Shown one piece after another: positions 1 to 64,000 of a DNA stretch of 64,000 bases; position 1 is the first letter of the stretch; every line of letters starts with the position of its first letter. Origin of the DNA: Agitococcus sp. GTDB lineage: Bacteria; Pseudomonadota; Gammaproteobacteria; Pseudomonadales; Moraxellaceae. The translations under genes were made by a program, and so were the position numbers. The notes beneath the pieces are model-generated. The model was given only the letters and a program-made list of their open reading frames with translations, was not told the origin of the DNA and ran no database searches. The DNA is taken from contig JAUSLJ010000033.1 of the NCBI GenBank assembly GCA_030646715.1, forward strand, positions 124,001 to 188,000, in the 5' to 3' direction.

Positions 1-138
1 AGTATATCAAGAAGTTAGGTTTTGTCTATGCCTAAATGTCTATATAGAATGCAGGAGCAATCGCATATAGATTGCTTTCCATATTTTTAAGATGCTCTCA
101 AAACATCTAGAGCCATTAAACTAACAATCCCAAAAACT

Positions 139-330
139 TCATCCCAAACCTTCACCTGTAACCATTTTGGTATCGGCAGCACTGACTTGGCCATTAGGTG
201 TGGCAAAAATTACCCGATGGCCTGCATGGGTTAAAATCTGCCATGTCACGGCGATTTCTGTGGGATCAAAATCGTGGCTTGACAGAGGCATAGCAATGGT
301 TTTGGCTATTTGTGACTTCATAATGCTCAC
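139..330 (-). pseudogene. Truncated DJ-1/PfpI (class I glutamine amidotransferase-like) remnant
   Basis: This 63-residue frame matches only the extreme N-terminus of DJ-1/PfpI proteins: the pattern 'SHDFDPTEIAVTWQILTHAG', then 'ATPNGQ' and 'MVTGEGLG', is the typical first strand-helix-strand of the family. Full-length relatives have about 220 residues, including the nucleophile-elbow Cys, which is absent here. The frame stops right after GEGLG. A neighbouring frame stays open for about 17 more codons and then also stops, so the rest of the gene is lost or frameshifted away. It lies 19 bases downstream of the cation-efflux gene on the same strand and was probably its co-transcribed partner. 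It is unlikely to make a functional protein. Confidence 0.5.
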
Positions 331-349
331 CTCTTGCCGTGCGTATTTT

Positions 350-1237
350 TTAGTAATGATGTGTCGAAGGTGATTCGATAGGCTCTAAATGCGTTAGCAC
401 GTGACTACCGTACAAGGTTTTTTCAATATCGGCTTCTAATAAATCGAGTAAATCATGGCCACGCTGCACGGTCCAATTGGCAGGTACGAGAATATGTACC
501 GAAATAAATTTGTGTGAGCCTGCCTGCCGTGTTTTGAGGGAGCTATAGGCAATGCCTTGTTGTGTGACATAACGGCCAATAATTTCATGGATAATGGCAA
601 GCTCATCCGTCGGCAAGGACATATCCATCAGACCATCAACCGAACGGCGCAATAATTGAAAACCTGTCCAAACAATATTAACAGCGACGGCAATGGCAAT
701 CAGCGGGTCTAATATCAGCCAGTCTGTAGCATACACCGCACCAATACCAATCAATACGCCAGCAGATGTCCAGACATCAGTCATTAAATGATGAGCGTCA
801 GCTTCCAAAGTAATGGAGTGGTGTTTTTTGCCTGCACGTAATAAAACAACAGCAGCACCGAAATTTACTGCCGAAGCCACCAAGGAAATCATTAAACCCA
901 AACCGACTTGTTCAATCGCTTGAGGGTGCATCAAACGGGGTAAAGCAGCCCAAATAATACTCACGGCAGCAATTAAAATTAACGCGCCTTCAACACCGCT
1001 GGAAAAATATTCGGCTTTACTATGACCAAAAGCATGATCGTCATCGGCTGGGCGGGCAGCAATGGTTAACATCGTCAAGGCCATGAGAGCTGCCGCTAAA
1101 TTGACGGTGGACTCCATCGCATCTGAGAGCATACCGACCGAGTCAGTCACCCAATAGGCGATTGTTTTTAAAACAAGGGTGACAACCGCAGCCGCAATGG
1201 ATAACCACGCATAGCGGGTTAAATTAGACGATACCAT
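350..1237 (-). CDS. Cation diffusion facilitator (CDF) family metal exporter
   Basis: This inner-membrane divalent-metal/proton antiporter of the CDF (FieF/ZitB-like) family exports Zn, Fe, Co or Mn from the cytoplasm. Six hydrophobic segments fill roughly residues 8-200. Family motifs are 'LSDAMES' in TM2, '[14 protein letters not shown]' in the following loop, and '[13 protein letters not shown]' in TM5, which carries the His/Asp metal site. The last ~90 residues form the cytoplasmic ferredoxin-like dimerisation domain, and the tail 'THHY' is His-rich. At 295 residues the length is normal. The metal specificity cannot be fixed from sequence alone. The gene is divergent from the hybrid histidine kinase, with a palindromic repeat between them, and is followed by the DJ-1 remnant. 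Confidence 0.9.
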
Positions 1238-1306
1238 AAGGACAAATCACAGAAGATAGAGTGAGGTTAAATCATACTAACATAGGCTTAAGATAAAATT
1301 ATCAGC

Positions 1307-1375
1307 AAATCTCCCCTAACCCCTCTTTCACAAAGAGGGGGATATTACCCTTTGACAAAAGGGCTGTAAGATTTT
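1307..1375. repeat. Palindromic intergenic repeat, short-linker form
   Basis: A copy of the repeat family that recurs through this window. A first hairpin (CTCCCCTAACCCCTCTTT, short loop, AAAGAGGGGG) is followed after a few bases by a degenerate second hairpin (CCCTTT...AAAGGG). It occupies the 297-base gap between the divergent CDF and histidine-kinase genes. The rest of the gap holds candidate promoter sequence only. Confidence 0.8.
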
Positions 1376-1411
1376 CGAATAAGCGACTGCCGCGTAAATC
1401 CTAATATATAG

Positions 1412-1441
1412 TGTCAAAGTTTAAAAACTTAGCTCTATAAT
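1412..1441 (+). promoter_or_regulatory. Candidate sigma70 promoter for the hybrid histidine kinase
   Basis: A perfect -10 hexamer TATAAT lies at 1436-1441, about 93 bases before the kinase start. The -35 region, about 17 bases upstream (TGTCAA), is a poor match, so the call rests mainly on the -10. The downstream leader is AT-rich and contains no competing start in frame. Confidence 0.3.
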
Positions 1442-1534
1442 GAGAGAGACTCGTAAAAAAATAAAGTTCATTGTTCGTGCGAGACAGATAAGAGAGCTGC
1501 CCATTGACTACTAAAATAACGATGGATTATCACC

Positions 1535-4060
1535 ATGTTTAATAGCATGAGACTTTCTCAGAAAATCATGCGCTTTTTTTTGGGAATAGCGTTGCTATTG
1601 ATGATTGTCCCCGTGCAGGCAAGTCAATCTATTGAAATTCGTGACGGCGATAGTCAATTAACACTCGGTAAACAATTAAGTTATTTTGAAGATCCGAGCC
1701 TTGAATATGTTTTGACCGATGTTTTGGCAGAGGAAAAACGTGGGCAAGGACAATGGCAAAAAGCGAATACTATTTTCCCTAATTACGGATTCACCGAATC
1801 AGCCTACTGGGTAAAGCTGCCCTTGGTTAATTATTCTGTTCAACAGCAATGGTTATTACAAATCAGTTATCCGTTGATGGATGAAATAGAGTTGTATGTA
1901 CCTGATGATAAAGGCCAATATCAACAATATTTGGCGGGTGATAGTTACCCTGCCTCTCAACGCGTCATTGCTGACCGTAGTTTCGTTTTTGCCCTTAGTT
2001 TGCCAACGAATCAGCCACGTGATGTTTATTTACGGCTCAAAAGTCGTGACTCAATGGTTATTGCCATTAGCTTACTGAATCCTGAGCTTTTTCGTGATAA
2101 CCAACGGAAAGAAAGCTTTTTGTTTGGTATGTATTATGGAGCGATCTTAATTATTCTGCTCTATAACTCATATTTGTACTTTATTTTGCGCGACCGAAAT
2201 CATTTTCATTACATCATGGTTTTGTCCTGCTATGCGGTCATTGAGTTGAGCCTCAATGGTGTCGGTTCGCTGTATTTATGGGGCGAATATCCCGAAATAG
2301 CGAAACGAATCAGGCCGTTATCCATTAGTCTGCTGGCGTTAACCAGTTTTATTTTAACCAAGTCTTTTTTAGAAATCCCGCAGATTAGACTCGGTCGCTT
2401 TCACGTTGACCCGTTCTTTTTATCCTTTATTGCTCTGACGTTAATTGGCGCGTTGATTTTTCCTTTTACCTTAGCGATTCAACTGTCCATGCTCGCCGCT
2501 TTTTTATCCGCGCCAATTATGTATGGTGCAGGGATTTATATTTGGCGTAAAGGTAACCGCTTAGGTAAGTATTTTACACTAGGTTGGTCGGGTTTAATTA
2601 TCGGCGGCTGCGTTAATGTGTTGAGGGCTTTTGACATCTTACCCGTTAATTTTTGGACAACTTATGGCTCACAACTCGGTTCAGTATCGACATTATTAAT
2701 TTTGAATACCGCCTTGACCGATAGATTAAGAATGTTACAACAAGAAAATGAAGAAACTCAACGCTCCACGATTTTAAAACAAGAGCAAACCAATCGCCTG
2801 TTAGATCAAATGGTGCGTGAGCGAACCGACGAATTATTGTTAAAAAGCCAAGAAGCAGAAAAAGCCAAATTACAGGCCGAAACTGCCGTACGAGTCAAAA
2901 GTGAGTTTTTAGCCAATATGAGTCATGAGGTGCGAACGCCGATGAATGGCATGATTGGCATGACCCAACTATTGGCCGATACGCCGTTAAATATTGAGCA
3001 AAAACATTATATTAATACCATTCAATCTTCTTGCGAGGCACTACTACGCATTATTAATGATATTTTGGATTACTCAAAAATCGAAGCAGGAAAGTTAGCC
3101 ATTGAACACGCAAACTTTGATTTACATCGTTTAATTGATGAGTGTGCCTTGTTATTTGCCCTTCACGCTAAAGAACGTGGCTTGCCGATTAAAACGGAAA
3201 TATTGCCCGATGTCCCGCAGTGGATGGTCGGTGATTCAACACGGATTCGCCAAATTATTATTAATTTACTTGGGAATGCGTACAAGTTTACCGAGCGCGG
3301 TGCGGTCACCCTACGTGCGTATTTGCGCGAAGATAAAGGCCAAGACGGTGTTTTGGTGCAATTTGAAGTGCAAGATACAGGCATTGGTATTACTAACGAA
3401 CAACGCGAACGGCTGTTTCAGTCCTTTTCGCAAGCTGATTCATCGGTTACTCGTAAATACGGCGGCACAGGGTTAGGTTTAGCCATTTGTCGCTCACTAG
3501 TACGACTGATGGACGGTGAAATTGGCGTAAAAAGTGTGCCCAGTCGCGGATCCATTTTTTGGTTTTATGTGCAGATGTATCATGGTTCTCAGCCTATCAT
3601 GAAAACAAAACCTGCTAAAGATGCTGTGGTTGTGACTCATTACCCCGATTTATCGGGTTTACGTGTGTTGATTGCAGAGGATAATCCGACTAATCAAATG
3701 GTGATTGTCGGGATGTTGAAAAAATACAATATCAAGCCAACCGTTGCCAACGATGGATTAGATGCTTTACAGGTGATGATGACGATTGAGTCAGGTTTTG
3801 ATGTCGTCTTTATGGATTGTGAAATGCCGAATATGGACGGTTATACTGCCACGCAACGGATTCGTTTATGGGAGAAAGGTAAGCATTTATCTCCTGTGTT
3901 GATTTATGGTGTCAGTGCTCATGCGTTGACGGAGTATCAACAACAAGGAATGGCAGCAGGTATGAATGATTTTTTAGTGAAGCCGTTGAAGCAGCAAGAT
4001 TTATCTAAAGCATTAACGCAAGTCATGACGCAATTAATGATTAACAAATTAGCGCGTTAA
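1535..4060 (+). CDS. Hybrid sensor histidine kinase, 7TMR-DISM type, with receiver domain
   Basis: A membrane-bound hybrid kinase. Domains in order: signal peptide (to about residue 30, ending VQA); a periplasmic 7TMR-DISM extracellular sensor (about 35-185); a seven-helix 7TMR-DISM membrane block (about 195-395); a coiled-coil linker; HisKA with '[14 protein letters not shown]' (phospho-His464); HATPase with N box 'NLLGNAYKF', 'DTGIGI' and 'GTGLGLAI'; and a C-terminal receiver (acceptor Asp761 in '[12 protein letters not shown]', Lys in 'LVKPL'). All catalytic residues are present. DISM extracellular domains are thought to bind carbohydrate-like ligands, but the ligand is unknown here. There is no HPt domain in the protein, so phosphate probably passes to a separate HPt such as the one at 61118. 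The gene is convergent with the CAP gene, with no gap between the two stop codons. Confidence 0.92.
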
Positions 4061-4648
4061 TTAATAAGGTGCTTCATCCTCATAATTGCCTGCTGGGTCA
4101 TAATGGCAGGCTAAATATTCTTTACCGCCACTTTTAGCCATGCCACAGCCAACTTGGTAGGTGACTTTCCAAATCAGTTGCGTGTAATGACCCACCATGC
4201 CACCCTTAGTAACATGAGGAAAAATACCATAAACAAATTGGTTTTTCTCCGAACCCCACGCATCTATCATCTGTTGAGTTTGATACGCTCCTGCCGTTCC
4301 TCGCCATAAGTTTTCGCCAAAGTCTGTGCTCGAGTGTCGAAATTCTTGTGTCGCAGCTAAATGATCAGCCCACGCCTGCGCACTTTTCGCCAGTTCATCT
4401 GACCAAACCAGTGGCACAAGCTGCAATTCTGCTCGGTAGGGATTATGAGCGGCCAAAACAGTAGCGGTATCGAGTTTATTAATGTGTTCAACAACGGCTA
4501 ATGATGGAGGAGAAGTGTTTGCTGCTGGTGAGTTGAGTTCTGTTGGGTTTGGTGGCGTGTAGGCAAGCGCGTTGGTTGTCCATGACGGAGCTTCTGCCCA
4601 ACTGGCAGATGTGATAAGCCCTAAAGACAACAACACACTCAGACGCAT
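4061..4648 (-). CDS. Secreted CAP-superfamily (SCP/PR-1) protein
   Basis: A Sec signal peptide (MRLSVLLSLGLITSASWA) is followed by a short Pro/Asn/Thr-rich linker and a CAP domain (about residues 60-195). Diagnostic motifs are 'AHNPYRAEL', 'HSSTDFGENLW', 'GHYTQLIWK' and 'YLACHYDPAGNY'. The conserved His and Glu that line the CAP cavity are present. The protein is predicted to be periplasmic or extracellular. Bacterial CAP proteins have mostly unknown roles, with sterol/lipid binding and protease-like activity both proposed for the family. At 195 residues the length is typical for a single-domain member. It is transcribed toward the kinase gene and separated from the next upstream gene by a 194-base gap. 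Confidence 0.88.
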   Translation of the reverse strand: MRLSVLLSLGLITSASWAEAPSWTTNALAYTPPNPTELNSPAANTSPPSLAVVEHINKLDTATVLAAHNPYRAELQLVPLVWSDELAKSAQAWADHLAATQEFRHSSTDFGENLWRGTAGAYQTQQMIDAWGSEKNQFVYGIFPHVTKGGMVGHYTQLIWKVTYQVGCGMAKSGGKEYLACHYDPAGNYEDEAPY

Positions 4649-4743
4649 AAAAACTCCTTGTAGGGAGAGGACGGATCACTAGACTGTTTTGGTCTGCCAA
4701 GCATAACGGGGTAGTTGCTTGTAGATATGCTTACTTAAGAGAC

Positions 4744-4771
4744 TCACTCGTGATAATAAATCAACGAGTGA
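4744..4771. other. Hairpin in the gap downstream of the 343-aa gene
   Basis: A perfect 8-bp inverted repeat, TCACTCGT / ACGAGTGA, encloses a 12-base AT-rich loop. It lies about 70 bases past the 3' end of the 343-aa gene. No T-run follows on either strand, so it is not a canonical intrinsic terminator. It could be an operator or mRNA-end structure. Confidence 0.35.
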
Positions 4772-4842
4772 TTCAGTGTAAGCCCTTATTGATGACAAGA
4801 TTAAATCATATTTAGCGCAACAAAGGCAGTCTCAGCCACGGC

Positions 4843-5874
4843 TTAAGTTGCGTCAAAAACTTGGCTGACGATATCTAAACTGTAAAACTCCGTGAGTTGT
4901 GCAGTAATACGCTCGGCTAAAAAGCCAGATTGCAGCATTTCAACTACCACAGGCTCGGCAAACAATTGCGCTTCTTTTACGATAATCTCACGATTAATAT
5001 TAAAGTCAGCTAACAGTGTCAAACCGTCTTTATCGGCAAATTGACTAAACCAAACAGCAATCAACTCTTTCAGTAAAGCTTGCGCGTAAGGTGTTTGACG
5101 GACATGGTTCCATATATCAATACCAATTTTTGAGCCAAATTCAATATCTGCTTCGCCCATGTATTGTTGGGCGGTAGAAAGTGGTGCGGATTTAATTTTG
5201 TGCCACATTTGGTCAGCAACATGGTGAATTTGTTTGGCATCTAAAGTACGCAGTAATACTTTTTCGCTCAAATCGACAATGCTTTGCATATTTTTATGCA
5301 GATAGCTTCTAATGGCGGCTTCAATCGCGCCATTACCGCCTGTGCTTTCCATGAGTCCTTTGCCCATCTTCATTAATGAAGACATACCTGGTACTTTTTT
5401 CGCTAAAGGATTTTCGTGTAGTAAATAATCACTCAGGGCGTGAAAGACGACGTCGGACAATAGTTTTGCATAAACAGGATTAGCAATGGCCGCATGGATA
5501 ATGTCTTTTTTTAAGCTTTCATGGCTGGCAATTTTTTCGACAATCGCTAAATAGTTTTTATGCTCAATCAATTGATGGACATAGGTTTTATTATTTAACG
5601 GACTGTTAAACGCAGCCTTAGCAATGGTGACGATTTGTAGGCGTAAACCTTCAGTCGGTGCTTGATTTAAAACATAATCAACCACAACTTCTTGAATCCG
5701 TTCAGCGTTAATCACTCGATTTAATGGTGTAACACTGGCCCAATCTAAAAACGCATTCACTTCACGCTGTAAGGTGGCAGGCAAGTTTTCGGTTGATACC
5801 TGAGCGAGTAAATGTTGGCGATGTGCCTCAAGTAAGGCGGCGGCTTTAACGTGCATGAAAGCATCCTTTATCAA
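4843..5874 (-). CDS. Conserved-looking hypothetical protein, helical, paired with a hydrolase
   Basis: I do not recognise this 343-residue protein. It has no signal peptide, no clear membrane segment, no Cys cluster and no nucleotide-binding motif. It appears almost entirely alpha-helical, with many amphipathic stretches and a Gly/Met-rich centre (about 165-180, 'SLMKMGKGLMESTGGNG'). It is probably soluble or peripherally membrane-attached. Its start lies 2 bases after the stop of the exported alpha/beta hydrolase, so the two are almost certainly translated from one mRNA and may work together. An alternative start at Met7 is possible. Confidence 0.7.
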   Translation of the reverse strand: MIKDAFMHVKAAALLEAHRQHLLAQVSTENLPATLQREVNAFLDWASVTPLNRVINAERIQEVVVDYVLNQAPTEGLRLQIVTIAKAAFNSPLNNKTYVHQLIEHKNYLAIVEKIASHESLKKDIIHAAIANPVYAKLLSDVVFHALSDYLLHENPLAKKVPGMSSLMKMGKGLMESTGGNGAIEAAIRSYLHKNMQSIVDLSEKVLLRTLDAKQIHHVADQMWHKIKSAPLSTAQQYMGEADIEFGSKIGIDIWNHVRQTPYAQALLKELIAVWFSQFADKDGLTLLADFNINREIIVKEAQLFAEPVVVEMLQSGFLAERITAQLTEFYSLDIVSQVFDAT

Positions 5875-5876
5875 AA

Positions 5877-6890
5877 TTATGGTTTAGCTGTCGCCGTAGG
5901 CGCAGGGGCAAATTTATTCGGCATCGCTTGCGCTTTGTCCAAGAACTTCATATACGCCTCGCTGACAGGGTAATCTGCTTCCAAGATGGGGGTATGACCG
6001 ACATCCTTCAAGATTAACACTTCTTCATATTTTAGATGTTCTTTCAGCTCTTCCACTACGCCGACATCAATCACCGCATCTTTATCTCCCCAAATCACCA
6101 ATGTCGGTGCTTCCATACTGCGTAAGCCCATTTGGAAGGTATCGGGTTGCGTCCATTTCATTTGTTCAATCAGTGCATTCATCAGTTTTTCATGCTCTGC
6201 TAAATGCATGACATGCAGTTTTTCGTAGCCAACCATGAGTTCTTTGGGTACAAAAGGGGTGTCATAAGTCGCTACTTTTGTGATTAAGCGTTCAAAATCA
6301 CCTGGTTTGCGTACTAACATATTCAGTAAATCTTGCGGTTTAGAAATCAGCGAATTTCCTGGTTTGCTATAGACACCTGCGGTATCGACCAATAACACGC
6401 TTTTTACTTCCAAGAAGTAAAGCGCGGAATAAAGAACGGCAATGCCACCACCTAAAGAATGCCCTGCAACATGCAAATCTTTTTGAATGCCTAACGCTAA
6501 AACAAATTGACGCACCGCATCCGATAAGTCTGCTAATTGATAGCCAAAAGTGGCAGGTGCTTGAGTATCACCATGTCCTGGTAAATCAACGGCAACAACA
6601 TGATATTTTTTGGTTAAGCGACGTGCCACACGATTCCAATTGTCTCGTGAGCCCGAAAAGCCATGTACTAACAATACCGTTGGCGCACCTTTCACACCGC
6701 CTTCACTATAAACAAAATTAATATCGCCCACTTTGATGCTTTTGGTTTCCAAACCCGCCCAAGTACGCTCCTGCGCTAAAACGGATTGCATCAAGGCAAC
6801 AGGATCACTCACTAACGGTGCAGCAGCAAGTGAGAGGGAGCTACTAAAAGCTAAAGGTAATAAGACGGCAAGGGTGAGTTTTTTTAGCAT
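5877..6890 (-). CDS. Exported alpha/beta-hydrolase fold lipase/esterase
   Basis: A Sec-type signal peptide (residues 1-23, ending SLAAA) leads into an alpha/beta-hydrolase fold. Visible motifs are the oxyanion segment 'LLVHGFSGSRDNW', 'DLPGHGDTQ', the nucleophile elbow 'AGHSLGGG' (Ser145), the acid region 'IWGDKDAVIDV' and the catalytic His in 'DVGHTPILEAD'. The full triad is therefore present. The layout resembles periplasmic lipases/esterases of gammaproteobacteria; the substrate is unknown. The tail is Pro/Ala/Thr-rich. This is the first gene of a two-gene unit with the 343-aa hypothetical protein. The 240 bases upstream, shared with the divergent ATPase gene, hold no other gene. Confidence 0.87.
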   Translation of the reverse strand: MLKKLTLAVLLPLAFSSSLSLAAAPLVSDPVALMQSVLAQERTWAGLETKSIKVGDINFVYSEGGVKGAPTVLLVHGFSGSRDNWNRVARRLTKKYHVVAVDLPGHGDTQAPATFGYQLADLSDAVRQFVLALGIQKDLHVAGHSLGGGIAVLYSALYFLEVKSVLLVDTAGVYSKPGNSLISKPQDLLNMLVRKPGDFERLITKVATYDTPFVPKELMVGYEKLHVMHLAEHEKLMNALIEQMKWTQPDTFQMGLRSMEAPTLVIWGDKDAVIDVGVVEELKEHLKYEEVLILKDVGHTPILEADYPVSEAYMKFLDKAQAMPNKFAPAPTATAKP

Positions 6891-7131
6891 GATGAATTCC
6901 TAATTATTATGGTGACCAGTGATGACCGAGTGTAGGCGAGGGCGATAGTGCCGACAATGACTATATTGCACGGTCACGCTGTCTTAAAAGCAATAAATTT
7001 GCAAATGGCGATGGCATAGACAATAGTTGTGTGAAAGATCAACTAAGATATAACACTCATTGTTTATACAGTCGTGATAAACACGCTATAGTCGGTTTGA
7101 GAAATCTAATAATCTGCGTGAACTTTAAAAG

Positions 7132-8907
7132 ATGAAAAAAAATACTGTTTCCTTTCGTATAGATACTCGTTGGTGCTTAGACGAGTTGTTAAAAGACCAG
7201 CGCATTAGCCAACGAGATGCAAATTTAGTCGCGACCACTGCCCGTACCCGTGACAAAATTCATTGGCATCCCTTACAAATTATCGCTGAGTTCGACTTTG
7301 TTGACCCATCCAAGAGCAATACGAAACTCAGTATCGACGCATTAACGACATGGCTCGCCGAAAAAGCTGGGCAGGCCGTTTTTCATATTGACCCGTTAAA
7401 AATTAATGCGGGTGTTGTCACTGCGGTCATGTCTTACGCCTTTGCCGAGCGTCACGGTATTTTGGCGGTGCAAGTCTTTAAAGATGAAGTGGTGATTGCC
7501 AGTGCCCAACCGTTTCATCATGAGTGGGAAGAAAATCTCAAACACACCTTAAAAGGGAAAGTGATTACTCGTGTTGTCGTTAATCCTGCACAGCTTCACC
7601 GTTATAGCATTGAGTTTTATAAACTGGCACGCGCTATTGAAGGGGCAAATAACAGTGACTCCGTGAATAGTAACGTCAATCGTATTGGTAATTTTGAGCA
7701 ATTATTGGATCTAGGTAATAATCAAAACCCCGATGCCAATGACCAGCATATCGTCAATATTGTGGATTGGTTATTACAGTATGCCTACGACCAACGCGCC
7801 AGTGATATTCATTTAGAGCCGCGTCGGGATTCTGGTCGTGTACGTTTTCGCATTGATGGTATTTTGCATAATATCTACGAGTTTCCGGGTCAAATTATGA
7901 CGGCGGTGGTGTCGCGGATTAAAATTTTAGGACGGATGAATGTTGCCGAAAAGCGTAAACCACAAGATGGCCGTTTAAAAACACGTAATACCAAAGCCCA
8001 AGAAATCGAACTGCGGTTATCGACTTTACCCACCGTGTTTGGTGAAAAGTTGGTGATGCGGATTTTTGACCCTGAAGTGCTGGTTCGTGGTTTTAAAGAT
8101 TTAGGCTTAGTGGGTGCTGATTTTGATAAATGGCAAAAAATGGTTAAAGAACCGAATGGCATTATTTTAGTCACAGGGCCAACGGGTTCGGGTAAAACGA
8201 CGACGCTTTATTCCACCTTAAAACAATTAGCGACTGAAGAAGTGAATGTCTGTACTGTCGAAGATCCTATCGAAATGGTGGAGCCAAGCTTTAACCAAAT
8301 GCAGGTGCATCACGGCATTGATTTAGGCTTTGCCGAAGGTATTCGGGCATTAATGCGCCAAGACCCCGATATTATTATGGTCGGTGAAGTGCGCGACCAC
8401 GATACCGCCGATATGGCCACTCAAGCGGCATTAACGGGACATTTGGTACTGTCTACTTTGCATACTAATGATGCGCCATCTTCGGTCACGCGATTGTTAG
8501 ATTTAGGCGTAGCCCCATTCTTAATTACCTCCACCGTGGTTGGAGTGATGGCGCAGCGTTTAGTGCGCACTTTATGCCCCCATTGTAAAGTGGAAGGGCT
8601 TTGCGAAGAAGCCGCGTGGTTGGAGTTGACGCAGCCGTGGACAGCGACCATCCCCCCGAAAATTTTTGCTCCCAAAGGCTGTTTAGAATGTCGAGATACA
8701 GGTTATTTAGGCCGTGTTGGTTTATACGAAATTATGTTAATGAGTAATGACATCAAGCGATTGTTGAATGACGGTGCGCCACTTACGGAGTTAAAAAAAC
8801 AAGCGTACCGAGAAGGTTTATTACCATTACGTTTAGCTGGCGCGCAAAAAGTGGCGCAAGGTTTTACGACGATTGAGGAAGTATTACGGGTTGTGCCGTT
8901 GAATTAG
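7132..8907 (+). CDS. GspE/PulE-family secretion or pilus assembly ATPase
   Basis: A cytoplasmic hexameric ATPase of the type II secretion / type IV pilus class. The N-terminal ~165 residues form an N1E/MshEN-like module that in relatives docks onto a membrane partner. The ATPase core contains Walker A 'GPTGSGKTTTL' (about 349-359), the Asp box 'EDPIE', Walker B 'DPDIIMVGEVRD' (about 411-422) and the His box 'TGHLVLSTLHTND'. A four-Cys zinc module (C482/C485 and C517/C520) typical of GspE/PilB lies near the C-terminus. At 591 residues the length is normal. No other secretion or pilus genes are adjacent, so I cannot say which machine it drives; it stands alone between two divergent or convergent units. 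Confidence 0.88.
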   Translation: MKKNTVSFRIDTRWCLDELLKDQRISQRDANLVATTARTRDKIHWHPLQIIAEFDFVDPSKSNTKLSIDALTTWLAEKAGQAVFHIDPLKINAGVVTAVMSYAFAERHGILAVQVFKDEVVIASAQPFHHEWEENLKHTLKGKVITRVVVNPAQLHRYSIEFYKLARAIEGANNSDSVNSNVNRIGNFEQLLDLGNNQNPDANDQHIVNIVDWLLQYAYDQRASDIHLEPRRDSGRVRFRIDGILHNIYEFPGQIMTAVVSRIKILGRMNVAEKRKPQDGRLKTRNTKAQEIELRLSTLPTVFGEKLVMRIFDPEVLVRGFKDLGLVGADFDKWQKMVKEPNGIILVTGPTGSGKTTTLYSTLKQLATEEVNVCTVEDPIEMVEPSFNQMQVHHGIDLGFAEGIRALMRQDPDIIMVGEVRDHDTADMATQAALTGHLVLSTLHTNDAPSSVTRLLDLGVAPFLITSTVVGVMAQRLVRTLCPHCKVEGLCEEAAWLELTQPWTATIPPKIFAPKGCLECRDTGYLGRVGLYEIMLMSNDIKRLLNDGAPLTELKKQAYREGLLPLRLAGAQKVAQGFTTIEEVLRVVPLN

Positions 8908-8918
8908 TTTGAGATTTG

Positions 8919-8944
8919 GTAGGCTGGGCTTAAGTCCAGCCTAC
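8919..8944. terminator. Hairpin between convergent genes, likely bidirectional terminator
   Basis: A perfect 9-bp inverted repeat, GTAGGCTGG / CCAGCCTAC, with an 8-base loop lies in the 48-base gap between the ATPase gene and the small convergent gene. T-rich sequence follows on the + strand, though not as a clean U-tract. Position and strength suggest a shared transcription end. Confidence 0.5.
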
Positions 8945-8955
8945 TTGTTCAAATT

Positions 8956-9195
8956 TTATATGGCAAAAACCTGCCAAGCCTGTAACCGCGAATCCCAATA
9001 CGTTAACGAGTCAAGATTAATGTCGCTCAGACGAACATGGACATCCACGCCGCGTTCGCCCTCTTTAGTAGAAATCACTAAGCCGTCTTCGGTGATTTCC
9101 ATAATCCAGCCTTGCAACACTTGGCCATCGGCCAGCGTAAATTTTTGCTGATTGCCTTTATCGGCGAAGTTCGCGAGTTGTTCGGCCAAAATCAT
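8956..9195 (-). CDS. Small hypothetical protein (79 aa), possible Sm-like beta barrel
   Basis: This 79-residue acidic protein has no membrane segment. The alternating pattern 'FTLADGQVLQGWIMEITEDGLVIST' followed by 'VDVHVRLSDIN' suggests a small five-strand beta barrel (Sm/SH3-like); this is inference from pattern only. Its start is supported by an AGGA motif 8 bases upstream. It is the last gene of an apparent argH-yggX-orf unit, separated from yggX by a ~100-base spacer that carries a GC-rich inverted repeat. I do not recognise a named family. Confidence 0.6.
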   Translation of the reverse strand: MILAEQLANFADKGNQQKFTLADGQVLQGWIMEITEDGLVISTKEGERGVDVHVRLSDINLDSLTYWDSRLQAWQVFAI

Positions 9196-9218
9196 AGACG
9201 TTTCCTCAAATAAATTCC

Positions 9219-9286
9219 CTTCGACTCCGCTCAGGGAGCGTTTTGCGCTGGCTGAGCGGAGTCGTGGTGGCTGAGCGGAGTCGAAG
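9219..9286. repeat. CTTCGACTCCGCTCAG inverted repeat
   Basis: The 16-base arm CTTCGACTCCGCTCAG (9219-9234) is perfectly complementary to CTGAGCGGAGTCGAAG (9271-9286). A partial third copy (CTGAGCGGAGTCG, 9252-9264) lies inside. It lies in the spacer between yggX and the 79-aa gene and is more GC-rich than its surroundings. Similar CTCCGCTCAG repeats are scattered in many bacterial genomes. It could form a strong mRNA hairpin that uncouples the two genes. Confidence 0.85.
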
Positions 9287-9297
9287 CCCGTACGGAT

Positions 9298-9570
9298 TTA
9301 TTTCTTCTCAGGAGTCCAACCTTTAGGCCGTTCATAATCGGCATTGCTGAGAAACTTCTCGCGTTGCTCATCCAAAAACACATGCGTTTCAGGCTGCATG
9401 ACATTGAGATGGTTTTCATTAATTAACATCGTTTGATGTTTTAGCCATTCTTGCCATGCTTGTTTCGACACCGAATCAAACAATGCCTGACCTTTAACAC
9501 CGGGAAACGGCGCAAAAGCCAAACCTTCGAGTTCTTGTTGATACTTACGGCACATTACCAGACGAGTCAT
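9298..9570 (-). CDS. yggX: Probable Fe(2+)-trafficking protein YggX
   Basis: A 90-residue YggX family protein, implicated in iron trafficking and protection of Fe-S clusters from oxidants. Family signatures are the early Cys in 'TRLVMC', '[18 protein letters not shown]', '[18 protein letters not shown]' and the C-terminal 'GWTPEKK'. The ORF track extends upstream to a TTG, but the ATG at 9570 fits the family N-terminus (M-T/S-R) and has AGGA 7 bases upstream, so I place the start there. It lies 11 bases downstream of argH on the same strand and is probably co-transcribed with it. Confidence 0.93.
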
Positions 9571-9581
9571 ATTCAATTCCT

Positions 9582-10967
9582 TTAAGCAATACGTTGACGA
9601 GCACGTTGTACTGCTGCTAATACCTGATTCGGTGCAGTGCCGCCAATATGATTACGGGCATTCACTGAGCCTTCCAGAGTTAAAACTGCAAACACATCGT
9701 CAGCAATGGTATCCGAAAACTGTTGTAGCTCAGCTAGCGTCATCACACTCAAATCTTGATTGGTTTGTACGCCGTAAGCGACCGCTTTACCGACAATTTC
9801 ATGAGCATCTCTAAAAGCTGTGCCTTTTTTCACCAAATAGTCAGCTAAGTCGGTGGCGGTCGCAAAACCACGTAACGCTGCCGAGCGCATTTCTTCACGG
9901 CGCGGTTGTAAGGCAGGAACCATATCCGCAAAGGCGCGTAAACAAGCTTGTAGTGTATCTAAGGCATCAAATAGCGGTTCTTTATCTTCTTGGTTATCTT
10001 TGTTGTAGGCTAAGGGCTGGCCTTTCATCAACGTTAACAAGCACATTAAATGGCCATTCACCCGTCCTGTTTTACCGCGCACTAATTCGGGTACATCAGG
10101 GTTTTTCTTTTGCGGCATAATGCTAGAGCCAGTACAAAAGCGATCAGGAATATCGACAAACTTAAATTGTTGTGAGTTCCATAAAATCAACTCTTCGCTC
10201 ATGCGTGATAAGTGCATCATCGCAATCGCGGCGGCTGAACAAAACTCTATGGCAAAATCGCGGTCAGAAACCGCATCCAGTGAGTTTTCACACACAGCTT
10301 CAAAACCTAATAATTCAGCCGTATAAGCCCGATCAATCGGGTAGGTTGTTCCTGCTAAGGCCGCAGAACCTAAAGGCATACGATTGACACGTTTACGGCA
10401 ATCGGCCAAACGCTCATCATCCCGTACCAGCATTTCAAACCATGCGAGTAAATGATGACCAAAAGTGACAGGCTGTGCCGTTTGCAAATGGGTAAAGCCA
10501 GGCATAATGGTGGCGGCTTCACGTTCAGCAAGATCTAACAAACCCTGTTGTAAACGTTGTAAGATAAGACGCGTTTTGTCGATTTCGTCGCGTAAATACA
10601 AACGAATATCGGTTGCTACTTGGTCATTTCGGCTGCGTCCTGTATGCAGTTTCTTACCAGTAATGCCAATGCGGTCAGTGAGACGGGCTTCGATGTTCAT
10701 ATGTACATCTTCTAAGTCCACGCGCCAATCAAAACGACCTGCTTCAATATCGGCTTGAATAGCGGCTAAACCGTCGATAATGGCATCCCGTTCGGCGGCT
10801 GTTAAGACCCCCACTTTAGCCAGCATCGTCGCATGAGCACATGAGCCTTGAATATCATGCTGGTATAATCGTTTATCAAAGGTGACAGAAGCGGTAAACT
10901 CAGCGACAAAGGCATCGGTGGCTTCACTAAAGCGACCGCCCCACATAGTAGAAGATGGTGTCATCAT
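9582..10967 (-). CDS. argH: Argininosuccinate lyase
   Basis: Catalyses the last step of arginine synthesis, splitting argininosuccinate into arginine and fumarate. It is a cytoplasmic homotetramer of the fumarase/aspartase superfamily. The start 'TMWGGRF', the '[16 protein letters not shown]' segment, '[20 protein letters not shown]' and the superfamily signature '[12 protein letters not shown]' with its mobile catalytic Ser are all present. The length (461) is standard. It is divergent from algZ across 86 bases, the arrangement found in Pseudomonas, and is followed by yggX. Confidence 0.97.
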
Positions 10968-11053
10968 ACGAATTCATTTGAAATTAAAAATAAAAAATAA
11001 GAGCAAAGCCTTGTAATTAAGAGCGATGTCTCACGACGAGTATAACAGGAATT

Positions 11054-12139
11054 ATGGAAAAAACGTCCGCTGTAAAAAACACGCAGTCTGTTGTTGATGA
11101 CTTCTTTTTGCCCGATTTTTGCAATTTACAATCGGTACTAAAATTATTAATTGTCACGGAATTATTGGCGGTTTTTTTAACCTTGGCTGATTTAGAAGCA
11201 TTAACGCCTTTACCGTGGGCTGATTTTGGCTTGAAGTCGTTTTTATTGGCATGGGTGGCCATGAGCATTGCTGTGCTGGTTTGCTGGCTTCGTCCTCACT
11301 TACAAACCATTAAACGCTCGTATGCTGCATTTATTATTCTATTTCTATTTGTGATGTTAGTGGCTTTTTTTACCTTTGTTGCCGAAGGTATTTTACTGTT
11401 TTTGCAAATACGGCAACAAGGCGATGTTAATCTAGCTGTCGTCTTGGTACGAAATGTGTTGATGAGTGGCATTATTGGCGGATTAGTACTACGCTATTTC
11501 TATCTACAAGAGCAGTTACTTCATCGGCAGCGAACAGAGTTAACGGCTAGAGTACAAGCTTTACAAGCCCGTATTCGACCACACTTTTTGTTTAACTCGA
11601 TGAATATTATCGCCAGTTTGATTATGGTTGACCCCGAAAAAGCCGAGCATGTGGTTGAGGATTTATCTGCTTTGTTTCGGGCAAGTCTCAAAGCCGAAGG
11701 TGAAGTATCTTTAAGTGACGAAATCAGCTTGTGTAACAGTTACTTAAATATTGAAAAATTGCGTTTAGGTAAACGCTTGGATTTTGAGTGGCGTTTTGAT
11801 AATTTACAGTCCGACTTACGTATTCCAGCCTTAACTTTACAACCTTTACTAGAGAATGCTATTTATCATGGTGTAGAGTTGAGCGATGAGGGTGGGAAAG
11901 TCACAATTTTAGTGTCATGGACGGGGCAGGAATTAAATATAATTATTACCAACCCCTACCACGAGAATAAAAAAAGCACTCACAAGGGTAATAATATGGC
12001 GGTTGATAATATTCGTGAGCGTTTACAAGCGCATTATGGAACAAAGGCTAAACTAAAAGCACAGGCCGCTGGTTCATTATTTACCACGCACATCAGCTAT
12101 CCCTTAGCGTATGGCGAAGAATATATCCGCCTCTCTTAA
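11054..12139 (+). CDS. algZ: Sensor histidine kinase of the LytS/YehU class (AlgZ/FimS-like)
   Basis: A membrane-bound two-component sensor. Four hydrophobic segments occupy about residues 30-155. A short coiled linker then leads to a His_kinase (PF06580) domain with 'RPHFLFNSMNIIASL' (phospho-His177) and a HATPase with 'LQPLLENAIYHGVE'. The length (361) matches AlgZ. The gene directly precedes algR and is divergent from argH, exactly as in Pseudomonas, where AlgZ/AlgR control twitching, alginate and other surface traits. The regulon here is unknown. The glycine boxes look weak, as is usual in this class. Confidence 0.88.
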   Translation: MEKTSAVKNTQSVVDDFFLPDFCNLQSVLKLLIVTELLAVFLTLADLEALTPLPWADFGLKSFLLAWVAMSIAVLVCWLRPHLQTIKRSYAAFIILFLFVMLVAFFTFVAEGILLFLQIRQQGDVNLAVVLVRNVLMSGIIGGLVLRYFYLQEQLLHRQRTELTARVQALQARIRPHFLFNSMNIIASLIMVDPEKAEHVVEDLSALFRASLKAEGEVSLSDEISLCNSYLNIEKLRLGKRLDFEWRFDNLQSDLRIPALTLQPLLENAIYHGVELSDEGGKVTILVSWTGQELNIIITNPYHENKKSTHKGNNMAVDNIRERLQAHYGTKAKLKAQAAGSLFTTHISYPLAYGEEYIRLS

Positions 12140-12165
12140 CAAGAATTAATAATGATGGAGACCCT

Positions 12166-12909
12166 ATGCGAGTTTTAGTTTGCGATGATGAAGCCCTTGC
12201 ACGCGACCGCTTAGTGCGTTTATTACGTGATGCTGACGAATGTGAAGTGGTGGGTGAGGCCGAAAATGGCCGCGATGCTTTACAAAAAGTAGAAATGCTG
12301 ACGCCTGATGTCGTGTTGTTAGATATTCGTATGCCCGTAATGGATGGTATTGCTTGTGCCGAAGAATTAGCCCGTTTGCCAAATCCGCCCGCCGTGATTT
12401 TTATTACCGCCTTTGATGAACACGCTTTAGCGGCGTTTCAAGTGGAAGCGATTGGTTATTTACTCAAACCAGTACGCCGTGACCAATTAAATGAAGCCTT
12501 AGCTCGCGCCTCACGTGTTAATAGGGCTCAATTACAACATATCCGTGAACAAGCCAATGATGATGGCAAGCCTGAAGCCCGTCAGCATATTTCGGCTCGT
12601 ACCCATCGAGGTTTAGAATTAATCCCGATTAGTGACATTTATTATTTTTTAGCTGACCAGAAATATGTCACCGTGCGCCATGCGCGAGGCGAAGTATTAG
12701 TCGATGAAACGCTCAAAGATTTAGAAGATGAATTTGGCGACCGTTTTTTGCGCGTTCATCGCAACGCCCTATTAGCGGTCAATTATTTAGAAGGTTTAGA
12801 TGCGGTGCAAAACGGCCAGTGTTTTGTCCGTTTTCGGGGAATTCCAGAAAAATTATTAGTCAGTCGTCGACATTTACCACAATTACGCGAAAAAATGCAA
12901 AATTTGTGA
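12166..12909 (+). CDS. algR: LytTR-type response regulator, AlgR-like
   Basis: A cytoplasmic transcription regulator with an N-terminal receiver (acidic pair D7/D8, acceptor Asp53 in 'VLLDIRMPVMDG', Lys in 'YLLKPV') and a C-terminal LytTR DNA-binding domain (about residues 143-245; 'FLRVHRNALLAVNYLEGL'). LytTR proteins bind direct repeats upstream of target genes. It follows algZ by 26 bases and is its likely partner. In Pseudomonas the next genes are hemCDXY; here two lipoprotein genes lie in between. Confidence 0.92.
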   Translation: MRVLVCDDEALARDRLVRLLRDADECEVVGEAENGRDALQKVEMLTPDVVLLDIRMPVMDGIACAEELARLPNPPAVIFITAFDEHALAAFQVEAIGYLLKPVRRDQLNEALARASRVNRAQLQHIREQANDDGKPEARQHISARTHRGLELIPISDIYYFLADQKYVTVRHARGEVLVDETLKDLEDEFGDRFLRVHRNALLAVNYLEGLDAVQNGQCFVRFRGIPEKLLVSRRHLPQLREKMQNL

Positions 12910-12999
12910 TAAAAAGGGCGACAAGATTATAATAAGCGCGATACATCATTTTTTGTGCAGCCTTCGGCAATTGCCCTTATAATAACTCACACAAAAAAC

Positions 13000-13020
13000 A
13001 GAGCCTAGCGCATTGGCTCT
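13000..13020 (-). terminator. Hairpin in algR-hydrolase spacer with T-run on the minus side
   Basis: AGAGCC / GGCTCT forms a 6-bp stem with a 9-base loop in the 151-base gap after algR. On the minus strand it is followed by GTTTTTTG, resembling a weak intrinsic terminator, although no minus-strand gene reads into it. On the + strand it lacks a U-tract. A GC-rich AAGGGC...GCCCTT pair lies just upstream. It may instead be an mRNA structure between algR and the next gene. Confidence 0.3.
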
Positions 13021-13060
13021 ACAATAAAAACAACCGTTTTCTAGCGGTCGGGGAAGTTTT

Positions 13061-14167
13061 ATGAGTAACTGGAGTGTGTTTTTGATCCGGTTTCTATTGC
13101 TTGTCAGTGTGATCGGCACCTTTACGGGTTGTGCAAACTTGCATAACGTCAAGTCTGCTGAACCTGAAAAATACATCTTAGGTGAAAATGCTACTGACGC
13201 ACGCTATTTTTATACGCGTAGCGGTCTGCGCTTGTTTGGCCAATGGTGGGTACCCAAAGATCGTCCGCGTGCAGTGATTTTATTGGTACATGGGACGGTA
13301 TTGCACTCGGGCTTTTATGCGCCTTGGGCGAATGAGTTAACCAAAAATGGTTATGCTGTCTTCGGTATTGACTTGCGCGGTTGGGGACAATCACAAGGTT
13401 ATGGTCGTCGTGGCAATGTTGGTAATTACGATGAATATGTTGAAGATGTTACCTTGGCGCGTCGTGAAATTAGAAAACGTTATCCCAATATTCCCGTGTA
13501 TTTACAAGGTGAGTCTTTAGGTGGTGCTGTCGCTTTGCTGTCCCACATTATGGATAGGGTGACACTTGACGGACTCATTTTGAATGCGCCTGCGGTTAAA
13601 ATTAGCCCATTTGCGCAGTGGAATTTATGGGGTGCTGCACAAGGTGCTAAAATGTTCCCCGAAATGCCTTCATTACCTTTATTTAAGTCACTAACGGGTT
13701 TAGTACTCACGGATAAAGATGCCCAAGACCGTTTTTGGACAGACCCTTTTACGACACGCAAAGCATTAGGCGCAGGTTTTGTTGTTGCTCTCCAAGATGC
13801 GACCGAGCGTTTGCAGTTAAATGTCAATAATGTCAGAGCACCGATGCTAGTGATTCAAGGGACAAAAGATTATGTCATTCCTCAAAGCTCCAGTGAGTTT
13901 TTGATCAAAGAAGCACGTAGTACTGACAAAACCTTAACCATTATCAACGGCTTACACCACTCCACTTTGCATGACCGACAAAAACAAGAAGTATGGGATG
14001 ATATTATTAGCTGGCTAGATAAACGTGCTGACCAAGCTTTAGCGGCGCGTAAGTTGTTACCTGACGAAACGGAAATATCGGCAGCCGACGACCAAGCGCC
14101 TACATTGGAAAAAGCAGCATATCGTCCGAAATACCCAAAACTCACGATGACAACAACGAGGAATTAA
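13061..14167 (+). CDS. Lipoprotein alpha/beta hydrolase (serine aminopeptidase S33 / monoglyceride-lipase type)
   Basis: The N-terminus has a hydrophobic signal ending in 'GTFTGC', so Cys24 is the likely lipidation site (Phe at -3 is slightly atypical). The mature part is a Hydrolase_4/S33 fold with 'LLVHGTVLHSGFYAPW', 'GIDLRGWGQSQG', the nucleophile elbow 'GESLGGA' (Ser152), the acid segment 'QGTKDYVIP' and the catalytic His in 'GLHHSTLHD'. This suggests an envelope lysophospholipase or monoacylglycerol-lipase-like role. The natural substrate is unknown. It forms a two-gene unit with the TRL-like lipoprotein 3 bases downstream and is placed between algR and hemC. Confidence 0.85.
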   Translation: MSNWSVFLIRFLLLVSVIGTFTGCANLHNVKSAEPEKYILGENATDARYFYTRSGLRLFGQWWVPKDRPRAVILLVHGTVLHSGFYAPWANELTKNGYAVFGIDLRGWGQSQGYGRRGNVGNYDEYVEDVTLARREIRKRYPNIPVYLQGESLGGAVALLSHIMDRVTLDGLILNAPAVKISPFAQWNLWGAAQGAKMFPEMPSLPLFKSLTGLVLTDKDAQDRFWTDPFTTRKALGAGFVVALQDATERLQLNVNNVRAPMLVIQGTKDYVIPQSSSEFLIKEARSTDKTLTIINGLHHSTLHDRQKQEVWDDIISWLDKRADQALAARKLLPDETEISAADDQAPTLEKAAYRPKYPKLTMTTTRN

Positions 14168-14170
14168 TAA

Positions 14171-14482
14171 ATGAAATATTTTTTGTGGCCTTTACTCTTA
14201 GCCACAGCATTGTCTGGTTGTGCCACTTCCGTCAGCCCAGTGACAGGTGCTCTGTATAGCAATGTTAAAGCACCCATGCTTGCCACAGATAGTAATGAAA
14301 AACCAACTAAAATTGGTCGTGCGACTGCGCGTTCAATATTGGGCGTTTACGCGGTGGGCGATGCCAGCATCGAGTCGGCGGCTAAAAATGCGGGTATTAC
14401 TCGTATTCACCATGTTGACTATCAAACACAAACGATCTTGGGTGTAATGGCCGATTTTACTGTGATTGTTTACGGTAATTAG
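14171..14482 (+). CDS. TRL-like family lipoprotein
   Basis: A 103-residue protein with a clear lipoprotein signal ('ALSGC', Cys17) and the TRL-like domain (PF13146). The hallmarks are 'GALYSNVKAPM' near the start, then 'SILGVYAVGDASIESAAKNAGI' and 'HHVDYQTQTILGVMADFTVIVYG'. TRL-like proteins are small envelope proteins of unknown function found in many proteobacteria. It is translationally close to the upstream lipoprotein hydrolase and probably shares its transcript. Confidence 0.85.
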   Translation: MKYFLWPLLLATALSGCATSVSPVTGALYSNVKAPMLATDSNEKPTKIGRATARSILGVYAVGDASIESAAKNAGITRIHHVDYQTQTILGVMADFTVIVYGN

Positions 14483-14507
14483 AGTCTGTTGATGTTTTGA
14501 TTGTGTA

Positions 14508-14565
14508 GTAGGGGCGCATGATTGCGCCCTATTGTCAGAAAAAGGGTGCAATCATGCACCCCTAC
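14508..14565. repeat. GTAGGGGCGCATGATTGCG long hairpin repeat
   Basis: Two 23-base arms (14508-14530 and 14543-14565) are complementary at 21 of 23 positions and enclose a 12-base loop. They form a very stable cruciform or mRNA hairpin in the 214-base gap between the TRL lipoprotein and hemC. Sequences of the type GTAGGGGCGCATGATTGCGCCC are a known class of dispersed palindromic repeat. It may act as the transcription end for the lipoprotein pair. Confidence 0.85.
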
Positions 14566-14696
14566 GCATAACTTTTGAACTATTTCATCAAACGGTAACA
14601 GACCTTAGCAAGGCTTTCAAAAAACATTCTTTCTTATTCCTTCCCGCATTGCCATAATCCGCCCACTGCTTTTAGCTGCTGTTTAGGTTATAACCC

Positions 14697-15614
14697 ATGA
14701 GAACACTCCGTATTGCTACCCGTAAAAGCCCGCTGGCGCTGTGGCAGGCCGAATATGTCAAAGCCAATTTATTAAAACATCATCCCCAATTAACGATAGA
14801 GTTGGTCACTTTTACCACTCAAGGCGATAAAATTTTAGATACGCCACTGGCTAAAATTGGTGGCAAAGGTTTGTTTGTCAAAGAATTAGAAGTGGCGATG
14901 TTGGAAGGGCGAGCTGATTTGGCAGTACACTCCATGAAAGATGTGCCGATGGATTGCCCTGAAGGATTAGCGATTACAGTCATTTGTGAGCGCGAAGATC
15001 CAACCGATGCGTTGGTGTCGAATCGTTTTTCAAGCTTAGCAGAATTACCACAAGGCGCGATTGTGGGTACTTCAAGTTTACGTCGTCAATGTCAACTGCG
15101 GGCATTACGGCCTGATTTAGTGATACATGATTTACGCGGTAATGTCGGTACACGGCTAGGACGTTTAGATAATGGTGAATATGATGCCATTATTTTAGCC
15201 AGTGCAGGTTTAAAACGCTTAGGTTTAGAAGCACGTATTCGTCAACGCCTAACCGAGTTGTTGCCAGCAGTAGGGCAGGGCGCAGTGGGTATTGAGTCGC
15301 GCATAGACGACCAAGAATTATTAGCTTTACTTGCGCCATTACACCATCAAGCGACTGCGCTTTGTGTTCATGCTGAGCGAGCGATGAATCGACGTTTACA
15401 AGGCGGTTGCCAAGTGCCCATCGCAGGATTTGCCACGTTAGAGCAAGAAACGATGACCTTAAAAGCATTGGTTGGCAGTGTCGATGGGCAACAAATTATT
15501 CACTCGCAAGCACAAAGTGACGATTTACAGGCTGTCGAAGCTCTAGGTTTACAAGTGGCAGATGGTTTATTAACACAGGGTGCAGCGCAAATTTTGGCTG
15601 CCGTTTATGGCTGA
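14697..15614 (+). CDS. hemC: Porphobilinogen deaminase (hydroxymethylbilane synthase)
   Basis: Polymerises four porphobilinogen units into hydroxymethylbilane in heme/siroheme synthesis; soluble and monomeric. The sequence starts '[18 protein letters not shown]' and contains '[27 protein letters not shown]', '[18 protein letters not shown]', '[13 protein letters not shown]' and the cofactor loop '[13 protein letters not shown]', whose Cys binds the dipyrromethane cofactor. At 305 residues it has standard length. It is the first gene of a hemC-hemD-hemX-hemY-thioesterase run with overlapping or almost touching reading frames. Confidence 0.97.
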
Positions 15615-16407
15615 TTTATTAGGTCTGAACGTGTTAAACACGCGGCCATTGGCGCGCGCTGTCAGCCTGCAAAACGCGTTATTAGCGACAGGCGCAAGGG
15701 TTCAGCAATTGCCGTTGCTAGAAATAGACGCATTGCCATTGACAGCCGAAGCGCAACAATGGTTGAGGGATTTAGACCGTTACCGTTGGGCTTTTGTCGT
15801 GAGTCCAACAGCCGCCGAATTAGGGCTGCAACATCTAGCAGATTATTGGCCACAATGGCCGCTGGATGTGCAATGGTTGGCGGTGGGTGATAGTACAGCA
15901 CAAGTGCTGCGTCAGCATTTACTCAGTCCGATGATTCCAGATGAAGAAACCAGTGAAGGTTTGTTGCGCTTGCCCATTTTTCAGCAGTTACATAGGGGTG
16001 ATCGCTTATTAGTATTACGCGGTGAAGGTGGGCGTAACCTTGTTCGTGAACATTTAATCACTCAAGGCGTGCGTGTCGATTATATTGAATTATATCGCCG
16101 TCAGTTGCCCACGCAGACCGCCAGCTTATGGCAACAAATAGCCATGATGGACGTGTTGCCTGATGTGGTAATTTTGACGAGTGGTGAAAGTTTACATCAT
16201 TGGCTGACTATTGCAGGTGCAGCAGCAAAAACCATCATCCCGTTGGTGATTAGTCCGCGTTTGGCGATATTGGCGGAGAATGCGGGCTTAAAGACCTGTA
16301 TTATTGCTAAAAGTAGTCGCGCTAACGATATCATTGATGCCTTGATAACGTGGCGAAATTTGCAAAAGCATGATATTGATGACAACGAGCCAACGCATAG
16401 AAGATAA
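15607..16407 (+). CDS. hemD: Uroporphyrinogen-III synthase
   Basis: Closes hydroxymethylbilane with inversion of ring D to give uroporphyrinogen III. HemD proteins are poorly conserved, but the start 'GLNVLNTRP', '[17 protein letters not shown]', '[11 protein letters not shown]', '[17 protein letters not shown]' and 'YRRQLP' fit the family, as does the position after hemC. The ORF track starts at a GTG (15580). I prefer the ATG at 15607, which overlaps hemC by 8 bases and gives the usual N-terminus (266 residues). It is translationally coupled to hemC and followed 4 bases later by hemX. Confidence 0.9.
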
Positions 16408-16411
16408 AAAT

Positions 16412-17422
16412 ATGAGCCAAACACGTCAGCCTATTCAAGTTCCCCCCAAAATAACCCTGAAACTGGGGGTGTGGGGACGTGTGGGTTTGATATTGGCCGT
16501 GATTACCGCTATTGCGAGTTATGTCCTGTATCACAATGGTGTTCGTTACAAAGACCGTGAAAAAGCCCATTTTCAAGAATTATCGCAACAAATTCAGCAA
16601 TTACGGCAAGGCCAGCAACAACATTTAAGTGAAAATGCCGTGCTCCATCAGCAAGTTGAGGCTTTAAATGCTCAAGTCACTCAGCTAAAAGTGGGTTTAG
16701 AACCAGAGCAACGGCAACTATGGCTGGTAAAACAAGTTAGCCGTTACATTGAGCTAGCAGAGCAGCAATTATTATTACAAGCCGATATTCCTTCCGCAGA
16801 AATATTATTAGCCGTTGCCGACAAGTTACTAGCAGATCATGCCGATACCAATTTGCTTGCCTTACGTGAAGCAATTGCCGCTGATAAAATGTCGCTAGTG
16901 ACCGCACAACAAATAGATAAAGCAGGTATTTCTTTGCGTTTGGATGCGTTAAAAAGTCAAGCGAGTCTGTTTGTTGCACCCACGCGCCGCGAAGTCACGC
17001 AGGCGGGCGTTGCCGAACCTGTACAGGCGCAAGATTCATCATGGTGGGCACAAGGCTGGCTGGCTTTTCGGCAATTAATCGTCATTCGTCAGTATGATAA
17101 GCCCGTTCAGCCGTTATTGGCCGATGATCAACGCTGGTTGTTGCAACAGAATGTTTATTTAGCACTCAGTCAGGCGCAATTAGCGTTATGGGCGCACCAG
17201 AGTCATCGTTATCAGCAAAGCCTGAGCGAAGTCGAAAAATTACTCGCCAATTATCAACAACTTAATCCTCAATATGCGGCTATTTTGGCCGAAGTCAAAG
17301 AGCTAGAAGACATCAGTTTAGAGGTGGCGACACCGACGTTAAGTCATAGCCAACAGCTATTAGCAACTTTGTTGACGCCAGTAAATACCGAGCCAATGCC
17401 GCAGCAGGTGCTTACGCCATGA
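16412..17422 (+). CDS. hemX: HemX-family membrane protein of the heme operon
   Basis: HemX (PF04375, annotated in the past as a uroporphyrinogen-III methyltransferase) has a single N-terminal membrane helix ('VGLILAVITAIASYVLYH') followed by a Gln-rich coiled coil ('LSQQIQQLRQGQQQHL') and a periplasmic helical domain. It lacks a methyltransferase motif, so a catalytic role is unlikely. In gammaproteobacteria it always sits with hemD and hemY. The ORF track starts inside hemD; I use the ATG at 16412, 4 bases after the hemD stop (336 residues). Its stop overlaps the hemY start as ATGA. Confidence 0.87.
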   Translation: MSQTRQPIQVPPKITLKLGVWGRVGLILAVITAIASYVLYHNGVRYKDREKAHFQELSQQIQQLRQGQQQHLSENAVLHQQVEALNAQVTQLKVGLEPEQRQLWLVKQVSRYIELAEQQLLLQADIPSAEILLAVADKLLADHADTNLLALREAIAADKMSLVTAQQIDKAGISLRLDALKSQASLFVAPTRREVTQAGVAEPVQAQDSSWWAQGWLAFRQLIVIRQYDKPVQPLLADDQRWLLQQNVYLALSQAQLALWAHQSHRYQQSLSEVEKLLANYQQLNPQYAAILAEVKELEDISLEVATPTLSHSQQLLATLLTPVNTEPMPQQVLTP

Positions 17423-18633
17423 TGAAACTGTTGGCAGCTCTATTATTTCTCGTCTTGGGTGGTGTACTAGGTTGGCTATTTTTAGCAGATAATGGTTATG
17501 TGCTGATTGCTTGGCAACAAACGTCTGTCGAGATGAGTTTGGTATTGGCGGTTATTTTGTTGATTGTGGAGGCGGTGATAGCGGTCATTGCCTTGGAGTT
17601 AGTCTTAGGGCTTTTCGGTTTTCGGGCATTAGTGAGCAAATGGTTGGGGCAAAATCGTTATCACCGCGCTCAGTCAGCATTAAGTAAAGGCTTAACGTTA
17701 ATGGCACGCAACGATTTTAAGCGTGCCGAAAAAATGTTTGTCCGTTCTGCACAATTAGCGACAGATACTTTTCCTGCTTATCTTTGTGCCTGCCAAGCGG
17801 CACAAGCGCAGTTAGCCATGCAACGCGCTGAAGACTATTTGGTGTTAGCGGAAACGTCCACTAATCGCTTAGCCATACAACTGACGCGCGCTCGATTATG
17901 GATTGATTCAGGACAGTGGGAGGCAGCTGTCAGTAGTTTAAAAACGCTATATAGCCATGATCGAAAAGAGCCAATAATCGCCGAATTATTATTGCAAAGT
18001 TTAATAAAATTAAAATCTTGGCAGGAGATTATGGAGTTATTGCCATTATTGTCAAAAACCATTGCCAGTGTTCAAACCAGTGCTTCATTAATTGAAGCCT
18101 ATCAGTGTAGTTTGTCGTGGTTGGCCGAAACAGGGAATCGTGTTGATAAAGTCGCCACATTAAAACGCTTACGAGACTTTTGGGCTACGTTACCAACCTT
18201 TGTCAAACATAATATGGATGTCGTGTATAGCTATGCTGAAGCAGTTATTACGATTGGTTTTGATGAAGAAGCGGAAGAGTTGTTACGCGTGAGTTTAGGG
18301 CAACAATGGCATAACGGTTTGGTGGAGTTATACGGACGAATCCGTCATTCACAACCTGAGCGCAGCTTACAATACGCATTGGATTGGCTGAAAAAGCATC
18401 CGCAAAGCCCCATCTTATTGTTGACGCTAGGGCGATTAAGTATGCAGAGTCGTCAATGGCCAGAGGCAAAAGCCTATTTTGAGCAAAGTTTAACGCTCCA
18501 TAAAAACACCGAAACGTATGCGGAGTTTGTGCGTTTGCTTCAGCATTTGAATGACCCCGAAGCGGCACATTATTTGATTGCAGGTTTGAATCAATTAGTC
18601 ACCAAACCCTTACCTAATTTACCACTACCGTAG
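17419..18633 (+). CDS. hemY: HemY-family TPR membrane protein of the heme operon
   Basis: The HemY_N domain carries two membrane helices ('LLAALLFLVLGGVLGWLFLA' and 'LVLAVILLIVEAVIAVIALE'), followed by tetratricopeptide-like helical repeats to residue ~390. This gammaproteobacterial HemY is not the protoporphyrinogen oxidase of the same name. Its role in heme synthesis is thought to be assembly or scaffolding in the inner membrane. Length (404) and position after hemX, with a 4-base ATGA overlap, are standard. Confidence 0.9.
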   Translation: MMKLLAALLFLVLGGVLGWLFLADNGYVLIAWQQTSVEMSLVLAVILLIVEAVIAVIALELVLGLFGFRALVSKWLGQNRYHRAQSALSKGLTLMARNDFKRAEKMFVRSAQLATDTFPAYLCACQAAQAQLAMQRAEDYLVLAETSTNRLAIQLTRARLWIDSGQWEAAVSSLKTLYSHDRKEPIIAELLLQSLIKLKSWQEIMELLPLLSKTIASVQTSASLIEAYQCSLSWLAETGNRVDKVATLKRLRDFWATLPTFVKHNMDVVYSYAEAVITIGFDEEAEELLRVSLGQQWHNGLVELYGRIRHSQPERSLQYALDWLKKHPQSPILLLTLGRLSMQSRQWPEAKAYFEQSLTLHKNTETYAEFVRLLQHLNDPEAAHYLIAGLNQLVTKPLPNLPLP

Positions 18634-18635
18634 GC

Positions 18636-19163
18636 ATGATGATGAGTCAAATTAACTTGAGCGAGTTTTCTATCGTCCAACCACAAACAGTGGCGTGGGG
18701 GGAAATGGATGCTTTTGGTCACGTTAACAATGCCAGTTATTATCGTTATTATGAAAGTGTTCGCATTAGTTATTTGCAAGCAATTGGCGCATTGGATAAT
18801 TTAGCGATGATGAACCCCGTCGTTGCCGCCAATAGTTGCCGTTATTTGGTGTCAGTAAGCTACCCTGATGAGTTAGAAATTGGCGCGCGTGTCGTCGAGT
18901 TGCGTGGCTCTGGTTTTAGAATGGAGTATGCCATCGTCAGTCAGCAGCAAAAATGTTTGGTAGCGACAGGTGAGGCAATCGTCGTCATGGTCGATAGCCA
19001 AGGTAAAAAAGTCGCATTACCCGAAGAAATGCGTCAAATTATTATCAACTTAGAAAAAACAGTAGGTAATGATTTGACGCTTGATGCCCAAAATCCACAT
19101 AAGCAGCCTGAGACTTTATTAGGTAAAGCTTTATCACGTTTGAATCCCTTGCGCGACAAATAG
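18636..19163 (+). CDS. Hotdog-fold acyl-CoA thioesterase (4HBT/YbgC-FadM type)
   Basis: A hotdog-fold protein with the 4HBT signature 'VAWGEMDAFGHVNNASYYRYYE'; the Asp in 'GEMDAFGHVNN' is the catalytic carboxylate. Such enzymes hydrolyse acyl-CoA thioesters, probably as a homotetramer in the cytoplasm. A C-terminal ~40-residue tail with basic and Pro residues extends beyond the hotdog core. The gene begins 2 bases after hemY with three successive ATG codons, so it is the last cistron of the heme unit. The acyl substrate is unknown. Confidence 0.87.
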   Translation: MMMSQINLSEFSIVQPQTVAWGEMDAFGHVNNASYYRYYESVRISYLQAIGALDNLAMMNPVVAANSCRYLVSVSYPDELEIGARVVELRGSGFRMEYAIVSQQQKCLVATGEAIVVMVDSQGKKVALPEEMRQIIINLEKTVGNDLTLDAQNPHKQPETLLGKALSRLNPLRDK

Positions 19164-19304
19164 GCGGTTGTTTCGGCGTTTTTGACTGCCTAACAGTGAT
19201 AGATAATATGGCCGTAAATCATTAACTTTACTTGGTGCTATTTAATTTCGCTGGATATTGCGTGGAGTGATAGTGACTAAGTACTAGGAAAAATCAACAA
19301 AAGA

Positions 19305-19333
19305 TTGCTAATAAAGATTCCCATCTATAGAAT
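19305..19333 (+). promoter_or_regulatory. Candidate sigma70 promoter of the atp operon
   Basis: TTGCTA (19305-19310) and TAGAAT (19328-19333) are separated by exactly 17 bases: 4/6 and 5/6 matches to consensus. Transcription would start near 19340, about 50 bases before atpI. It is the best promoter-like pair in the 229-base gap before atpI. Confidence 0.45.
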
Positions 19334-19392
19334 ATGCCACGCTTGGACTGGCAGATAAAAATCTGCCGTTATGTTGTCTATGCGGAGTCAAA

Positions 19393-19770
19393 GTGAGCCA
19401 ACCCCAACCGCTCGTAAATGCAAAACCAGCTGTGCAATTGCTCAAAGGGCAATTGATAGTTGCCGTTATTGTGTCTTTACTGGCGTTGATTTGGGGGCAG
19501 AAGGCCGCCTATTCCGCAGGCTTAGGGGCATTAATTGCTCTTGTCGCTAGTGCTTATTTTGCTTGGGAAGCGTTCCGATTTGGTGGCGCAATCTCCTCTG
19601 GACGGATTCTTGGTGGATTTTATCGTGGCATTATCGGCAAGTTTGTGTTGGTGATCATCGGTTTCGCCCTTGTTCAGCATTTGAGCGTTCCTGTGTCGAT
19701 GGCGGCGTTGTTTGTCGGATTTGTTCTCGTTCAGGCTGTAGTGTGGGTCGCGCCACTGTGGTCAACGTAA
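19393..19770 (+). CDS. atpI: ATP synthase subunit I (assembly protein)
   Basis: A 125-residue membrane protein with four hydrophobic helices, at the head of the atp operon. AtpI helps assemble the c-ring in the inner membrane and is not part of the finished enzyme. The start is GTG (19393), the only suitable start downstream of the candidate promoter. The sequence is weakly conserved in the family ('YSAGLGALIALVASAYFAWEAF' follows the usual pattern), so the call depends mainly on length, topology and position before atpB. Confidence 0.88.
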   Translation: MSQPQPLVNAKPAVQLLKGQLIVAVIVSLLALIWGQKAAYSAGLGALIALVASAYFAWEAFRFGGAISSGRILGGFYRGIIGKFVLVIIGFALVQHLSVPVSMAALFVGFVLVQAVVWVAPLWST

Positions 19771-19909
19771 AGATTTTGATAGATGGTTTCTTGGTGTTTC
19801 GCGCGCTAAAGATACTGTTTAATGAGTTGTGTTTTGGGTTGTTGAGTGGCTGTCAGTTGCAATGGTAGTGGCTCGATTTCATCTTCAAGTATTACGTTTT
19901 TGGGTTTGA

Positions 19910-20788
<879 letters not shown>

Positions 20789-20876
20789 TTTTGTTAAAGA
20801 TAATTGATGTCCGTGTTCGTTGAGTTTGATTTTTTTGATTTGTAATTGGTTTTGTTTTAACCCAACCTTGAGGTAG

Positions 20877-21182
<306 letters not shown>

Positions 21183-21275
21183 GTTCTTTTTATTGCTGAA
21201 AATTTAGTCGTTAACGTTTTTGCGATTAAATTAAGCAGTGGAACTATTTTTGCAACAGCTGAATGAGGTATTAGC

Positions 21276-21746
21276 ATGAATATTAATGCGACCTTGCTGG
21301 GTCAGGCTATTTCTTTCGCGATTTTTGTTTGGTTCTGCATGCAGTATGTGTGGCCGCCATTAATTAAAGCGCTTGAAGAACGCCAAAAGAAAATCGCAGA
21401 AGGTTTAAGTGCAGGCGATGAGGCTCAACGTGCCTTAGTTGCGGCGCAAGAACAAGCTGCGGATATGATGAAAACCGCTAAGGATCAAGCAGCTCAATTG
21501 CTTGAACAAGCGAGTCGTCGTGGCAACCAATTGGTTGAAGAAGCAAAGGCTCAAGCCCAAGCTGAAAATGAGCGTATTAAAGCTCAGGCTCAAGACGACA
21601 TTGACCAAGAGATTAATCGTGCTCGCGATGCCTTACGCTCGCAAGTAGCAGCGTTGGCAATTGTGGGTGCCGAGAAGATTTTACGTGCGCAAGTGGATGC
21701 AAACGCCCATGCTGCCATGTTAAATCAGTTAGCAACAGAGCTATAA
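21276..21746 (+). CDS. atpF: ATP synthase F0 subunit b
   Basis: The peripheral stalk subunit. One N-terminal membrane helix ('[20 protein letters not shown]') is followed by a long charged Ala/Gln/Glu-rich helix ending in the delta-binding region '[16 protein letters not shown]'. At 156 residues it is the same size as E. coli b. It is an ordinary operon member between atpE and atpH. Confidence 0.97.
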
Positions 21747-21765
21747 CTCTCTAGAGACAGTGATC

Positions 21766-22308
21766 ATGGCTGAATTAACCACAGTGGCACGTCCGTACGC
21801 AAAAGCTGCGTTTGAATATGCTTATGCTGAAGGAAAATTGGAGTTGGCTGTTTGGTCAACGCAATTGTCTTTAGCCGCAGCGTTGGTTCAAGATGCTGAT
21901 TTTGCTCGTTACTTGTCACGCCCAAGCATGACAGTAGCGGAACAAGAGACAGCATTTCTTGCGGCGTGCGGTGGAGAGTTATCTACTGGTGTGCGTAACT
22001 TTCTAAGTCTTGTTGCCGTTAACAAACGTTTGTTGGCATTGCCTGCAATTGCTGAGTTGTACGAAGCTTTAAAAGCACAAGCTGAAAACACTTCTGATGT
22101 CTTGGTCATGAGCGCATTTGCTATGACTGATGAGCAACAAGAAGCCTTAGCTAATCAATTAGCGAAGAAGCTTGGCTCACGTATCAATATTCGTACAGAA
22201 ATTGATGCTTCCTTAATTGGTGGTGTTATTGTGCGAACAGGCGACTTAGTAATTGATGCTTCCGTACGCGGAAAATTGTCTAAATTAAGTGCCACCCTGA
22301 ATTCATAA
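21766..22308 (+). CDS. atpH: ATP synthase F1 subunit delta
   Basis: Links the peripheral stalk to the top of F1. The start '[12 protein letters not shown]', '[17 protein letters not shown]' and the C-terminal signature '[25 protein letters not shown]' identify it. The ORF track begins at a GTG (21760); the ATG two codons later (21766) gives the family N-terminus '[14 protein letters not shown]', so I use it (180 residues). It sits 19 bases after atpF. Confidence 0.96.
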
Positions 22309-22328
22309 TTTTTGAGGAACAGCGCATC

Positions 22329-23873
22329 ATGCAGCAACTGAATCCCTCCGAGATCAGCTCGCTCATTAAACAGCGTATTAGCGATCTCAACACCACTGCT
22401 GAAGCCCGCAATGAAGGCACAGTGGTCAAAGTATCTGATGGTATCGTCCGCATCCACGGCTTAGCCGATGTTATGTATGGCGAAATGATTGAGTTCGACG
22501 GCGGCATCTTCGGTATGGCTCTTAACTTAGAGCAAGATTCGGTTGGTGCTGTTGTTTTGGGTGACTACTTAAACCTGCAAGAAGGTCAAAAAGTACGTTG
22601 CACAGGTCGTATCTTAGAAGTTCCCGTCGGTCCAGAGTTATTGGGTCGTGTGGTTGATGCTCTAGGTACACCGATTGATGGCAAAGGCCCAATCAACGCT
22701 AAAATGACTGATGCTGTGGAAAAAGTAGCACCAGGCGTTATTTGGCGTAAATCGGTTGATCAACCTGTACAAACAGGTTACAAAGCAGTTGATGCGATGA
22801 TTCCGATTGGCCGTGGTCAACGTGAATTGATCATTGGTGACCGTCAAACGGGTAAAACCGCGATGGCTATCGACGCGATCATTGCTCAAAAAGACTCAGG
22901 CATTAAGTGCGTGTACGTTGCTATTGGTCAAAAACAATCGACCATCGCTAACGTAGTACGTAAACTTGAACAATACGGCGCAATGGCTTATACCACTGTT
23001 GTCGCAGCGTCTGCTTCTGAACCTGCCGCGATGTTATTCTTAGCTCCGTACTCTGGCTGTACAATGGGCGAATACTTCCGTGACCGTGGTGAAGATGCAC
23101 TAATCATTTATGATGATTTGTCGAAACAAGCGGTTGCTTATCGTCAAATTTCCTTGTTATTACGTCGTCCACCGGGCCGTGAAGCGTACCCAGGTGACGT
23201 GTTCTATCTCCATTCCCGTTTACTTGAGCGTGCATCACGCGTCAGTGAAGAGTATGTTGAGAAGTTCACTAACGGTGAAGTGAAAGGTAAAACGGGTTCG
23301 TTAACTGCGTTGCCAATCATTGAAACGCAAGCAGGTGACGTATCTGCATTCGTACCAACTAACGTAATTTCGATTACTGACGGTCAGATTTTCTTAGAAA
23401 CCAGTTTGTTTAACTCAGGTATTCGTCCTGCGGTTAACGCGGGTATCTCGGTATCTCGTGTTGGTGGTGCTGCACAAACGAAAATCATCAAGAAATTGGC
23501 GGGTGGTATTCGTACCTCGTTGGCTCAATACCGTGAATTGGCGGCCTTTGCTCAGTTTGCTTCTGACTTGGACGAAGCAACACGTAAGCAATTGGAGCAC
23601 GGTCAACGTGTGACCGAATTGATGAAACAAAAGCAATATGCACCGTTAGGTATTGCTGATATGTCACTCTCGATTTTTGCTGCGAACGAAGGTTTCTTGA
23701 CTGACGTGCCTGTTGCTAAAATTGGTGCTTTTGAAGCGGCATTACATAGCTATATGAATAGTCAGCATAAAGCGTTGATGGATAACATCAATGCCACGGC
23801 TAACTACGATAAAGACATTGAAGCTGAGCTACGTAAAGGCATAACAACCTTCAAAGCTACTCAGTCTTGGTAA
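22329..23873 (+). CDS. atpA: ATP synthase F1 subunit alpha
   Basis: The non-catalytic nucleotide-binding subunit of F1, regulatory in the alpha3beta3 ring. It has the N-terminal beta barrel ('[20 protein letters not shown]'), Walker A '[13 protein letters not shown]' and the signature '[17 protein letters not shown]', with the arginine finger Arg in 'SVSRVGG'. At 514 residues it is close to the E. coli protein. It is an ordinary member of the operon. Confidence 0.98.
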
Positions 23874-23937
23874 GCATCCAAGATAATGCCGATAACTGTT
23901 CGTGACAGTATCGGCGTAATCCGTTAATGGTGAGACT

Positions 23938-24807
23938 ATGGCTAGCTTAAAAGAAATTCGTAGCAAAGTAGTAAGCATTAAAAGTACGCAGAAAATTACC
24001 AAAGCCATGCAAATGGTGGCTGCGTCTAAAATGCGTAGAGCGCAAGAGCGTATGTCGGCTGGTCGCCCGTATGCAGATAAAATGCGCCGCGTGATTGCCC
24101 ATTTAGTACAAGCGAATCCTGAGTACAAGCACACCTATATGGTGGAGCGTCCAGTGAAGCGTGTGGGTTATATCATCGTGTCTTCTGATCGTGGCTTGTG
24201 TGGTGGTTTGAACATCAATTTGTTCAAGCGCACTGTACAGTCCGTGAAGTCATGGCGCGAGCAAGGCGTAGAGGCTGAATTTTGCCTGATTGGTCAAAAA
24301 GCGACAACGTTCTTTAAAACAGTGGGCGGTAAAGTCACTGGGGTCAAAACCCAATTGGGTGATGCACCGACAGTGGAACAGTTGATTGGTGCGATACATG
24401 TGATGTTGGAAGCCTTTGAAAAAGGCGAGATTGACCGTATTTATTTGGTCAATAACCAATTTGTCAACACCATGACACAAAAGCCTTTGGTGAATCAATT
24501 AGTTCCGTTAAACGTCTCAAGTGATGACCATCTCTTGAAGCGTCAACATACATGGGATTATTTGTATGAGCCCGATGCTGCGCCCTTGCTAGATGCTTTG
24601 ATGGTGCGATTTGTTGAATCGCAAGTTTATCAAGGTGTTGTCGAGAATATAGCCTGTGAACAGGCTGCCCGTATGGTGGCGATGAAAGCCGCAACGGATA
24701 ACGCAGGTGAGCTGATTCGTAGCTTGCAGTTGGTGTATAACAAACTGCGTCAGGCCGCGATTACGCGTGAAATTTCTGAAATCGTTGGCGGAGCCGCCGC
24801 GGTTTAA
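23938..24807 (+). CDS. atpG: ATP synthase F1 subunit gamma
   Basis: The central rotor shaft. The N-terminal helix '[30 protein letters not shown]' and the C-terminal helix '[18 protein letters not shown]...[18 protein letters not shown]' form the coiled coil that rotates inside alpha3beta3; '[11 protein letters not shown]' is the conserved Rossmann-like core. The length is 289, as usual. It is followed by a 123-base spacer holding an AGGACTTA-bounded inverted-repeat element. Confidence 0.98.
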
Positions 24808-24808
24808 A

Positions 24809-24885
24809 TTAGGACTTAGGTAAAACTCGGTTGTTTGATACTTGTTATATCCATAATGATTTCAAGCGACAGGCGTAAGTCCTAA
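24809..24885. repeat. 77-bp inverted-repeat element between atpG and atpD
   Basis: The terminal 10-base repeats TTAGGACTTA (24809-24818) and TAAGTCCTAA (24876-24885) are perfect inverted copies. They start 2 bases after the atpG stop. The interior shows no reading frame. The same termini (AGGACTTA...TAAGTCCT) recur between atpD and atpC and between yicC and rph. This fits a MITE-like remnant or an mRNA processing/stability structure inside the operon. Confidence 0.75.
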
Positions 24886-24918
24886 GAACAGTATTTGCCA
24901 GTTTAAGAGCTAGTTTAA

Positions 24919-26325
<1,407 letters not shown>

Positions 26326-26332
26326 CTGTTTT

Positions 26333-26367
26333 AGGACATATACTTTTCAGTGAAACGTGTAAGTCCT
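26333..26367. repeat. 35-bp AGGACWTA inverted repeat between atpD and atpC
   Basis: AGGACATATAC (26333-26343) and GTGTAAGTCCT (26357-26367) match as inverted repeats at 9 of 11 positions around a 13-base loop. It begins 7 bases after the atpD stop and shares its termini with the 24809 element. It would form a hairpin in the atp mRNA between the beta and epsilon cistrons. Confidence 0.6.
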
Positions 26368-26400
26368 GACTTTTGGCTAGATAGAGTGGAGGCGACATAA

Positions 26401-26820
26401 ATGGCAAATTGCGTACACTGCGACATCGTTAGCGTCAAAGAAGCTATTTACTCAGGTAGTGTGCAGATGATTATTGCGCATGGCCGTGCAGGTGACTTGG
26501 GTGTTCTTGCTGGACACGCACCGTTGCTAACACAGTTAAAGCCTGGCCCCGTCCGCGTCATTAAAGAAAATGGCGAAGAAGTCGTGTTTTATGTCTCGGG
26601 TGGTATTTTAGAGGTTCAGCCTCGCGTATTTACCATTTTGGCTGATACCGCCATACGGGCAGAAAACATTGATGAAGCGGCGGCGATTGAAGCGCGTACT
26701 GCGGCCTTAGCGGCTTTGCAAAACCAAAAATCCGAAATGGATACTGCGGCTGCATTAGCGACTTTGGCAGAAATCGCAGGTCAAATACGCACGATTCAAC
26801 AAATGAAAAATCGTGCATAG
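26401..26820 (+). CDS. atpC: ATP synthase F1 subunit epsilon
   Basis: The rotor subunit that regulates hydrolysis. It has an N-terminal beta sandwich ('CDIVSVKEAIYSGSVQMIIAHG', 'GDLGVLAGHAPLLTQLKPG', 'VSGGILEVQPRVFTILADTA') and a two-helix Ala-rich C-terminus that can inhibit F1. The length of 139 is standard. It is the last gene before a strong terminator. Confidence 0.97.
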   Translation: MANCVHCDIVSVKEAIYSGSVQMIIAHGRAGDLGVLAGHAPLLTQLKPGPVRVIKENGEEVVFYVSGGILEVQPRVFTILADTAIRAENIDEAAAIEARTAALAALQNQKSEMDTAAALATLAEIAGQIRTIQQMKNRA

Positions 26821-26867
26821 TTCGTGGTGTTTGTTGTATTGTTGACATCAGCAATGCACAGAACCAT

Positions 26868-26902
26868 AAAAAGGGTAGCTTTATGCTGCCCTTTTTGTTT
26901 TT
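26868..26902 (+). terminator. Rho-independent terminator of the atp operon
   Basis: AAAAAGGGTAGC / GCTGCCCTTTTT forms a 12-bp stem (one G-U pair) with a 5-base loop, followed by GTTTTTG. It lies 47 bases after the atpC stop and before glmU, so the atp and glm units appear to be mostly separate transcripts. Confidence 0.85.
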
Positions 26903-26928
26903 GAAAAAAATCTAACAGGTGAATACAG

Positions 26929-28299
26929 ATGGAACTGAGCGTTCTCATTCTTGCGGCGGGTAAAGGTACTCGCATGAAATCAATTCTTCCCAAAGTCATG
27001 CAACCTTTAGCAGGAAAGCCTTTGTTGGCGCACGTTTTAGCAACGGCTAAACAACTGCAATCCCAGCGGACTATTGTGGTTTATGGTCATGGCGGTGAGT
27101 TAGTACAACAACACTTTAGCGATGAATCTATTGGTTGGGCATTACAGGCGGAACAAAAGGGCACAGGTCACGCCGTACAAGTAGCGTTATCGCAATTGCC
27201 CGAAACAGGTAAAACCTTAATTCTCTATGGTGATGTACCGCTAACAACCACCACAACACTAGAAAAATTATTAGCCTTAGTGACCGATGACAATAGTTTA
27301 GGATTGTTGAGTGTCACTTTAGATAATCCAACAGGTTATGGTCGTATTGTCCGCGAAGCAGGCTTAGTGCAACGTATTGTGGAGCAAAAAGATGCGTCAG
27401 AGCAAGAAAAGCTCATTGCCGAAGTCAACACAGGTATTTTGTGCGTACCGAATAAGCACTTACATACATGGTTGCCAACCCTTAAAAACACTAATGCTCA
27501 AGGCGAATATTATCTAACGGATATTATTGCTTTGGCGGTGGCTGATGGGATCACCGTGCAAACCCATCAGCCGACTGCGGCATGGGAGGTAGAAGGTATT
27601 AACGATAAATTACAGTTGGCGACTTTAGAACGTGTTTATCAACGCCTGCAAGCGGATAATTTAATGCGTGCAGGTGCTACGATTATTGACCCCAATCGTT
27701 TTGATGTTCGTGGCACGGTAATTATTGGTATGGATGTTTCTTTTGATATTAATGTCATCTTAGAAGGTCATAATCAGTTGGGTAATGGTGTACACATCGG
27801 CGCAAACTGTAGCCTGAAAAACTGCACTTTGGGTGATGGTGTCGTGATTAAAGCGAATTCTGTGTTAGAAGGAGCGGTGATTGGTAACCATGCTGATGTC
27901 GGGCCTTTTGCTCGTCTTCGTGCAGGCACACAATTGGCGGCAAATGTTCATATTGGTAATTTTGTCGAAGTCAAAAATACCGTGATGCACGAAGGTGCAA
28001 AAGCTGGTCATTTGAGTTATATCGGTGATGCCGAAGTGGGCGCACGCGCTAATATTGGTGCGGGGACAATTACTTGTAATTATGATGGCGCGACCAAATC
28101 AAAAACCATGATTGGTGCTGATGCCTTTATTGGCTCTAATGCGTCATTGGTTGCACCCGTTACGATTGGCGAGGGCGCAACAACAGGTGCAGGTTCTGCA
28201 ATTAGCAAAGATGTACCTGCGCATAGTTTGGCAATAGGGCGCGGCATTCAACGTAATATTGAAGGCTGGCAGCGTCCGCGTAAAATAGTTAGTGATTAG
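26929..28299 (+). CDS. glmU: Bifunctional GlcNAc-1-phosphate uridyltransferase / glucosamine-1-phosphate acetyltransferase
   Basis: Makes UDP-GlcNAc in two steps. The N-terminal nucleotidyltransferase shows '[11 protein letters not shown]', '[12 protein letters not shown]' and 'YGDVPL'; the C-terminal left-handed beta helix shows hexapeptide repeats with '[12 protein letters not shown]', 'GNFVEVKNT', '[12 protein letters not shown]' and '[10 protein letters not shown]'. At 456 residues it is standard. UDP-GlcNAc feeds peptidoglycan, LPS and, here, probably the Pel polymer encoded nearby. It is followed by glmS, as in many gammaproteobacteria. Confidence 0.98.
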
Positions 28300-28383
28300 C
28301 ATTAGTAATCCAAAGTTTGATGTTCATATATTTTTGATGACAGTTAGCAGATGACGGCTAATGGTCTGTAAGGAGTAGAGTTT

Positions 28384-30213
28384 ATGTGTGGAATCGTAGG
28401 CGCAGTCGCGGAACGTAATGTTACTGCTATTTTGATTGAAGGCCTGAAACGTCTTGAATATCGGGGTTACGACTCCGCAGGTTTGGCGGTTATTGATAAG
28501 GCTAGTATTGTTCGTGAACGTCGTTCTGGCAAAGTAAAAGAATTAGAAGCTGCGGTTGAGCAAGCACAAGTTAATGGCCATATTGGTATTGCCCATACCC
28601 GTTGGGCAACACATGGCGCGCCCACACAAGATAATGCCCATCCCCATGTGTCGGGTGATGTTGCGGTAGTGCATAACGGTATTATTGAAAATTATGAAGA
28701 ATTGCGCACTGAGTTAAGAGTGCAAGGCTATGTCTTTGTTTCACAAACCGATACCGAAGTTGTTGCTCATTTAGTACATCGTGAACTAGAGAAAACACAA
28801 GAGTTATTAGCGGCTGTAAAAGAGGCCATTAAACACCTAGATGGCGCGTATGCACTCGGTATTATTCATGCGTCTGAGCCAGAGCGTTTAATTGCTGTAC
28901 GTCAAGGCTCGCCATTAGTGGTGGGTCTGGGTATTGGTGAGAATTTCATTGGTTCAGATCAGTTAGCGTTATTGCCTGTTACCAATCGTTTTATTTATTT
29001 AGAAGATGGTGATGTCATTGAGTTGCGTCGTGAGTCCGTCATTATTTATGATCGTTACGATAGTGTGGTTCAGCGTGAAGCAACAGAATTAGATGCTCAG
29101 TTGCATCACAGCGACAAAGCAGGTTATCGCCATTATATGCTCAAAGAAATTTACGAGCAGCCACAGGCGATTCAACGCACCTTAGAAGGTCGTATCCAAG
29201 AAAGTGGTTTGATTAATGAGCAGGCGTTTGGTGGCAATGCCGCTGAAGTTTTTGCCAAAGTGAAGCATATTCAAATTATTGCTTGTGGCACGAGCTATCA
29301 TGCAGGTTATGTCGCGCGTTATTGGTTTGAAGGTATTGCTGGCATTTCGTGTAATGTTGAAGTGGCGAGTGAATATCGTTATCGGACTTCAGTATTGCCT
29401 GCTGATACCTTGTTTGTCACCATTTCTCAATCGGGCGAAACAGCAGATACGTTAGCTGCCCTCCGTGAAGCCAAAAAGCAAGGTATTTTGGCTTCGCTGT
29501 GTATTTGTAATGTCCCTACATCGACGTTAGTGCGTGAGTCAAACCTGTCGTTTATTACCCATGCAGGGCCAGAAATTGGTGTTGCATCAACAAAAGCATT
29601 TACGACGCAGTTAGTTGCCTTGATGTTATTGGTTTTGTCGGCAGGTAAAGCTCGAGGTTTAGCCGCTGAAACAGAAATTCGTATCGTTCGTCAATTGCAA
29701 AATTTACCTGTTGTCCTTGACAGTGTTTTGGCAATGGATAAAGCGATTGAACGTATTGCCGAAGAGTTTGGCGAAAAGCACCATACTTTATTTTTGGGAC
29801 GTGGCGCGCAATATCCTGTTGCGATGGAGGGGGCATTAAAGCTGAAAGAAATTTCTTATATTCATGCCGAAGCTTATCCCGCAGGTGAGTTAAAACACGG
29901 GCCATTGGCGTTAGTTGACCATGATATGCCTGTGGTGGCGATTGCGCCCAATAATGATTTGATTGATAAGTTGAAGTCGAATTTACAAGAAGTGCGTGCG
30001 CGGGCAGGCGTGTTGTATGTGTTTGCTGATCATAAAGTGCTGATTACACCTGAGCCTGGCCTAAAAGTGTTTCCTATGCCGAGTGTTGCCGATGAAGTTG
30101 CGCCGATTGTTTATACTATCCCGCTGCAATTATTGTCCTATCATGTGGCAGTGATTAAAGGAACAGATGTTGATCAGCCGCGTAATTTGGCGAAGTCGGT
30201 GACTGTGGAATAA
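28384..30213 (+). CDS. glmS: Glutamine--fructose-6-phosphate aminotransferase (isomerizing)
   Basis: The first committed step of amino-sugar synthesis: fructose-6-P plus glutamine gives glucosamine-6-P. The class II glutamine amidotransferase domain begins 'MCGIVGAV', so Cys2 becomes the nucleophile after Met removal. Two SIS sugar-isomerase domains follow ('[16 protein letters not shown]', '[18 protein letters not shown]') and the tail is '[11 protein letters not shown]'. The length of 609 is standard. The 84-base leader contains a small TTAGC/GCTAA hairpin; no glmS ribozyme is present. It is followed 16 bases later by rfbB, tying amino-sugar and rhamnose synthesis together. Confidence 0.98.
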
Positions 30214-30229
30214 GTTAAGGCCTGAATAA

Positions 30230-31288
30230 ATGACGGTTTTAGTAACAGGTGGTGCAGGATTTATAGGCGGCAACTTTGTCTTAGATTGGCTGGCGCAGTC
30301 CGATGAGCTAGTCATCAATCTAGACAAATTAACCTATGCGGGAAATTTAGATACCTTGAAGTCTCTAAGTGAGGATGCCCGCCATGTTTTTGTCAAAGGG
30401 GATATTGGTGACAAGAGGGTGGTATCCGACTTATTGGCGCAATATCAACCGCGTGCGGTGATTAATTTTGCCGCCGAAAGTCATGTTGACCGTTCTATTG
30501 CGTCACCCGCCGAATTTATTCAAACCAATGTCTTGGGCACGTTTAATTTATTAGAGTCGGTGCGTGGTTATTGGCAGGAGTTACCCGAAGCCGAGAAATC
30601 AGCTTTCCGTTTTTTGCACGTTTCCACTGATGAAGTCTATGGCACATTATCACTGACAGATGCGCCATTTGCGGAAACGAATGCTTACGAACCTAATAGC
30701 CCTTATTCGGCGAGTAAAGCAGCCTCTGATCACCTCGTGCGCGCATGGCATCATACCTATGGCTTACCTGTAATTACCACCAATTGTAGTAATAATTACG
30801 GCCCTTATCACTTTCCCGAAAAGCTTATTCCTCTGGTTATTCTCAATGCCTTAGCAGGCAAACCCTTGCCTATTTATGGTGATGGTCAACAAATTCGAGA
30901 TTGGTTATATGTCAAAGATCACTGTGCCGCTATTCGTTGCGTCTTAGCTGCGGGACGATTAGGACAAACTTACAATGTCGGTGGCTGGAATGAAAAAGCC
31001 AATTTAGAGGTTGTTCAAACCATTTGTCAGATTTTGGATGAGCTCAAACCGAAAGCGTCAGGGCGGTACGCCGAACAAATTACCTTTGTCCAAGACCGTG
31101 CAGGGCATGACCGTCGTTATGCTATTGATGCGCGCAAGCTAGAACAAGAGTTGGGTTGGAAGCCAGCCGAAACCTTTGAAACGGGGATTCGTAAAACCGT
31201 GCAATGGTATTTAGAGCATAGGGATTGGGTTGAGAACGTCACCACAGGTGCTTATCGTCAATGGTTGACGCAACAATACGGGGTTTAA
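30230..31288 (+). CDS. rfbB: dTDP-glucose 4,6-dehydratase
   Basis: The second step of dTDP-L-rhamnose synthesis: an extended short-chain dehydrogenase that oxidises, dehydrates and reduces dTDP-glucose. The NAD-binding motif is '[11 protein letters not shown]', the catalytic region 'HVSTDEVYG' and the YxxxK pair '[10 protein letters not shown]'; '[18 protein letters not shown]' is typical. The length of 352 is normal. It is the first gene of the tightly packed rfbBDAC set and starts 16 bases after glmS. Confidence 0.98.
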
Positions 31289-31291
31289 GGG

Positions 31292-32173
31292 ATGAAAATC
31301 TTATTAACAGGGGTGACGGGTCAAGTAGGTTTTGAGCTACAAAGTGCGCTTGCATCTTTAGGTGAGGTCATTGCACTCACGCGGCAAGAGCTTGATTTGG
31401 CAGATGCCGCTAGTATTGTGTTGGTATTAAATCATTATCAGCCTGATATTATTGTTAATCCTGCGGCCTATACGGCGGTTGATAAAGCGGAAACAGAGAT
31501 TGCACAAGCCATGGCGATTAATGCCGATGCCCCCAAAGTTATGGCGGCTTGGGCAGAAAAAAATAACGCTTTTCTTGTGCATTATTCAACGGACTATGTT
31601 TTCGATGGCACTAAAGAAAGTCCTTATATTGAAAGTGACAACACCAATCCTCAATCAGTTTATGGCCATAGTAAATGCTTGGGCGAAGAAGCCATTCGAG
31701 CAACGACAGCACGACATCTGATTTTGCGTACCAGTTGGGTTTTTGGTGTTCATAGCCATAACTTTATGAAAACGATTTTACGCTTGGCAAAAGAAAAAGA
31801 GTCGTTAAATATAGTGGCTGACCAATGGGGTGCTCCCACCTCCGCCACATTAATCGCCGAATTAAGCGGGTTAATGATTCAACGTTATTTAGCATCGCCA
31901 ACGAGTTTTAACTATGGCACTTATCATCTGTCAGCATATGGTGCAACGACGTGGTATGACTATGCGCGTTATATTGTGCAATTAGCCTCAACCAAGCAAG
32001 TGCCGTTAATTGTCACCGAAAATGCTATTTATCCTATTCCAAGCTCCGCTTATCCTGTGCCTGCTGTGCGTCCTGCTAATTCACGCTTAGACTGTAATAA
32101 GTTGGCCAGTTATTTAGCGGTATCCATTCCTGACTGGCAACAAGGTGTTGCTAAAGTGATTGCTGCGCTGTAA
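31292..32173 (+). CDS. rfbD: dTDP-4-dehydrorhamnose reductase
   Basis: The last step of dTDP-L-rhamnose synthesis (NAD(P)H reduction of the 4-keto group). The Rossmann motif 'GVTGQVGFELQ', 'NPAAYTAVDKAETE', 'STDYVFDG' and the active-site pair in 'YGHSKCLGE' are present. At 293 residues it is standard. It follows rfbB by 3 bases. Confidence 0.97.
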   Translation: MKILLTGVTGQVGFELQSALASLGEVIALTRQELDLADAASIVLVLNHYQPDIIVNPAAYTAVDKAETEIAQAMAINADAPKVMAAWAEKNNAFLVHYSTDYVFDGTKESPYIESDNTNPQSVYGHSKCLGEEAIRATTARHLILRTSWVFGVHSHNFMKTILRLAKEKESLNIVADQWGAPTSATLIAELSGLMIQRYLASPTSFNYGTYHLSAYGATTWYDYARYIVQLASTKQVPLIVTENAIYPIPSSAYPVPAVRPANSRLDCNKLASYLAVSIPDWQQGVAKVIAAL

Positions 32174-32209
32174 ATATTAAGTTGATTACAATAATAAAGG
32201 CAGGTTGAT

Positions 32210-33082
32210 ATGCAACGTAAAGGCATTATTTTGGCAGGCGGTTCTGGCACACGCTTATATCCTGCAACACTCGCCATTAGTAAACAGTTATTACCAATTT
32301 ATGATAAACCAATGATTTATTATCCGTTGACGACGTTAATGTTGGCGGGTATTCAAGAAATTCTGATTATTTCTACCCCTCAAGATACCCCACGCTTTGA
32401 ACAGTTATTAGGTGATGGCAGTCAATGGGGCATTCAGTTGCAGTACATGGTTCAACCGAGTCCCGATGGATTAGCGCAAGCATTTATTTTAGGGGAGTCG
32501 TTTTTGAATGGTGCGCCTAGCGTGTTAGTTTTAGGTGATAATATTTATTACGGCCATGAATTTAGTAAACTATTGCAAGACGCTGCCAATAAAACCGAAG
32601 GGGCAACGGTTTTTGCATATCATGTGCGTGACCCTGAACGATATGGCGTGGTTGAGTTTGATGCCAATGGTCATGCGATGAGTTTAGAAGAAAAACCAAT
32701 CAAGCCTAAGTCTAATTATGCGGTCACAGGTTTGTATTTTTACGATGAAAAAGTCGTAGAAATTGCTAAAACGATTAAGCCTTCTGCACGTGGTGAGTTA
32801 GAAATAACCGATGTTAATTCGGCGTATTTACAAGCAGGAACGTTGGACGTGCAAACGATGGGGCGGGGTTATGCGTGGTTAGATACAGGTACACATGAGT
32901 CCTTGTTGGAGGCAAGTCAGTTTATTGCCACGATTGAAGCACGGCAAGGCTTAAAAGTTGCTTGTCCTGAAGAAATCGCCTTTAGACTAGGCTGGATAAC
33001 GGCAGAAGAACTATCAAAACTAGCACAGCCATTGAAAAAGAATAGTTATGGCCAATATCTGTTGGCTCTTTTGAATCCTTGA
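32210..33082 (+). CDS. rfbA: Glucose-1-phosphate thymidylyltransferase
   Basis: The entry step: glucose-1-P plus dTTP gives dTDP-glucose, with feedback inhibition by dTDP-rhamnose in the family. Motifs are '[13 protein letters not shown]', '[15 protein letters not shown]', 'LGDNIYYGH' and '[14 protein letters not shown]'. The length of 290 is typical of RmlA. The third gene of the rfb set. Confidence 0.98.
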
Positions 33083-33094
33083 GAGTGCTACATT

Positions 33095-33640
33095 GTGAAC
33101 GTGATAGATACGATTATCCCAGACGTTAAAATTATTGAGCCAGCGGTCTTTGGCGATGAGCGTGGTTTCTTTTTTGAGAGTTTTAACCAAAGCAAATTTG
33201 AGGCGGCTATTGGTCGCTCCGTTAACTTTGTGCAAGATAATCATTCACGCTCGGTGAAAGGCGTATTAAGAGGCTTGCATTATCAATTGTCGCCCCATGC
33301 TCAAGCAAAACTGGTGCGTTGTACGGTGGGTGAGGTGTTTGATGTTGCGGTTGATATTCGCCAATGCTCAGCAACGTTTGGCCAATGGGTTGGTGTGCAT
33401 TTATCCGCAGAAAATAAACGTCAATTGTGGATTCCCGAAGGTTTTGCTCACGGATTTGTGACGCTGTCCGATGTGGCGGAATTTTTATATAAAACAACGG
33501 ATTATTACGCACCAGCCTATGAGCGTTGTTTGCTTTGGAGTGATGCGGATATTGGCATTTCTTGGCCAATAGATTATGCGCCACAACTGTCAGGAAAAGA
33601 TCAGCAGGGACTACCGTTTAAGCAAATTGAATGTGTGTAG
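33095..33640 (+). CDS. rfbC: dTDP-4-dehydrorhamnose 3,5-epimerase
   Basis: A cupin-fold epimerase acting between RfbB and RfbD. Motifs are 'FGDERGFFFESFNQSKFEAA', 'QDNHSRSVKGVLRGLHYQ' with the catalytic His, and 'WIPEGFAHGFVTLSD'. The start is GTG (33095), 12 bases after rfbA. At 181 residues the length is standard. It completes the four-gene dTDP-rhamnose pathway and is convergent with ridA across 41 bases. Confidence 0.97.
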   Translation: MNVIDTIIPDVKIIEPAVFGDERGFFFESFNQSKFEAAIGRSVNFVQDNHSRSVKGVLRGLHYQLSPHAQAKLVRCTVGEVFDVAVDIRQCSATFGQWVGVHLSAENKRQLWIPEGFAHGFVTLSDVAEFLYKTTDYYAPAYERCLLWSDADIGISWPIDYAPQLSGKDQQGLPFKQIECV

Positions 33641-33681
33641 ATGGGTAAAGGAACGCAATCCATCACCCTCAACACCTTAAC

Positions 33682-34062
33682 TCAAGCCAACACCAAAACA
33701 CCATCCATTTCTACCTGTGCGCCACGCGGTAACGAAGCAACACCAACCGCCGCACGCGCAGGATAGGGTTGAGTAAAATAGCGCGCCATAATCTCATTCA
33801 CCAACGCAAAATTGGCTAGGTCGATAAGAAAAATATTGATTTTAGCGATGTCTTGTAAGCTGCCGCCCGATGCTTCACACACGGCTTTTAGATTGTCAAA
33901 GACTTGAATAATTTGCGCTTCAATACCGTCTTTCAGTTGCATGGTTTGTGGGTCAAGGGCAATTTGGCCAGATAAATACACGGTATTGCCAACTTTAACC
34001 GCTTGCGAATAAGTACCAATAGCGGCAGGGGCGAGGTCGGTACTGATAATAGAACGTGACAT
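33682..34062 (-). CDS. ridA: Reactive intermediate/imine deaminase RidA
   Basis: A trimeric YjgF/YER057c family enzyme that hydrolyses reactive enamines/imines such as 2-aminoacrylate. Motifs are '[28 protein letters not shown]', '[21 protein letters not shown]' and '[22 protein letters not shown]', with the substrate-binding Arg and the Glu near the end. At 126 residues it is standard. It starts 15 bases after pelG, so it can be reached by pel transcription. In many relatives ridA directly follows spoT; here the whole pel operon lies between them. Confidence 0.95.
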
Positions 34063-34077
34063 AATGAAATTCCTAGA

Positions 34078-35448
34078 CTATTGCAGCATAAAGGTGCGGT
34101 ATTCTAACTCATCAAAGACTTTATCTAAGTATCTAAAACCCAACATAATACAAATCAGTAATGCTGCTGCCAAACCGTAACCATAGAATTTTGGCCCTAA
34201 ATACAGGGTAAGTCCCGTAAATACACCGTTTAAAATGACAAATAATCCCGTTAACACTAAAACAATACGGCGTTTATCTAAATAAAAGAACACATTGAGT
34301 ACGCCCAAAAACACCACTTGCAAGCCAACACTGATTAAATTGACAAACAATAATGGCAAATATAACAAGGAGATATGTAGGGTGTTCAAAATAATTTCGC
34401 CCGCGACAAACACCGTTAACGCGGCAATACTTTGAATTTTAATGATTTGATAAATGCCCTGACGGACAGTAAAGACCATTTCATTACGCATTTCTTCGAT
34501 ATATTCCAGCGAGCCACCATCACGCACGGCATTGTAGAAGTTGTCATAAAATTCAACAAAATCGGTTTCCATTTTCACTAAAAAAACGGCCATACCGGGA
34601 ATAATGGATAAGTAGGCTAAAAACACAGGAATGTCATAAATCAGGGACGCGCGTAAGGGGCCAATAATGGCTTGGCTAGTTGGCTCATAAAACCAAAACA
34701 TAAACTTATCGAGCCATAAACCAAAGTTATAAAAAAAACCGACCCACACTAAACTCCAAAATAAATAACGCTTATCCATAAAATCAAAGGCGATAAAATA
34801 ATCGGAAGGATAGTTGCGTAGAATCAAAATCACCATGCCAATCAATAAGATAAATTGGCCAAGTACAAAGCCGCCTAATAAACCTTCGAGGCCATAAGGC
34901 CGTAATAACAAGGCAAATAAAACCGTTGAGCCATAACCAATGGCAAATAAACTGACTATCGCTTTGTATTGTTTCATGCCTGATAAAAAGATGGTGGCAA
35001 TCCAAATATCACTCATCACCACAAAGCCCGCTAACATCAATAAGCGATACATAATGCTTTGATTGGGAAAGAGAAAAATAATCACCAATGTGCCAAACAG
35101 ACCTGTCAGTAACGTCACCCACATTAGTAAACCATTAAAATTGGGTAAGATGACATTCGCGCGTTTTTCAAATAAACGGTCGGCAGTAAAACGTGTAAAA
35201 GCGAGTTGAGCAAAACCTGTGAGTGTTAAACTAAAGGCAATTAAATAAGTAACACTGACCTGAAATTGAGTAATCAAAAACTCAGGCACGACCATCGACA
35301 CACTCATCAAACCAATGACCAGAATGCCAATAATCGACAATACCCAAGGACCTGAGCTAATAATGCCTGCATAAGCATAGGCTTGCATCATACCTAATAA
35401 GCTATCGCGCTTTAACAGTTTGCGCAGTTCAAAGCCGATACCCGCCAT
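34078..35448 (-). CDS. pelG: Pel polysaccharide inner-membrane transporter PelG
   Basis: A Wzx-like (MOP superfamily) polytopic protein with about 12 hydrophobic segments. The N-terminus 'MAGIGFELRKLLKRDSLLG' is characteristic of PelG. With PelD, PelE and PelF it forms the synthase/transport complex that moves the Pel chain (a GalNAc/GlcNAc-rich cationic polymer in Pseudomonas) across the inner membrane. The length of 456 matches. Its start codon shares one base with the pelF stop (TAATG), giving coupled translation. Confidence 0.95.
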   Translation of the reverse strand: MAGIGFELRKLLKRDSLLGMMQAYAYAGIISSGPWVLSIIGILVIGLMSVSMVVPEFLITQFQVSVTYLIAFSLTLTGFAQLAFTRFTADRLFEKRANVILPNFNGLLMWVTLLTGLFGTLVIIFLFPNQSIMYRLLMLAGFVVMSDIWIATIFLSGMKQYKAIVSLFAIGYGSTVLFALLLRPYGLEGLLGGFVLGQFILLIGMVILILRNYPSDYFIAFDFMDKRYLFWSLVWVGFFYNFGLWLDKFMFWFYEPTSQAIIGPLRASLIYDIPVFLAYLSIIPGMAVFLVKMETDFVEFYDNFYNAVRDGGSLEYIEEMRNEMVFTVRQGIYQIIKIQSIAALTVFVAGEIILNTLHISLLYLPLLFVNLISVGLQVVFLGVLNVFFYLDKRRIVLVLTGLFVILNGVFTGLTLYLGPKFYGYGLAAALLICIMLGFRYLDKVFDELEYRTFMLQ

Positions 35449-37013
35449 TAGTGATTTCCTCGTGGACAGCTTTTGGGTGTTGCCGCTAATGCGTCTGATT
35501 TATTGAGGCATTCCTCATAGACCGAGCGATAACGACCAAACATTTGTTCTTGGGTGTAATACCGTTCAACGCGAGTAATACCTGCGGCTTGTGCGGCGCG
35601 CCAGCGTTCGGGGTTGCTTAATAAGCCAACAATGGCCGTCGCTAATTCGGTGGGGTTGGCAATGCCGACAATTTCACCCGATGCACCGATAGAGCGGTCG
35701 ATAGGCCCTAAACCTTCGACTAATTGCCGACATGAACCGACATCTGTGGAAACACAGGGTACACCAGCGGCATAACCTTCTAAAATCACGAGGGGTAGGG
35801 CTTCGGAAATAGAGCTAAGCACTAACAATCCCACTTTCGGTAATAATTCGTCGATGCGCTGGAAACCTAAAAATTTGACGTTGTCGGTCAGTCCTAGTCC
35901 TTTGACTAAGCTACGGCAGTCGGCGGCATAATCGGGGTCTTCATCTTCTGGCCCTGCAATCCATGCTTCGGCATCAGGTAATTGATTGACGACGGTACGC
36001 ATGGCGCGAATAAAGGTTTTAATGTCTTTAATGGGGACGACACGACCAATCAAACAAATGGTTAACGGAATGGTGTCGCTGCGTTTCTCACGTACTTTGG
36101 CGAGGTGTGGCAAATTAATGCCATTGGGAATGTTTTCGGTACGTTCGGCTGGCGCGCCATCTTTAATCTGTCGTAGGCGATTAGTTTCGTAGAGGGCAAT
36201 AATTCGGTCAGCATGGTGATAACAATCACGCCCCAGTGCCTCAAAAAAGCGAATCCATAAATGGCGAAAATAAGCGACTTCGGAGCTATCTTTGGTCAAT
36301 GTGCCGCGATTGTCACGAATCCATTCTGCTTGGAATAAATCAATTTTTCGTTCTTTGGTATAAATACCGTGCTCTGACAGAATTAACGGTTTACCTGTCC
36401 GTTGTTTCATTAACGCGCCTAAAAAGCCTGCATAGCCTGTAGAAATCGTATGATAGACTTTGACAGGAATAAATGTTTCTGTCAGTGCCATTAATTTCCA
36501 TAACGGCGAGTGCATGATCCGCACTGTCCAAAAATAATCGACAAATGACGGGTCAGTGCAACGCTCCCGATATTGCTCGGTTATATAATCCCATGATTCC
36601 CGACTGTATAAAAAGTCTGCTTCGGCATAACGGCCTTCATTGCGATGTTGCATAATACTCTTGAGTAAAGATGCTGTTTCGCCTTTGGGTGTATCCGCAT
36701 GACGATATTGCTCGTGCAAACAACGAATTTCTTTAAAGACTTGTTTATTACCCTTACGCTTGATGACGGGGACTTTGCCGTGCGGTTCATGTAAATAATG
36801 CACTTCTAAATGCACGACGTTATCAGGTAGTTGATAACGCATCTCGCCATAATCGCTGGCTTGGCTACCAATAAAACACAAGGCAAAGGTGTGTTCAGGA
36901 AAGCCTTTAATCATTTGATTCACCCAACTTGACACACCGCCACTGACGAAGGGATATGTGCCTTCTAACAGCAAGCCAATATCGGCCGATTGCCCTTGTT
37001 TTAGTACGGTCAT
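35448..37013 (-). CDS. pelF: Pel polysaccharide glycosyltransferase PelF
   Basis: A cytosolic GT-B (GT4) glycosyltransferase that polymerises Pel from UDP-sugars. The N-terminus 'DIGLLLEGTYPFVSGGVSSWVNQMI' is typical. The donor-binding region has 'ICLIGRVVPIKDIKTFIRAM' and the retaining-GT E-x7-E motif 'EALPLVILEGYAAG'. At 521 residues it is close to the Pseudomonas protein. It overlaps pelE and pelG by one base each. Confidence 0.96.
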   Translation of the reverse strand: MTVLKQGQSADIGLLLEGTYPFVSGGVSSWVNQMIKGFPEHTFALCFIGSQASDYGEMRYQLPDNVVHLEVHYLHEPHGKVPVIKRKGNKQVFKEIRCLHEQYRHADTPKGETASLLKSIMQHRNEGRYAEADFLYSRESWDYITEQYRERCTDPSFVDYFWTVRIMHSPLWKLMALTETFIPVKVYHTISTGYAGFLGALMKQRTGKPLILSEHGIYTKERKIDLFQAEWIRDNRGTLTKDSSEVAYFRHLWIRFFEALGRDCYHHADRIIALYETNRLRQIKDGAPAERTENIPNGINLPHLAKVREKRSDTIPLTICLIGRVVPIKDIKTFIRAMRTVVNQLPDAEAWIAGPEDEDPDYAADCRSLVKGLGLTDNVKFLGFQRIDELLPKVGLLVLSSISEALPLVILEGYAAGVPCVSTDVGSCRQLVEGLGPIDRSIGASGEIVGIANPTELATAIVGLLSNPERWRAAQAAGITRVERYYTQEQMFGRYRSVYEECLNKSDALAATPKSCPRGNH

Positions 37014-38011
37014 TAGCGTCCCCAGTAGTCAGCGGCCATACTTAATGGCCGTGAACGACCATCTTCACGTAAGCCAGTCATTAAGCGGCGAGTGGTGGCG
37101 TAGTCGCCGCGTAAATAGGCTAATTCCGCTAAATAAGGTTCAGCGCGTACCAGTGGAAAACCTTGTTTGATGGCGGTAGTAAAACCACCCATTGCTCGAA
37201 TATAGTCACCGCGCAACGTCCACATACGGCCAGAAATTGCCCATAGGCCTGCATCTTTGACTTTGTGTTTTAGGGCTTCATTAGCGTAGCGTTGCACTTG
37301 TTCGAGGGAAAATTGGCGCATATCACCTTGCACTAAGTTTTGATAGACCAGCTCCCAATACAGCTCGGCTAATTCCCGTGCAGGAACATAACGTTCTTCG
37401 GCGGTGGGTAAGCTTTCATAACGCTGTAATGCATCTTGAATACGATGCGTCAGTTGTTTTTCGCGGCTGTCTAACATGCCATAGGCTAATAAACGTAAGT
37501 CGTCTGAACTGTCGCTTAGCGTGTCTCGCAGAATACTTGCCGAGTGACGCGCAGGCATATTTTGTAAGGCTAATAAAGCTTTCATACGCATATCAATAGG
37601 CGTTTCTTTATTGCTTAACTGTTGCCGTACCCGACCAGAGCGCCATCCTGCTTCAATATTATTTTTTGGCATTTCGTATTGTGGGGTAACGATAGCGGTA
37701 AAACGGTTGGTTTTATCAAAGTAGGGTAGCCATGCGGCCACTAAAGAACCAATGGCAAAACCAAATAAGCCAATAAAAGGGATGAAAAAGCTCAGACTAA
37801 ATAATAACAACATCACCCATAATCGCGGTTGTTTATAGGATGTAGGTAAGACTGCCCATGCTACGGGGGTAATGGCGGCACTGGCCATTGCGTGTAAAGT
37901 AAAATACTGAAACAGCACGGCGGTGCTGTGGCTCGACAATAACAATAACGCCATTGCCGCGAGTTCTAAGCTAACGGCGAGCATTCCCAGTTTGGCATTG
38001 GGATTAAGCAT
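37013..38011 (-). CDS. pelE: Pel biosynthesis membrane protein PelE
   Basis: The N-terminal ~110 residues contain several hydrophobic helices. The remainder is a soluble helical/TPR-like region ('RMKALLALQNMPARHSASIL', 'ALKHKVKDAGLWAISGRMWT'), the architecture of PelE, which bridges PelD/PelG and PelF at the inner membrane. Sequence conservation in this family is low, so the call also uses position (pelD-pelE-pelF order) and length (332). Confidence 0.9.
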   Translation of the reverse strand: MLNPNAKLGMLAVSLELAAMALLLLSSHSTAVLFQYFTLHAMASAAITPVAWAVLPTSYKQPRLWVMLLLFSLSFFIPFIGLFGFAIGSLVAAWLPYFDKTNRFTAIVTPQYEMPKNNIEAGWRSGRVRQQLSNKETPIDMRMKALLALQNMPARHSASILRDTLSDSSDDLRLLAYGMLDSREKQLTHRIQDALQRYESLPTAEERYVPARELAELYWELVYQNLVQGDMRQFSLEQVQRYANEALKHKVKDAGLWAISGRMWTLRGDYIRAMGGFTTAIKQGFPLVRAEPYLAELAYLRGDYATTRRLMTGLREDGRSRPLSMAADYWGR

Positions 38012-38023
38012 GATGCATCTCCA

Positions 38024-39379
38024 TTAGGCTTGTCGCACTAAGCAGCGTTCTAAGAGATTTGTCAGTAATTCCTCGGCAGGACGTTCATTGACCAATGCAG
38101 TATAGGGCGTGACTTTGGCATCTATAAACTTACTGGCATTGAACATTTCTTTCAGCCAGCGTTGGGTGCGCAGCAAATAACCCGTGACGGCGGCATCACC
38201 ATGAAGCGGCATAATGGTGATTAAAATGTCGCGGTCGGATAAGCGAATATCCCAACTAATATCGAGTTGGCGGCGTTGGCGAATGGCTTCGGCAAAAATA
38301 TCGCGCCGTGCAGGGCTATCGGAAATCACTAAAGCGGTAATACTGGAAGGCAAGCCACTTTCACGGTGAATACGTTCTAAACGTAATAGTTCCGAGGCAA
38401 ACTCTAGCGGACAGCCAACGTTATCACGCAAAATTTTCATCGCTAACGGAATGAGTTTGACGTTGTCGGCGTAATAACCTAGTAAAACACTCAAGAACTG
38501 CAATGTTTCCAAATTCAACGATAAAAACGGCATACGCTCGACGACTAATAAGCCAAAACATTGTTGATTAGTCGCGATGAGTGGCGCTACGACTAAATAA
38601 CGGCTTTCGACATCTTGAACCGCTTCGCTTTGCAAATGGCACAGTTCATTACGTTCGAGGGCATAAGTGATTAACGGGTCTTTGACAACTAAAGGCTGGC
38701 TTGAGCCTAAGGTCGCACTCGCTTGCGTGGCGACAACACCGTTATGAACGGCATATAAACTAGCGACTTCTAGCTGACAGTTTTGGCCTAATAGACTTAT
38801 CAGGGCATTGGCATTCGGAAGTGCATCCGGGTCTGTATTGCCTGTGACCATGATTTCGCGGATTTTCATAATCGAGTCGCGCAAAGTCATCGGTTTGGTA
38901 AGCATATCTTGCTCTAAACGCTCATGCGAGAGCTTGAGTAGATAGTGGCGACGCGTTAGTGACTCTAAGCGTTCGTTTAAATAGGAGTTCGCTTCACGCA
39001 CACGTTTTAGGCGAATAATCCAGACATCGGCAAACTCACCCGCAATCAAACTGAGAATTAAACCACCCATAAAAAAATGCGCGGGAAACGCTTCTTGATT
39101 AAAGCCAAGTAAGTCCCAAGCCGACCATGCGAACGAAATTAAACCAATAGAAGCAAAAGCGGACAGCGTCCCATAGCGTAAACCTAACACCGTCGGTGCT
39201 AACCATAACCACGGAAACGGCAGTTTCACCATAAACGGATCGGAAGGATTAGACCATGCGCCCAGTCCGATGACCGCACAAGAAAACAGCACGACTTCAA
39301 ACATCGCTAGTCGAGTTGCTTGTTTAGGTGCAAGCACAGCCGCAATTTGGCGGCGGGTGATGGGCAACAGCATAGTCAA
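38024..39379 (-). CDS. pelD: c-di-GMP receptor PelD
   Basis: The inner-membrane regulator that activates Pel synthesis on binding c-di-GMP. Four N-terminal hydrophobic helices (about 25-130) are followed by a short coil, a GAF domain (about 170-315) and a degenerate GGDEF domain that has no GGDEF motif. The inhibitory-site-like RxxD is visible as 'RQLD' in 'RRQLDISW', with a further Arg 34 residues on in 'GYLLR', matching the spacing of the R-x-x-D and distal Arg described for Pseudomonas PelD. This suggests that c-di-GMP control is intact. The length of 451 is normal. Confidence 0.95.
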   Translation of the reverse strand: MTMLLPITRRQIAAVLAPKQATRLAMFEVVLFSCAVIGLGAWSNPSDPFMVKLPFPWLWLAPTVLGLRYGTLSAFASIGLISFAWSAWDLLGFNQEAFPAHFFMGGLILSLIAGEFADVWIIRLKRVREANSYLNERLESLTRRHYLLKLSHERLEQDMLTKPMTLRDSIMKIREIMVTGNTDPDALPNANALISLLGQNCQLEVASLYAVHNGVVATQASATLGSSQPLVVKDPLITYALERNELCHLQSEAVQDVESRYLVVAPLIATNQQCFGLLVVERMPFLSLNLETLQFLSVLLGYYADNVKLIPLAMKILRDNVGCPLEFASELLRLERIHRESGLPSSITALVISDSPARRDIFAEAIRQRRQLDISWDIRLSDRDILITIMPLHGDAAVTGYLLRTQRWLKEMFNASKFIDAKVTPYTALVNERPAEELLTNLLERCLVRQA

Positions 39380-39403
39380 CGCTTCCTAAATATGAATAAG
39401 ACT

Positions 39404-39937
39404 TTAGTGAGGCAAGGCTGATTTTAATAAACTATCGACGGTTTTTTGCGCGACGGCACTGACGGCTTCTCGGCTCCAACCTGTACGGGCGGCACTGCCA
39501 CTCCACACCACTTGTCCTGATGTTAAGTCGATGACATTTAAGCTAATACCTGTGGCAGGCTCACCATCTAAACCGACTTTATAACGCCATTCATCGACAC
39601 TACCTGCGACGGCATATTTTGCGCCTGTGGTTTTTGCCCATGTTAACGCGGCTTCTTGGTTGCGACGGTCGGCTAATTCAAATAAGCCTTCGTTGGTGGC
39701 GGTGGCGTTATAAACACTGAGGTTGCTGACACCATTAACGCGCAATAAATTGGCGGTGATACTGTCTAAACGTGCGCCAGCTTGTGGCGTTTCAGTGTTG
39801 TTAATGGCAGGTAATAATACCCATTGCGCGCTTTTATCAATACCGACACTTTTGGTGGCATTGAGTGTTGAGCAACCATTTAAGGCCGTTAATCCCATCA
39901 TGATAGTGATGATTGGAAGATGCTTTTTGATGTTCAT
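39404..39937 (-). CDS. pelC: Pel outer-membrane lipoprotein PelC
   Basis: A lipoprotein with a clear lipobox 'ALNGC' (Cys22) and a small alpha/beta domain ('WVLLPAINNTETPQAGARLDSI', 'GAKYAVAGSVDEWRYKVGLDGEPA', 'LTSGQVVWSGSAARTGWSREAV'). PelC forms a dodecameric ring at the inner face of the outer membrane that guides the cationic polymer to the PelB pore. The length of 177 is standard. Confidence 0.93.
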   Translation of the reverse strand: MNIKKHLPIITIMMGLTALNGCSTLNATKSVGIDKSAQWVLLPAINNTETPQAGARLDSITANLLRVNGVSNLSVYNATATNEGLFELADRRNQEAALTWAKTTGAKYAVAGSVDEWRYKVGLDGEPATGISLNVIDLTSGQVVWSGSAARTGWSREAVSAVAQKTVDSLLKSALPH

Positions 39938-39948
39938 GCTGTGTTCCT

Positions 39949-42771
39949 CTAATAAAACAAACGATAACTAAGATGTAGTTGTTGGCTGACATCGCCGTTT
40001 TGTTGCGCGCCTTGACTACGAACAAGGTAGACACTTAAACGGTCGCCACCGATCACCGAGCCATGTATGCCCAATTGACCATTGATACCTGTGCCATTGC
40101 TATCCGACTGACTGACACCCACTTCGCCAAAAACGCGCCATGCCCGTTGGTATTGACGTTCGTCCACTTGACCAAATGCCCAAGCCAAAGCAATTTGTTG
40201 ATAGTCTTTAGGGATGAAAAAAGCTGTTGTTGCTGTTTGGCCGATTGGCACAAGACTCATCAGCGCAGGGTCGAGGCTATTATTGGCAGTAAACTGACCG
40301 ATGCTGATATTCATTTTCAGCACATGGTCGGGTTGCTCGGTAAATAAGCGATGACCCGCGTCAATAGTCAAAATTGTGCCGTCCCCTAAAGCCTGTCCAT
40401 TTTGACTAAGGTAATTATCCATCGCTAATTCGGCATTGACATATTCACGGCCTGTCGGTGTCCAGTTGATACTGGCGGCGAGACGATTTTTCATCCCAGC
40501 GACCAATAAGCCTGTACTGTCGGTGCTTTCTTGATGTTGCGACCACAACCAATTGGCCGCTAATTGGCTATCAAACTTATAATGTTGTGCGACACGCCAG
40601 CCTGTATAGGCCGCTAGGCTGTCGGCTTTATGGATGGCGATAGTCCAGTCACTTTGTTCAAGGTGATGAGTAAAACTAATATTCAGGGCATCGCTTTGTT
40701 TTGGTGGAATGCCCAATACCGTGACATCTTTCGTTTTTTGCGTGTTCTGTTGCAGGTCTAAGGCCATGCGCAAATGTTCAGTTAACGGTGTCGTCCATGT
40801 TAATTGCCGTTGTTGCCGCGATAATGCCCCCAACTTACCTGAGCTGAACGAGACATCAAACCAATGACCGCGTTCGCTCAATAAATTACTGTAGCGACGA
40901 TGTAGTTCATCATCGAAAGGGTAATCTTCTTGTGTGTCAAAAGCTAAGTTTTCGGCCAAACTGAAACGATTGACGCGAGTAGCCGCTTCAATACGGTCAT
41001 AAATCGGCAATTCCGCCACTTGCGTATTGAGCAGTTGATTTATGGTTTGTTGGTCTTGTGCTTGTAAGGCCAAATTTAAGGTTGCCCACGTCGGTGCAGC
41101 CAGTTGCCGTTGATGCTGATGCAACCACTGACGGCTAGTATCGTAAAACTCATGGTTGAGTAACCAGCCCAGTGTTAATGCTTGGCTAAAACTATCGGGT
41201 CGTTGCGCTGCTTGGCTGTTGAGGTGTTGCTGCAAGCGTTGTTGACTGGCATCACTGCCCATGTTGTCGAGCGATAACGATAAAAACAAATGTTCTAGCT
41301 CGGTTAAACGGTCGCCTGATTCGCTACTTTTAATAGCTGTTTGTTGCTGATATAGGTTGGCGCGGATGTTATTGGCTGGGTCAACTGCGCCTAAATTTTG
41401 CAGCGAATCGGCAAAGCTAAAAGCGGCTAAGGCATCATTGGGGTGATACCGCAAATAGGCATTTTGAAAGGGTAGGGCGCGTAAGGGTTGTTGCAAATAA
41501 AGCCAAGCTGAACCCCACGTTGGCCATAAAGCAGGCGTGCGTTTTGCCGTTGAGTCGGCCGAGAATAATAGTGTTTTTAATTCTGTATTTTTATGCGCTT
41601 CGCTCAATACTCCCACTAAACCTTGTAATAAACGACTTAGTTTTGGCGCAAGTAATAAGGCTTTCTCATAATCGGCTTGCGCGGCGACAAGGTTCTTTTG
41701 TGCCCAAAATAATTGCGCGCGTTGTTCTAAAAATAAGGCGTTTTTTTCCAGTTTTGCCAGTTCTTTGTCGGTTAAGCTGGCTAAAAACTGGGTTGCGCCA
41801 TCAAGATGGTGGGCTTTTTGATAGAGAAATAGTACGCCAATCGCGGCGTTATCTTGACTGTATAAACGGAATGACAGCTCATTCAAAAACGCCGCATTTA
41901 ATGGGTCGGAGTCGATTTGTAGTGTGCTGTAATTCATCAAGTCCGCATCACTAAACAAAAACTCATCGGTGAGATGTTGATAAGCACGTTCGGCGGTATC
42001 TTTTTTATCAATCAAGCGCGACAGTTCGGCGTAGGTACGCCAATAGTCACCCCGATTGGTCGGCATTTTCTTTTCGACTTCGGTCAGACTTTGCCATGCT
42101 TGAACAATATCACCACGTTGATAAAACAATGCCGCCCGCCTTAATAACCAACTTTCTTCGACGGGGGGATAGTGTTGAATTAAACGATTAAGGGCGGTAA
42201 TCGCTCGTTCGTCTTTGCCTGCGCGTTCGGCTAAACCTGCTTCGGCAACGAGCATTGTCTTTTTGGCATTGCTTTTGTTGAGTTGTGCCAAAAAAGCCAA
42301 ACCCTCATCAGGGCGGCCTAAACGCTCGTAAATTTGCACCAGTTTTAAAATTGCCGCTTCGTTGTTGGGGTTAAGTGCCAACAATCGACGTTGATATTGC
42401 AATAAAGCTTCATCATCTAAGAGGCTTTCGGCTAAACGGCCAACGGCATCCCATGCTTTATTGTCATTAGTATTTTTGGCAAGTTTGAGCCATGCGCCAA
42501 GTGCTTCGCTCGGCTTACCAACCCATTCCGATATTTGAGCATATCGCTCCAGCCAAAATAAGCTAGTCGGTTCTGCGGTGATGGCTTTATCAGCCACTTG
42601 CCATGCCGCCGCTAAGTTTTTGTTGGCTAAATAAACGTCATAACCAAGCCGATAACGAATATCGTCAAAACTGGCTTGAGGTGTGCCTGCGGCCGCTTGA
42701 ATATCCATTTCTTCGCCATAAGCAATAGAAATAGATAACGATAATAAGGCTAGATAATGCCGCCACTTCAT
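39949..42771 (-). CDS. pelB: PelB, C-terminal protein: TPR scaffold plus outer-membrane porin
   Basis: A 940-residue protein with its own Sec signal peptide ('MKWRHYLALLSLSISIAYG', cleavage AYG/E likely), then a long series of TPR-like helical repeats (about 30-640) and a C-terminal ~300 residues of alternating strands ending 'HLSYRLFY', as for a beta barrel. This equals the bulk of PelB, the Pel export pore. In Pseudomonas, PelB is one ~1190-residue chain. Here the membrane-anchored start is a separate gene, and this part starts with ATGA overlap and a strong AGGAG 7 bases upstream, so the split looks genuine and not a sequencing slip. Confidence 0.88.
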   Translation of the reverse strand: MKWRHYLALLSLSISIAYGEEMDIQAAAGTPQASFDDIRYRLGYDVYLANKNLAAAWQVADKAITAEPTSLFWLERYAQISEWVGKPSEALGAWLKLAKNTNDNKAWDAVGRLAESLLDDEALLQYQRRLLALNPNNEAAILKLVQIYERLGRPDEGLAFLAQLNKSNAKKTMLVAEAGLAERAGKDERAITALNRLIQHYPPVEESWLLRRAALFYQRGDIVQAWQSLTEVEKKMPTNRGDYWRTYAELSRLIDKKDTAERAYQHLTDEFLFSDADLMNYSTLQIDSDPLNAAFLNELSFRLYSQDNAAIGVLFLYQKAHHLDGATQFLASLTDKELAKLEKNALFLEQRAQLFWAQKNLVAAQADYEKALLLAPKLSRLLQGLVGVLSEAHKNTELKTLLFSADSTAKRTPALWPTWGSAWLYLQQPLRALPFQNAYLRYHPNDALAAFSFADSLQNLGAVDPANNIRANLYQQQTAIKSSESGDRLTELEHLFLSLSLDNMGSDASQQRLQQHLNSQAAQRPDSFSQALTLGWLLNHEFYDTSRQWLHQHQRQLAAPTWATLNLALQAQDQQTINQLLNTQVAELPIYDRIEAATRVNRFSLAENLAFDTQEDYPFDDELHRRYSNLLSERGHWFDVSFSSGKLGALSRQQRQLTWTTPLTEHLRMALDLQQNTQKTKDVTVLGIPPKQSDALNISFTHHLEQSDWTIAIHKADSLAAYTGWRVAQHYKFDSQLAANWLWSQHQESTDSTGLLVAGMKNRLAASINWTPTGREYVNAELAMDNYLSQNGQALGDGTILTIDAGHRLFTEQPDHVLKMNISIGQFTANNSLDPALMSLVPIGQTATTAFFIPKDYQQIALAWAFGQVDERQYQRAWRVFGEVGVSQSDSNGTGINGQLGIHGSVIGGDRLSVYLVRSQGAQQNGDVSQQLHLSYRLFY

Positions 42772-43679
42772 GGACTCACTCCTGTCGCGGGGGTGCTAAT
42801 GCGCTGTTGTAATAACAACGACACATAATGTTGAGCGAGGTCAGGACGATTCGCCGATAACGCCAAACGCGCCAAAAACTCTAAAATGCTTGGGTCTTGC
42901 AACAAAACACCTGCGTAAGTCTGCGCGGCAGTCATGGCATCAGGCCATAAATTACCTGACTGTAGAGCTTTAACGCCTGATAGAAAGTAACTGCGCCGTT
43001 GTTGGAGGCTGCTACTGTACGGCATCGCTTGAAAATAGGTACGTGCCGCCGAGCGATAATGGCCTTCCGCTAAATACAATTGAGCAATACGATCAAACCA
43101 GACTAAATTGACATCTTTGGCGTTATAAATCAGTTGGTAATACAGTTCGCGGGCTAACACGGTATCACCAAAGGCATAAGCGTTTTTGGCAAATACTTCC
43201 AGCCGAGTTGTAGGCCATTCAAAATGACTGACTTTGCGTAATTGCTTTAAGTAGTGACGTTGGGCATTGATAAACTCCGCTGATTTTGGCGTAAATTGCC
43301 ACAATTGCCGTTCAAGAATATCCAGCAATAACACTTCTGCTTTCGCTTGCAGCTTCATTTCTAAGGTTTTGATTTTGAAGATCGGCGCAAGGGTTTGCCG
43401 TGCTTCACGAATTTGGCCTTTATCAAAAAAACGCTGTGCCAGTAAGATGCGTAAATAGTGGTCATCGGGCTTGGCGCGTAACCATGCTAATAAATAGGCA
43501 ATACTGACGTTGTCAGTTTGAGCCGAACGTTCTAAATGCCGCTGTAAACTTTGCTCAGGATAAATCACCATAAAAATCAGTGAGGTCAGAAGGCCGAAAC
43601 CTAAAATTTGTCCTGTCGTCGCAAAGCGTAATCGTTCAGGGGCGGCAGGAAAGCCTGAGCGCGGTAAGCTCATGGGCAT
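42768..43679 (-). CDS. PelB, N-terminal protein: inner-membrane-anchored TPR segment
   Basis: A 303-residue protein with one membrane helix near the start ('TGQILGFGLLTSLIFMVIYP') and helical TPR-like repeats after it ('HYLRILLAQRFFDKGQIREARQTL', 'RIAQLYLAEGHYRSAARTYFQAM'). It corresponds to the N-terminal part of single-chain PelB, and its size plus that of the next gene (303 + 940) is close to full-length PelB. It overlaps pelA by 44 bases; Met3 is an alternative start with better spacing to GGAGG. Together the two products may bridge the inner membrane and the export pore. Confidence 0.8.
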   Translation of the reverse strand: MPMSLPRSGFPAAPERLRFATTGQILGFGLLTSLIFMVIYPEQSLQRHLERSAQTDNVSIAYLLAWLRAKPDDHYLRILLAQRFFDKGQIREARQTLAPIFKIKTLEMKLQAKAEVLLLDILERQLWQFTPKSAEFINAQRHYLKQLRKVSHFEWPTTRLEVFAKNAYAFGDTVLARELYYQLIYNAKDVNLVWFDRIAQLYLAEGHYRSAARTYFQAMPYSSSLQQRRSYFLSGVKALQSGNLWPDAMTAAQTYAGVLLQDPSILEFLARLALSANRPDLAQHYVSLLLQQRISTPATGVSP

Positions 43680-46395
43680 TGACCTCCAACAGTAAACGAG
43701 AGCCTTGGCGAGTAGTCGCTAGGGTTTTAGAGCCTTGTATTAATTGACATTTGCTGGCATTGGCAAAGGTAATGCTAATCGGTTGATAGCCCGTTAACGA
43801 CAGATCTAGCGTGTTTTTGCTACGCGTAAAACGGTTAATACGAGCATTGGTCGATTCAACATAAGGTAGAGTGTTGTTGGCCGATTGCGTCACTAAGTTG
43901 GCATTGCTGTTTAATAAATGGACATAATTTTGCCCGTTATAACGATTAAATCCTGCCACTTGCGGGCTATCAGCAAAATTAATATGGTTCTTTTCATCCG
44001 TCCAACGCACTGTTTTTAAGTCGCCATTACCCCGAAAACGATAACCTTCAGGCGTACGGGCTATGACAAAATCATTAAAATCTAACACTTTTTTAATATA
44101 TTCAGAGCTATAAATGGGGAAAACGGGTTGTTTTAATGCCCATTGATAAACTTTATGCAGTGAATTTAACGAAGCCGTTTTGGAAACAATATAAGAATGA
44201 TAATAAATATCTATTGGTTTAAAACGGTAAGGTTTGTCGGTGAGTTCATACGTCTCAATAACACGTTCAAAACCATAAAAAGGGCCTATCCAATTGTTCG
44301 TATAAACGTTTTCATTTTGATTGGGGGCAAAAACCTGAAAATTGCCACCTTTAGGAATACCCAAGCCTGCAATTCGTGTCCAAGAATTTTGACTGCGGGT
44401 GATGGTGGTATCGCCGCCGTTCATATTGAGTACACCTGCATTTACCGTTTCGGCGATGGCGTTAGGCGTAGCGACACAATTACCTGTCCATAATAAAGCT
44501 TTTACTTTTTTATCTTTAGGCGCGAGTCGCTTATTAATGTAATCAATTGAACCTTGAATTTCCCGCTCTGCTGAATATTGATAGCCTTTTAGTGGCAAAT
44601 GGTAGCCTTCACTGTTGTCGGCATTTTCGGCTTTCACCCACGAAAAAGGATGCGAATACGAGTGACTGGCAATTTCTACCCACGGTAAAGCAAAGCTTTG
44701 CTGGTACAGTTTTTCTAAGGCGGCTGATTTATCAGGATACAAACCGTCAGGACTGACTTCGCCTTCAATAGCCGATAAAGTCGTCGGGATTTGATAGCGT
44801 TTTAATACTTCGTTAAGCATCACTTCGCCATTAAAGGGATATTTGGCGCGTTCAGCCAAACTCATAAAACCATCACCATCAATATGCACCATCAACAAAC
44901 GACGACCATTTTCGGTGGTGACATCGGCAATCGGGCGGTGTAGGTCTAATTTTAATGCGCGTTGTAAAAAGGCGAGGGGATTAATATGCCAACGTGCACC
45001 CGCATTATCATGGGGTAATTCTTCAATGGTATAAGGTGCTAACACATAGCCGCCCCATGAAGTAATAGCGGCAGGATGAAACTCTTGCCCTTGTTGATTG
45101 GCGAGGGTTAATAACGGCTGACTGTTGGCATCGGCACGAATAGGGTAAAGATGGCTTTGCCGCGCACGGACAGGAATTTCAAAGCCCATCATCGGGTCTT
45201 GGTTTTTTACCGTCAACACATCAGCGGCGGTTAATTCTTGGTAATTCAGCCCTAATATGGGCAATAAACCACTATCAGCATTCACGCCAAAACGGCTAAA
45301 AATGGCAATCGGCATTCCTGCGTTTATTTGCTGTTCTAGCCAACGCGGATAGTCACTGTTACTGGCGATCGAGTCATCGTTGATCCAACTGATAATACCT
45401 GCATAACGCCCTGTTAACGGTTGTGTCGGTAATTTGCTGTTGAACGGCAAATATTCAATACTCAAACCTAAATAAGCCAATGGCGCGCTTAAAAATCGTT
45501 GACCATCAGCATAATGTAAGTCTGCGCTTTCGGCAGGGTTATAAATAATCAACACTTTACGCGGTAACACCTCAATGTCGCCGACACCTAACATATCTAA
45601 ATTGGGTGTGCTGATCCACGGGATATAACCATCAGCACGAATTTTTGCTGCCGTTTCACGCGCCAGCGGTCGATCTTTTGCGGCGACATAATCAATCATT
45701 AACACAGGTAGGTGATATTGTTGCTTGACGATTTCGGCTTGTTTTTTAATCCACGTTTGATCATTGGCGGATACGGGCTTAAATTTTTGCTGTTGAGCAT
45801 CCCAACCTTGATATAACGACTCAATTGCCACCATCCATGCTAAGTCATGTAGTTCAGGCAATACTTCAAAACCCCGATTAAAAATCAGTTTTGCTTCAGG
45901 CCAGCGTTTTTTCAGTTCACGAATGGTGTTTTTTAAGCCCGCTTCTTGACGCTGACGTTGTTCAGGAGTTTTGGCAAATAGTTGATAAGAATCTAAGGTG
46001 TCTAAAAAGAAGCCGCGATAGCCTTTTGCCCATAACGGGGCAATGACATGATCAGCAAAAAAACTTGGCCATTCGGGGGCGGATTGGTCAATGACACGGC
46101 TTGCCCATGCTTGATTGTTGCCTTTTAGCCATGCTTTAGGAATAGCGGCAAAATAGGGTTTACTCGGATGAACTTCGCCAACGCTGGCGTAAGCAAATAA
46201 CTCGTGGTCTTTAGTATTGTAATTTTCAGGAGTGATGCTAGCAGCATCGGGATCAACTACAGCGACATCATATGCGCGTAACTCGGCCAAAGGCGGATTG
46301 ACACCATAAAATAAGGCGACATTCATTTGTTGCTCAGCAAAAGCACTGAAGCAATAAAGGCAGAGCAGGGGGAGCAACAAAAAACGAATGATCAA
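43636..46395 (-). CDS. pelA: Pel deacetylase/glycoside hydrolase PelA
   Basis: A periplasmic enzyme with two activities on Pel. After a signal peptide (to about residue 20) comes a GH114-type hydrolase domain (about 25-275; candidate acid Glu192 in 'AIESLYQGWD'), then a linker/reductase-like region and a polysaccharide deacetylase domain with 'HIDGDG' (Asp508) and HxxxH 'HSYSH' (His578/His582). A beta-rich C-terminal domain follows. The length of 919 matches Pseudomonas PelA. The only start downstream of an in-frame stop is TTG (46395), with AGGA 10 bases upstream, so initiation may be weak. It is the first gene of the pel operon. Confidence 0.93.
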   Translation of the reverse strand: MIIRFLLLPLLCLYCFSAFAEQQMNVALFYGVNPPLAELRAYDVAVVDPDAASITPENYNTKDHELFAYASVGEVHPSKPYFAAIPKAWLKGNNQAWASRVIDQSAPEWPSFFADHVIAPLWAKGYRGFFLDTLDSYQLFAKTPEQRQRQEAGLKNTIRELKKRWPEAKLIFNRGFEVLPELHDLAWMVAIESLYQGWDAQQQKFKPVSANDQTWIKKQAEIVKQQYHLPVLMIDYVAAKDRPLARETAAKIRADGYIPWISTPNLDMLGVGDIEVLPRKVLIIYNPAESADLHYADGQRFLSAPLAYLGLSIEYLPFNSKLPTQPLTGRYAGIISWINDDSIASNSDYPRWLEQQINAGMPIAIFSRFGVNADSGLLPILGLNYQELTAADVLTVKNQDPMMGFEIPVRARQSHLYPIRADANSQPLLTLANQQGQEFHPAAITSWGGYVLAPYTIEELPHDNAGARWHINPLAFLQRALKLDLHRPIADVTTENGRRLLMVHIDGDGFMSLAERAKYPFNGEVMLNEVLKRYQIPTTLSAIEGEVSPDGLYPDKSAALEKLYQQSFALPWVEIASHSYSHPFSWVKAENADNSEGYHLPLKGYQYSAEREIQGSIDYINKRLAPKDKKVKALLWTGNCVATPNAIAETVNAGVLNMNGGDTTITRSQNSWTRIAGLGIPKGGNFQVFAPNQNENVYTNNWIGPFYGFERVIETYELTDKPYRFKPIDIYYHSYIVSKTASLNSLHKVYQWALKQPVFPIYSSEYIKKVLDFNDFVIARTPEGYRFRGNGDLKTVRWTDEKNHINFADSPQVAGFNRYNGQNYVHLLNSNANLVTQSANNTLPYVESTNARINRFTRSKNTLDLSLTGYQPISITFANASKCQLIQGSKTLATTRQGSRLLLEVNAHELTALRLSCRP

Positions 46396-46479
46396 AGTGC
46401 CAATTTCCTATATCGCTAAAATCACGCTTGATAACAGCAGGGTTAACCACCATTTTGAGAGCGTCATATCTAGTCAAAG

Positions 46480-46495
46480 TGTGATCAAGTTAACA
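46480..46495 (-). promoter_or_regulatory. Candidate CRP/Vfr-type site upstream of pelA
   Basis: TGTGA-N6-TAACA (TGTGATCAAGTTAACA) matches the CRP consensus TGTGA-N6-TCACA at 9 of 10 conserved positions. It is centred about 92 bases upstream of the pelA start in the 270-base gap between spoT and pelA. The gap holds no convincing gene, and I found no strong -35/-10 pair in it. Confidence 0.35.
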
Positions 46496-46665
46496 CTTTC
46501 TGGTGACTGTGCCATTGGCCGATGTTTTCAATGTTCCGAAAATAAAGTCAATTGTGTTGCAAAGTGTAATGGATTCGTCATAGATTTGTGAGGGGGTTCA
46601 CGGAATTATTGTTTCTATTACGATAGGAGGTGTTTTTTCGGCGATGAGAAAGTGGATGAGATGTT

Positions 46666-48795
46666 TTATAAGCTTTTAACTGTCCGTCCTAAGCCTGTAC
46701 GGGTGACTTTTTCGACACCCGACAAAATGCGAATACGCTTAATAATTTGCGCTAAATGAATACGGTTTTTCACGGTTAAATTCATACTAATGACAGCGTG
46801 TTGCGCGCCTTTTTCTTGCATATTAATACTTTCTATATTGGCATCGCTGGCGGCAACCGATTGTGCAACTTCCGCAAGCATCCCGCGTTGATTGGCTAAC
46901 TCAATGCGTAATTCGCTTTGAAACTCTCGGTTAATGTCTTTTGCCCATTGTAAGGGCATACATTTATCGGGCGTGTCCCGCAACTCCATCACCACATTTC
47001 TGCACGCATCACGATGAATTACCACGCCCCGTCCCGCACTCAAATGACCAATGATGCTGTCACCCGGTAAAGGACGGCAACAACGGGCATAGGACACTAC
47101 TAAACCTTCAGTCCCTGTAATTGCCAAATGGCGGGCGTTGGGGCGAGAGTGTTCTTTAATATCTTCAGGCAATAAACGACGAGCCACTAACTGCGGCGCA
47201 CGATTGCCTAAACCGATATCTGCCAATAATTCATCTAAAGAATCAAAATTTAATTCGGCTAACGCGTATTGCAGTACCATTGCGTCAATGTCATGTAAAC
47301 GGGTGCCGTAAGCCGATAACGACTTATCTAATAAACGGCGGCCTAATTCCACCGACTCCGATAATTGTTGTTCTTTCAAGAAGTTGCGAATATTGGTACG
47401 CGCTTTACTGGTAATGACAAAGTTCAGCCAATGCGGGTTCGGTGACGCACCTGGAGCAGTGACAATTTCCACGGTTTGCCCCGTATTTAACGGCAAACTT
47501 AAGGCTGCTAAACGTGAGTCCACTTTTGCTGCAATACAACTATTACCGACATCGGAATGAATGGCATAGGCAAAATCAACGGGAGTCGCGCCTTTAGGCA
47601 AGGTAAAAATACGGCCTTTAGGAGTAAAAACATAAACTTCATCAGGGAATAAATCAATTTTAACGTTTTCGATAAAATCTAAAGAGTTACCCGCATTTTT
47701 TTGCAGTTCTAGTAGCGACGACATCCATTCCCGCGCCCGTGCTTGGGAGGTGTGATTAAAGCCATCTTTATACAACCAATGGGCGGCAATGCCGTTATTG
47801 GCCATCGCTTCCATCGCTTCGGTGCGGATTTGTACCTCAATCGGCACACCACGTTGACCTTTTAATAAGCTATGTAAAGACTGATAACCATTGGCTTTGG
47901 GGATAGCGATGTAATCTTTAAACTTTCCCGGAATGGGCTTATATAAATTGTGTACCACACCTAAAGTGCGATAACAGGTATCCACCGAATCGACAATAAC
48001 GCGAAAACCATACACATCCATGATTTCATCAAAAGACTTTTGTTTGTCTTTCATCTTTTGATAAATACTGAGCAGATGTTTTTCGCGGCCAATGACCTTG
48101 GCTTTAATACCACTGTCTTGCAGGCGTTTTTCTAAAGCTTGACGAATATTGGTTACGCCTTCTTTACGATTACCATGCGCGACTTTCACGGCTTTTTGAA
48201 TTAACGGGGCGCGCATCGGGAATAACGCAAAAAAACACAAATCTTCTAATTCTACCCGTACTTCATTCATCCCCAAGCGATTGGCGAGTGGTGCATAAAT
48301 ATCAAGGGTTTCTTGGGCGATGCGTTTGCGTTTTTCGGGTTTGAGGACATCCAACGTACGCATATTGTGCAAGCGATCAGCGAGTTTGACGATAATGACA
48401 CGAATGTCTTTGGTCATCGCTAACATCATTTTGCGTAGATTTTCGGCTTGTGCTTCGGCTTTAGAAATATGGCCGACTTTTTCTAATTTGGTGACACCAT
48501 CGACTAATTCGGCGACTTCGGCACTAAACAGTTGGGCGAGTTCGGCTTTACTGACCCCTGTATCTTCAATGACATCATGAAGCATGGCGGCCATCAAACT
48601 TTGATGGTCCATGTGCATGGCACTGAGGATTTCGGCGACTGCTAACGGGTGGGTAATATAAGGTGTGCCATCGCGGCGCATTTGTTGGCCATGAGCGCGT
48701 TCGGCAAAGGTATATGCGTCACGAACTAAGGCTATTTGTGCAGGTGCCAAATAACTACTGAGATGTTGACAGAGGACTTCAAGTCCAGCACTCAT
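46666..48795 (-). CDS. spoT: Bifunctional (p)ppGpp synthase/hydrolase SpoT
   Basis: Makes and degrades the stringent-response alarmone. Domains in order: an HD hydrolase with intact 'MLHDVIEDTG' and 'LADRLHNMRTL'; a RelA/SpoT synthetase ('GFRVIVDSVDTCYRTLGVVH', 'KDYIAIPKANGYQSLH'); TGS ('VYVFTPKGRIFTLPKGATPV'); a conserved Cys region ('YARCCRPLPGD'); and a C-terminal ACT domain. The ORF track starts at a GTG (48831); I use the ATG at 48795, which gives 709 residues and the usual N-terminus. It follows rpoZ and would precede ridA in the ancestral order, but pel intervenes. Confidence 0.96.
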   Translation of the reverse strand: MSAGLEVLCQHLSSYLAPAQIALVRDAYTFAERAHGQQMRRDGTPYITHPLAVAEILSAMHMDHQSLMAAMLHDVIEDTGVSKAELAQLFSAEVAELVDGVTKLEKVGHISKAEAQAENLRKMMLAMTKDIRVIIVKLADRLHNMRTLDVLKPEKRKRIAQETLDIYAPLANRLGMNEVRVELEDLCFFALFPMRAPLIQKAVKVAHGNRKEGVTNIRQALEKRLQDSGIKAKVIGREKHLLSIYQKMKDKQKSFDEIMDVYGFRVIVDSVDTCYRTLGVVHNLYKPIPGKFKDYIAIPKANGYQSLHSLLKGQRGVPIEVQIRTEAMEAMANNGIAAHWLYKDGFNHTSQARAREWMSSLLELQKNAGNSLDFIENVKIDLFPDEVYVFTPKGRIFTLPKGATPVDFAYAIHSDVGNSCIAAKVDSRLAALSLPLNTGQTVEIVTAPGASPNPHWLNFVITSKARTNIRNFLKEQQLSESVELGRRLLDKSLSAYGTRLHDIDAMVLQYALAELNFDSLDELLADIGLGNRAPQLVARRLLPEDIKEHSRPNARHLAITGTEGLVVSYARCCRPLPGDSIIGHLSAGRGVVIHRDACRNVVMELRDTPDKCMPLQWAKDINREFQSELRIELANQRGMLAEVAQSVAASDANIESINMQEKGAQHAVISMNLTVKNRIHLAQIIKRIRILSGVEKVTRTGLGRTVKSL

Positions 48796-48889
48796 ACGGC
48801 ACTCTAATAAATAAAAAATAGGGGATGACACAGATAAACAGCGACCGCCTGAGCAGCGAGCTACTGTTTATATATATCATCCCTTGTCA

Positions 48890-49150
48890 TTAGAAGCTAG
48901 GTTGTTCTAACGCCAACATCATGTCTTCTTCGTCATGATCTTCTTCAACTTTTTGCGTCAACAAATGACGGTCAATATGGCCTGCGGCGATTTCACGCAA
49001 AGCCATCACCGTTGGTTTATCATTTTCCCACGGTAAGAACGGTTCTTTATTGCCAGTGGACAGTTGGCGAGCGCGTTTTGCGGCAACCAATACTAATTCG
49101 AAGCGGTTTTCGACCGCGCCTAAACAATCTTCAACGGTAACACGAGCCAT
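48890..49150 (-). CDS. rpoZ: RNA polymerase subunit omega
   Basis: A small subunit that helps assemble beta-prime and binds ppGpp together with it. The start '[10 protein letters not shown]', '[18 protein letters not shown]' and '[11 protein letters not shown]' are definitive. The ORF track is longer; the ATG at 49150 with AGAGGT just upstream is the real start (86 residues). Its place between gmk and spoT is the standard gammaproteobacterial arrangement. Confidence 0.97.
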
Positions 49151-49203
49151 ACTGACCTCTAAATACTGAAAACTAACAAGCAACCTTTGATTGTAGGGAA
49201 AGA

Positions 49204-50070
<867 letters not shown>

Positions 50071-50087
50071 GTTTTCTTTGTTTTGGC

Positions 50088-53000
50088 TTATGAGGGGTGT
50101 GAACCTGCGCTTGCTCTCAAACTTTCATATAAGCCCGCGTTATTCAGTAAAATATCCAATAAACCTGCCCGTACTTTTTCCGAGTCTAGAGCTTGTTTGC
50201 TCATCGTCGTATTAGCGGCGAAGGCATCAATAATTGCGTTCATCATTTCGCTACTGAGGTCGGGGGAATTAGAAAATTGCTCTTTACTATTATTACTGGC
50301 TTGCTGCCTGAGTATTTCGGACTCTAATAATTTACCTTTGAGTACTTGGTTCACGAATACTAATTTATCATTTTCAGTCAGTTCACCTTCAAACAATTGA
50401 TTAACCTTGGCGATGATTTCCACCAAATAGGCTTTTTCTTTTTCGTGAATTTCGCCTGTGCCTATATCGGTAATGGCGGATAATTTAAGGGGATAACCTT
50501 CAGTTAAGGGTAGGTTTTGTGCGCCTTGTTTTTTCAATTTGTGGTGAGTGAGCGTCAGTTTAGATAGATCAATGCCATCACGCTCGCGGCCAAAGGCTAA
50601 CAACGGCATGAGGCGTTTAAAGAAAATGGCACGTTTCTCGATGTCAGTATTGCCATAGTCAAAAATCTGCGACAAAAACGCATACAGGCGCATATAGCCA
50701 CCCATGTCGCGCTTAAATAAAATTAGTCCATTGAGTTCGTTTTGAGCTTCTTGTGTGCTATCGGCATCCTGTTTACTTTTGGCGAGTGCCAGTTGTTGTT
50801 GCGCGGCTTTGTAGCGTTTCAGCAATCTATCGACGACAGGTTCTAATGCTGAAATTAGCTCGGCTTGGCTGGCATTGGGTTTTAGCTCTACCGCCACGAC
50901 TCTATCAACTTCAAAATCGTCGTAATAGCCCAAGCTGTCGAGTTTGGAGCGTAAGTCATAGACCAAGTGCGGATTAGTCACATCTTCTAATTCGGCGGTG
51001 GTGTGATAGGTTTTGAAGGCGGCCAAAATGTCTTCGGGTTTGTTGATGAAGTCTAAAATATAGGTGGTGTCTTTGGTCGGGTAGGCACGATTCAACCGCG
51101 ACAAGGTTTGTACCGCCTGAATACCGCCTAGTTTTTTATCGACATACATACCGCACAATAATGGCTGATCAAAGCCTGTTTGAAACTTATTGGCGACCAA
51201 TAATACTTGGTATTCGTCGGTGCTAAAGGCTTCGCGCATATCGCGGCCACGAAGATTCGGGTTTAGCAGTTTGCTGTTTTCGGTTAATGGCTCGGGGTGA
51301 GACTCCATATCAATCACTTCACCCGAAAAAGCGACTAATGTTCCCAGTTTATAACCTTGGTCTTTGATGTATTTATCAATCGCTAACTGCCAACGTACCG
51401 CTTCTAAACGACTGCTCACCACCACCATTGCTTTAGCTTTACCACTGAGTAAAGGCGCAACATTCTCGCGAAAATGCTCAACCACGACTTGTACTTTTTG
51501 GGCGATATTGTAGGGATGCAATTTTACCCAACGCATAATGCCTTTCATGGCTTCGCCACGTTCTACCGATTTTTCGTCAAACTCTTCGCCTTCATTGGCT
51601 AACTTAAAGGCGAGTGAATAAGACGTGTAGTTTTGGAGCACATCAAGGATAAAACCTTCTTCAATGGCTTGCTGCATCGAGTAAACATGAAATGGTGCAG
51701 GTAAATTGTCGGCACTGGCAGGTAAATCAGGATTAGGGCGACGGCCAAATAGTTCTAAGGTTTTGGCTTTTGGTGTGGCGGTAAAGGCGACATAAGTAAT
51801 GCCTGCATCATTTGCGCGTGCTGCCATTTGCGCGGCTAGTAAGTCTTCGGTACTGACTTCGCCGCCATCGGCTAAGTCGTTAAGTTCTTCAACAGAGAGT
51901 AATTGCTTGAGCTTAGAAGCAGCTTCGCCCGTTTGTGAACTGTGTGCTTCATCGGCAATGACGGCAAAGCGTTTGCCTTCGGTTGCGGCGAGGTCTTGCA
52001 CGGCTTTTAGGGCAAAGGGGAAGGTCTGAATGGTACAGACAACAATCTTTTTACCGCCTGAGAGTGCATTAGCTAACTCACCGCTTTTACTATTGCTTTC
52101 GCCTTTGATCGTAGCGACAACACCTGCGGTACGTTCAAAGTCAAAAATGGCTTCTTGCAGTTGGCTGTCTAAGACGGTGCGGTCAGAAACCACTAACACT
52201 GAATCGAATAATTTATTGTGTTGGGCATCGTGCAGGTCGGCTAAGAAGTGTGCTGACCATGCAATAGAATTGGTTTTGCCTGAACCTGCGGAGTGTTGAA
52301 TTAGGTATTTGCCGCCGATGCCTTCGTTAAGTACCGAGGCTAATAGTTTACGAGTGGCATCCAACTGGTGATAACGGGGGAAAATTAGGCTGGCGAGTTG
52401 TTTTTTGCTGTCGCGTTTGCCGACCAAGTAGCGGCCTAAAATTTCGAGCCAACTGTCACGCGCCCAGACGTTTTCCCACAGGTAAGCGGTGCGATGGCCT
52501 TTCTCATTGGGTGGATTACCCGCCGCGCCATTGTCGCCTTGGTTAAACGGTAAAAAGACGGTGGCTGCGCCTTGCAGTTTGGTGGTCATATACACTTCGC
52601 TATTACTCACAGCAAAATGAACTAATGCACCACGCGGAAAGTCGAGCAAAGGTTCGGCGGCGTTTTGGTTTTTGGGGCGAGGGTGACGGTCATAGCGATA
52701 TTGGTCGATGGCATCATTCACGCTTTGGGTGAAGTTGGTTTTTAGCTCTACGGTGGCAACAGGTAGGCCATTCACAAACAATACTAAGTCGATGTTGTTT
52801 TCGTTATGTAGTGAATAACGCACTTGGCGCACCACGCGCAAGCGATTAGCGGCATAACGGCTTTGTAAGTCGGGATTCATCGCCAGTGCAGGTTTAAACT
52901 GCGCTAACTGTAAGGGTTGACGTAAGCCCAATAGCTCTATGCCGTGACGTAAGACCGTTAATGTGCCTTGGTCGTCTAGTTGTTTACGCAGTCGGTCAAG

Positions 53001-53210
53001 GACGACTTTTTGAGCAGTTGCACCATGATTTTTTGTAAGGGTTTGCCATGCTTGCGGCTGAGTGCTTTGTATCCACGCGATAACATCGGCAGGGTACAGG
53101 GCATAGGCGCGGTCATAATTTACGGCATCGCCTTCGCTGTATAACCAACCATGAGCCGCCAAATGATTGCAGATGTCGTTTTCAAAGGCGATTTCCTTGT
53201 GGATGCTCAT
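50088..53210 (-). CDS. hsdR: Type I restriction enzyme, R (endonuclease/translocase) subunit
   Basis: The motor and nuclease of a type I R-M system. The N-terminal PD-(D/E)xK nuclease has 'DLVLFVNGLPVATVELKTN', carrying the Asp and ExK pair. The SF2 helicase has Walker A 'HSAGSGKTNSIAW', DEAH-type Walker B 'IADEAHSSQTGE', motif III 'YVAFTATPK' and motif VI 'TLSRLNRAY'. A helical C-terminus binds the HsdM/S core. At 1040 residues it is complete. The upstream repeat begins immediately before the ATG, and its GGGGAG arm lies 6 bases from the start as the likely Shine-Dalgarno. It is separated from hsdS by a DUF559 gene and two repeat arrays. Confidence 0.95.
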   Translation of the reverse strand: MSIHKEIAFENDICNHLAAHGWLYSEGDAVNYDRAYALYPADVIAWIQSTQPQAWQTLTKNHGATAQKVVLDRLRKQLDDQGTLTVLRHGIELLGLRQPLQLAQFKPALAMNPDLQSRYAANRLRVVRQVRYSLHNENNIDLVLFVNGLPVATVELKTNFTQSVNDAIDQYRYDRHPRPKNQNAAEPLLDFPRGALVHFAVSNSEVYMTTKLQGAATVFLPFNQGDNGAAGNPPNEKGHRTAYLWENVWARDSWLEILGRYLVGKRDSKKQLASLIFPRYHQLDATRKLLASVLNEGIGGKYLIQHSAGSGKTNSIAWSAHFLADLHDAQHNKLFDSVLVVSDRTVLDSQLQEAIFDFERTAGVVATIKGESNSKSGELANALSGGKKIVVCTIQTFPFALKAVQDLAATEGKRFAVIADEAHSSQTGEAASKLKQLLSVEELNDLADGGEVSTEDLLAAQMAARANDAGITYVAFTATPKAKTLELFGRRPNPDLPASADNLPAPFHVYSMQQAIEEGFILDVLQNYTSYSLAFKLANEGEEFDEKSVERGEAMKGIMRWVKLHPYNIAQKVQVVVEHFRENVAPLLSGKAKAMVVVSSRLEAVRWQLAIDKYIKDQGYKLGTLVAFSGEVIDMESHPEPLTENSKLLNPNLRGRDMREAFSTDEYQVLLVANKFQTGFDQPLLCGMYVDKKLGGIQAVQTLSRLNRAYPTKDTTYILDFINKPEDILAAFKTYHTTAELEDVTNPHLVYDLRSKLDSLGYYDDFEVDRVVAVELKPNASQAELISALEPVVDRLLKRYKAAQQQLALAKSKQDADSTQEAQNELNGLILFKRDMGGYMRLYAFLSQIFDYGNTDIEKRAIFFKRLMPLLAFGRERDGIDLSKLTLTHHKLKKQGAQNLPLTEGYPLKLSAITDIGTGEIHEKEKAYLVEIIAKVNQLFEGELTENDKLVFVNQVLKGKLLESEILRQQASNNSKEQFSNSPDLSSEMMNAIIDAFAANTTMSKQALDSEKVRAGLLDILLNNAGLYESLRASAGSHPS

Positions 53211-53212
53211 TT

Positions 53213-53548
53213 AAATCTCCCCTAACCCCTCTTTAGGAAAGAGGGGGATTTTCTTTGTTTTGGCAGGCGTTGTAGTGTTGCATAAGTTGTTGTTTAAGCA
53301 AAAGCAAATCTCCCCTAGCCCCTCTTTGCCAAAGAGGGGGACTTTCTTTGATTTGGCGTATATTTTCGTCAAAAAAGAGAATGCTCCTCCCTTTAGGAAA
53401 GGGAGGCTGGGAGGGGTTTTTTGTAGTCGAAAAGCGAATCTCCCCTAGCCCCTCTTTGCCAAAGAGGGGGATTTTCTTTGCTTTGGCGTTGATTTTAGTC
53501 AAAAAAGAGAATGCCCCTCCCTTTATCAAAGGGAGGTTGGGAGGGATT
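53213..53548. repeat. Palindromic repeat array 2 (between DUF559 gene and hsdR)
   Basis: Five hairpin units in the order A (53213), A (53306), B (about 53382-53420), A (about 53436), B (about 53513-53548). The A+linker+B composite repeats at about 130-base intervals. The right end overlaps the DUF559 stop codon and the left end touches the hsdR start. Apparent ORFs at 53233-53529 and 53348-53563 are repeat translations without gene character. Confidence 0.92.
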
Positions 53549-53906
53549 AAATTTTGCTTTTAACTATTTGATAAATAACACCAATAACCTCGTTTAAATG
53601 ACACAATACTTGTCGATTGTCAAACCGAATAACCTGCAAACCGAGTGCGTTTAATACGTCCGTACGTTCGTTGTCATAGGCTATCGCATCAGCTTCGTTA
53701 TGATGTCCGCCATCTAATTCGATGATGAGCTTGGCAGCGGCGCAATAAAAATCAACAATATAATTAGCGAGTGGTTTTTGGCGGTAAAAATGGACTCCGC
53801 AAATTTGTTGGCGGCGTAGTTTTTGCCATAGCATTTGTTCGGCTTTGGTCATGTTGTTGCGAAGTTGGCGGGCGAGTGGTGGTAGGTGTGCTTGATATGG
53901 TTGCAT
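53547..53906 (-). CDS. DUF559 endonuclease-like protein (Vsr-related)
   Basis: A 119-residue DUF559 protein, related to very-short-patch repair and other PD-(D/E)xK nucleases. Signatures are 'LRNNMTKAEQMLWQKLR', 'FYRQKPLANYIVDFYC' and 'KLIIELDGGHHNEADAIAYDNERTD', with the Asp and E-x-D/H residues of the nuclease fold visible. Its start has AAGGA 8 bases upstream. It lies between hsdS and hsdR inside the R-M island, with repeat arrays on both sides. Its function in the system is unknown; DUF559 genes are frequent mobile accessory genes. Confidence 0.85.
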   Translation of the reverse strand: MQPYQAHLPPLARQLRNNMTKAEQMLWQKLRRQQICGVHFYRQKPLANYIVDFYCAAAKLIIELDGGHHNEADAIAYDNERTDVLNALGLQVIRFDNRQVLCHLNEVIGVIYQIVKSKI

Positions 53907-53923
53907 TTTTAATATCCTTATTT

Positions 53924-54110
53924 AAATCTCCCCTAACCCCTCTTTACTAAAGAGGGGGACTTTCTTTGCTTTGGCGTTGATTTTAGCCAAAAAAGCAAAT
54001 CTCCCCCAGCCCCTCTTTGCCAAAGAGGGGAGTTTTCTTTGTCGTGGCGTATGTTTTAGTCAAAAAAGAGAACGCCCCTCCCTTTAGGAAAGGGAGGCTG
54101 GGAGGGATTT
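53924..54110. repeat. Palindromic repeat array 3 (overlapping the end of hsdS)
   Basis: Units A (53924), A (about 53998) and B (about 54075-54110), in the same orientation as array 2. The B unit runs into the hsdS coding region and forms its last codons and stop. The array fills the gap between hsdS and the DUF559 gene. Confidence 0.92.
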
Positions 54111-55433
54111 ATTCCTCACATCAATTTTACCCGTTACGGCTGCCGATATTAACGCGGTGCGGCGTTCTTGGAGTAGGGTGGTGGCTTTTTGGGCTTGTTG
54201 AATGAGGTTGTCGATTTTGGCGGTTTCTTGGTCGAGAAAGGCGACAATGGTGGATTGTTCTTCGATAGGTGGTAATGGAATTAATGTTTCTGCCAAGTAG
54301 TTATGTTCAATACTTTCTACTGTCGCTCCTTGTTTTGCCCAAGCAAGTAATAATACCTCGTTTAATCCTTGTACCCATCGGAAGAAAAAAGAGTTTATGC
54401 AAAAGCTTTTATTAAAGCACAATGCTTTCATATCCTGATTTAAGGTGACAGGAATATCATTAATTGCCACAGGAATGGTGTGTTTTAAGATTCCCGACCT
54501 AACTACAATAAGTATTTGACCAGAAGTTATTAGTGATGAGGAGCTGTTTTTCAATCCATGCTCTGTAATATATTCTTCGGTATTATTGATTCGTTCAACT
54601 TTCATATCTTTAGGTGAGACCCAAGGAATATCACCATTCCAATAAGCTAAATTGTCTCGGCTTGGAGTCCCGCCGCCACTGAAATTAGTGAAATACTTTA
54701 ATGGTACAACACTCCAATGCTCAGGCACTTCCCCCAACCATTCCACACCACTATCTTTCATGGGAGCATGAGGGTTAAGCCCTTTAGTGACGGCTGTTGA
54801 AATAACCGCTTGCCGTTTTTCTTTAAGTAACTCAATCAGCTTTTTTTGTTCGTTAATTAAGTTGTCGATTTTGGCGGTTTCGCAGTCGAGAAAGGCTGCG
54901 ATGGTGGTTTGTTCTTCCGTTGTTGGCAGAGGCATAGGAATAGCTGCAACTTTCTCTGCCGTAAAATGAGCTATCGTCGATTTATTACATAGAATATCTA
55001 TGTATCCTTTATCTTTAACTGCATAAATCCAGTAATAAAGATATTTTGTGACGTTGTTGTTTTTCGCACGAACACGATTGATAGAGTTTTGAAAATAACA
55101 ATATTCCAATTCATTATGCCAAATGGCGGAGCGTCCAACGTCACCACCTTCACTAATAAGTAAATCATTTTTCCGCAAACTTAAATGCTGTTTTTCTTTT
55201 TCTGAAAACCACATTGATTTCACATCGGAAATATCAACACCTGCCCATTGAATATTAGCGGCTCTAAGATATGGCAAAAATGTGTCATTTGGTGATGATA
55301 ATTCAGGCTGTAGCATTTTGCCCAAGGAGACAGAGTAGCTACGTTTTAACGGTGCAACTGCCCACCCCTGGGGCACTTCCCCCAACCACTCAACACCACT
55401 GTCTTTATAGGCAGCATAACGAGGAAAGCTCAT
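54084..55433 (-). CDS. hsdS: Type I restriction enzyme, S (specificity) subunit
   Basis: The DNA-recognition subunit that sets the target sequence for methylation and cleavage. It has two target-recognition domains, each opened by near-identical 'KDSGVEWLGEVP' (about residues 10 and 225) and closed by the conserved helix 'FLDCETAKIDNLI' / 'FLDQETAKIDNLI' that acts as spacer. The length of 449 is typical. The final residues after 'TGKIDVRN' are encoded by a palindromic repeat, an extension that is probably not ancestral. The start overlaps the DUF1016 stop as ATGA. Confidence 0.95.
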   Translation of the reverse strand: MSFPRYAAYKDSGVEWLGEVPQGWAVAPLKRSYSVSLGKMLQPELSSPNDTFLPYLRAANIQWAGVDISDVKSMWFSEKEKQHLSLRKNDLLISEGGDVGRSAIWHNELEYCYFQNSINRVRAKNNNVTKYLYYWIYAVKDKGYIDILCNKSTIAHFTAEKVAAIPMPLPTTEEQTTIAAFLDCETAKIDNLINEQKKLIELLKEKRQAVISTAVTKGLNPHAPMKDSGVEWLGEVPEHWSVVPLKYFTNFSGGGTPSRDNLAYWNGDIPWVSPKDMKVERINNTEEYITEHGLKNSSSSLITSGQILIVVRSGILKHTIPVAINDIPVTLNQDMKALCFNKSFCINSFFFRWVQGLNEVLLLAWAKQGATVESIEHNYLAETLIPLPPIEEQSTIVAFLDQETAKIDNLIQQAQKATTLLQERRTALISAAVTGKIDVRNKSLPASLS

Positions 55434-56464
55434 ACCTGTTCTCCTTGTGGCATATTTTGCACGTAAAACTCATGTAACTTAGCTTGCAGCAACTTTTTAT
55501 CGGGCAATTGCGTTACATACTCCGCAATCAATGCAGGCGACAACGAACGATTGAGCGCGTATTCCACCACCTCATCATCCTTACTCGCACACAACAACAC
55601 GCCAATCGCAGGGTTTTCATGGGGCTTACGATGGTCGCGGTCTAAGGCTTCAAGATAAAAATTGAGCTGCCCAAGGTCACGCGGTTCAAACTCAGTGACT
55701 TTCAACTCAATCGCTACCAAACAATTTAAGCCCCGATGAAAAAACAACAAATCCAACGCAAAGTCTTGCTTGCCTACTTGTAAGGCATACTCACTACCAA
55801 TAAAGCAAAAATCACGACCAAGCTCTAGTAAAAAATCCCTAAGTTTAAGTAACAAACCTTTATGCAAATCAGCTTCGTTATGTTCAGAGGGTAAGTTAAG
55901 AAACTCAACCACATAGCTATCTTTAAATACATTAAGTGCTTCTGGGTAGTTTCGTGTCACGATGGGCGATGTTTTTACAGGGCTTAATACCACACGCTCA
56001 AAAAATGCAGTATTAAATTGACGTTCTAACTCACGCTTGCTCCATTTTTCTTGAATGGCCATTTTTAAATAAAATTCGCGTTCTTCGGGGTGTTTGCTGC
56101 GGCTAAGAATCGTGAGATTATGTGTCCAAGTCAATTCTCTCACCAGTGGTGAGAGTTTTATATCATACTGATAAACCTCAAAAAACTGACGCATACGCCA
56201 AATGTTTTGCGCCGAAAAGCCACGCAAACTGGGCTGATGCAACTGGATGTAATTCGCTAACAATTGAACGGTATTTTTACCCCATCCTTCAGTATTAATT
56301 TTGTGGCTAACATATTGTCCAATCGCCCAATATAAATCAATCAACTCGGTATTAGCTGCACGATAAGCACGTTGCTTGGCGGAATCAATCAGGTTTAATA
56401 CATCATTAAAAGCGGTATGCGTGGTGATGGGCGTAGAGTTTTGATTCATTCCCGAAGAATTCAT
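55430..56464 (-). CDS. DUF1016 (YhcG-type) PD-(D/E)xK nuclease-domain protein
   Basis: A 344-residue DUF1016 protein. The N-terminal helical DUF1016_N part ('YWAIGQYVSHKI', 'NIWRMRQFFEVY') is followed by the nuclease-like C-terminus ('QDFALDLLFFHRGLNCLVAIELK', with Asp and E-x-K). These proteins often sit beside hsdS in type I loci; their role is not established, with proposals ranging from auxiliary defence nuclease to Holliday-junction-like binding. I use ATG 56464 because AAGGA lies 8 bases upstream. It is translationally coupled to hsdS. A 19-base palindrome inside the gene (56137-56155) recurs twice in its leader. Confidence 0.92.
   Translation of the reverse strand: MNSSGMNQNSTPITTHTAFNDVLNLIDSAKQRAYRAANTELIDLYWAIGQYVSHKINTEGWGKNTVQLLANYIQLHQPSLRGFSAQNIWRMRQFFEVYQYDIKLSPLVRELTWTHNLTILSRSKHPEEREFYLKMAIQEKWSKRELERQFNTAFFERVVLSPVKTSPIVTRNYPEALNVFKDSYVVEFLNLPSEHNEADLHKGLLLKLRDFLLELGRDFCFIGSEYALQVGKQDFALDLLFFHRGLNCLVAIELKVTEFEPRDLGQLNFYLEALDRDHRKPHENPAIGVLLCASKDDEVVEYALNRSLSPALIAEYVTQLPDKKLLQAKLHEFYVQNMPQGEQV
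56137..56155. repeat. TCACCAGTGGTGA palindrome, copy 1 (inside the DUF1016 gene)
   Basis: The 19-base palindrome CTCTCACCAGTGGTGAGAG encodes part of 'KLSPLVREL' in the DUF1016 protein. The 5-base GTCAA lies a few bases upstream, as in the other two copies. Confidence 0.8.
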
Positions 56465-56512
56465 GGGTTTCGTCCTTGTGTAATTACGGGTGAGAGATGG
56501 CAAATTTCAGGC

Positions 56513-56557
56513 AAAAAAAACCCGCCAATTTGTGCATCGTAGAGAGGCATGGCGGGT
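56513..56557 (-). terminator. Rho-independent terminator upstream of the DUF1016 gene
   Basis: On the minus strand, ACCCGCCA / TGGCGGGT forms a perfect 8-bp stem with a 22-base loop, followed by eight T residues. It lies between hsdM and the DUF1016 gene, about 50 bases before the start of the latter. It could end the hsdM transcript or act as an attenuator for the downstream nuclease and specificity genes. Confidence 0.75.
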
Positions 56558-56639
56558 ATGTTGTTGATAATCTTATGCGTGTGGGGCGTAAAAGTAAAGC
56601 CAACACACAATCTGAGTTGTTTCCGTCCTTGAGTCAATT

Positions 56640-56658
56640 GTGTCACCAGTGGTGACAC
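56640..56658. repeat. TCACCAGTGGTGA palindrome, copy 2
   Basis: GTGTCACCAGTGGTGACAC is palindromic apart from its central base. It lies in the 527-base gap between the DUF1016 gene and hsdM and is preceded by GTCAATT, as in copy 1. Confidence 0.85.
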
Positions 56659-56678
56659 TATTCGATAGTCGTCAAATA

Positions 56679-56697
56679 GTCTCACCAGTGGTGAGAC
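56679..56697. repeat. TCACCAGTGGTGA palindrome, copy 3
   Basis: GTCTCACCAGTGGTGAGAC, centred 39 bases from copy 2, is again preceded by GTCAA. It is followed by TTAGAGTCTGTTGA, a 14-mer also present at 14479. Confidence 0.85.
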
Positions 56698-56740
56698 TTT
56701 TAGAGTCTGTTGACCTTTCACAAGCATAATCAAAAAAGCG

Positions 56741-56990
56741 GAAATCCCTCCCAGCCTCCCTTTGATAAAGGGAGGGGAACTCTCTTCTTTGGCTAAAATA
56801 TACGTCAAATCAAAGAAAGTCCCCCTCTTTGTCAAAGAGGGGTTAGGGGAGATTTGCTTTTCGACTAAACCAGAAATCCCTCCCAGCCTCCCTTTTCTAA
56901 AGGGAGGGGCGTTCTCTTTGTTGGCTAAAATTAACGCCAAGTCAAAGAAAGTCCCCCTCTTTAGCAAAGAGGGGTTAGGGGAGATTTGCT
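56741..56990. repeat. Palindromic repeat array 4 (after hsdM)
   Basis: Two direct copies of the A+B composite in the opposite orientation to arrays 2 and 3: B (56741), A (about 56816-56852), B (56873), A (about 56950-56988), with a period of 132 bases. It ends within about 3 bases of the hsdM stop. The apparent 177-aa ORF across this region is repeat translation. Confidence 0.92.
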
Positions 56991-58826
56991 TCACGCCGAT
57001 AACCCCGCAATCATCGTTAAAATACGGTCGGTCACTTGCTTTAACTCGGCATCAATATCGGCCAACGGACGCGGCGGCTCAAACACATAAAAATGACGGT
57101 TAAACGGTATTTCATAACCGACTTTGGTTTTATCAAAGTCAATCCACGCATCGGGCGCATGAGGCAACACTTCACGCTTAAAATACGTCTCTATATCGTC
57201 ACTTAATGGTACATTTTCGGTATCGCGCAAACTGGCATCCGCCATTGGCTTACCTTTGTTTTTGCCTTTAGTATTCAGCACAATATTGCCTTGCTCATCA
57301 CGCAACGGACGCTCAACAGTGATGGTGCTATAACCAAATTCGCTATTCTTAAAGGCACGAGCAATAGGCGCAAGTTTGACTTTGCTACCTTGTGGCGCAA
57401 CAGGGGCAGGGCTGTGATCGTTAATCAATTGGCGGCTGATTTCTTTACCTTCAGCATCCAACACCGTCGCTAAATCTGCTTCTAAAAATTGACCAAACAA
57501 ACGGGTAATATCGGCAATATGCTCGTCGGATAACTCTTTGCGCTTACTACCTAAAGACTTACGCATCTTTTGCCAAAAACTAGAGGCATCAATTAACTGG
57601 ACTAAACCTTTACGGTGGCTCGGTTTACGGTTAGATAAAATCCACACGTAAGTGCTAATGCCTGTGTTGTAAAACATATCAGTCGGCAAACCGATAATCG
57701 CTTCGACTAAATCATTTTCTAACACATAACGCCGAATTTCACTTTCGCCCGAACCTGCACCACCCGTAAACAACGGTGAACCATTCAAGACAATACCCAA
57801 ACGACTACCACCATCCACCGCAGGGCGCATTTTAGAAATTAAGTGCATCAAAAATAACAACGAACCATCGCTAACACGCGGCAAACCTGCACCAAAACGA
57901 CCATTAAACCCTTGCTGCTCGTGTTCTTTGCGAATGTCTTTTTCGACCTTTTTCCACTCCACACCAAAGGGCGGATTAGATAACATATAGTCAAATTTCT
58001 TGTGCGGATGGCCATCGTCCGACAGCGTATTACCCGCGACAATATTGGCGACATCTTGACCTTTAATCAGCATGTCCGCCTTACAAATGGCAAAGGACTC
58101 GTCGTTAAGCTCTTGGCCAAACATCGTTAACCGTGACTGTGGATTTAACTCCGCTAAGTATTCACCTGCCACCGACAACATACCGCCTGTGCCTGCCGTC
58201 GGGTCATAAATGGTACGCACGACACCTGCTTTGCTTAATACCTCGTCATCTTCAATAAATAGCAAATTGACCATCAAACGAATGACTTCACGCGGGGTAA
58301 AGTGTTCCCCTGCGGTTTCGTTAGAAATTTCGGCAAATTTACGGATTAACTCTTCAAACACTTGCCCCATGTCGTTATTGCTAACGGCTTCGGGGTGAAG
58401 GTCGATGGTGGCAAATTTTTCGGCAACTTGATAAAGCAAATTACATTTATGCAGACGTTCAATCTGAGTGAAGAAGTCAAAGCGTTCAAAAATATCACGC
58501 ACCGCAGGTGAAAACGCCTGCATATAGCTGTAAAGATTTTCTTTGATGTGGTCTTGGTCGCCCATGAGTTTTTTCATGTCGATGGGTGAACTGTTATAGA
58601 AACTTGCACCCGACTTACGCAATAAAAACGGCTCTAGGTTAATGCCTAATGATTGTTTAGCGTCAATTTCGGCTAAAACGTCAGGTTTAGTGGCTTCTAA
58701 AACACAATCTAAACGGCGTAACACGGTAAACGGCAAAATGACTTTGCCATATTCGGACTGTTTGTAATCACCACGCAATAAGTCGGCGACAGACCAAATA
58801 AACGAGGATAGTGCTTGGTGATTCAT
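56991..58826 (-). CDS. hsdM: Type I restriction enzyme, M (adenine methyltransferase) subunit
   Basis: An N6-adenine DNA methyltransferase that modifies the HsdS target. It has the helical HsdM_N domain ('[35 protein letters not shown]'-type opening), SAM motif I '[11 protein letters not shown]', catalytic motif IV 'LSNPPFG' and the conserved '[18 protein letters not shown]'. The length of 611 is in the upper normal range. AAGGA lies 6 bases before the ATG. It is the first gene of the R-M island and is followed by repeat array 4. Confidence 0.95.
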
Positions 58827-58953
58827 GCTAAGTCCTTAATGGGGCGGCGTTACTGCAAAGTGACAGGGATTCTAAGGGCTTGAGGGACAAAGACAAAGGC
58901 TAAGTCAGAAATAAAAAGGGTTTGTTAAACTAGGATAGTTAATGTTTTATTTT

Positions 58954-58993
58954 GAAGTCCTCCCCTTTGGCAAAGGGGAGTTAGAGGGGATTT
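58954..58993. repeat. Palindromic repeat, half-unit after yicC
   Basis: A single hairpin GAAGTCCTCCCCTTT...AAAGGGGAGTTAGAGGGGATTT. Its end touches the yicC stop codon (TAG complement at 58994). The same subtype is found at 63809-63848. It lies in the 167-base gap between hsdM and yicC. Confidence 0.85.
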
Positions 58994-59860
58994 CTACTCA
59001 ATATTCTGGATTTGCTCCCTCATTTGCTCAATCAACACTTTTAACTCCACCGACGACAACGAACTATCCGCACTCACCGATTTAGAGCCTAAAGTATTGG
59101 CTTCTCGATTCAATTCTTGCATCAAAAAGTCTAATTTTCGCCCGACAGCGTTTTCTTGATTCAAAACACGTCGAATCTCAACAATATGGGCATTTAAACG
59201 ATCTAGCTCTTCGGCAACATCAATTTTATGGGCAAATAACACCACTTCTTGCTCTACGCGCTCAGCATTTAACTCTGCTTTGACTTCCTGTAAACGGCTC
59301 AGCAAACGTTGACGATAATGCTCCATAATCAACGGCATACGGCACTGCACTTTCTCACATTCAATCGCAATGGCATCTAAGCGTTGATTAATCATTGTTG
59401 TAATCGCCGCTCCTTCACGTTGGCGCATGGCAATAAAGTCACTGAGTGTTTCAGCAAATAAACTTAAAGCGGCTTGGCTGATGGCTTGCTGATTAGGTTG
59501 AGCAGGGCTAACGACACCAGGAATACGCAAAATATCGGCGGCATTGAGCGGCGCAGCATGGCGCGTCATTTTATCAATTTCACTGGCCGCCGCCACTAAA
59601 CGCGCCGCTAAGTCATGGTTAATACAAATATCGGTCATGCCCGTGTCATGGCTTTCGTGTTTGATCCAAATGTCAATTTTGCCACGACTTAATTGTTGAC
59701 GTAGCTTCTCGCGGAAGGGCATTTCCAATTCACGTACTAAATCGGATAGTTTAAAATTAGGCTCTAAATAACGATGATTCACCGAGCGAATTTCGCAAAT
59801 GACCAAGCCAAAATCACCTCGACACTCACGACGAGCAAATGCAGTCATACTAGAAATCAT
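58994..59860 (-). CDS. yicC: YicC-family endoribonuclease
   Basis: A YicC/YloC family RNA-processing endonuclease. The start 'MISSMTAFARRE', 'LVICEIRSVNHRYLEPNFKL', 'REKLRQQLSRGKIDIWI' and the C-terminal 'GRKLDFLMQELNREANTLGSKS' are diagnostic. The track ORF starts 22 codons earlier; ATG 59860 has GAGG just upstream and gives 288 residues, the family norm. In relatives yicC is next to gmk and divergent from rph; the rph side is preserved here. Confidence 0.95.
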   Translation of the reverse strand: MISSMTAFARRECRGDFGLVICEIRSVNHRYLEPNFKLSDLVRELEMPFREKLRQQLSRGKIDIWIKHESHDTGMTDICINHDLAARLVAAASEIDKMTRHAAPLNAADILRIPGVVSPAQPNQQAISQAALSLFAETLSDFIAMRQREGAAITTMINQRLDAIAIECEKVQCRMPLIMEHYRQRLLSRLQEVKAELNAERVEQEVVLFAHKIDVAEELDRLNAHIVEIRRVLNQENAVGRKLDFLMQELNREANTLGSKSVSADSSLSSVELKVLIEQMREQIQNIE

Positions 59861-59932
59861 AAGAACCTCAGAAAATTGCCATACTTTAGCCCGATTGTAG
59901 CCGCTAACCGTTATACTTGCGCCCATTTAATC

Positions 59933-60054
59933 GGGACTTACGCATCGAATGTAAATCTCCCCTAACCCCTCTTTAGAAAAGAGGGGGAAATTACCCCCTT
60001 TATAAAAGGGGGCTAGGGGGATTTGCATTTAAAAGCGATAACCACGTAAGTCCT
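59933..60054. repeat. Nested inverted-repeat element between yicC and rph
   Basis: Outer arms GGACTTACG (59934-59942) and CGTAAGTCC (60045-60053) enclose a second pair, AATGTAAATC / GATTTGCATT, and inside these a short-linker CTCCCCTAACCCC / GGGGGCTAGGGGG palindromic repeat. The whole 122-base unit lies in the promoter region of the divergent yicC and rph genes. It shares AGGACTTA-type ends with the two atp-operon elements and has no reading frame. Confidence 0.8.
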
Positions 60055-60080
60055 ATAACGTTATGGAAATGGAGAAAGAG

Positions 60081-60797
60081 ATGCGTCCTTCTGGTCGTCA
60101 AGCCGATGCCTTGCGTACGGTACGTTTTACCCGTAATTATACGAAACATGCCGAAGGTTCAGTGTTGGTTGAATTTGGTGATACCAAAGTGTTGTGTACG
60201 GCTAGTGTTGACTCAGGTGTGCCGCGCTTTTTAAAAGGCAAAGGTGAGGGCTGGATTACTGCCGAATACAGTATGTTGCCGCGTGCTACCCATACCCGTA
60301 ATGACCGTGAAGCCTCTAAAGGCAAACAAGGCGGCCGTACTTTAGAAATTCAACGCTTGATTGGTCGTAGTTTGCGGGCGATGGTTGACCTAAAAAAATT
60401 AGGTGAAAATACCATTGTTATCGACTGTGATGTCATTCAAGCCGATGGTGGTACGCGTACTGCGGCCATTACAGGCAGTGCGATTGCTTTAGTGGATGCG
60501 TTGACGTATATGCTCAACAAAAAAATGATGAAACAAGACCCACTCAAGCATTTAATTGCCGCGGTTTCCGTTGGTATTGTTAATGGTGAAGCGGTATTAG
60601 ATTTGGATTATGTCGAAGACTCCAATTGTGATACCGACATGAACGTAGTGATGAGTCAATTGGGTGGTTTTGTTGAAGTACAAGGCACCGCCGAAGGTAA
60701 AGCCTTTACCCGTGAGCAAGCTGATGCGATGTTATTGCTTGCTGAGCAGGGCATTCAAAGCCTGATTCAACAACAGCAAGAAGCCCTAGGCTGGTAG
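60081..60797 (+). CDS. rph: Ribonuclease PH
   Basis: A phosphorolytic 3' exoribonuclease that trims tRNA precursors; it is hexameric. The start '[16 protein letters not shown]', '[20 protein letters not shown]', '[36 protein letters not shown]' (in part) and '[18 protein letters not shown]' are clear. Three in-frame ATGs occur; the third (60081), with GGAG 6 bases upstream, gives the standard 238 residues. Divergent from yicC. Confidence 0.97.
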
Positions 60798-60799
60798 TT

Positions 60800-60935
60800 G
60801 AATCTCCCCTAACCCCTCTTTTAAAAAGAGGGGAACTCACTCCCCCTTTTGCAAAGGGGGCTGGGGGGATTTTATCGTCATGGCACAGCCAAATCTGTCA
60901 ATCGCCCCTAGCTCCTCTTTTACAAAGAGGAGGAC
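60800..60935. repeat. Two palindromic repeats after rph
   Basis: A short-linker A/B unit (60800-60873: CTCCCCTAACCCCTCTTTT...AAGAGGGG and CCCCCTTTTG...GGGGGCTGGGGGGATTTT) and a second single hairpin (60900-60935: CCCCTAGCTCCTCTTTT...AAAGAGGAGGACT). The first begins 3 bases after the rph stop. They fill the left half of the 320-base gap before the HPt gene; the right half holds the promoter described next. Confidence 0.88.
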
Positions 60936-60975
60936 TTGCACCCACTTCCGACGAACCGTACTAAATGACAGATTA

Positions 60976-61012
60976 GTGACAATTGTCACGGAATTGTTAA
61001 AAGTTGTATAAT
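60976..61012 (+). promoter_or_regulatory. Promoter with overlapping palindromic operator for the HPt/GGDEF-EAL unit
   Basis: TTGTCA (60983-60988; 5/6) and TATAAT (61007-61012; 6/6) are 18 bases apart. A perfect 14-base palindrome GTGACAATTGTCAC (60976-60989) covers the -35. A factor bound there would block RNA polymerase, so repression is the simplest reading. Transcription would start near 61019, about 100 bases before the HPt gene. Confidence 0.6.
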
Positions 61013-61117
61013 CGTATTGTAATTAAGTATGTAATCCTGTAATTGAAGTAAGGACAAGGAAAGTTTCTAAATAATTAGGCGGGATAGTTGCGCCTCTACT
61101 TAAATAAAAGAAATACA

Positions 61118-61513
61118 ATGACAACCTTAAATGATAAAAAAACGTCTGTTTTAGATGAAAGTACGCTAACGAGCTTGGGTGGAACGTCGGGGTTAGCGTC
61201 GCCATTGGTTAAACGAGTGATTACACTCTATCGCCAAGAAGCTACAAAATTGGTTCACGGGATTGAAAACGCCTGTAAGTCTGACGATCAAGAGGCTCTG
61301 TCGCGTTCTGCGCATACCTTAAAATCATCGTCGGCCTCTATTGGTGCGTATGCGTTGGCGCAAGTAGCCAAGCAAATTGAACATTTCGCCAGACAAGCAA
61401 GCTTCACCGAAGTTAAAGCTTTGTTGGCGCAATTGTTAAGTGAATTCACCCGGTTGATGGATGAACTGAATTTCTTTGAACAAAAATTAACGCCAATAAA
61501 TGACTTAGCGTAA
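61118..61513 (+). CDS. HPt (histidine phosphotransfer) domain protein
   Basis: A 131-residue cytoplasmic phosphorelay carrier. The four-helix HPt signature 'ALSRSAHTLKSSSASIGAYAL' carries the phospho-His (SAHTLKSSS). The track ORF begins at a TTG; ATG 61118 is the better start. It lies 38 bases before a REC-PAS-GGDEF-EAL gene and probably hands phosphate to that receiver. The donor could be a hybrid kinase such as the one at 1535; this is inference. Confidence 0.88.
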   Translation: MTTLNDKKTSVLDESTLTSLGGTSGLASPLVKRVITLYRQEATKLVHGIENACKSDDQEALSRSAHTLKSSSASIGAYALAQVAKQIEHFARQASFTEVKALLAQLLSEFTRLMDELNFFEQKLTPINDLA

Positions 61514-61551
61514 GTCCATTAGCGCGTTATGAAAAGTAGCTTAGGCATCAC

Positions 61552-63693
61552 ATGACCTCTAAAATTCTCATTATTGATGACGATCCCGTTATTCGTCTGC
61601 TGGCTGTCGAAAAGCTGGCGGAGGAGGGCTTTACCGTTATCGAAGCCGAAGACTCAGCCACAGGTATTCAACTGGTTTTGGATGAAAAGCCAGACCTTGT
61701 CTTGTTGGATGTGATTTTGCCAGACGTTGACGGCTATCAAATCTGTAAACATTTACGCAGCTTGCCCACAGCTCAACATTTGCCGATTATTATGCTCACG
61801 GGCTTGGATGATACTTCGTCTATTGTCCAAGCGTATGACCATGGTGCGACGGACTTTTTCTCGAAGCCGATTAATTGGAAGCTGTTAGGTTATCGTATTC
61901 GTTATATTTTGCGTGCTAGTCGGACAGTGGAGCAATTGGCTCATAGCGAAGCGGCGTTGGCCAATGCTCAACGTTTAGCGCACTTAGGCAGTTGGGAATG
62001 GCGGCCGCACACCAATACTACCGAGCGTTCAGATGAATATTACCGCATCTATGGTATGCACAAAGGCAGTTTAGCCAGCTCTATGTTTGCCGTATTGCCT
62101 CAAGTTCACGCCGAAGATCAAGAGCGGGTCAAAACGGTTTTAGAAGCAGCGGCGACCAAAGGCCAAGCCTATCAACATGAGTTCAGAATTTTATCGCCAC
62201 AATTAGGTTTGCGTGTTGTTCACGAGCAAGCGCGAATTTTTAGAACCGATGATGGCCACGTTAATTATATTGAAGGCATTACCCAAGATATTACCGAGTT
62301 AGTTGATGCCCAGCAGCGTATTCGTAACTTGGCGTATTATGACAATTTGACAGGATTGGCTAATCGCCAGTTGTTCCGTGAGTTGTTATTGCACGAATTA
62401 CAACGCGCTCAACGCCAAGATAAACAATGTGCGTTATTGTTTATTGATTTAGACCGCTTTAAACGGATTAACGACACCTTAGGCCATGATGTTGGCGATA
62501 TGGTGCTACAAATTGTCGGCAACCGTATTAATACCTGTATTCGTAGCAGTGATATTGCCGCCCTACATCAATCGACTTCTGGCAAAAATGAACAAGTTGC
62601 CCGTTTAGGCGGTGATGAATTTACCGTGGTGTTAACCGATATTGGTCAGCCTGAAGATGCAGCGCAATGCGCACGTCGTATTTTGGATGCAATTGCTTTG
62701 CCAATTCAAATTGGCACACAAGAAGTGATTGTCTCCGCCAGTATTGGTATCGCTTTGGGGCCGCAAGATGGCTACGATGTGGAAAGCTTATTAAAAAATG
62801 CTGATTTAGCGATGTATTCAGTCAAAGATACGGGGCGTAATAACTTCCATTTCTTTGACCATACCATGAACGAAACGGTGCTTAATAAATTTGCCCTCGA
62901 AAACGATTTGCGTAAAGCGATTGAGCAAAACCAATTAGAGTTGTACTTCCAGCCCAAAATTAACCCTATGACGGGTGTTATTGTGGGCGCAGAAGTGCTG
63001 TTGCGTTGGAAGCATCCACATCGTGGCATGATTTCACCTGTGGTCTTTATTCCTGTTGCCGAAGAGTCGGGTTTTATTATTGAACTCGGTGTTTGGGTCT
63101 TAAACCGTGCTTGTGAAATTAATCGTGATTGGCAAAATCGGGGTATGCCAAGTGTGCCCTTGGCGATTAACTTATCTGCGGCTAATTTCCGTCATCCTGA
63201 CTTATTACCAGGTATCCGCAAAACCTTAGCGGACTTGCAACTACATCCTGACTTTTTGGTGATTGAGCTGACCGAAGGCGTGTTGATGAATGATGTTGAA
63301 GAAAGCATCGCGACACTGCAAGCCTTGAAAGATATGGGCATTTATCTCTCCGTTGATGACTTTGGTACGGGTTATTCTTCGCTCAATTATCTCAAGCGTT
63401 TCCCGTTAGATGAGCTAAAAATTGACCGTTCTTTTGTCAAAGATATTATTACCGACACCAATGATGCTGCTATCACTGCCGCTATTATTGGTTTAGCACA
63501 AAACTTAAAGTTAAGTGTAGTGGCGGAAGGGGTGGAAACGACCGAACAAGCAGATTTCTTGTTGCGTCGCGGCTGTAACACCATGCAAGGCTTCCTGTTT
63601 GCCAAGCCGATGCCACAAAAAGAGTTTGAAGATTTATTGCTCGCAGGGATGGATATGGGCGATATGCAAGCGATTTTTATGGTTGAGTGTTAA
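61552..63693 (+). CDS. Response regulator with REC-PAS-GGDEF-EAL domains (c-di-GMP turnover)
   Basis: A cytoplasmic regulator with four modules: a receiver (about 1-125; acceptor Asp53 in 'LLDVILPDVDGY'), a PAS/PAC sensor (about 140-255), a diguanylate cyclase domain with intact 'RLGGDEF' (353-357) and a phosphodiesterase domain with 'GAEVLLRW' (EVL variant of EAL, Glu481), 'INLSAANF', 'LTEGVLMND' and 'DDFGTGYSSLNYLKRFPLDELKIDRSF'. All metal and catalytic positions of the EAL domain appear present, so it could make or destroy c-di-GMP. A RSSD I-site-like motif precedes GGDEF, with ~13 extra residues between. The REC is probably fed by the adjacent HPt. Confidence 0.93.
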   Translation: MTSKILIIDDDPVIRLLAVEKLAEEGFTVIEAEDSATGIQLVLDEKPDLVLLDVILPDVDGYQICKHLRSLPTAQHLPIIMLTGLDDTSSIVQAYDHGATDFFSKPINWKLLGYRIRYILRASRTVEQLAHSEAALANAQRLAHLGSWEWRPHTNTTERSDEYYRIYGMHKGSLASSMFAVLPQVHAEDQERVKTVLEAAATKGQAYQHEFRILSPQLGLRVVHEQARIFRTDDGHVNYIEGITQDITELVDAQQRIRNLAYYDNLTGLANRQLFRELLLHELQRAQRQDKQCALLFIDLDRFKRINDTLGHDVGDMVLQIVGNRINTCIRSSDIAALHQSTSGKNEQVARLGGDEFTVVLTDIGQPEDAAQCARRILDAIALPIQIGTQEVIVSASIGIALGPQDGYDVESLLKNADLAMYSVKDTGRNNFHFFDHTMNETVLNKFALENDLRKAIEQNQLELYFQPKINPMTGVIVGAEVLLRWKHPHRGMISPVVFIPVAEESGFIIELGVWVLNRACEINRDWQNRGMPSVPLAINLSAANFRHPDLLPGIRKTLADLQLHPDFLVIELTEGVLMNDVEESIATLQALKDMGIYLSVDDFGTGYSSLNYLKRFPLDELKIDRSFVKDIITDTNDAAITAAIIGLAQNLKLSVVAEGVETTEQADFLLRRGCNTMQGFLFAKPMPQKEFEDLLLAGMDMGDMQAIFMVEC

Positions 63694-63710
63694 TAAATCC
63701 CTTCAACCGC

Positions 63711-63848
63711 AAATCTCCCCTAACCCCTCTTTTCCAAAGAGGGGGATTTCGATAAGCGTTAACTCTCCAATAAGCGAATTAGCAACCATCACAATCGGGC
63801 AAAACAAAGAAGTCCTCCCCTTTAGTAAAGGGGAGTTAGAGGGGATTT
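63711..63848. repeat. Palindromic repeat pair after the GGDEF-EAL gene
   Basis: A type A hairpin (63711-63749: CTCCCCTAACCCCTCTTTT...AAAGAGGGGG) and a half-unit (63809-63848: AGTCCTCCCCTTT...AAAGGGGAGTTAGAGGGGATTT) are separated by about 60 bases. The first lies 17 bases after the GGDEF-EAL stop. The second overlaps the stop codon of the convergent partial gene. The pair probably terminates transcription from both sides. Confidence 0.88.
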
Positions 63849-64000
63849 ACATTTTCTCCGCCATAGCAATCGTATAAACCTTCCCTTGTTTTAATTTGCT
63901 GTAATTGCCAAACACTTCTTTAAAGGTTCGTGAAATAAAATCACGCAAGCCATTAATGGTCACTACGTAAAAACGACCACCGACTTCTAAATGTTCAAAG
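63847..64000 (-). CDS. Partial: C-terminal end of a probable class I SAM methyltransferase
   Basis: The minus-strand frame open to the window edge encodes 50 residues up to a TAA at 63847. The segment 'LEVGGRFYVVTINGLRDFIS' followed by 'FKEVFGNYSKLKQGKVYTIAMA' resembles the last strand-helix-strand of class I methyltransferases (RsmC/RlmG-like), where 'GGRFY/LVV' precedes a helix and 'FGN' turns into the final strand. The SAM-binding motif is outside the window, so the call is tentative. The stop codon lies in the terminal TAAATCCCC of a palindromic repeat. Confidence 0.45.
   Translation of the reverse strand, partial: FEHLEVGGRFYVVTINGLRDFISRTFKEVFGNYSKLKQGKVYTIAMAEKM

What the first reader, a model, noticed from the sequence alone, without database searches (positions are those of the whole stretch)
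39949..43679. PelB export protein encoded as two coupled genes
In Pseudomonas, PelB is one ~1190-residue chain with an N-terminal membrane helix, TPR repeats and a C-terminal outer-membrane barrel. Here the membrane helix plus the first TPRs form a 303-aa protein, and the remaining TPRs plus barrel form a 940-aa protein with its own signal peptide. The junction is an ATGA overlap with a strong AGGAG 7 bases before the second ATG, so it is designed for two products. This separates the inner-membrane anchor from the pore and implies a non-covalent bridge.
Basis: partly seen in the sequence, partly recalled or inferred. Interest (0 to 1): 0.72.

Follow-up and report, generated by a model that had tools for sequence, protein, structure and literature searches.

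The report
PelB exporter split into separate genes
In this Moraxellaceae bacterium the long PelB protein that carries the biofilm sugar Pel through the cell envelope is made as two separate proteins, an inner-membrane anchor piece and an outer-membrane pore piece, and the same cut at the same place recurs in many relatives (as three pieces in acid-loving Acidithiobacillus), so the bridge between the two membranes need not be one continuous chain.

Summary
pelB1 (303 aa: uncleaved membrane helix + TPRs) and pelB2 (940 aa: signal peptide + TPRs + 16-strand barrel) overlap by ATGA, with AGGAG 7 bases upstream. It is not a frameshift: the same junction recurs in a same-genus genome, across Moraxellaceae and Alcanivoracaceae, and in six further gammaproteobacterial families; in all 45 junctions read, the downstream protein starts with a signal peptide (43 by rule, 2 by eye). 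The cut falls between whole TPRs, near residue 286 of P. aeruginosa PelB, and nothing is lost. P. aeruginosa-type chains have 2-4 residues there; betaproteobacterial chains carry a 7-350-residue linker. Two Moraxellaceae genomes with a single chain nest inside split ones: a re-fusion. In Acidithiobacillaceae PelB is normally three genes; in A. thiooxidans of that family a pelD mutant loses most carbohydrate. Best reading: an inner-membrane module and an outer-membrane export module that dock non-covalently; docking is inferred, not shown. Prior art found: one figure legend noting 'pelB fission' in other species. The organism is Moraxellaceae, not Thiotrichales. New variant of a known kind.

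The parts
43636..46395 (-). pelA (919 aa; GH domain N-terminal), overlaps pelB1 by 44 nt
   Evidence: PF03537; 30-46% identity to PelA of relatives
42768..43679 (-). pelB1: inner-membrane-anchored TPR protein, 303 aa = P. aeruginosa PelB about 7-292
   Evidence: (AF2 pLDDT 90.5)
43563..43616 (-). membrane helix of PelB1 (residues 22-39), followed by YPEQ, no AxA cleavage site
42795..43556 (-). TPR region of PelB1 (residues 42-295), ends after a complete TPR
42779..42783 (-). Shine-Dalgarno AGGAG for pelB2, 7-base spacer
42768..42771 (-). ATGA: stop of pelB1 and start of pelB2 overlap by 4 nt
   Evidence: conserved in same-genus G673
39949..42771 (-). pelB2: secreted TPR + outer-membrane barrel, 940 aa = P. 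aeruginosa PelB from about 287 to near its end (aligned 299-1187)
42715..42771 (-). signal peptide of PelB2 (MKWRHYLALLSLSISIAYG|EE, likely cut near residue 19)
   Evidence: rule-based; no SignalP available
40873..42663 (-). TPR/alpha-helical scaffold of PelB2 (residues 37-633), begins with a complete TPR; holds the stretch homologous to the PelA-binding TPRs 9-14 of P. aeruginosa
39955..40863 (-). 16-strand PelB beta barrel (residues 637-939)
   Evidence: PF24604; best PDB match 9h80_M, TM 0.81 by target
39404..39937 (-). pelC (lipoprotein, 177 aa)
38024..39379 (-). pelD (451 aa, PelD_GGDEF)
   Evidence: PF16963
37013..38011 (-). pelE (332 aa)
   Evidence: 26-42% identity to PelE of relatives
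35448..37013 (-). pelF (521 aa)
   Evidence: NF038011, E 2e-244
34078..35448 (-). pelG (456 aa)
   Evidence: PF16933

Best explanation
This is a genuine bipartite PelB inside a complete pel operon. PelB1 stays in the inner membrane through an uncleaved N-terminal helix and presents TPR1-6 to the periplasm, next to the PelDEFG synthase. PelB2 is exported with its own cleavable signal peptide and carries TPR7-19 (with the stretch homologous to the PelA-binding TPRs) and the barrel that PelC surrounds. Translational coupling through the ATGA overlap keeps the two in step. The two TPR stacks most likely dock end to end, so the inner-to-outer-membrane Pel conduit of one-chain PelB is rebuilt without a covalent link. 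SHOWN here: two ORFs, conserved junction, domain content, same cut site in many lineages, re-fusion in one lineage, three-gene version in Acidithiobacillaceae. INFERRED: signal peptide cleavage, physical docking of PelB1 on PelB2, passage of Pel along the composite scaffold, and function (no Pel assay exists for this organism).
For: Anatomy. PelB1 and PelB2 tile P. aeruginosa PelB with nothing lost (7-292 and 299-1187), and both AF2 models end/start at whole TPRs. Conservation: same site in Moraxellaceae, Alcanivoracaceae and six further families. Of 45 junctions, 37 overlap by 4 nt, 3 by 1 nt and 4 by 8 nt; 43 pass a signal-peptide rule and the other two look like signal peptides by eye. Selection: pelB1 pN 0.175 vs pS 0.72 within the genus. 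Fused-homologue logic: single-chain PelB of G036/G674 nests inside split Moraxellaceae in the operon tree (100/100) and, for G036, in both half-trees (99*/100*), i.e. a re-fusion. Function of split systems: f217 = Acidithiobacillaceae has three-gene PelB, and A. thiooxidans delta-pelD has sixfold less carbohydrate (PMC5852609).
Against: No direct evidence of PelB1-PelB2 contact: no multimer prediction was possible and no co-purification exists. The membrane-bridging role is itself only proposed for one-chain PelB (PMC12141448; PMC12022489). Long betaproteobacterial linkers at the same point suggest the two TPR blocks need not stack tightly.
Confidence: 0.7

Rival explanations
1. PelB1 is an independent inner-membrane factor: its TPRs serve the synthase (PelDEFG) or PelA and receive the polymer, and it never forms a continuous scaffold with PelB2. 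One-chain PelB is then simply two functional units held together.
For: PelB1 holds only TPR1-6, outside the PelA-binding TPRs 9-14 (PMC12022489). Betaproteobacterial single chains carry a 7-350-residue linker at the same point, so the two TPR blocks need not stack tightly. AF2 gives each part as a self-contained fold.
Against: P. aeruginosa-type chains have only 2-4 residues at the junction, i.e. continuous stacking; the re-fused G036 chain also has only about 3 residues there.
Confidence: 0.2
2. Neutral fission: the inner-membrane tether has become dispensable and pelB1 is a relic that remains by operon inertia.
For: Fission occurs at a permissive inter-repeat point; PelB1 is less conserved than PelF or PelA.
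Against: pelB1 is under purifying selection within the genus, keeps its membrane helix in the split loci read, and keeps gene order and overlap across families.
Confidence: 0.07
3. Sequencing or assembly frameshift, or a recent pseudogene.
For: Two family members have one continuous pelB.
Against: Same junction in an independent genome of the genus and in more than 25 other loci; pelB2 has its own SD, start and signal peptide, which no indel creates.
Confidence: 0.01

Closest known systems
PelB of Pseudomonas aeruginosa (one chain, 1193 aa; PDB 9h80, 5wft; PMC12141448, PMC12022489)
   Same: Inner-membrane helix, TPR scaffold, PF24604 16-strand barrel, flanked by PelA and PelC; PelB1 and PelB2 tile nearly its whole length.
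   Different: Here cut between TPR6 and TPR7 into two proteins, the second with a cleavable signal peptide.
'pelB fission' reported in PMC7112194 (Fig. 5(iii), 'aquatic thermophilic species')
   Same: pelB occurring as more than one gene is already noted in a figure legend of a systematic operon survey.
   Different: The text held gives no cut site, domain content, signal peptides or mechanism, and concerns other species with locus gain and rearrangement; the canonical gene order is kept here.
BcsC / PgaA exporters
   Same: PelB2 alone has their layout: cleavable signal peptide, TPRs, C-terminal barrel (layout from general knowledge). BcsC structures are among the fold matches (9b8h, 9b8a).
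   Different: Barrel is PF24604 and no other barrel family was found in Pfam; a separate inner-membrane TPR protein is encoded next to it.
AlgK + AlgE (alginate; separate TPR protein and porin)
   Same: Precedent (general knowledge; AlgX-AlgK-AlgE named in PMC12022489) for TPR scaffold and porin as separate proteins; the three-gene PelB of Acidithiobacillaceae resembles it.
   Different: AlgK is an outer-membrane lipoprotein (general knowledge); PelB1 is anchored in the inner membrane, and PelB2 keeps TPRs and barrel together.

Membership tests
PelB | C-terminal PF24604 barrel, 16 strands | tested here: met
   (E 5.5e-61), 16 strands in AF2 model, best PDB match 9h80_M
PelB | Long TPR scaffold homologous to P. 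aeruginosa PelB | tested here: met
PelB | Uncleaved N-terminal inner-membrane helix | tested here: met
   On PelB1, residues 22-39; non-cleavage and topology are read from sequence only
PelB | One polypeptide from inner-membrane helix to barrel | tested here: not met
   Two overlapping genes, conserved
PelB | Encoded between pelA and pelC in a pel operon | tested here: met
PelB | Binds PelA through TPR9-14 and PelC through the barrel, exports Pel | not testable with these tools
   Homologous stretch present in PelB2; binding and export not tested
BcsC/PgaA | Signal peptide + TPR + family-specific barrel | tested here: not met
   Signal peptide and TPR present, but the barrel is PF24604; no BcsC or PgaA barrel family in the Pfam scan

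The most novel reading that the evidence does not exclude
PelB is by nature a modular trans-envelope scaffold that evolution repeatedly cuts and rejoins at the same inter-TPR point (and, in Acidithiobacillaceae, cuts at a second point before the pore). One-, two- and three-chain forms all build a working inner-to-outer-membrane Pel conduit by non-covalent end-to-end TPR docking.
Probability: 0.5. Interest if true: 0.65.

Novelty: new variant of a known kind. Interest (0 to 1): 0.5.

Why it matters
PelB is thought to span the periplasm because one chain carries both an inner-membrane helix and an outer-membrane barrel. Natural two- and three-gene versions show that chain continuity is not required and mark exactly where the scaffold can be opened. 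They give ready-made constructs to test whether the bridge is real, what TPR1-6 do, and how PelB1, PelA and PelB2 assemble. They also mean that pelB1 genes are likely to be annotated only as generic TPR proteins and missed in pel surveys. In Acidithiobacillus caldus the published pelA/pelB/pelC tags (A5904_RS00180/00195/00200, PMC7237784) leave room for two unnamed genes between pelA and the gene called pelB, as a three-gene PelB predicts.

Tried and rejected
(1) Frameshift or assembly error: rejected by a same-genus genome and many relatives. (2) One common split clade: rejected on the PelA+D+E+F tree (p-AU 0.0035), but the PelB2-region tree makes betaproteobacteria a sister clade of the Alcanivorax+Moraxellaceae splits. 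So 'one early fission then fusion in betaproteobacteria' and 'two fissions at the same site' are about equally parsimonious; left open. (3) That betaproteobacterial linkers are decayed signal peptides from re-fusion: suggestive in a few Nitrosomonadales/Bordetella linkers (e.g. ...WFISSAHA|AG), not significant against shuffled linkers overall. (4) L136 third piece and L178 pieces were not counted as three-gene PelB (no signal peptide on the third piece / run of N). (5) Cupriavidus basilensis OR16 (638+857) set aside as a probable frameshift: second piece lacks a signal peptide. (6) DNA alignment of the second cut in L138 vs L149 to see how a linker becomes a signal peptide: too diverged to read. 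(7) Foldseek with PelB1: only generic TPR superhelices. (8) Marmont 2017 papers (PMC5358405, PMC5702679), which might show operon layouts, are not held.

Full report
WHAT IS THERE. On the minus strand, a complete pel operon runs from pelA (46395-43636) through pelB1 (43679-42768), pelB2 (42771-39949), pelC, pelD, pelE and pelF to pelG (ends 34078). PelB1 (303 aa) has a basic N-terminus, a hydrophobic helix at 22-39 without a signal-peptidase site, and TPR helices to residue 295 (AF2 pLDDT 90.5). PelB2 (940 aa) starts with a classical signal peptide, then helices 37-633 and sixteen beta strands 637-939 (AF2 pLDDT 88.1). PF24604, the PelB barrel, matches 638-939, and the best solved match is the P. 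aeruginosa PelBC structure 9h80 (TM 0.81 by target).

WHERE THE CUT FALLS. A PelB1 profile maps to P. aeruginosa PelB 7-292 and a PelB2 profile to 299-1187. With single sequences it is 47-277 and 299-1163. Counting on to the helix ends in the models, the cut is near residue 286, between whole TPRs. By the numbering in PMC12022489 (TPR1-19 at 69-726) it lies between TPR6 and TPR7 (my arithmetic). That paper places the PelA-binding TPRs at 9-14/15 and residues 1-36 as an inner-membrane helix. So PelB2 keeps the PelA-binding stretch and the barrel that PelC surrounds, while PelB1 keeps the inner-membrane helix and the TPRs nearest the synthase.

NOT AN ERROR. An independent genome of the same genus (G673) shows the same SD, ATGA overlap and signal peptide. 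pelB1 there differs at 72% of synonymous but 17.5% of nonsynonymous sites, i.e. purifying selection. The same two-gene layout occurs in other Moraxellaceae, in Alcanivoracaceae (many named Alcanivorax and Alloalcanivorax genomes) and in unnamed families f161, f164, f194, f197 and f212. In 45 junctions (two- and three-gene loci together) the downstream gene overlaps by 4 nt in 37, by 1 nt in 3 and by 8 nt in 4 (the remaining one has an alternative start that gives 4 nt). 43 pass a simple signal-peptide rule, and the two others look like signal peptides by eye. Some named loci and unnamed G genomes are the same organism, so these are junctions read, not independent species.

HOW IT EVOLVED. In 71 single-chain PelBs aligned with 16 split ones, chains of the Pseudomonas type have 2-4 residues at the junction. 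The betaproteobacterial single chains carry an inserted linker of 7-145 residues (350 in one) exactly there. Split ones have 29-102 residues, counting the PelB1 tail, the signal peptide and what follows. On a tree of PelA+PelD+PelE+PelF from 58 loci, split forms fall in two clades (one of seven loci from six families; one of Alcanivoracaceae plus Moraxellaceae, 96/97) and need three changes. Two Moraxellaceae genomes with one-chain PelB (G036, G674) nest inside split ones with full support; a tree that keeps them out of the split clade is rejected (p-AU 1.8e-41). Trees of the PelB1 region and the PelB2 region also put the G036 chain there (99*, 100*), so this is a re-fusion and not a replaced gene. 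Whether the betaproteobacterial single chain is another re-fusion or the ancestral state is not decided: the operon tree and the PelB2 tree differ on the point, and the signal-peptide-scar idea failed a shuffle test overall.

THREE PIECES. In family f217, eleven loci were read with PelB complete in three genes: PelB1 about 282-313 aa, a secreted TPR protein of roughly 550 aa, and a secreted barrel protein of roughly 470-560 aa, mostly overlapping by 4-8 nt. One locus (L219) has two pieces. f217 is Acidithiobacillaceae: a rusticyanin from one of its genomes is identical over 155/155 residues to solved rusticyanin (1cur), half of its rusticyanin-bearing genomes lack pelB, and an epimerase follows pelG, as described for the A. 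thiooxidans and A. caldus pel operons (PMC5852609). That 1cur is the Acidithiobacillus ferrooxidans protein is general knowledge. In A. caldus, the published tags pelA RS00180, pelB RS00195 and pelC RS00200 (PMC7237784) leave two genes between pelA and 'pelB', as expected for three pieces (steps of 5 are the usual RefSeq convention, from memory).

MECHANISM. Most likely PelB1 and PelB2 dock through their end TPRs and rebuild the trans-envelope scaffold proposed for one-chain PelB (PMC12141448). The grounds are the tiling of one-chain PelB, the cut between whole repeats, purifying selection, conserved coupling, and natural re-fusion (fused homologues are a classic sign of partners). What is missing is any measurement of contact. 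The main rival is that PelB1 is a separate synthase-side unit and the scaffold is not continuous; the long betaproteobacterial linkers speak for some looseness at this point.

NOVELTY. [quoted passage not shown] Among the papers found, none describes the cut site, the signal peptides, the breadth, the re-fusion or the three-gene form (searches; supplements could not be read). Two 2017 papers that may show operon layouts are not held. Hence 'new variant of a known kind', with interest about 0.5.

Noticed in passing
L138/L224, L210, L211, L213, L215-L218, L220-L222: Three-gene PelB (inner-membrane TPR protein / secreted TPR protein / secreted barrel) is the rule in Acidithiobacillaceae; L219 has two pieces.
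   Followed up: yes
L038-L115, betaproteobacterial single-chain pelB genes: They carry an inserted linker of 7-145 residues (350 in L095) at exactly the point where other lineages split PelB; P. aeruginosa-type chains have 2-4 residues there.
   Followed up: yes
L032 and L181 (G036, G674): One-chain PelB nested inside split Moraxellaceae: a clean re-fusion without a visible signal-peptide remnant.
   Followed up: yes
L175:3386-4501 (minus) and L177:361-1581 (plus): Stand-alone PelB-type barrel genes (PF24604, 371 and 406 aa) in two genomes of the window's genus that have no PelF over the cut-off and no pel genes seen beside them; function unknown.
   Followed up: partly
window 33682-49929: The pel operon sits between a gmk / short ORF / spoT block and a ridA-like gene; that block is often contiguous with ridA in relatives (from memory), so pel may be an insertion there.
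   Followed up: no
L065:2424-6940 (Cupriavidus basilensis OR16): pelB in two frames (638+857 aa) without a signal peptide on the second: probably a frameshift, unlike the true splits.
   Followed up: partly
L074 and L064, pelB linkers: Linker sequences such as WFISSAHA|AG and WLFSSAHA|QA look like signal-peptide cleavage regions inside a single chain; possible re-fusion scar or internal cleavage site, not significant overall.
   Followed up: partly

Follow-up and report, generated by a model that had tools for sequence, protein, structure and literature searches.

A covarying palindrome within the coding sequence of DUF1016/YhcG nuclease genes, with extra copies in the leader of an Agitococcus sp. 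restriction-modification locus

Several described systems come close to the palindrome that we describe here in genes of the DUF1016/YhcG family. Rickettsia palindromic elements are likewise palindromic DNA inside open reading frames and read in frame, but they are mobile inserts of 100-150 nt found in many unrelated genes (PMC4316617), whereas the DUF1016 palindrome measures 19-27 bp, is tied to a homologous position of a single gene family and is not dispersed. The palindromes of REP/RAYT systems are alike in being short, imperfect and tied to one gene family; the DUF1016 element differs from them in having neither genome-wide dispersal nor an HUH transposase, its nuclease being of the PD-(D/E)XK type. 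The autoregulatory operators of homodimers (toxin-antitoxin systems, restriction C proteins) resemble it in their two-fold symmetry, their location at the locus of the presumed reader, their locus-specific sequence and, sometimes, their arrangement as leader pairs. In contrast to these operators, nearly all members have the main site of the DUF1016 element within the coding sequence; its presumed reader is a nuclease, and its inner bases change yet stay paired. In C. difficile, a two-hairpin RNA that bears the abiF motif terminates transcription before abiF and also neutralises the AbiF protein (PMC12373285). The motif itself (Rfam RF03085) is present in the leader examined here, where it precedes the nuclease gene and finishes in a terminator-like hairpin, but no Abi_2 gene follows it, and the palindromes lie outside the abiF model and are found in DUF1016 loci without the motif. 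Finally, the protein of our locus matches many PADLOC PDC-S02 models, and with those that it matches no nucleic-acid element is given.

The window, the whole 64-kb stretch of Agitococcus sp. DNA that was analysed, carries on its minus strand, in this order, hsdM, a leader, the DUF1016 gene, hsdS and hsdR. The type I methyltransferase gene hsdM (56991..58826; N6_Mtase E 1.4e-60) is upstream, the specificity subunit gene hsdS (54084..55433; Methylase_S E 1e-32) downstream, and the restriction subunit gene hsdR (50088..53210; HSDR_N, SWI2_SNF2) beyond it. The DUF1016/YhcG gene (55430..56464) encodes 344 aa from an ATG at 56464, with a DUF1016_N domain followed by a YhcG_C PD-(D/E)XK nuclease domain. 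Pfam matches (PF17761, E 8.8e-41; PF06250, E 2e-56) place the protein in the family, DUF1016_N and YhcG_C scoring 139.7 and 190.6 bits against cut-offs of 32.8 and 32.5, and many PDC-S02 models match it (best E 1.4e-130), which makes it a PDC-S02 candidate. The leader contains two 125-bp dispersed repeats, two palindromes and a terminator-like hairpin. GC-rich palindromic repeats in tandem pairs (CCCTCTTT..AAAGAGGGG and CCTCCCTTT..AAAGGGAGG) are also dispersed in intergenic DNA across the window, at 49926, 53236-54087, 56735-56991, 58970-60922 and 63734-63825.

An earlier note on this DNA had described three palindromes sharing a 13-base core, and we have recovered them exactly: TCACCAGTGGTGA occurs at 56140, 56643 and 56682. 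The extension to 19 bp with compensating outer triplets holds as well (CTC/GAG at 56137-56155, GTG/CAC at 56640-56658, GTC/GAC at 56679-56697), and so does the 39-bp spacing of the two leader copies. The GTCAA said to precede every copy is present on the plus strand, at a distance that is not constant (two bases in two copies, three in the third); read on the coding strand it is the AATTGAC or ATTTGAC edge of the palindromic element. Since the genes are on the minus strand, the leader copies are 5' of the DUF1016 gene. Leader palindrome A (56675..56701, GTCTCACCACTGGTGAGAC) is 39 bp upstream of leader palindrome B (56636..56662, GTGTCACCACTGGTGACAC, with ends AATAG/CAATT), and sequence inspection and a repeat pair suggest a possible third, degenerate leader copy at 56478..56498 (TCTCACCCGTAATTACACAAGGACG, compare ...CTCAAGGACGGAAAC in copy B) that adjoins the ribosome-binding region. 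The remaining copy, site 1 (56133..56159, minus strand), is formed by the codons of KLSPLVREL inside the DUF1016 gene, with 11 of 13 positions paired in a near-perfect odd palindrome at the aligned codon. Site 2 (55950..55976, minus strand), 183 bp deeper into the gene at the codons of KTSPIVTR, is decayed here and an intact palindrome in many close relatives. What the earlier note missed is which copy is conserved: it is the one in the gene, for which nearly all DUF1016 genes examined have a homologous position, and the leader copies are the extra ones.

The leader copies could, it had been proposed, derive from a duplicated fragment of a DUF1016 gene. An 88-aa leader ORF (56461..56727, minus strand), whose TGA overlaps the DUF1016 ATG, does read through the two leader palindromes in a single phase. 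Its similarity to DUF1016 proteins is confined to the palindrome codons, with none outside, which leaves the duplication unsupported beyond the element itself; the ORF is probably not a real protein. Allowing up to two mismatches, the 64-kb window contains 10 matches to the core against 0.78 expected. In the whole 4.2-Mb genome the exact 13-mer appears three times, always at the DUF1016 locus, and a reversed control pattern gave no matches; a wider pattern with two mismatches added only unrelated sites across the genome, little more often than the control did. The dispersed copies that characterise a Rickettsia palindromic element or a REP repeat are thus not found, and a common dispersed repeat can be ruled out. 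The bare 13-mer shows a modest excess in other genomes of the order, where the sampled matches fell in unrelated genes (e.g., at ITSGE codons) and their arms did not extend; matches to the extended pattern were mostly unrelated too, except one in a distant DUF1016 gene.

Comparison across the family shows that the in-gene copy of the window is one instance of a family-wide coding palindrome. The same codons are mostly palindromic in 26 relatives, of 55-73% identity, taken from genome collections, and often a second palindrome lies 183 bp on. In more distant DUF1016 genes a near-perfect palindrome of 19-27 bp is again present, within the 5' half of the gene and at a codon position that is homologous throughout; these genes come from Pseudomonadota, Actinomycetota, Bacteroidota, Cyanobacteriota, Deinococcota, Verrucomicrobiota, Myxococcota, enterobacterial plasmids and the Wolbachia phage WO. 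Viral contigs yielded few relatives. Most have AATT at the edges, and the peptide encoded differs from one gene to another: SPLVRQ (GTCTCACCACTGGTGAGAC), QQAVGQ (GTCCAACAGGCTGTTGGAC), QTLSAQ (GTGCAGACACTGTCTGCAC), VSLIRE (CTCGTATCACTGATACGAG) and GTLSHK (TGTGGGACACTGTCCCACA). This main copy replaces homologous codons and is not an insertion. The interior arms vary even among close relatives, and in a few genes (L148, L157, L162, L114/L115) site 1 is weak or lacks a palindrome, some of them having another nearby.

A way to separate a conserved peptide from a conserved nucleic acid is to ask whether the two halves change together. At 65 distinct palindrome sites, all 12 pairs have changed on both sides, 89.7% of the cells are paired (64.9% in shuffles) and the covariation score is 0.590, compared with 0.168 in shuffles (sd 0.014) and 0.04-0.16 with a slid partner. 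When synonymous codons are shuffled gene by gene, 5.8 of 13 positions remain paired, down from 11.0. Third bases of four-fold degenerate codons track the partner base in all four directions and not codon usage: G is opposite C in 100 of 105 cases, C opposite G in 37 of 41, T opposite A in 49 of 55, and A or G opposite T in 118 of 119. On the 3' arm we counted 68 G opposite C (of 71) and 48 T opposite A (of 52), against 31 and 10.5 expected from codon usage. At least 11 of the 13 pairs are formed in 55 of 76 genes, at the aligned site in 51 of these 55, and in only 26 of 1520 shuffled genes. On a tree of DUF1016 proteins built with the palindrome site masked, the coupled switches of Watson-Crick pairs, summed over positions d2-d13, number at least 84. 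Synonymous shuffles and four-fold site counts reject codon bias and protein constraint; together with shared ancestry, these do not explain the paired changes. Since the two halves change together across phyla, what is conserved is shown to be nucleic acid and not peptide, and it is apparently on the nucleic acid itself that selection acts in DUF1016 genes, E. coli yhcG included. Selection for the palindrome itself, as for a dimer operator or an RNA hairpin, had been proposed from the three copies and is strongly supported by these coupled changes throughout the family.

Extra copies beside or within DUF1016 genes take the form of tandem 39-bp arrays, or are found in the 5' leader or just past the stop, and the leader pair of the window belongs to this class, its 39-bp period being that of the tandem array inside E. 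coli yhcG. K-12-type yhcG has three in-gene tandem copies spaced by 39 bp and one more centred 28 bp after the stop codon; other E. coli strains have one or two in-gene copies (a range of 1 to 3), and a frameshifted allele has two at a 23-bp spacing. Two copies with the same 23-bp spacing are located at the 3' end in Steroidobacter. In Paenarthrobacter the leader copy is GTCCAGACGCTGTCTGGAC and the in-gene copy GTCCAGACACCGTCTGGAC; in Segatella a leader copy (TGTGGAACGGTGTTCCACA) is found 26 bp before the start codon of a gene whose own copy is TGTGGGACACTGTCCCACA. Several of these extra copies share inner bases with the in-gene copy of their own locus and not with other lineages (TCACCA in the window, GTCCAGAC in the Paenarthrobacter leader, TGTGGRAC in the Segatella leader, CAGACA in E. 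coli). Along these lines, sites 1 and 2 are more alike within one gene than between genes (6.1 versus 5.5 of 8, with none of 2000 permutations as high), a likeness to which shared ancestry could contribute.

As in a homodimer operator, the site is two-fold symmetric, lineage-specific and repeated at its own locus (phylogeny may contribute to the similarity of sites 1 and 2). The role of the palindrome is, we infer, functional, and the reading that we favor, with about as much confidence as doubt, is that it may act in cis as a self-recognition element, read by the DUF1016 protein as DNA or as an mRNA hairpin, for autoregulation. That the reader would be this protein we infer from its association with the element and from the same-locus similarity; self-recognition is the simplest explanation because the DUF1016 protein is the only partner at every locus. 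The cis element would be two-fold symmetric, at a fixed codon position, with additional leader, tandem or post-stop copies in some lineages. The protein of the locus, a helical N-terminal domain joined to a PD-(D/E)XK nuclease and expected to dimerise, would read it, and by binding or cutting the element within its own gene or mRNA would limit its own expression. In the window, the two leader copies would provide added control before the nuclease and hsdS genes, next to the terminator-like abiF RNA hairpin. As had been suggested, this region may plausibly control the nuclease and hsdS.

Three forms come into question for the reading of the element, a DNA duplex, a DNA cruciform and a hairpin in the mRNA, and they may be approached from the protein and from the pairs. 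A first AlphaFold model was too poor (pLDDT 57); the second (pLDDT 76), which we have used, shows kinship of the nuclease domain to NucS/EndoMS only. A sequence search of the PDB gave only an implausible partial match, uL24m, which was rejected. The nuclease domain had earlier been linked to Holliday-junction-resolvase-like nucleases (PMC1189080), and E. coli YhcG has been associated with HsdMRS and McrBC and shows synthetic lethality with alleles of dnaB, dnaN and parE (PMC2672614). The DNA form is favored because of the NucS/EndoMS-like nuclease domain and the links of YhcG to DNA enzymes and replication genetics. Wobble pairs lean weakly towards RNA, G.U mismatches on the sense strand outnumbering A.C (18 versus 9, p = 0.12). 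The variation of the interior arms among close relatives counts against a protein that reads sequence strictly, which would not allow it. The edges are constant, the inner bases are typical of the lineage and the pairs between them switch freely, which suggests that the element folds, although a dimer co-evolving with its site or template-switch correction could mimic part of these signs. A more specific proposal, tentative and somewhat improbable as it stands, is of a foldable self-recognition mark carried in the coding sequence throughout the family and co-evolving with the protein. The DUF1016 nuclease would recognise this mark, as a cruciform or hairpin in its gene or transcript, and control its own dose by cutting or holding it. 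In E. coli yhcG, traces of that activity would then be seen in the tandem 39-bp arrays, in the flanking copies and in alleles broken at hairpin edges.

Quasipalindrome correction, template switching within hairpins, makes the two arms of a palindrome identical. Such templated correction is the main rival to a self-recognition element: a palindrome that re-matches its own arms would show coupled changes without selection, as a long-lived hot spot in a tolerant protein segment. In its favor is the E. coli 3' copy, which is TGCAGACA/TGTCTGCA or TCCAGACA/TGTCTGGA depending on the strain, a coupled switch from TGC/GCA to TCC/GGA with the neighboring bases unchanged and the center base going from G to C, as by inversion of the palindrome. 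The copy number of 1-3 in E. coli and a truncated yhcG allele broken exactly at the hairpin edge go in the same direction. Left unexplained, however, are a codon position that stays the same through many phyla in a single gene family, the rebuilding at other positions (-108 and +183) of the same genes and the recurrence of copies beside the DUF1016 gene only, and near-palindromes elsewhere in the genes are not kept (51 of the 55 strong ones are at the aligned site). We consider this explanation unlikely.

Somewhat less probable again is an mRNA hairpin that acts on translation, decay or elongation independently of the DUF1016 protein, for example as a speed bump for a toxic nuclease. The predicted RNA stems (8-12 pairs, a three-base loop, -12 to -16 kcal/mol) would suit it, as would the window leader, which folds far better than its shuffles (z -4.5), and the placement of extra copies in leaders or just past stop codons. 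The G.U excess (18:9) points the same way but is not significant, and a speed bump would need neither AATT edges nor lineage-specific inner bases common to the separate copies of one locus.

The terminator reported near the palindromes bears on a further alternative. CCCGCCA...TGGCGGG followed by eight T is indeed there, on the minus strand; it turns out to score as the Rfam abiF RNA (56520..56556, then the T run; 55.4 bits against a gathering threshold of 37), and this terminator-like hairpin separates the leader palindromes from the start of DUF1016. With two hairpin repeats, this abiF RNA and then a nuclease gene, the window has the order of a Type III toxin-antitoxin system, in which the two 39-nt leader hairpins and the motif would be an RNA antitoxin for the nuclease toxin, much as the C. 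difficile two-hairpin, terminator-ended RNA with the abiF motif neutralises AbiF (PMC12373285). Against this, the motif was found in none of the 14 other DUF1016 loci searched, most of which lack leader repeats, and DUF1016 is not Abi_2/HEPN; the match is the only one in the genome, its direct downstream neighbor is DUF1016 and not an Abi_2 gene, and the genome's Abi_2 gene is on another contig (C47). We regard such a system as quite improbable, and the motif may be a relic or an attenuator co-opted by the nuclease and hsdS genes. Least probable of all is a mobile palindromic repeat (like a Rickettsia palindromic element or REP) inserting preferentially into DUF1016 genes, which would fit the extra copies at gene edges as well as the tandem arrays and copy-number variation in E. 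coli yhcG, but not an own genome without dispersed copies nor a main copy that replaces homologous codons.

No Rfam family matched the palindromes, and in the open-access literature (subscription papers were outside the search) we found no prior description of a palindrome or hairpin in yhcG/DUF1016; judged on its anatomy, the palindrome seems to be new. Palindromes conserved in coding DNA while the peptide changes are rarely seen, and here this extends across many phyla. DUF1016/YhcG is a widespread nuclease family of unknown function, a phage-defence candidate common in E. coli, and the palindrome offers a concrete handle on what it recognises.

Some further palindromes deserve mention. Certain subfamilies have an extra in-gene palindrome upstream of site 1, at 108 bp in L113, L116 and L146 and at 105 bp in L162, that is, 36 or 35 codons before it, with the codon phase kept where checked (L113). 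Matching palindromes further downstream of site 1 were found inside a second DUF1016-family gene around +2057 in L025 and, judging by the codons IVQTLSAQL, probably in another such gene around +2499 in L011. At the yhcG locus of E. coli M6 (L171, from 2874 onward) the allele, one that occurs in many strains, is cut off precisely where the third palindrome has its edge. About 470 bp of unrelated DNA follow, in which a small ORF is annotated as a transposase, and the old sequence returns just beyond the 3' palindrome region. A Moraxella osloensis plasmid (L153) has, adjoining parAB, three palindromes that are nearly identical (CTGTGGCAAATTGCCACAC), two of them in front of its DUF1016 gene and one behind it; being unlike its in-gene copy and beside parAB, they were left out of the count of extra copies.
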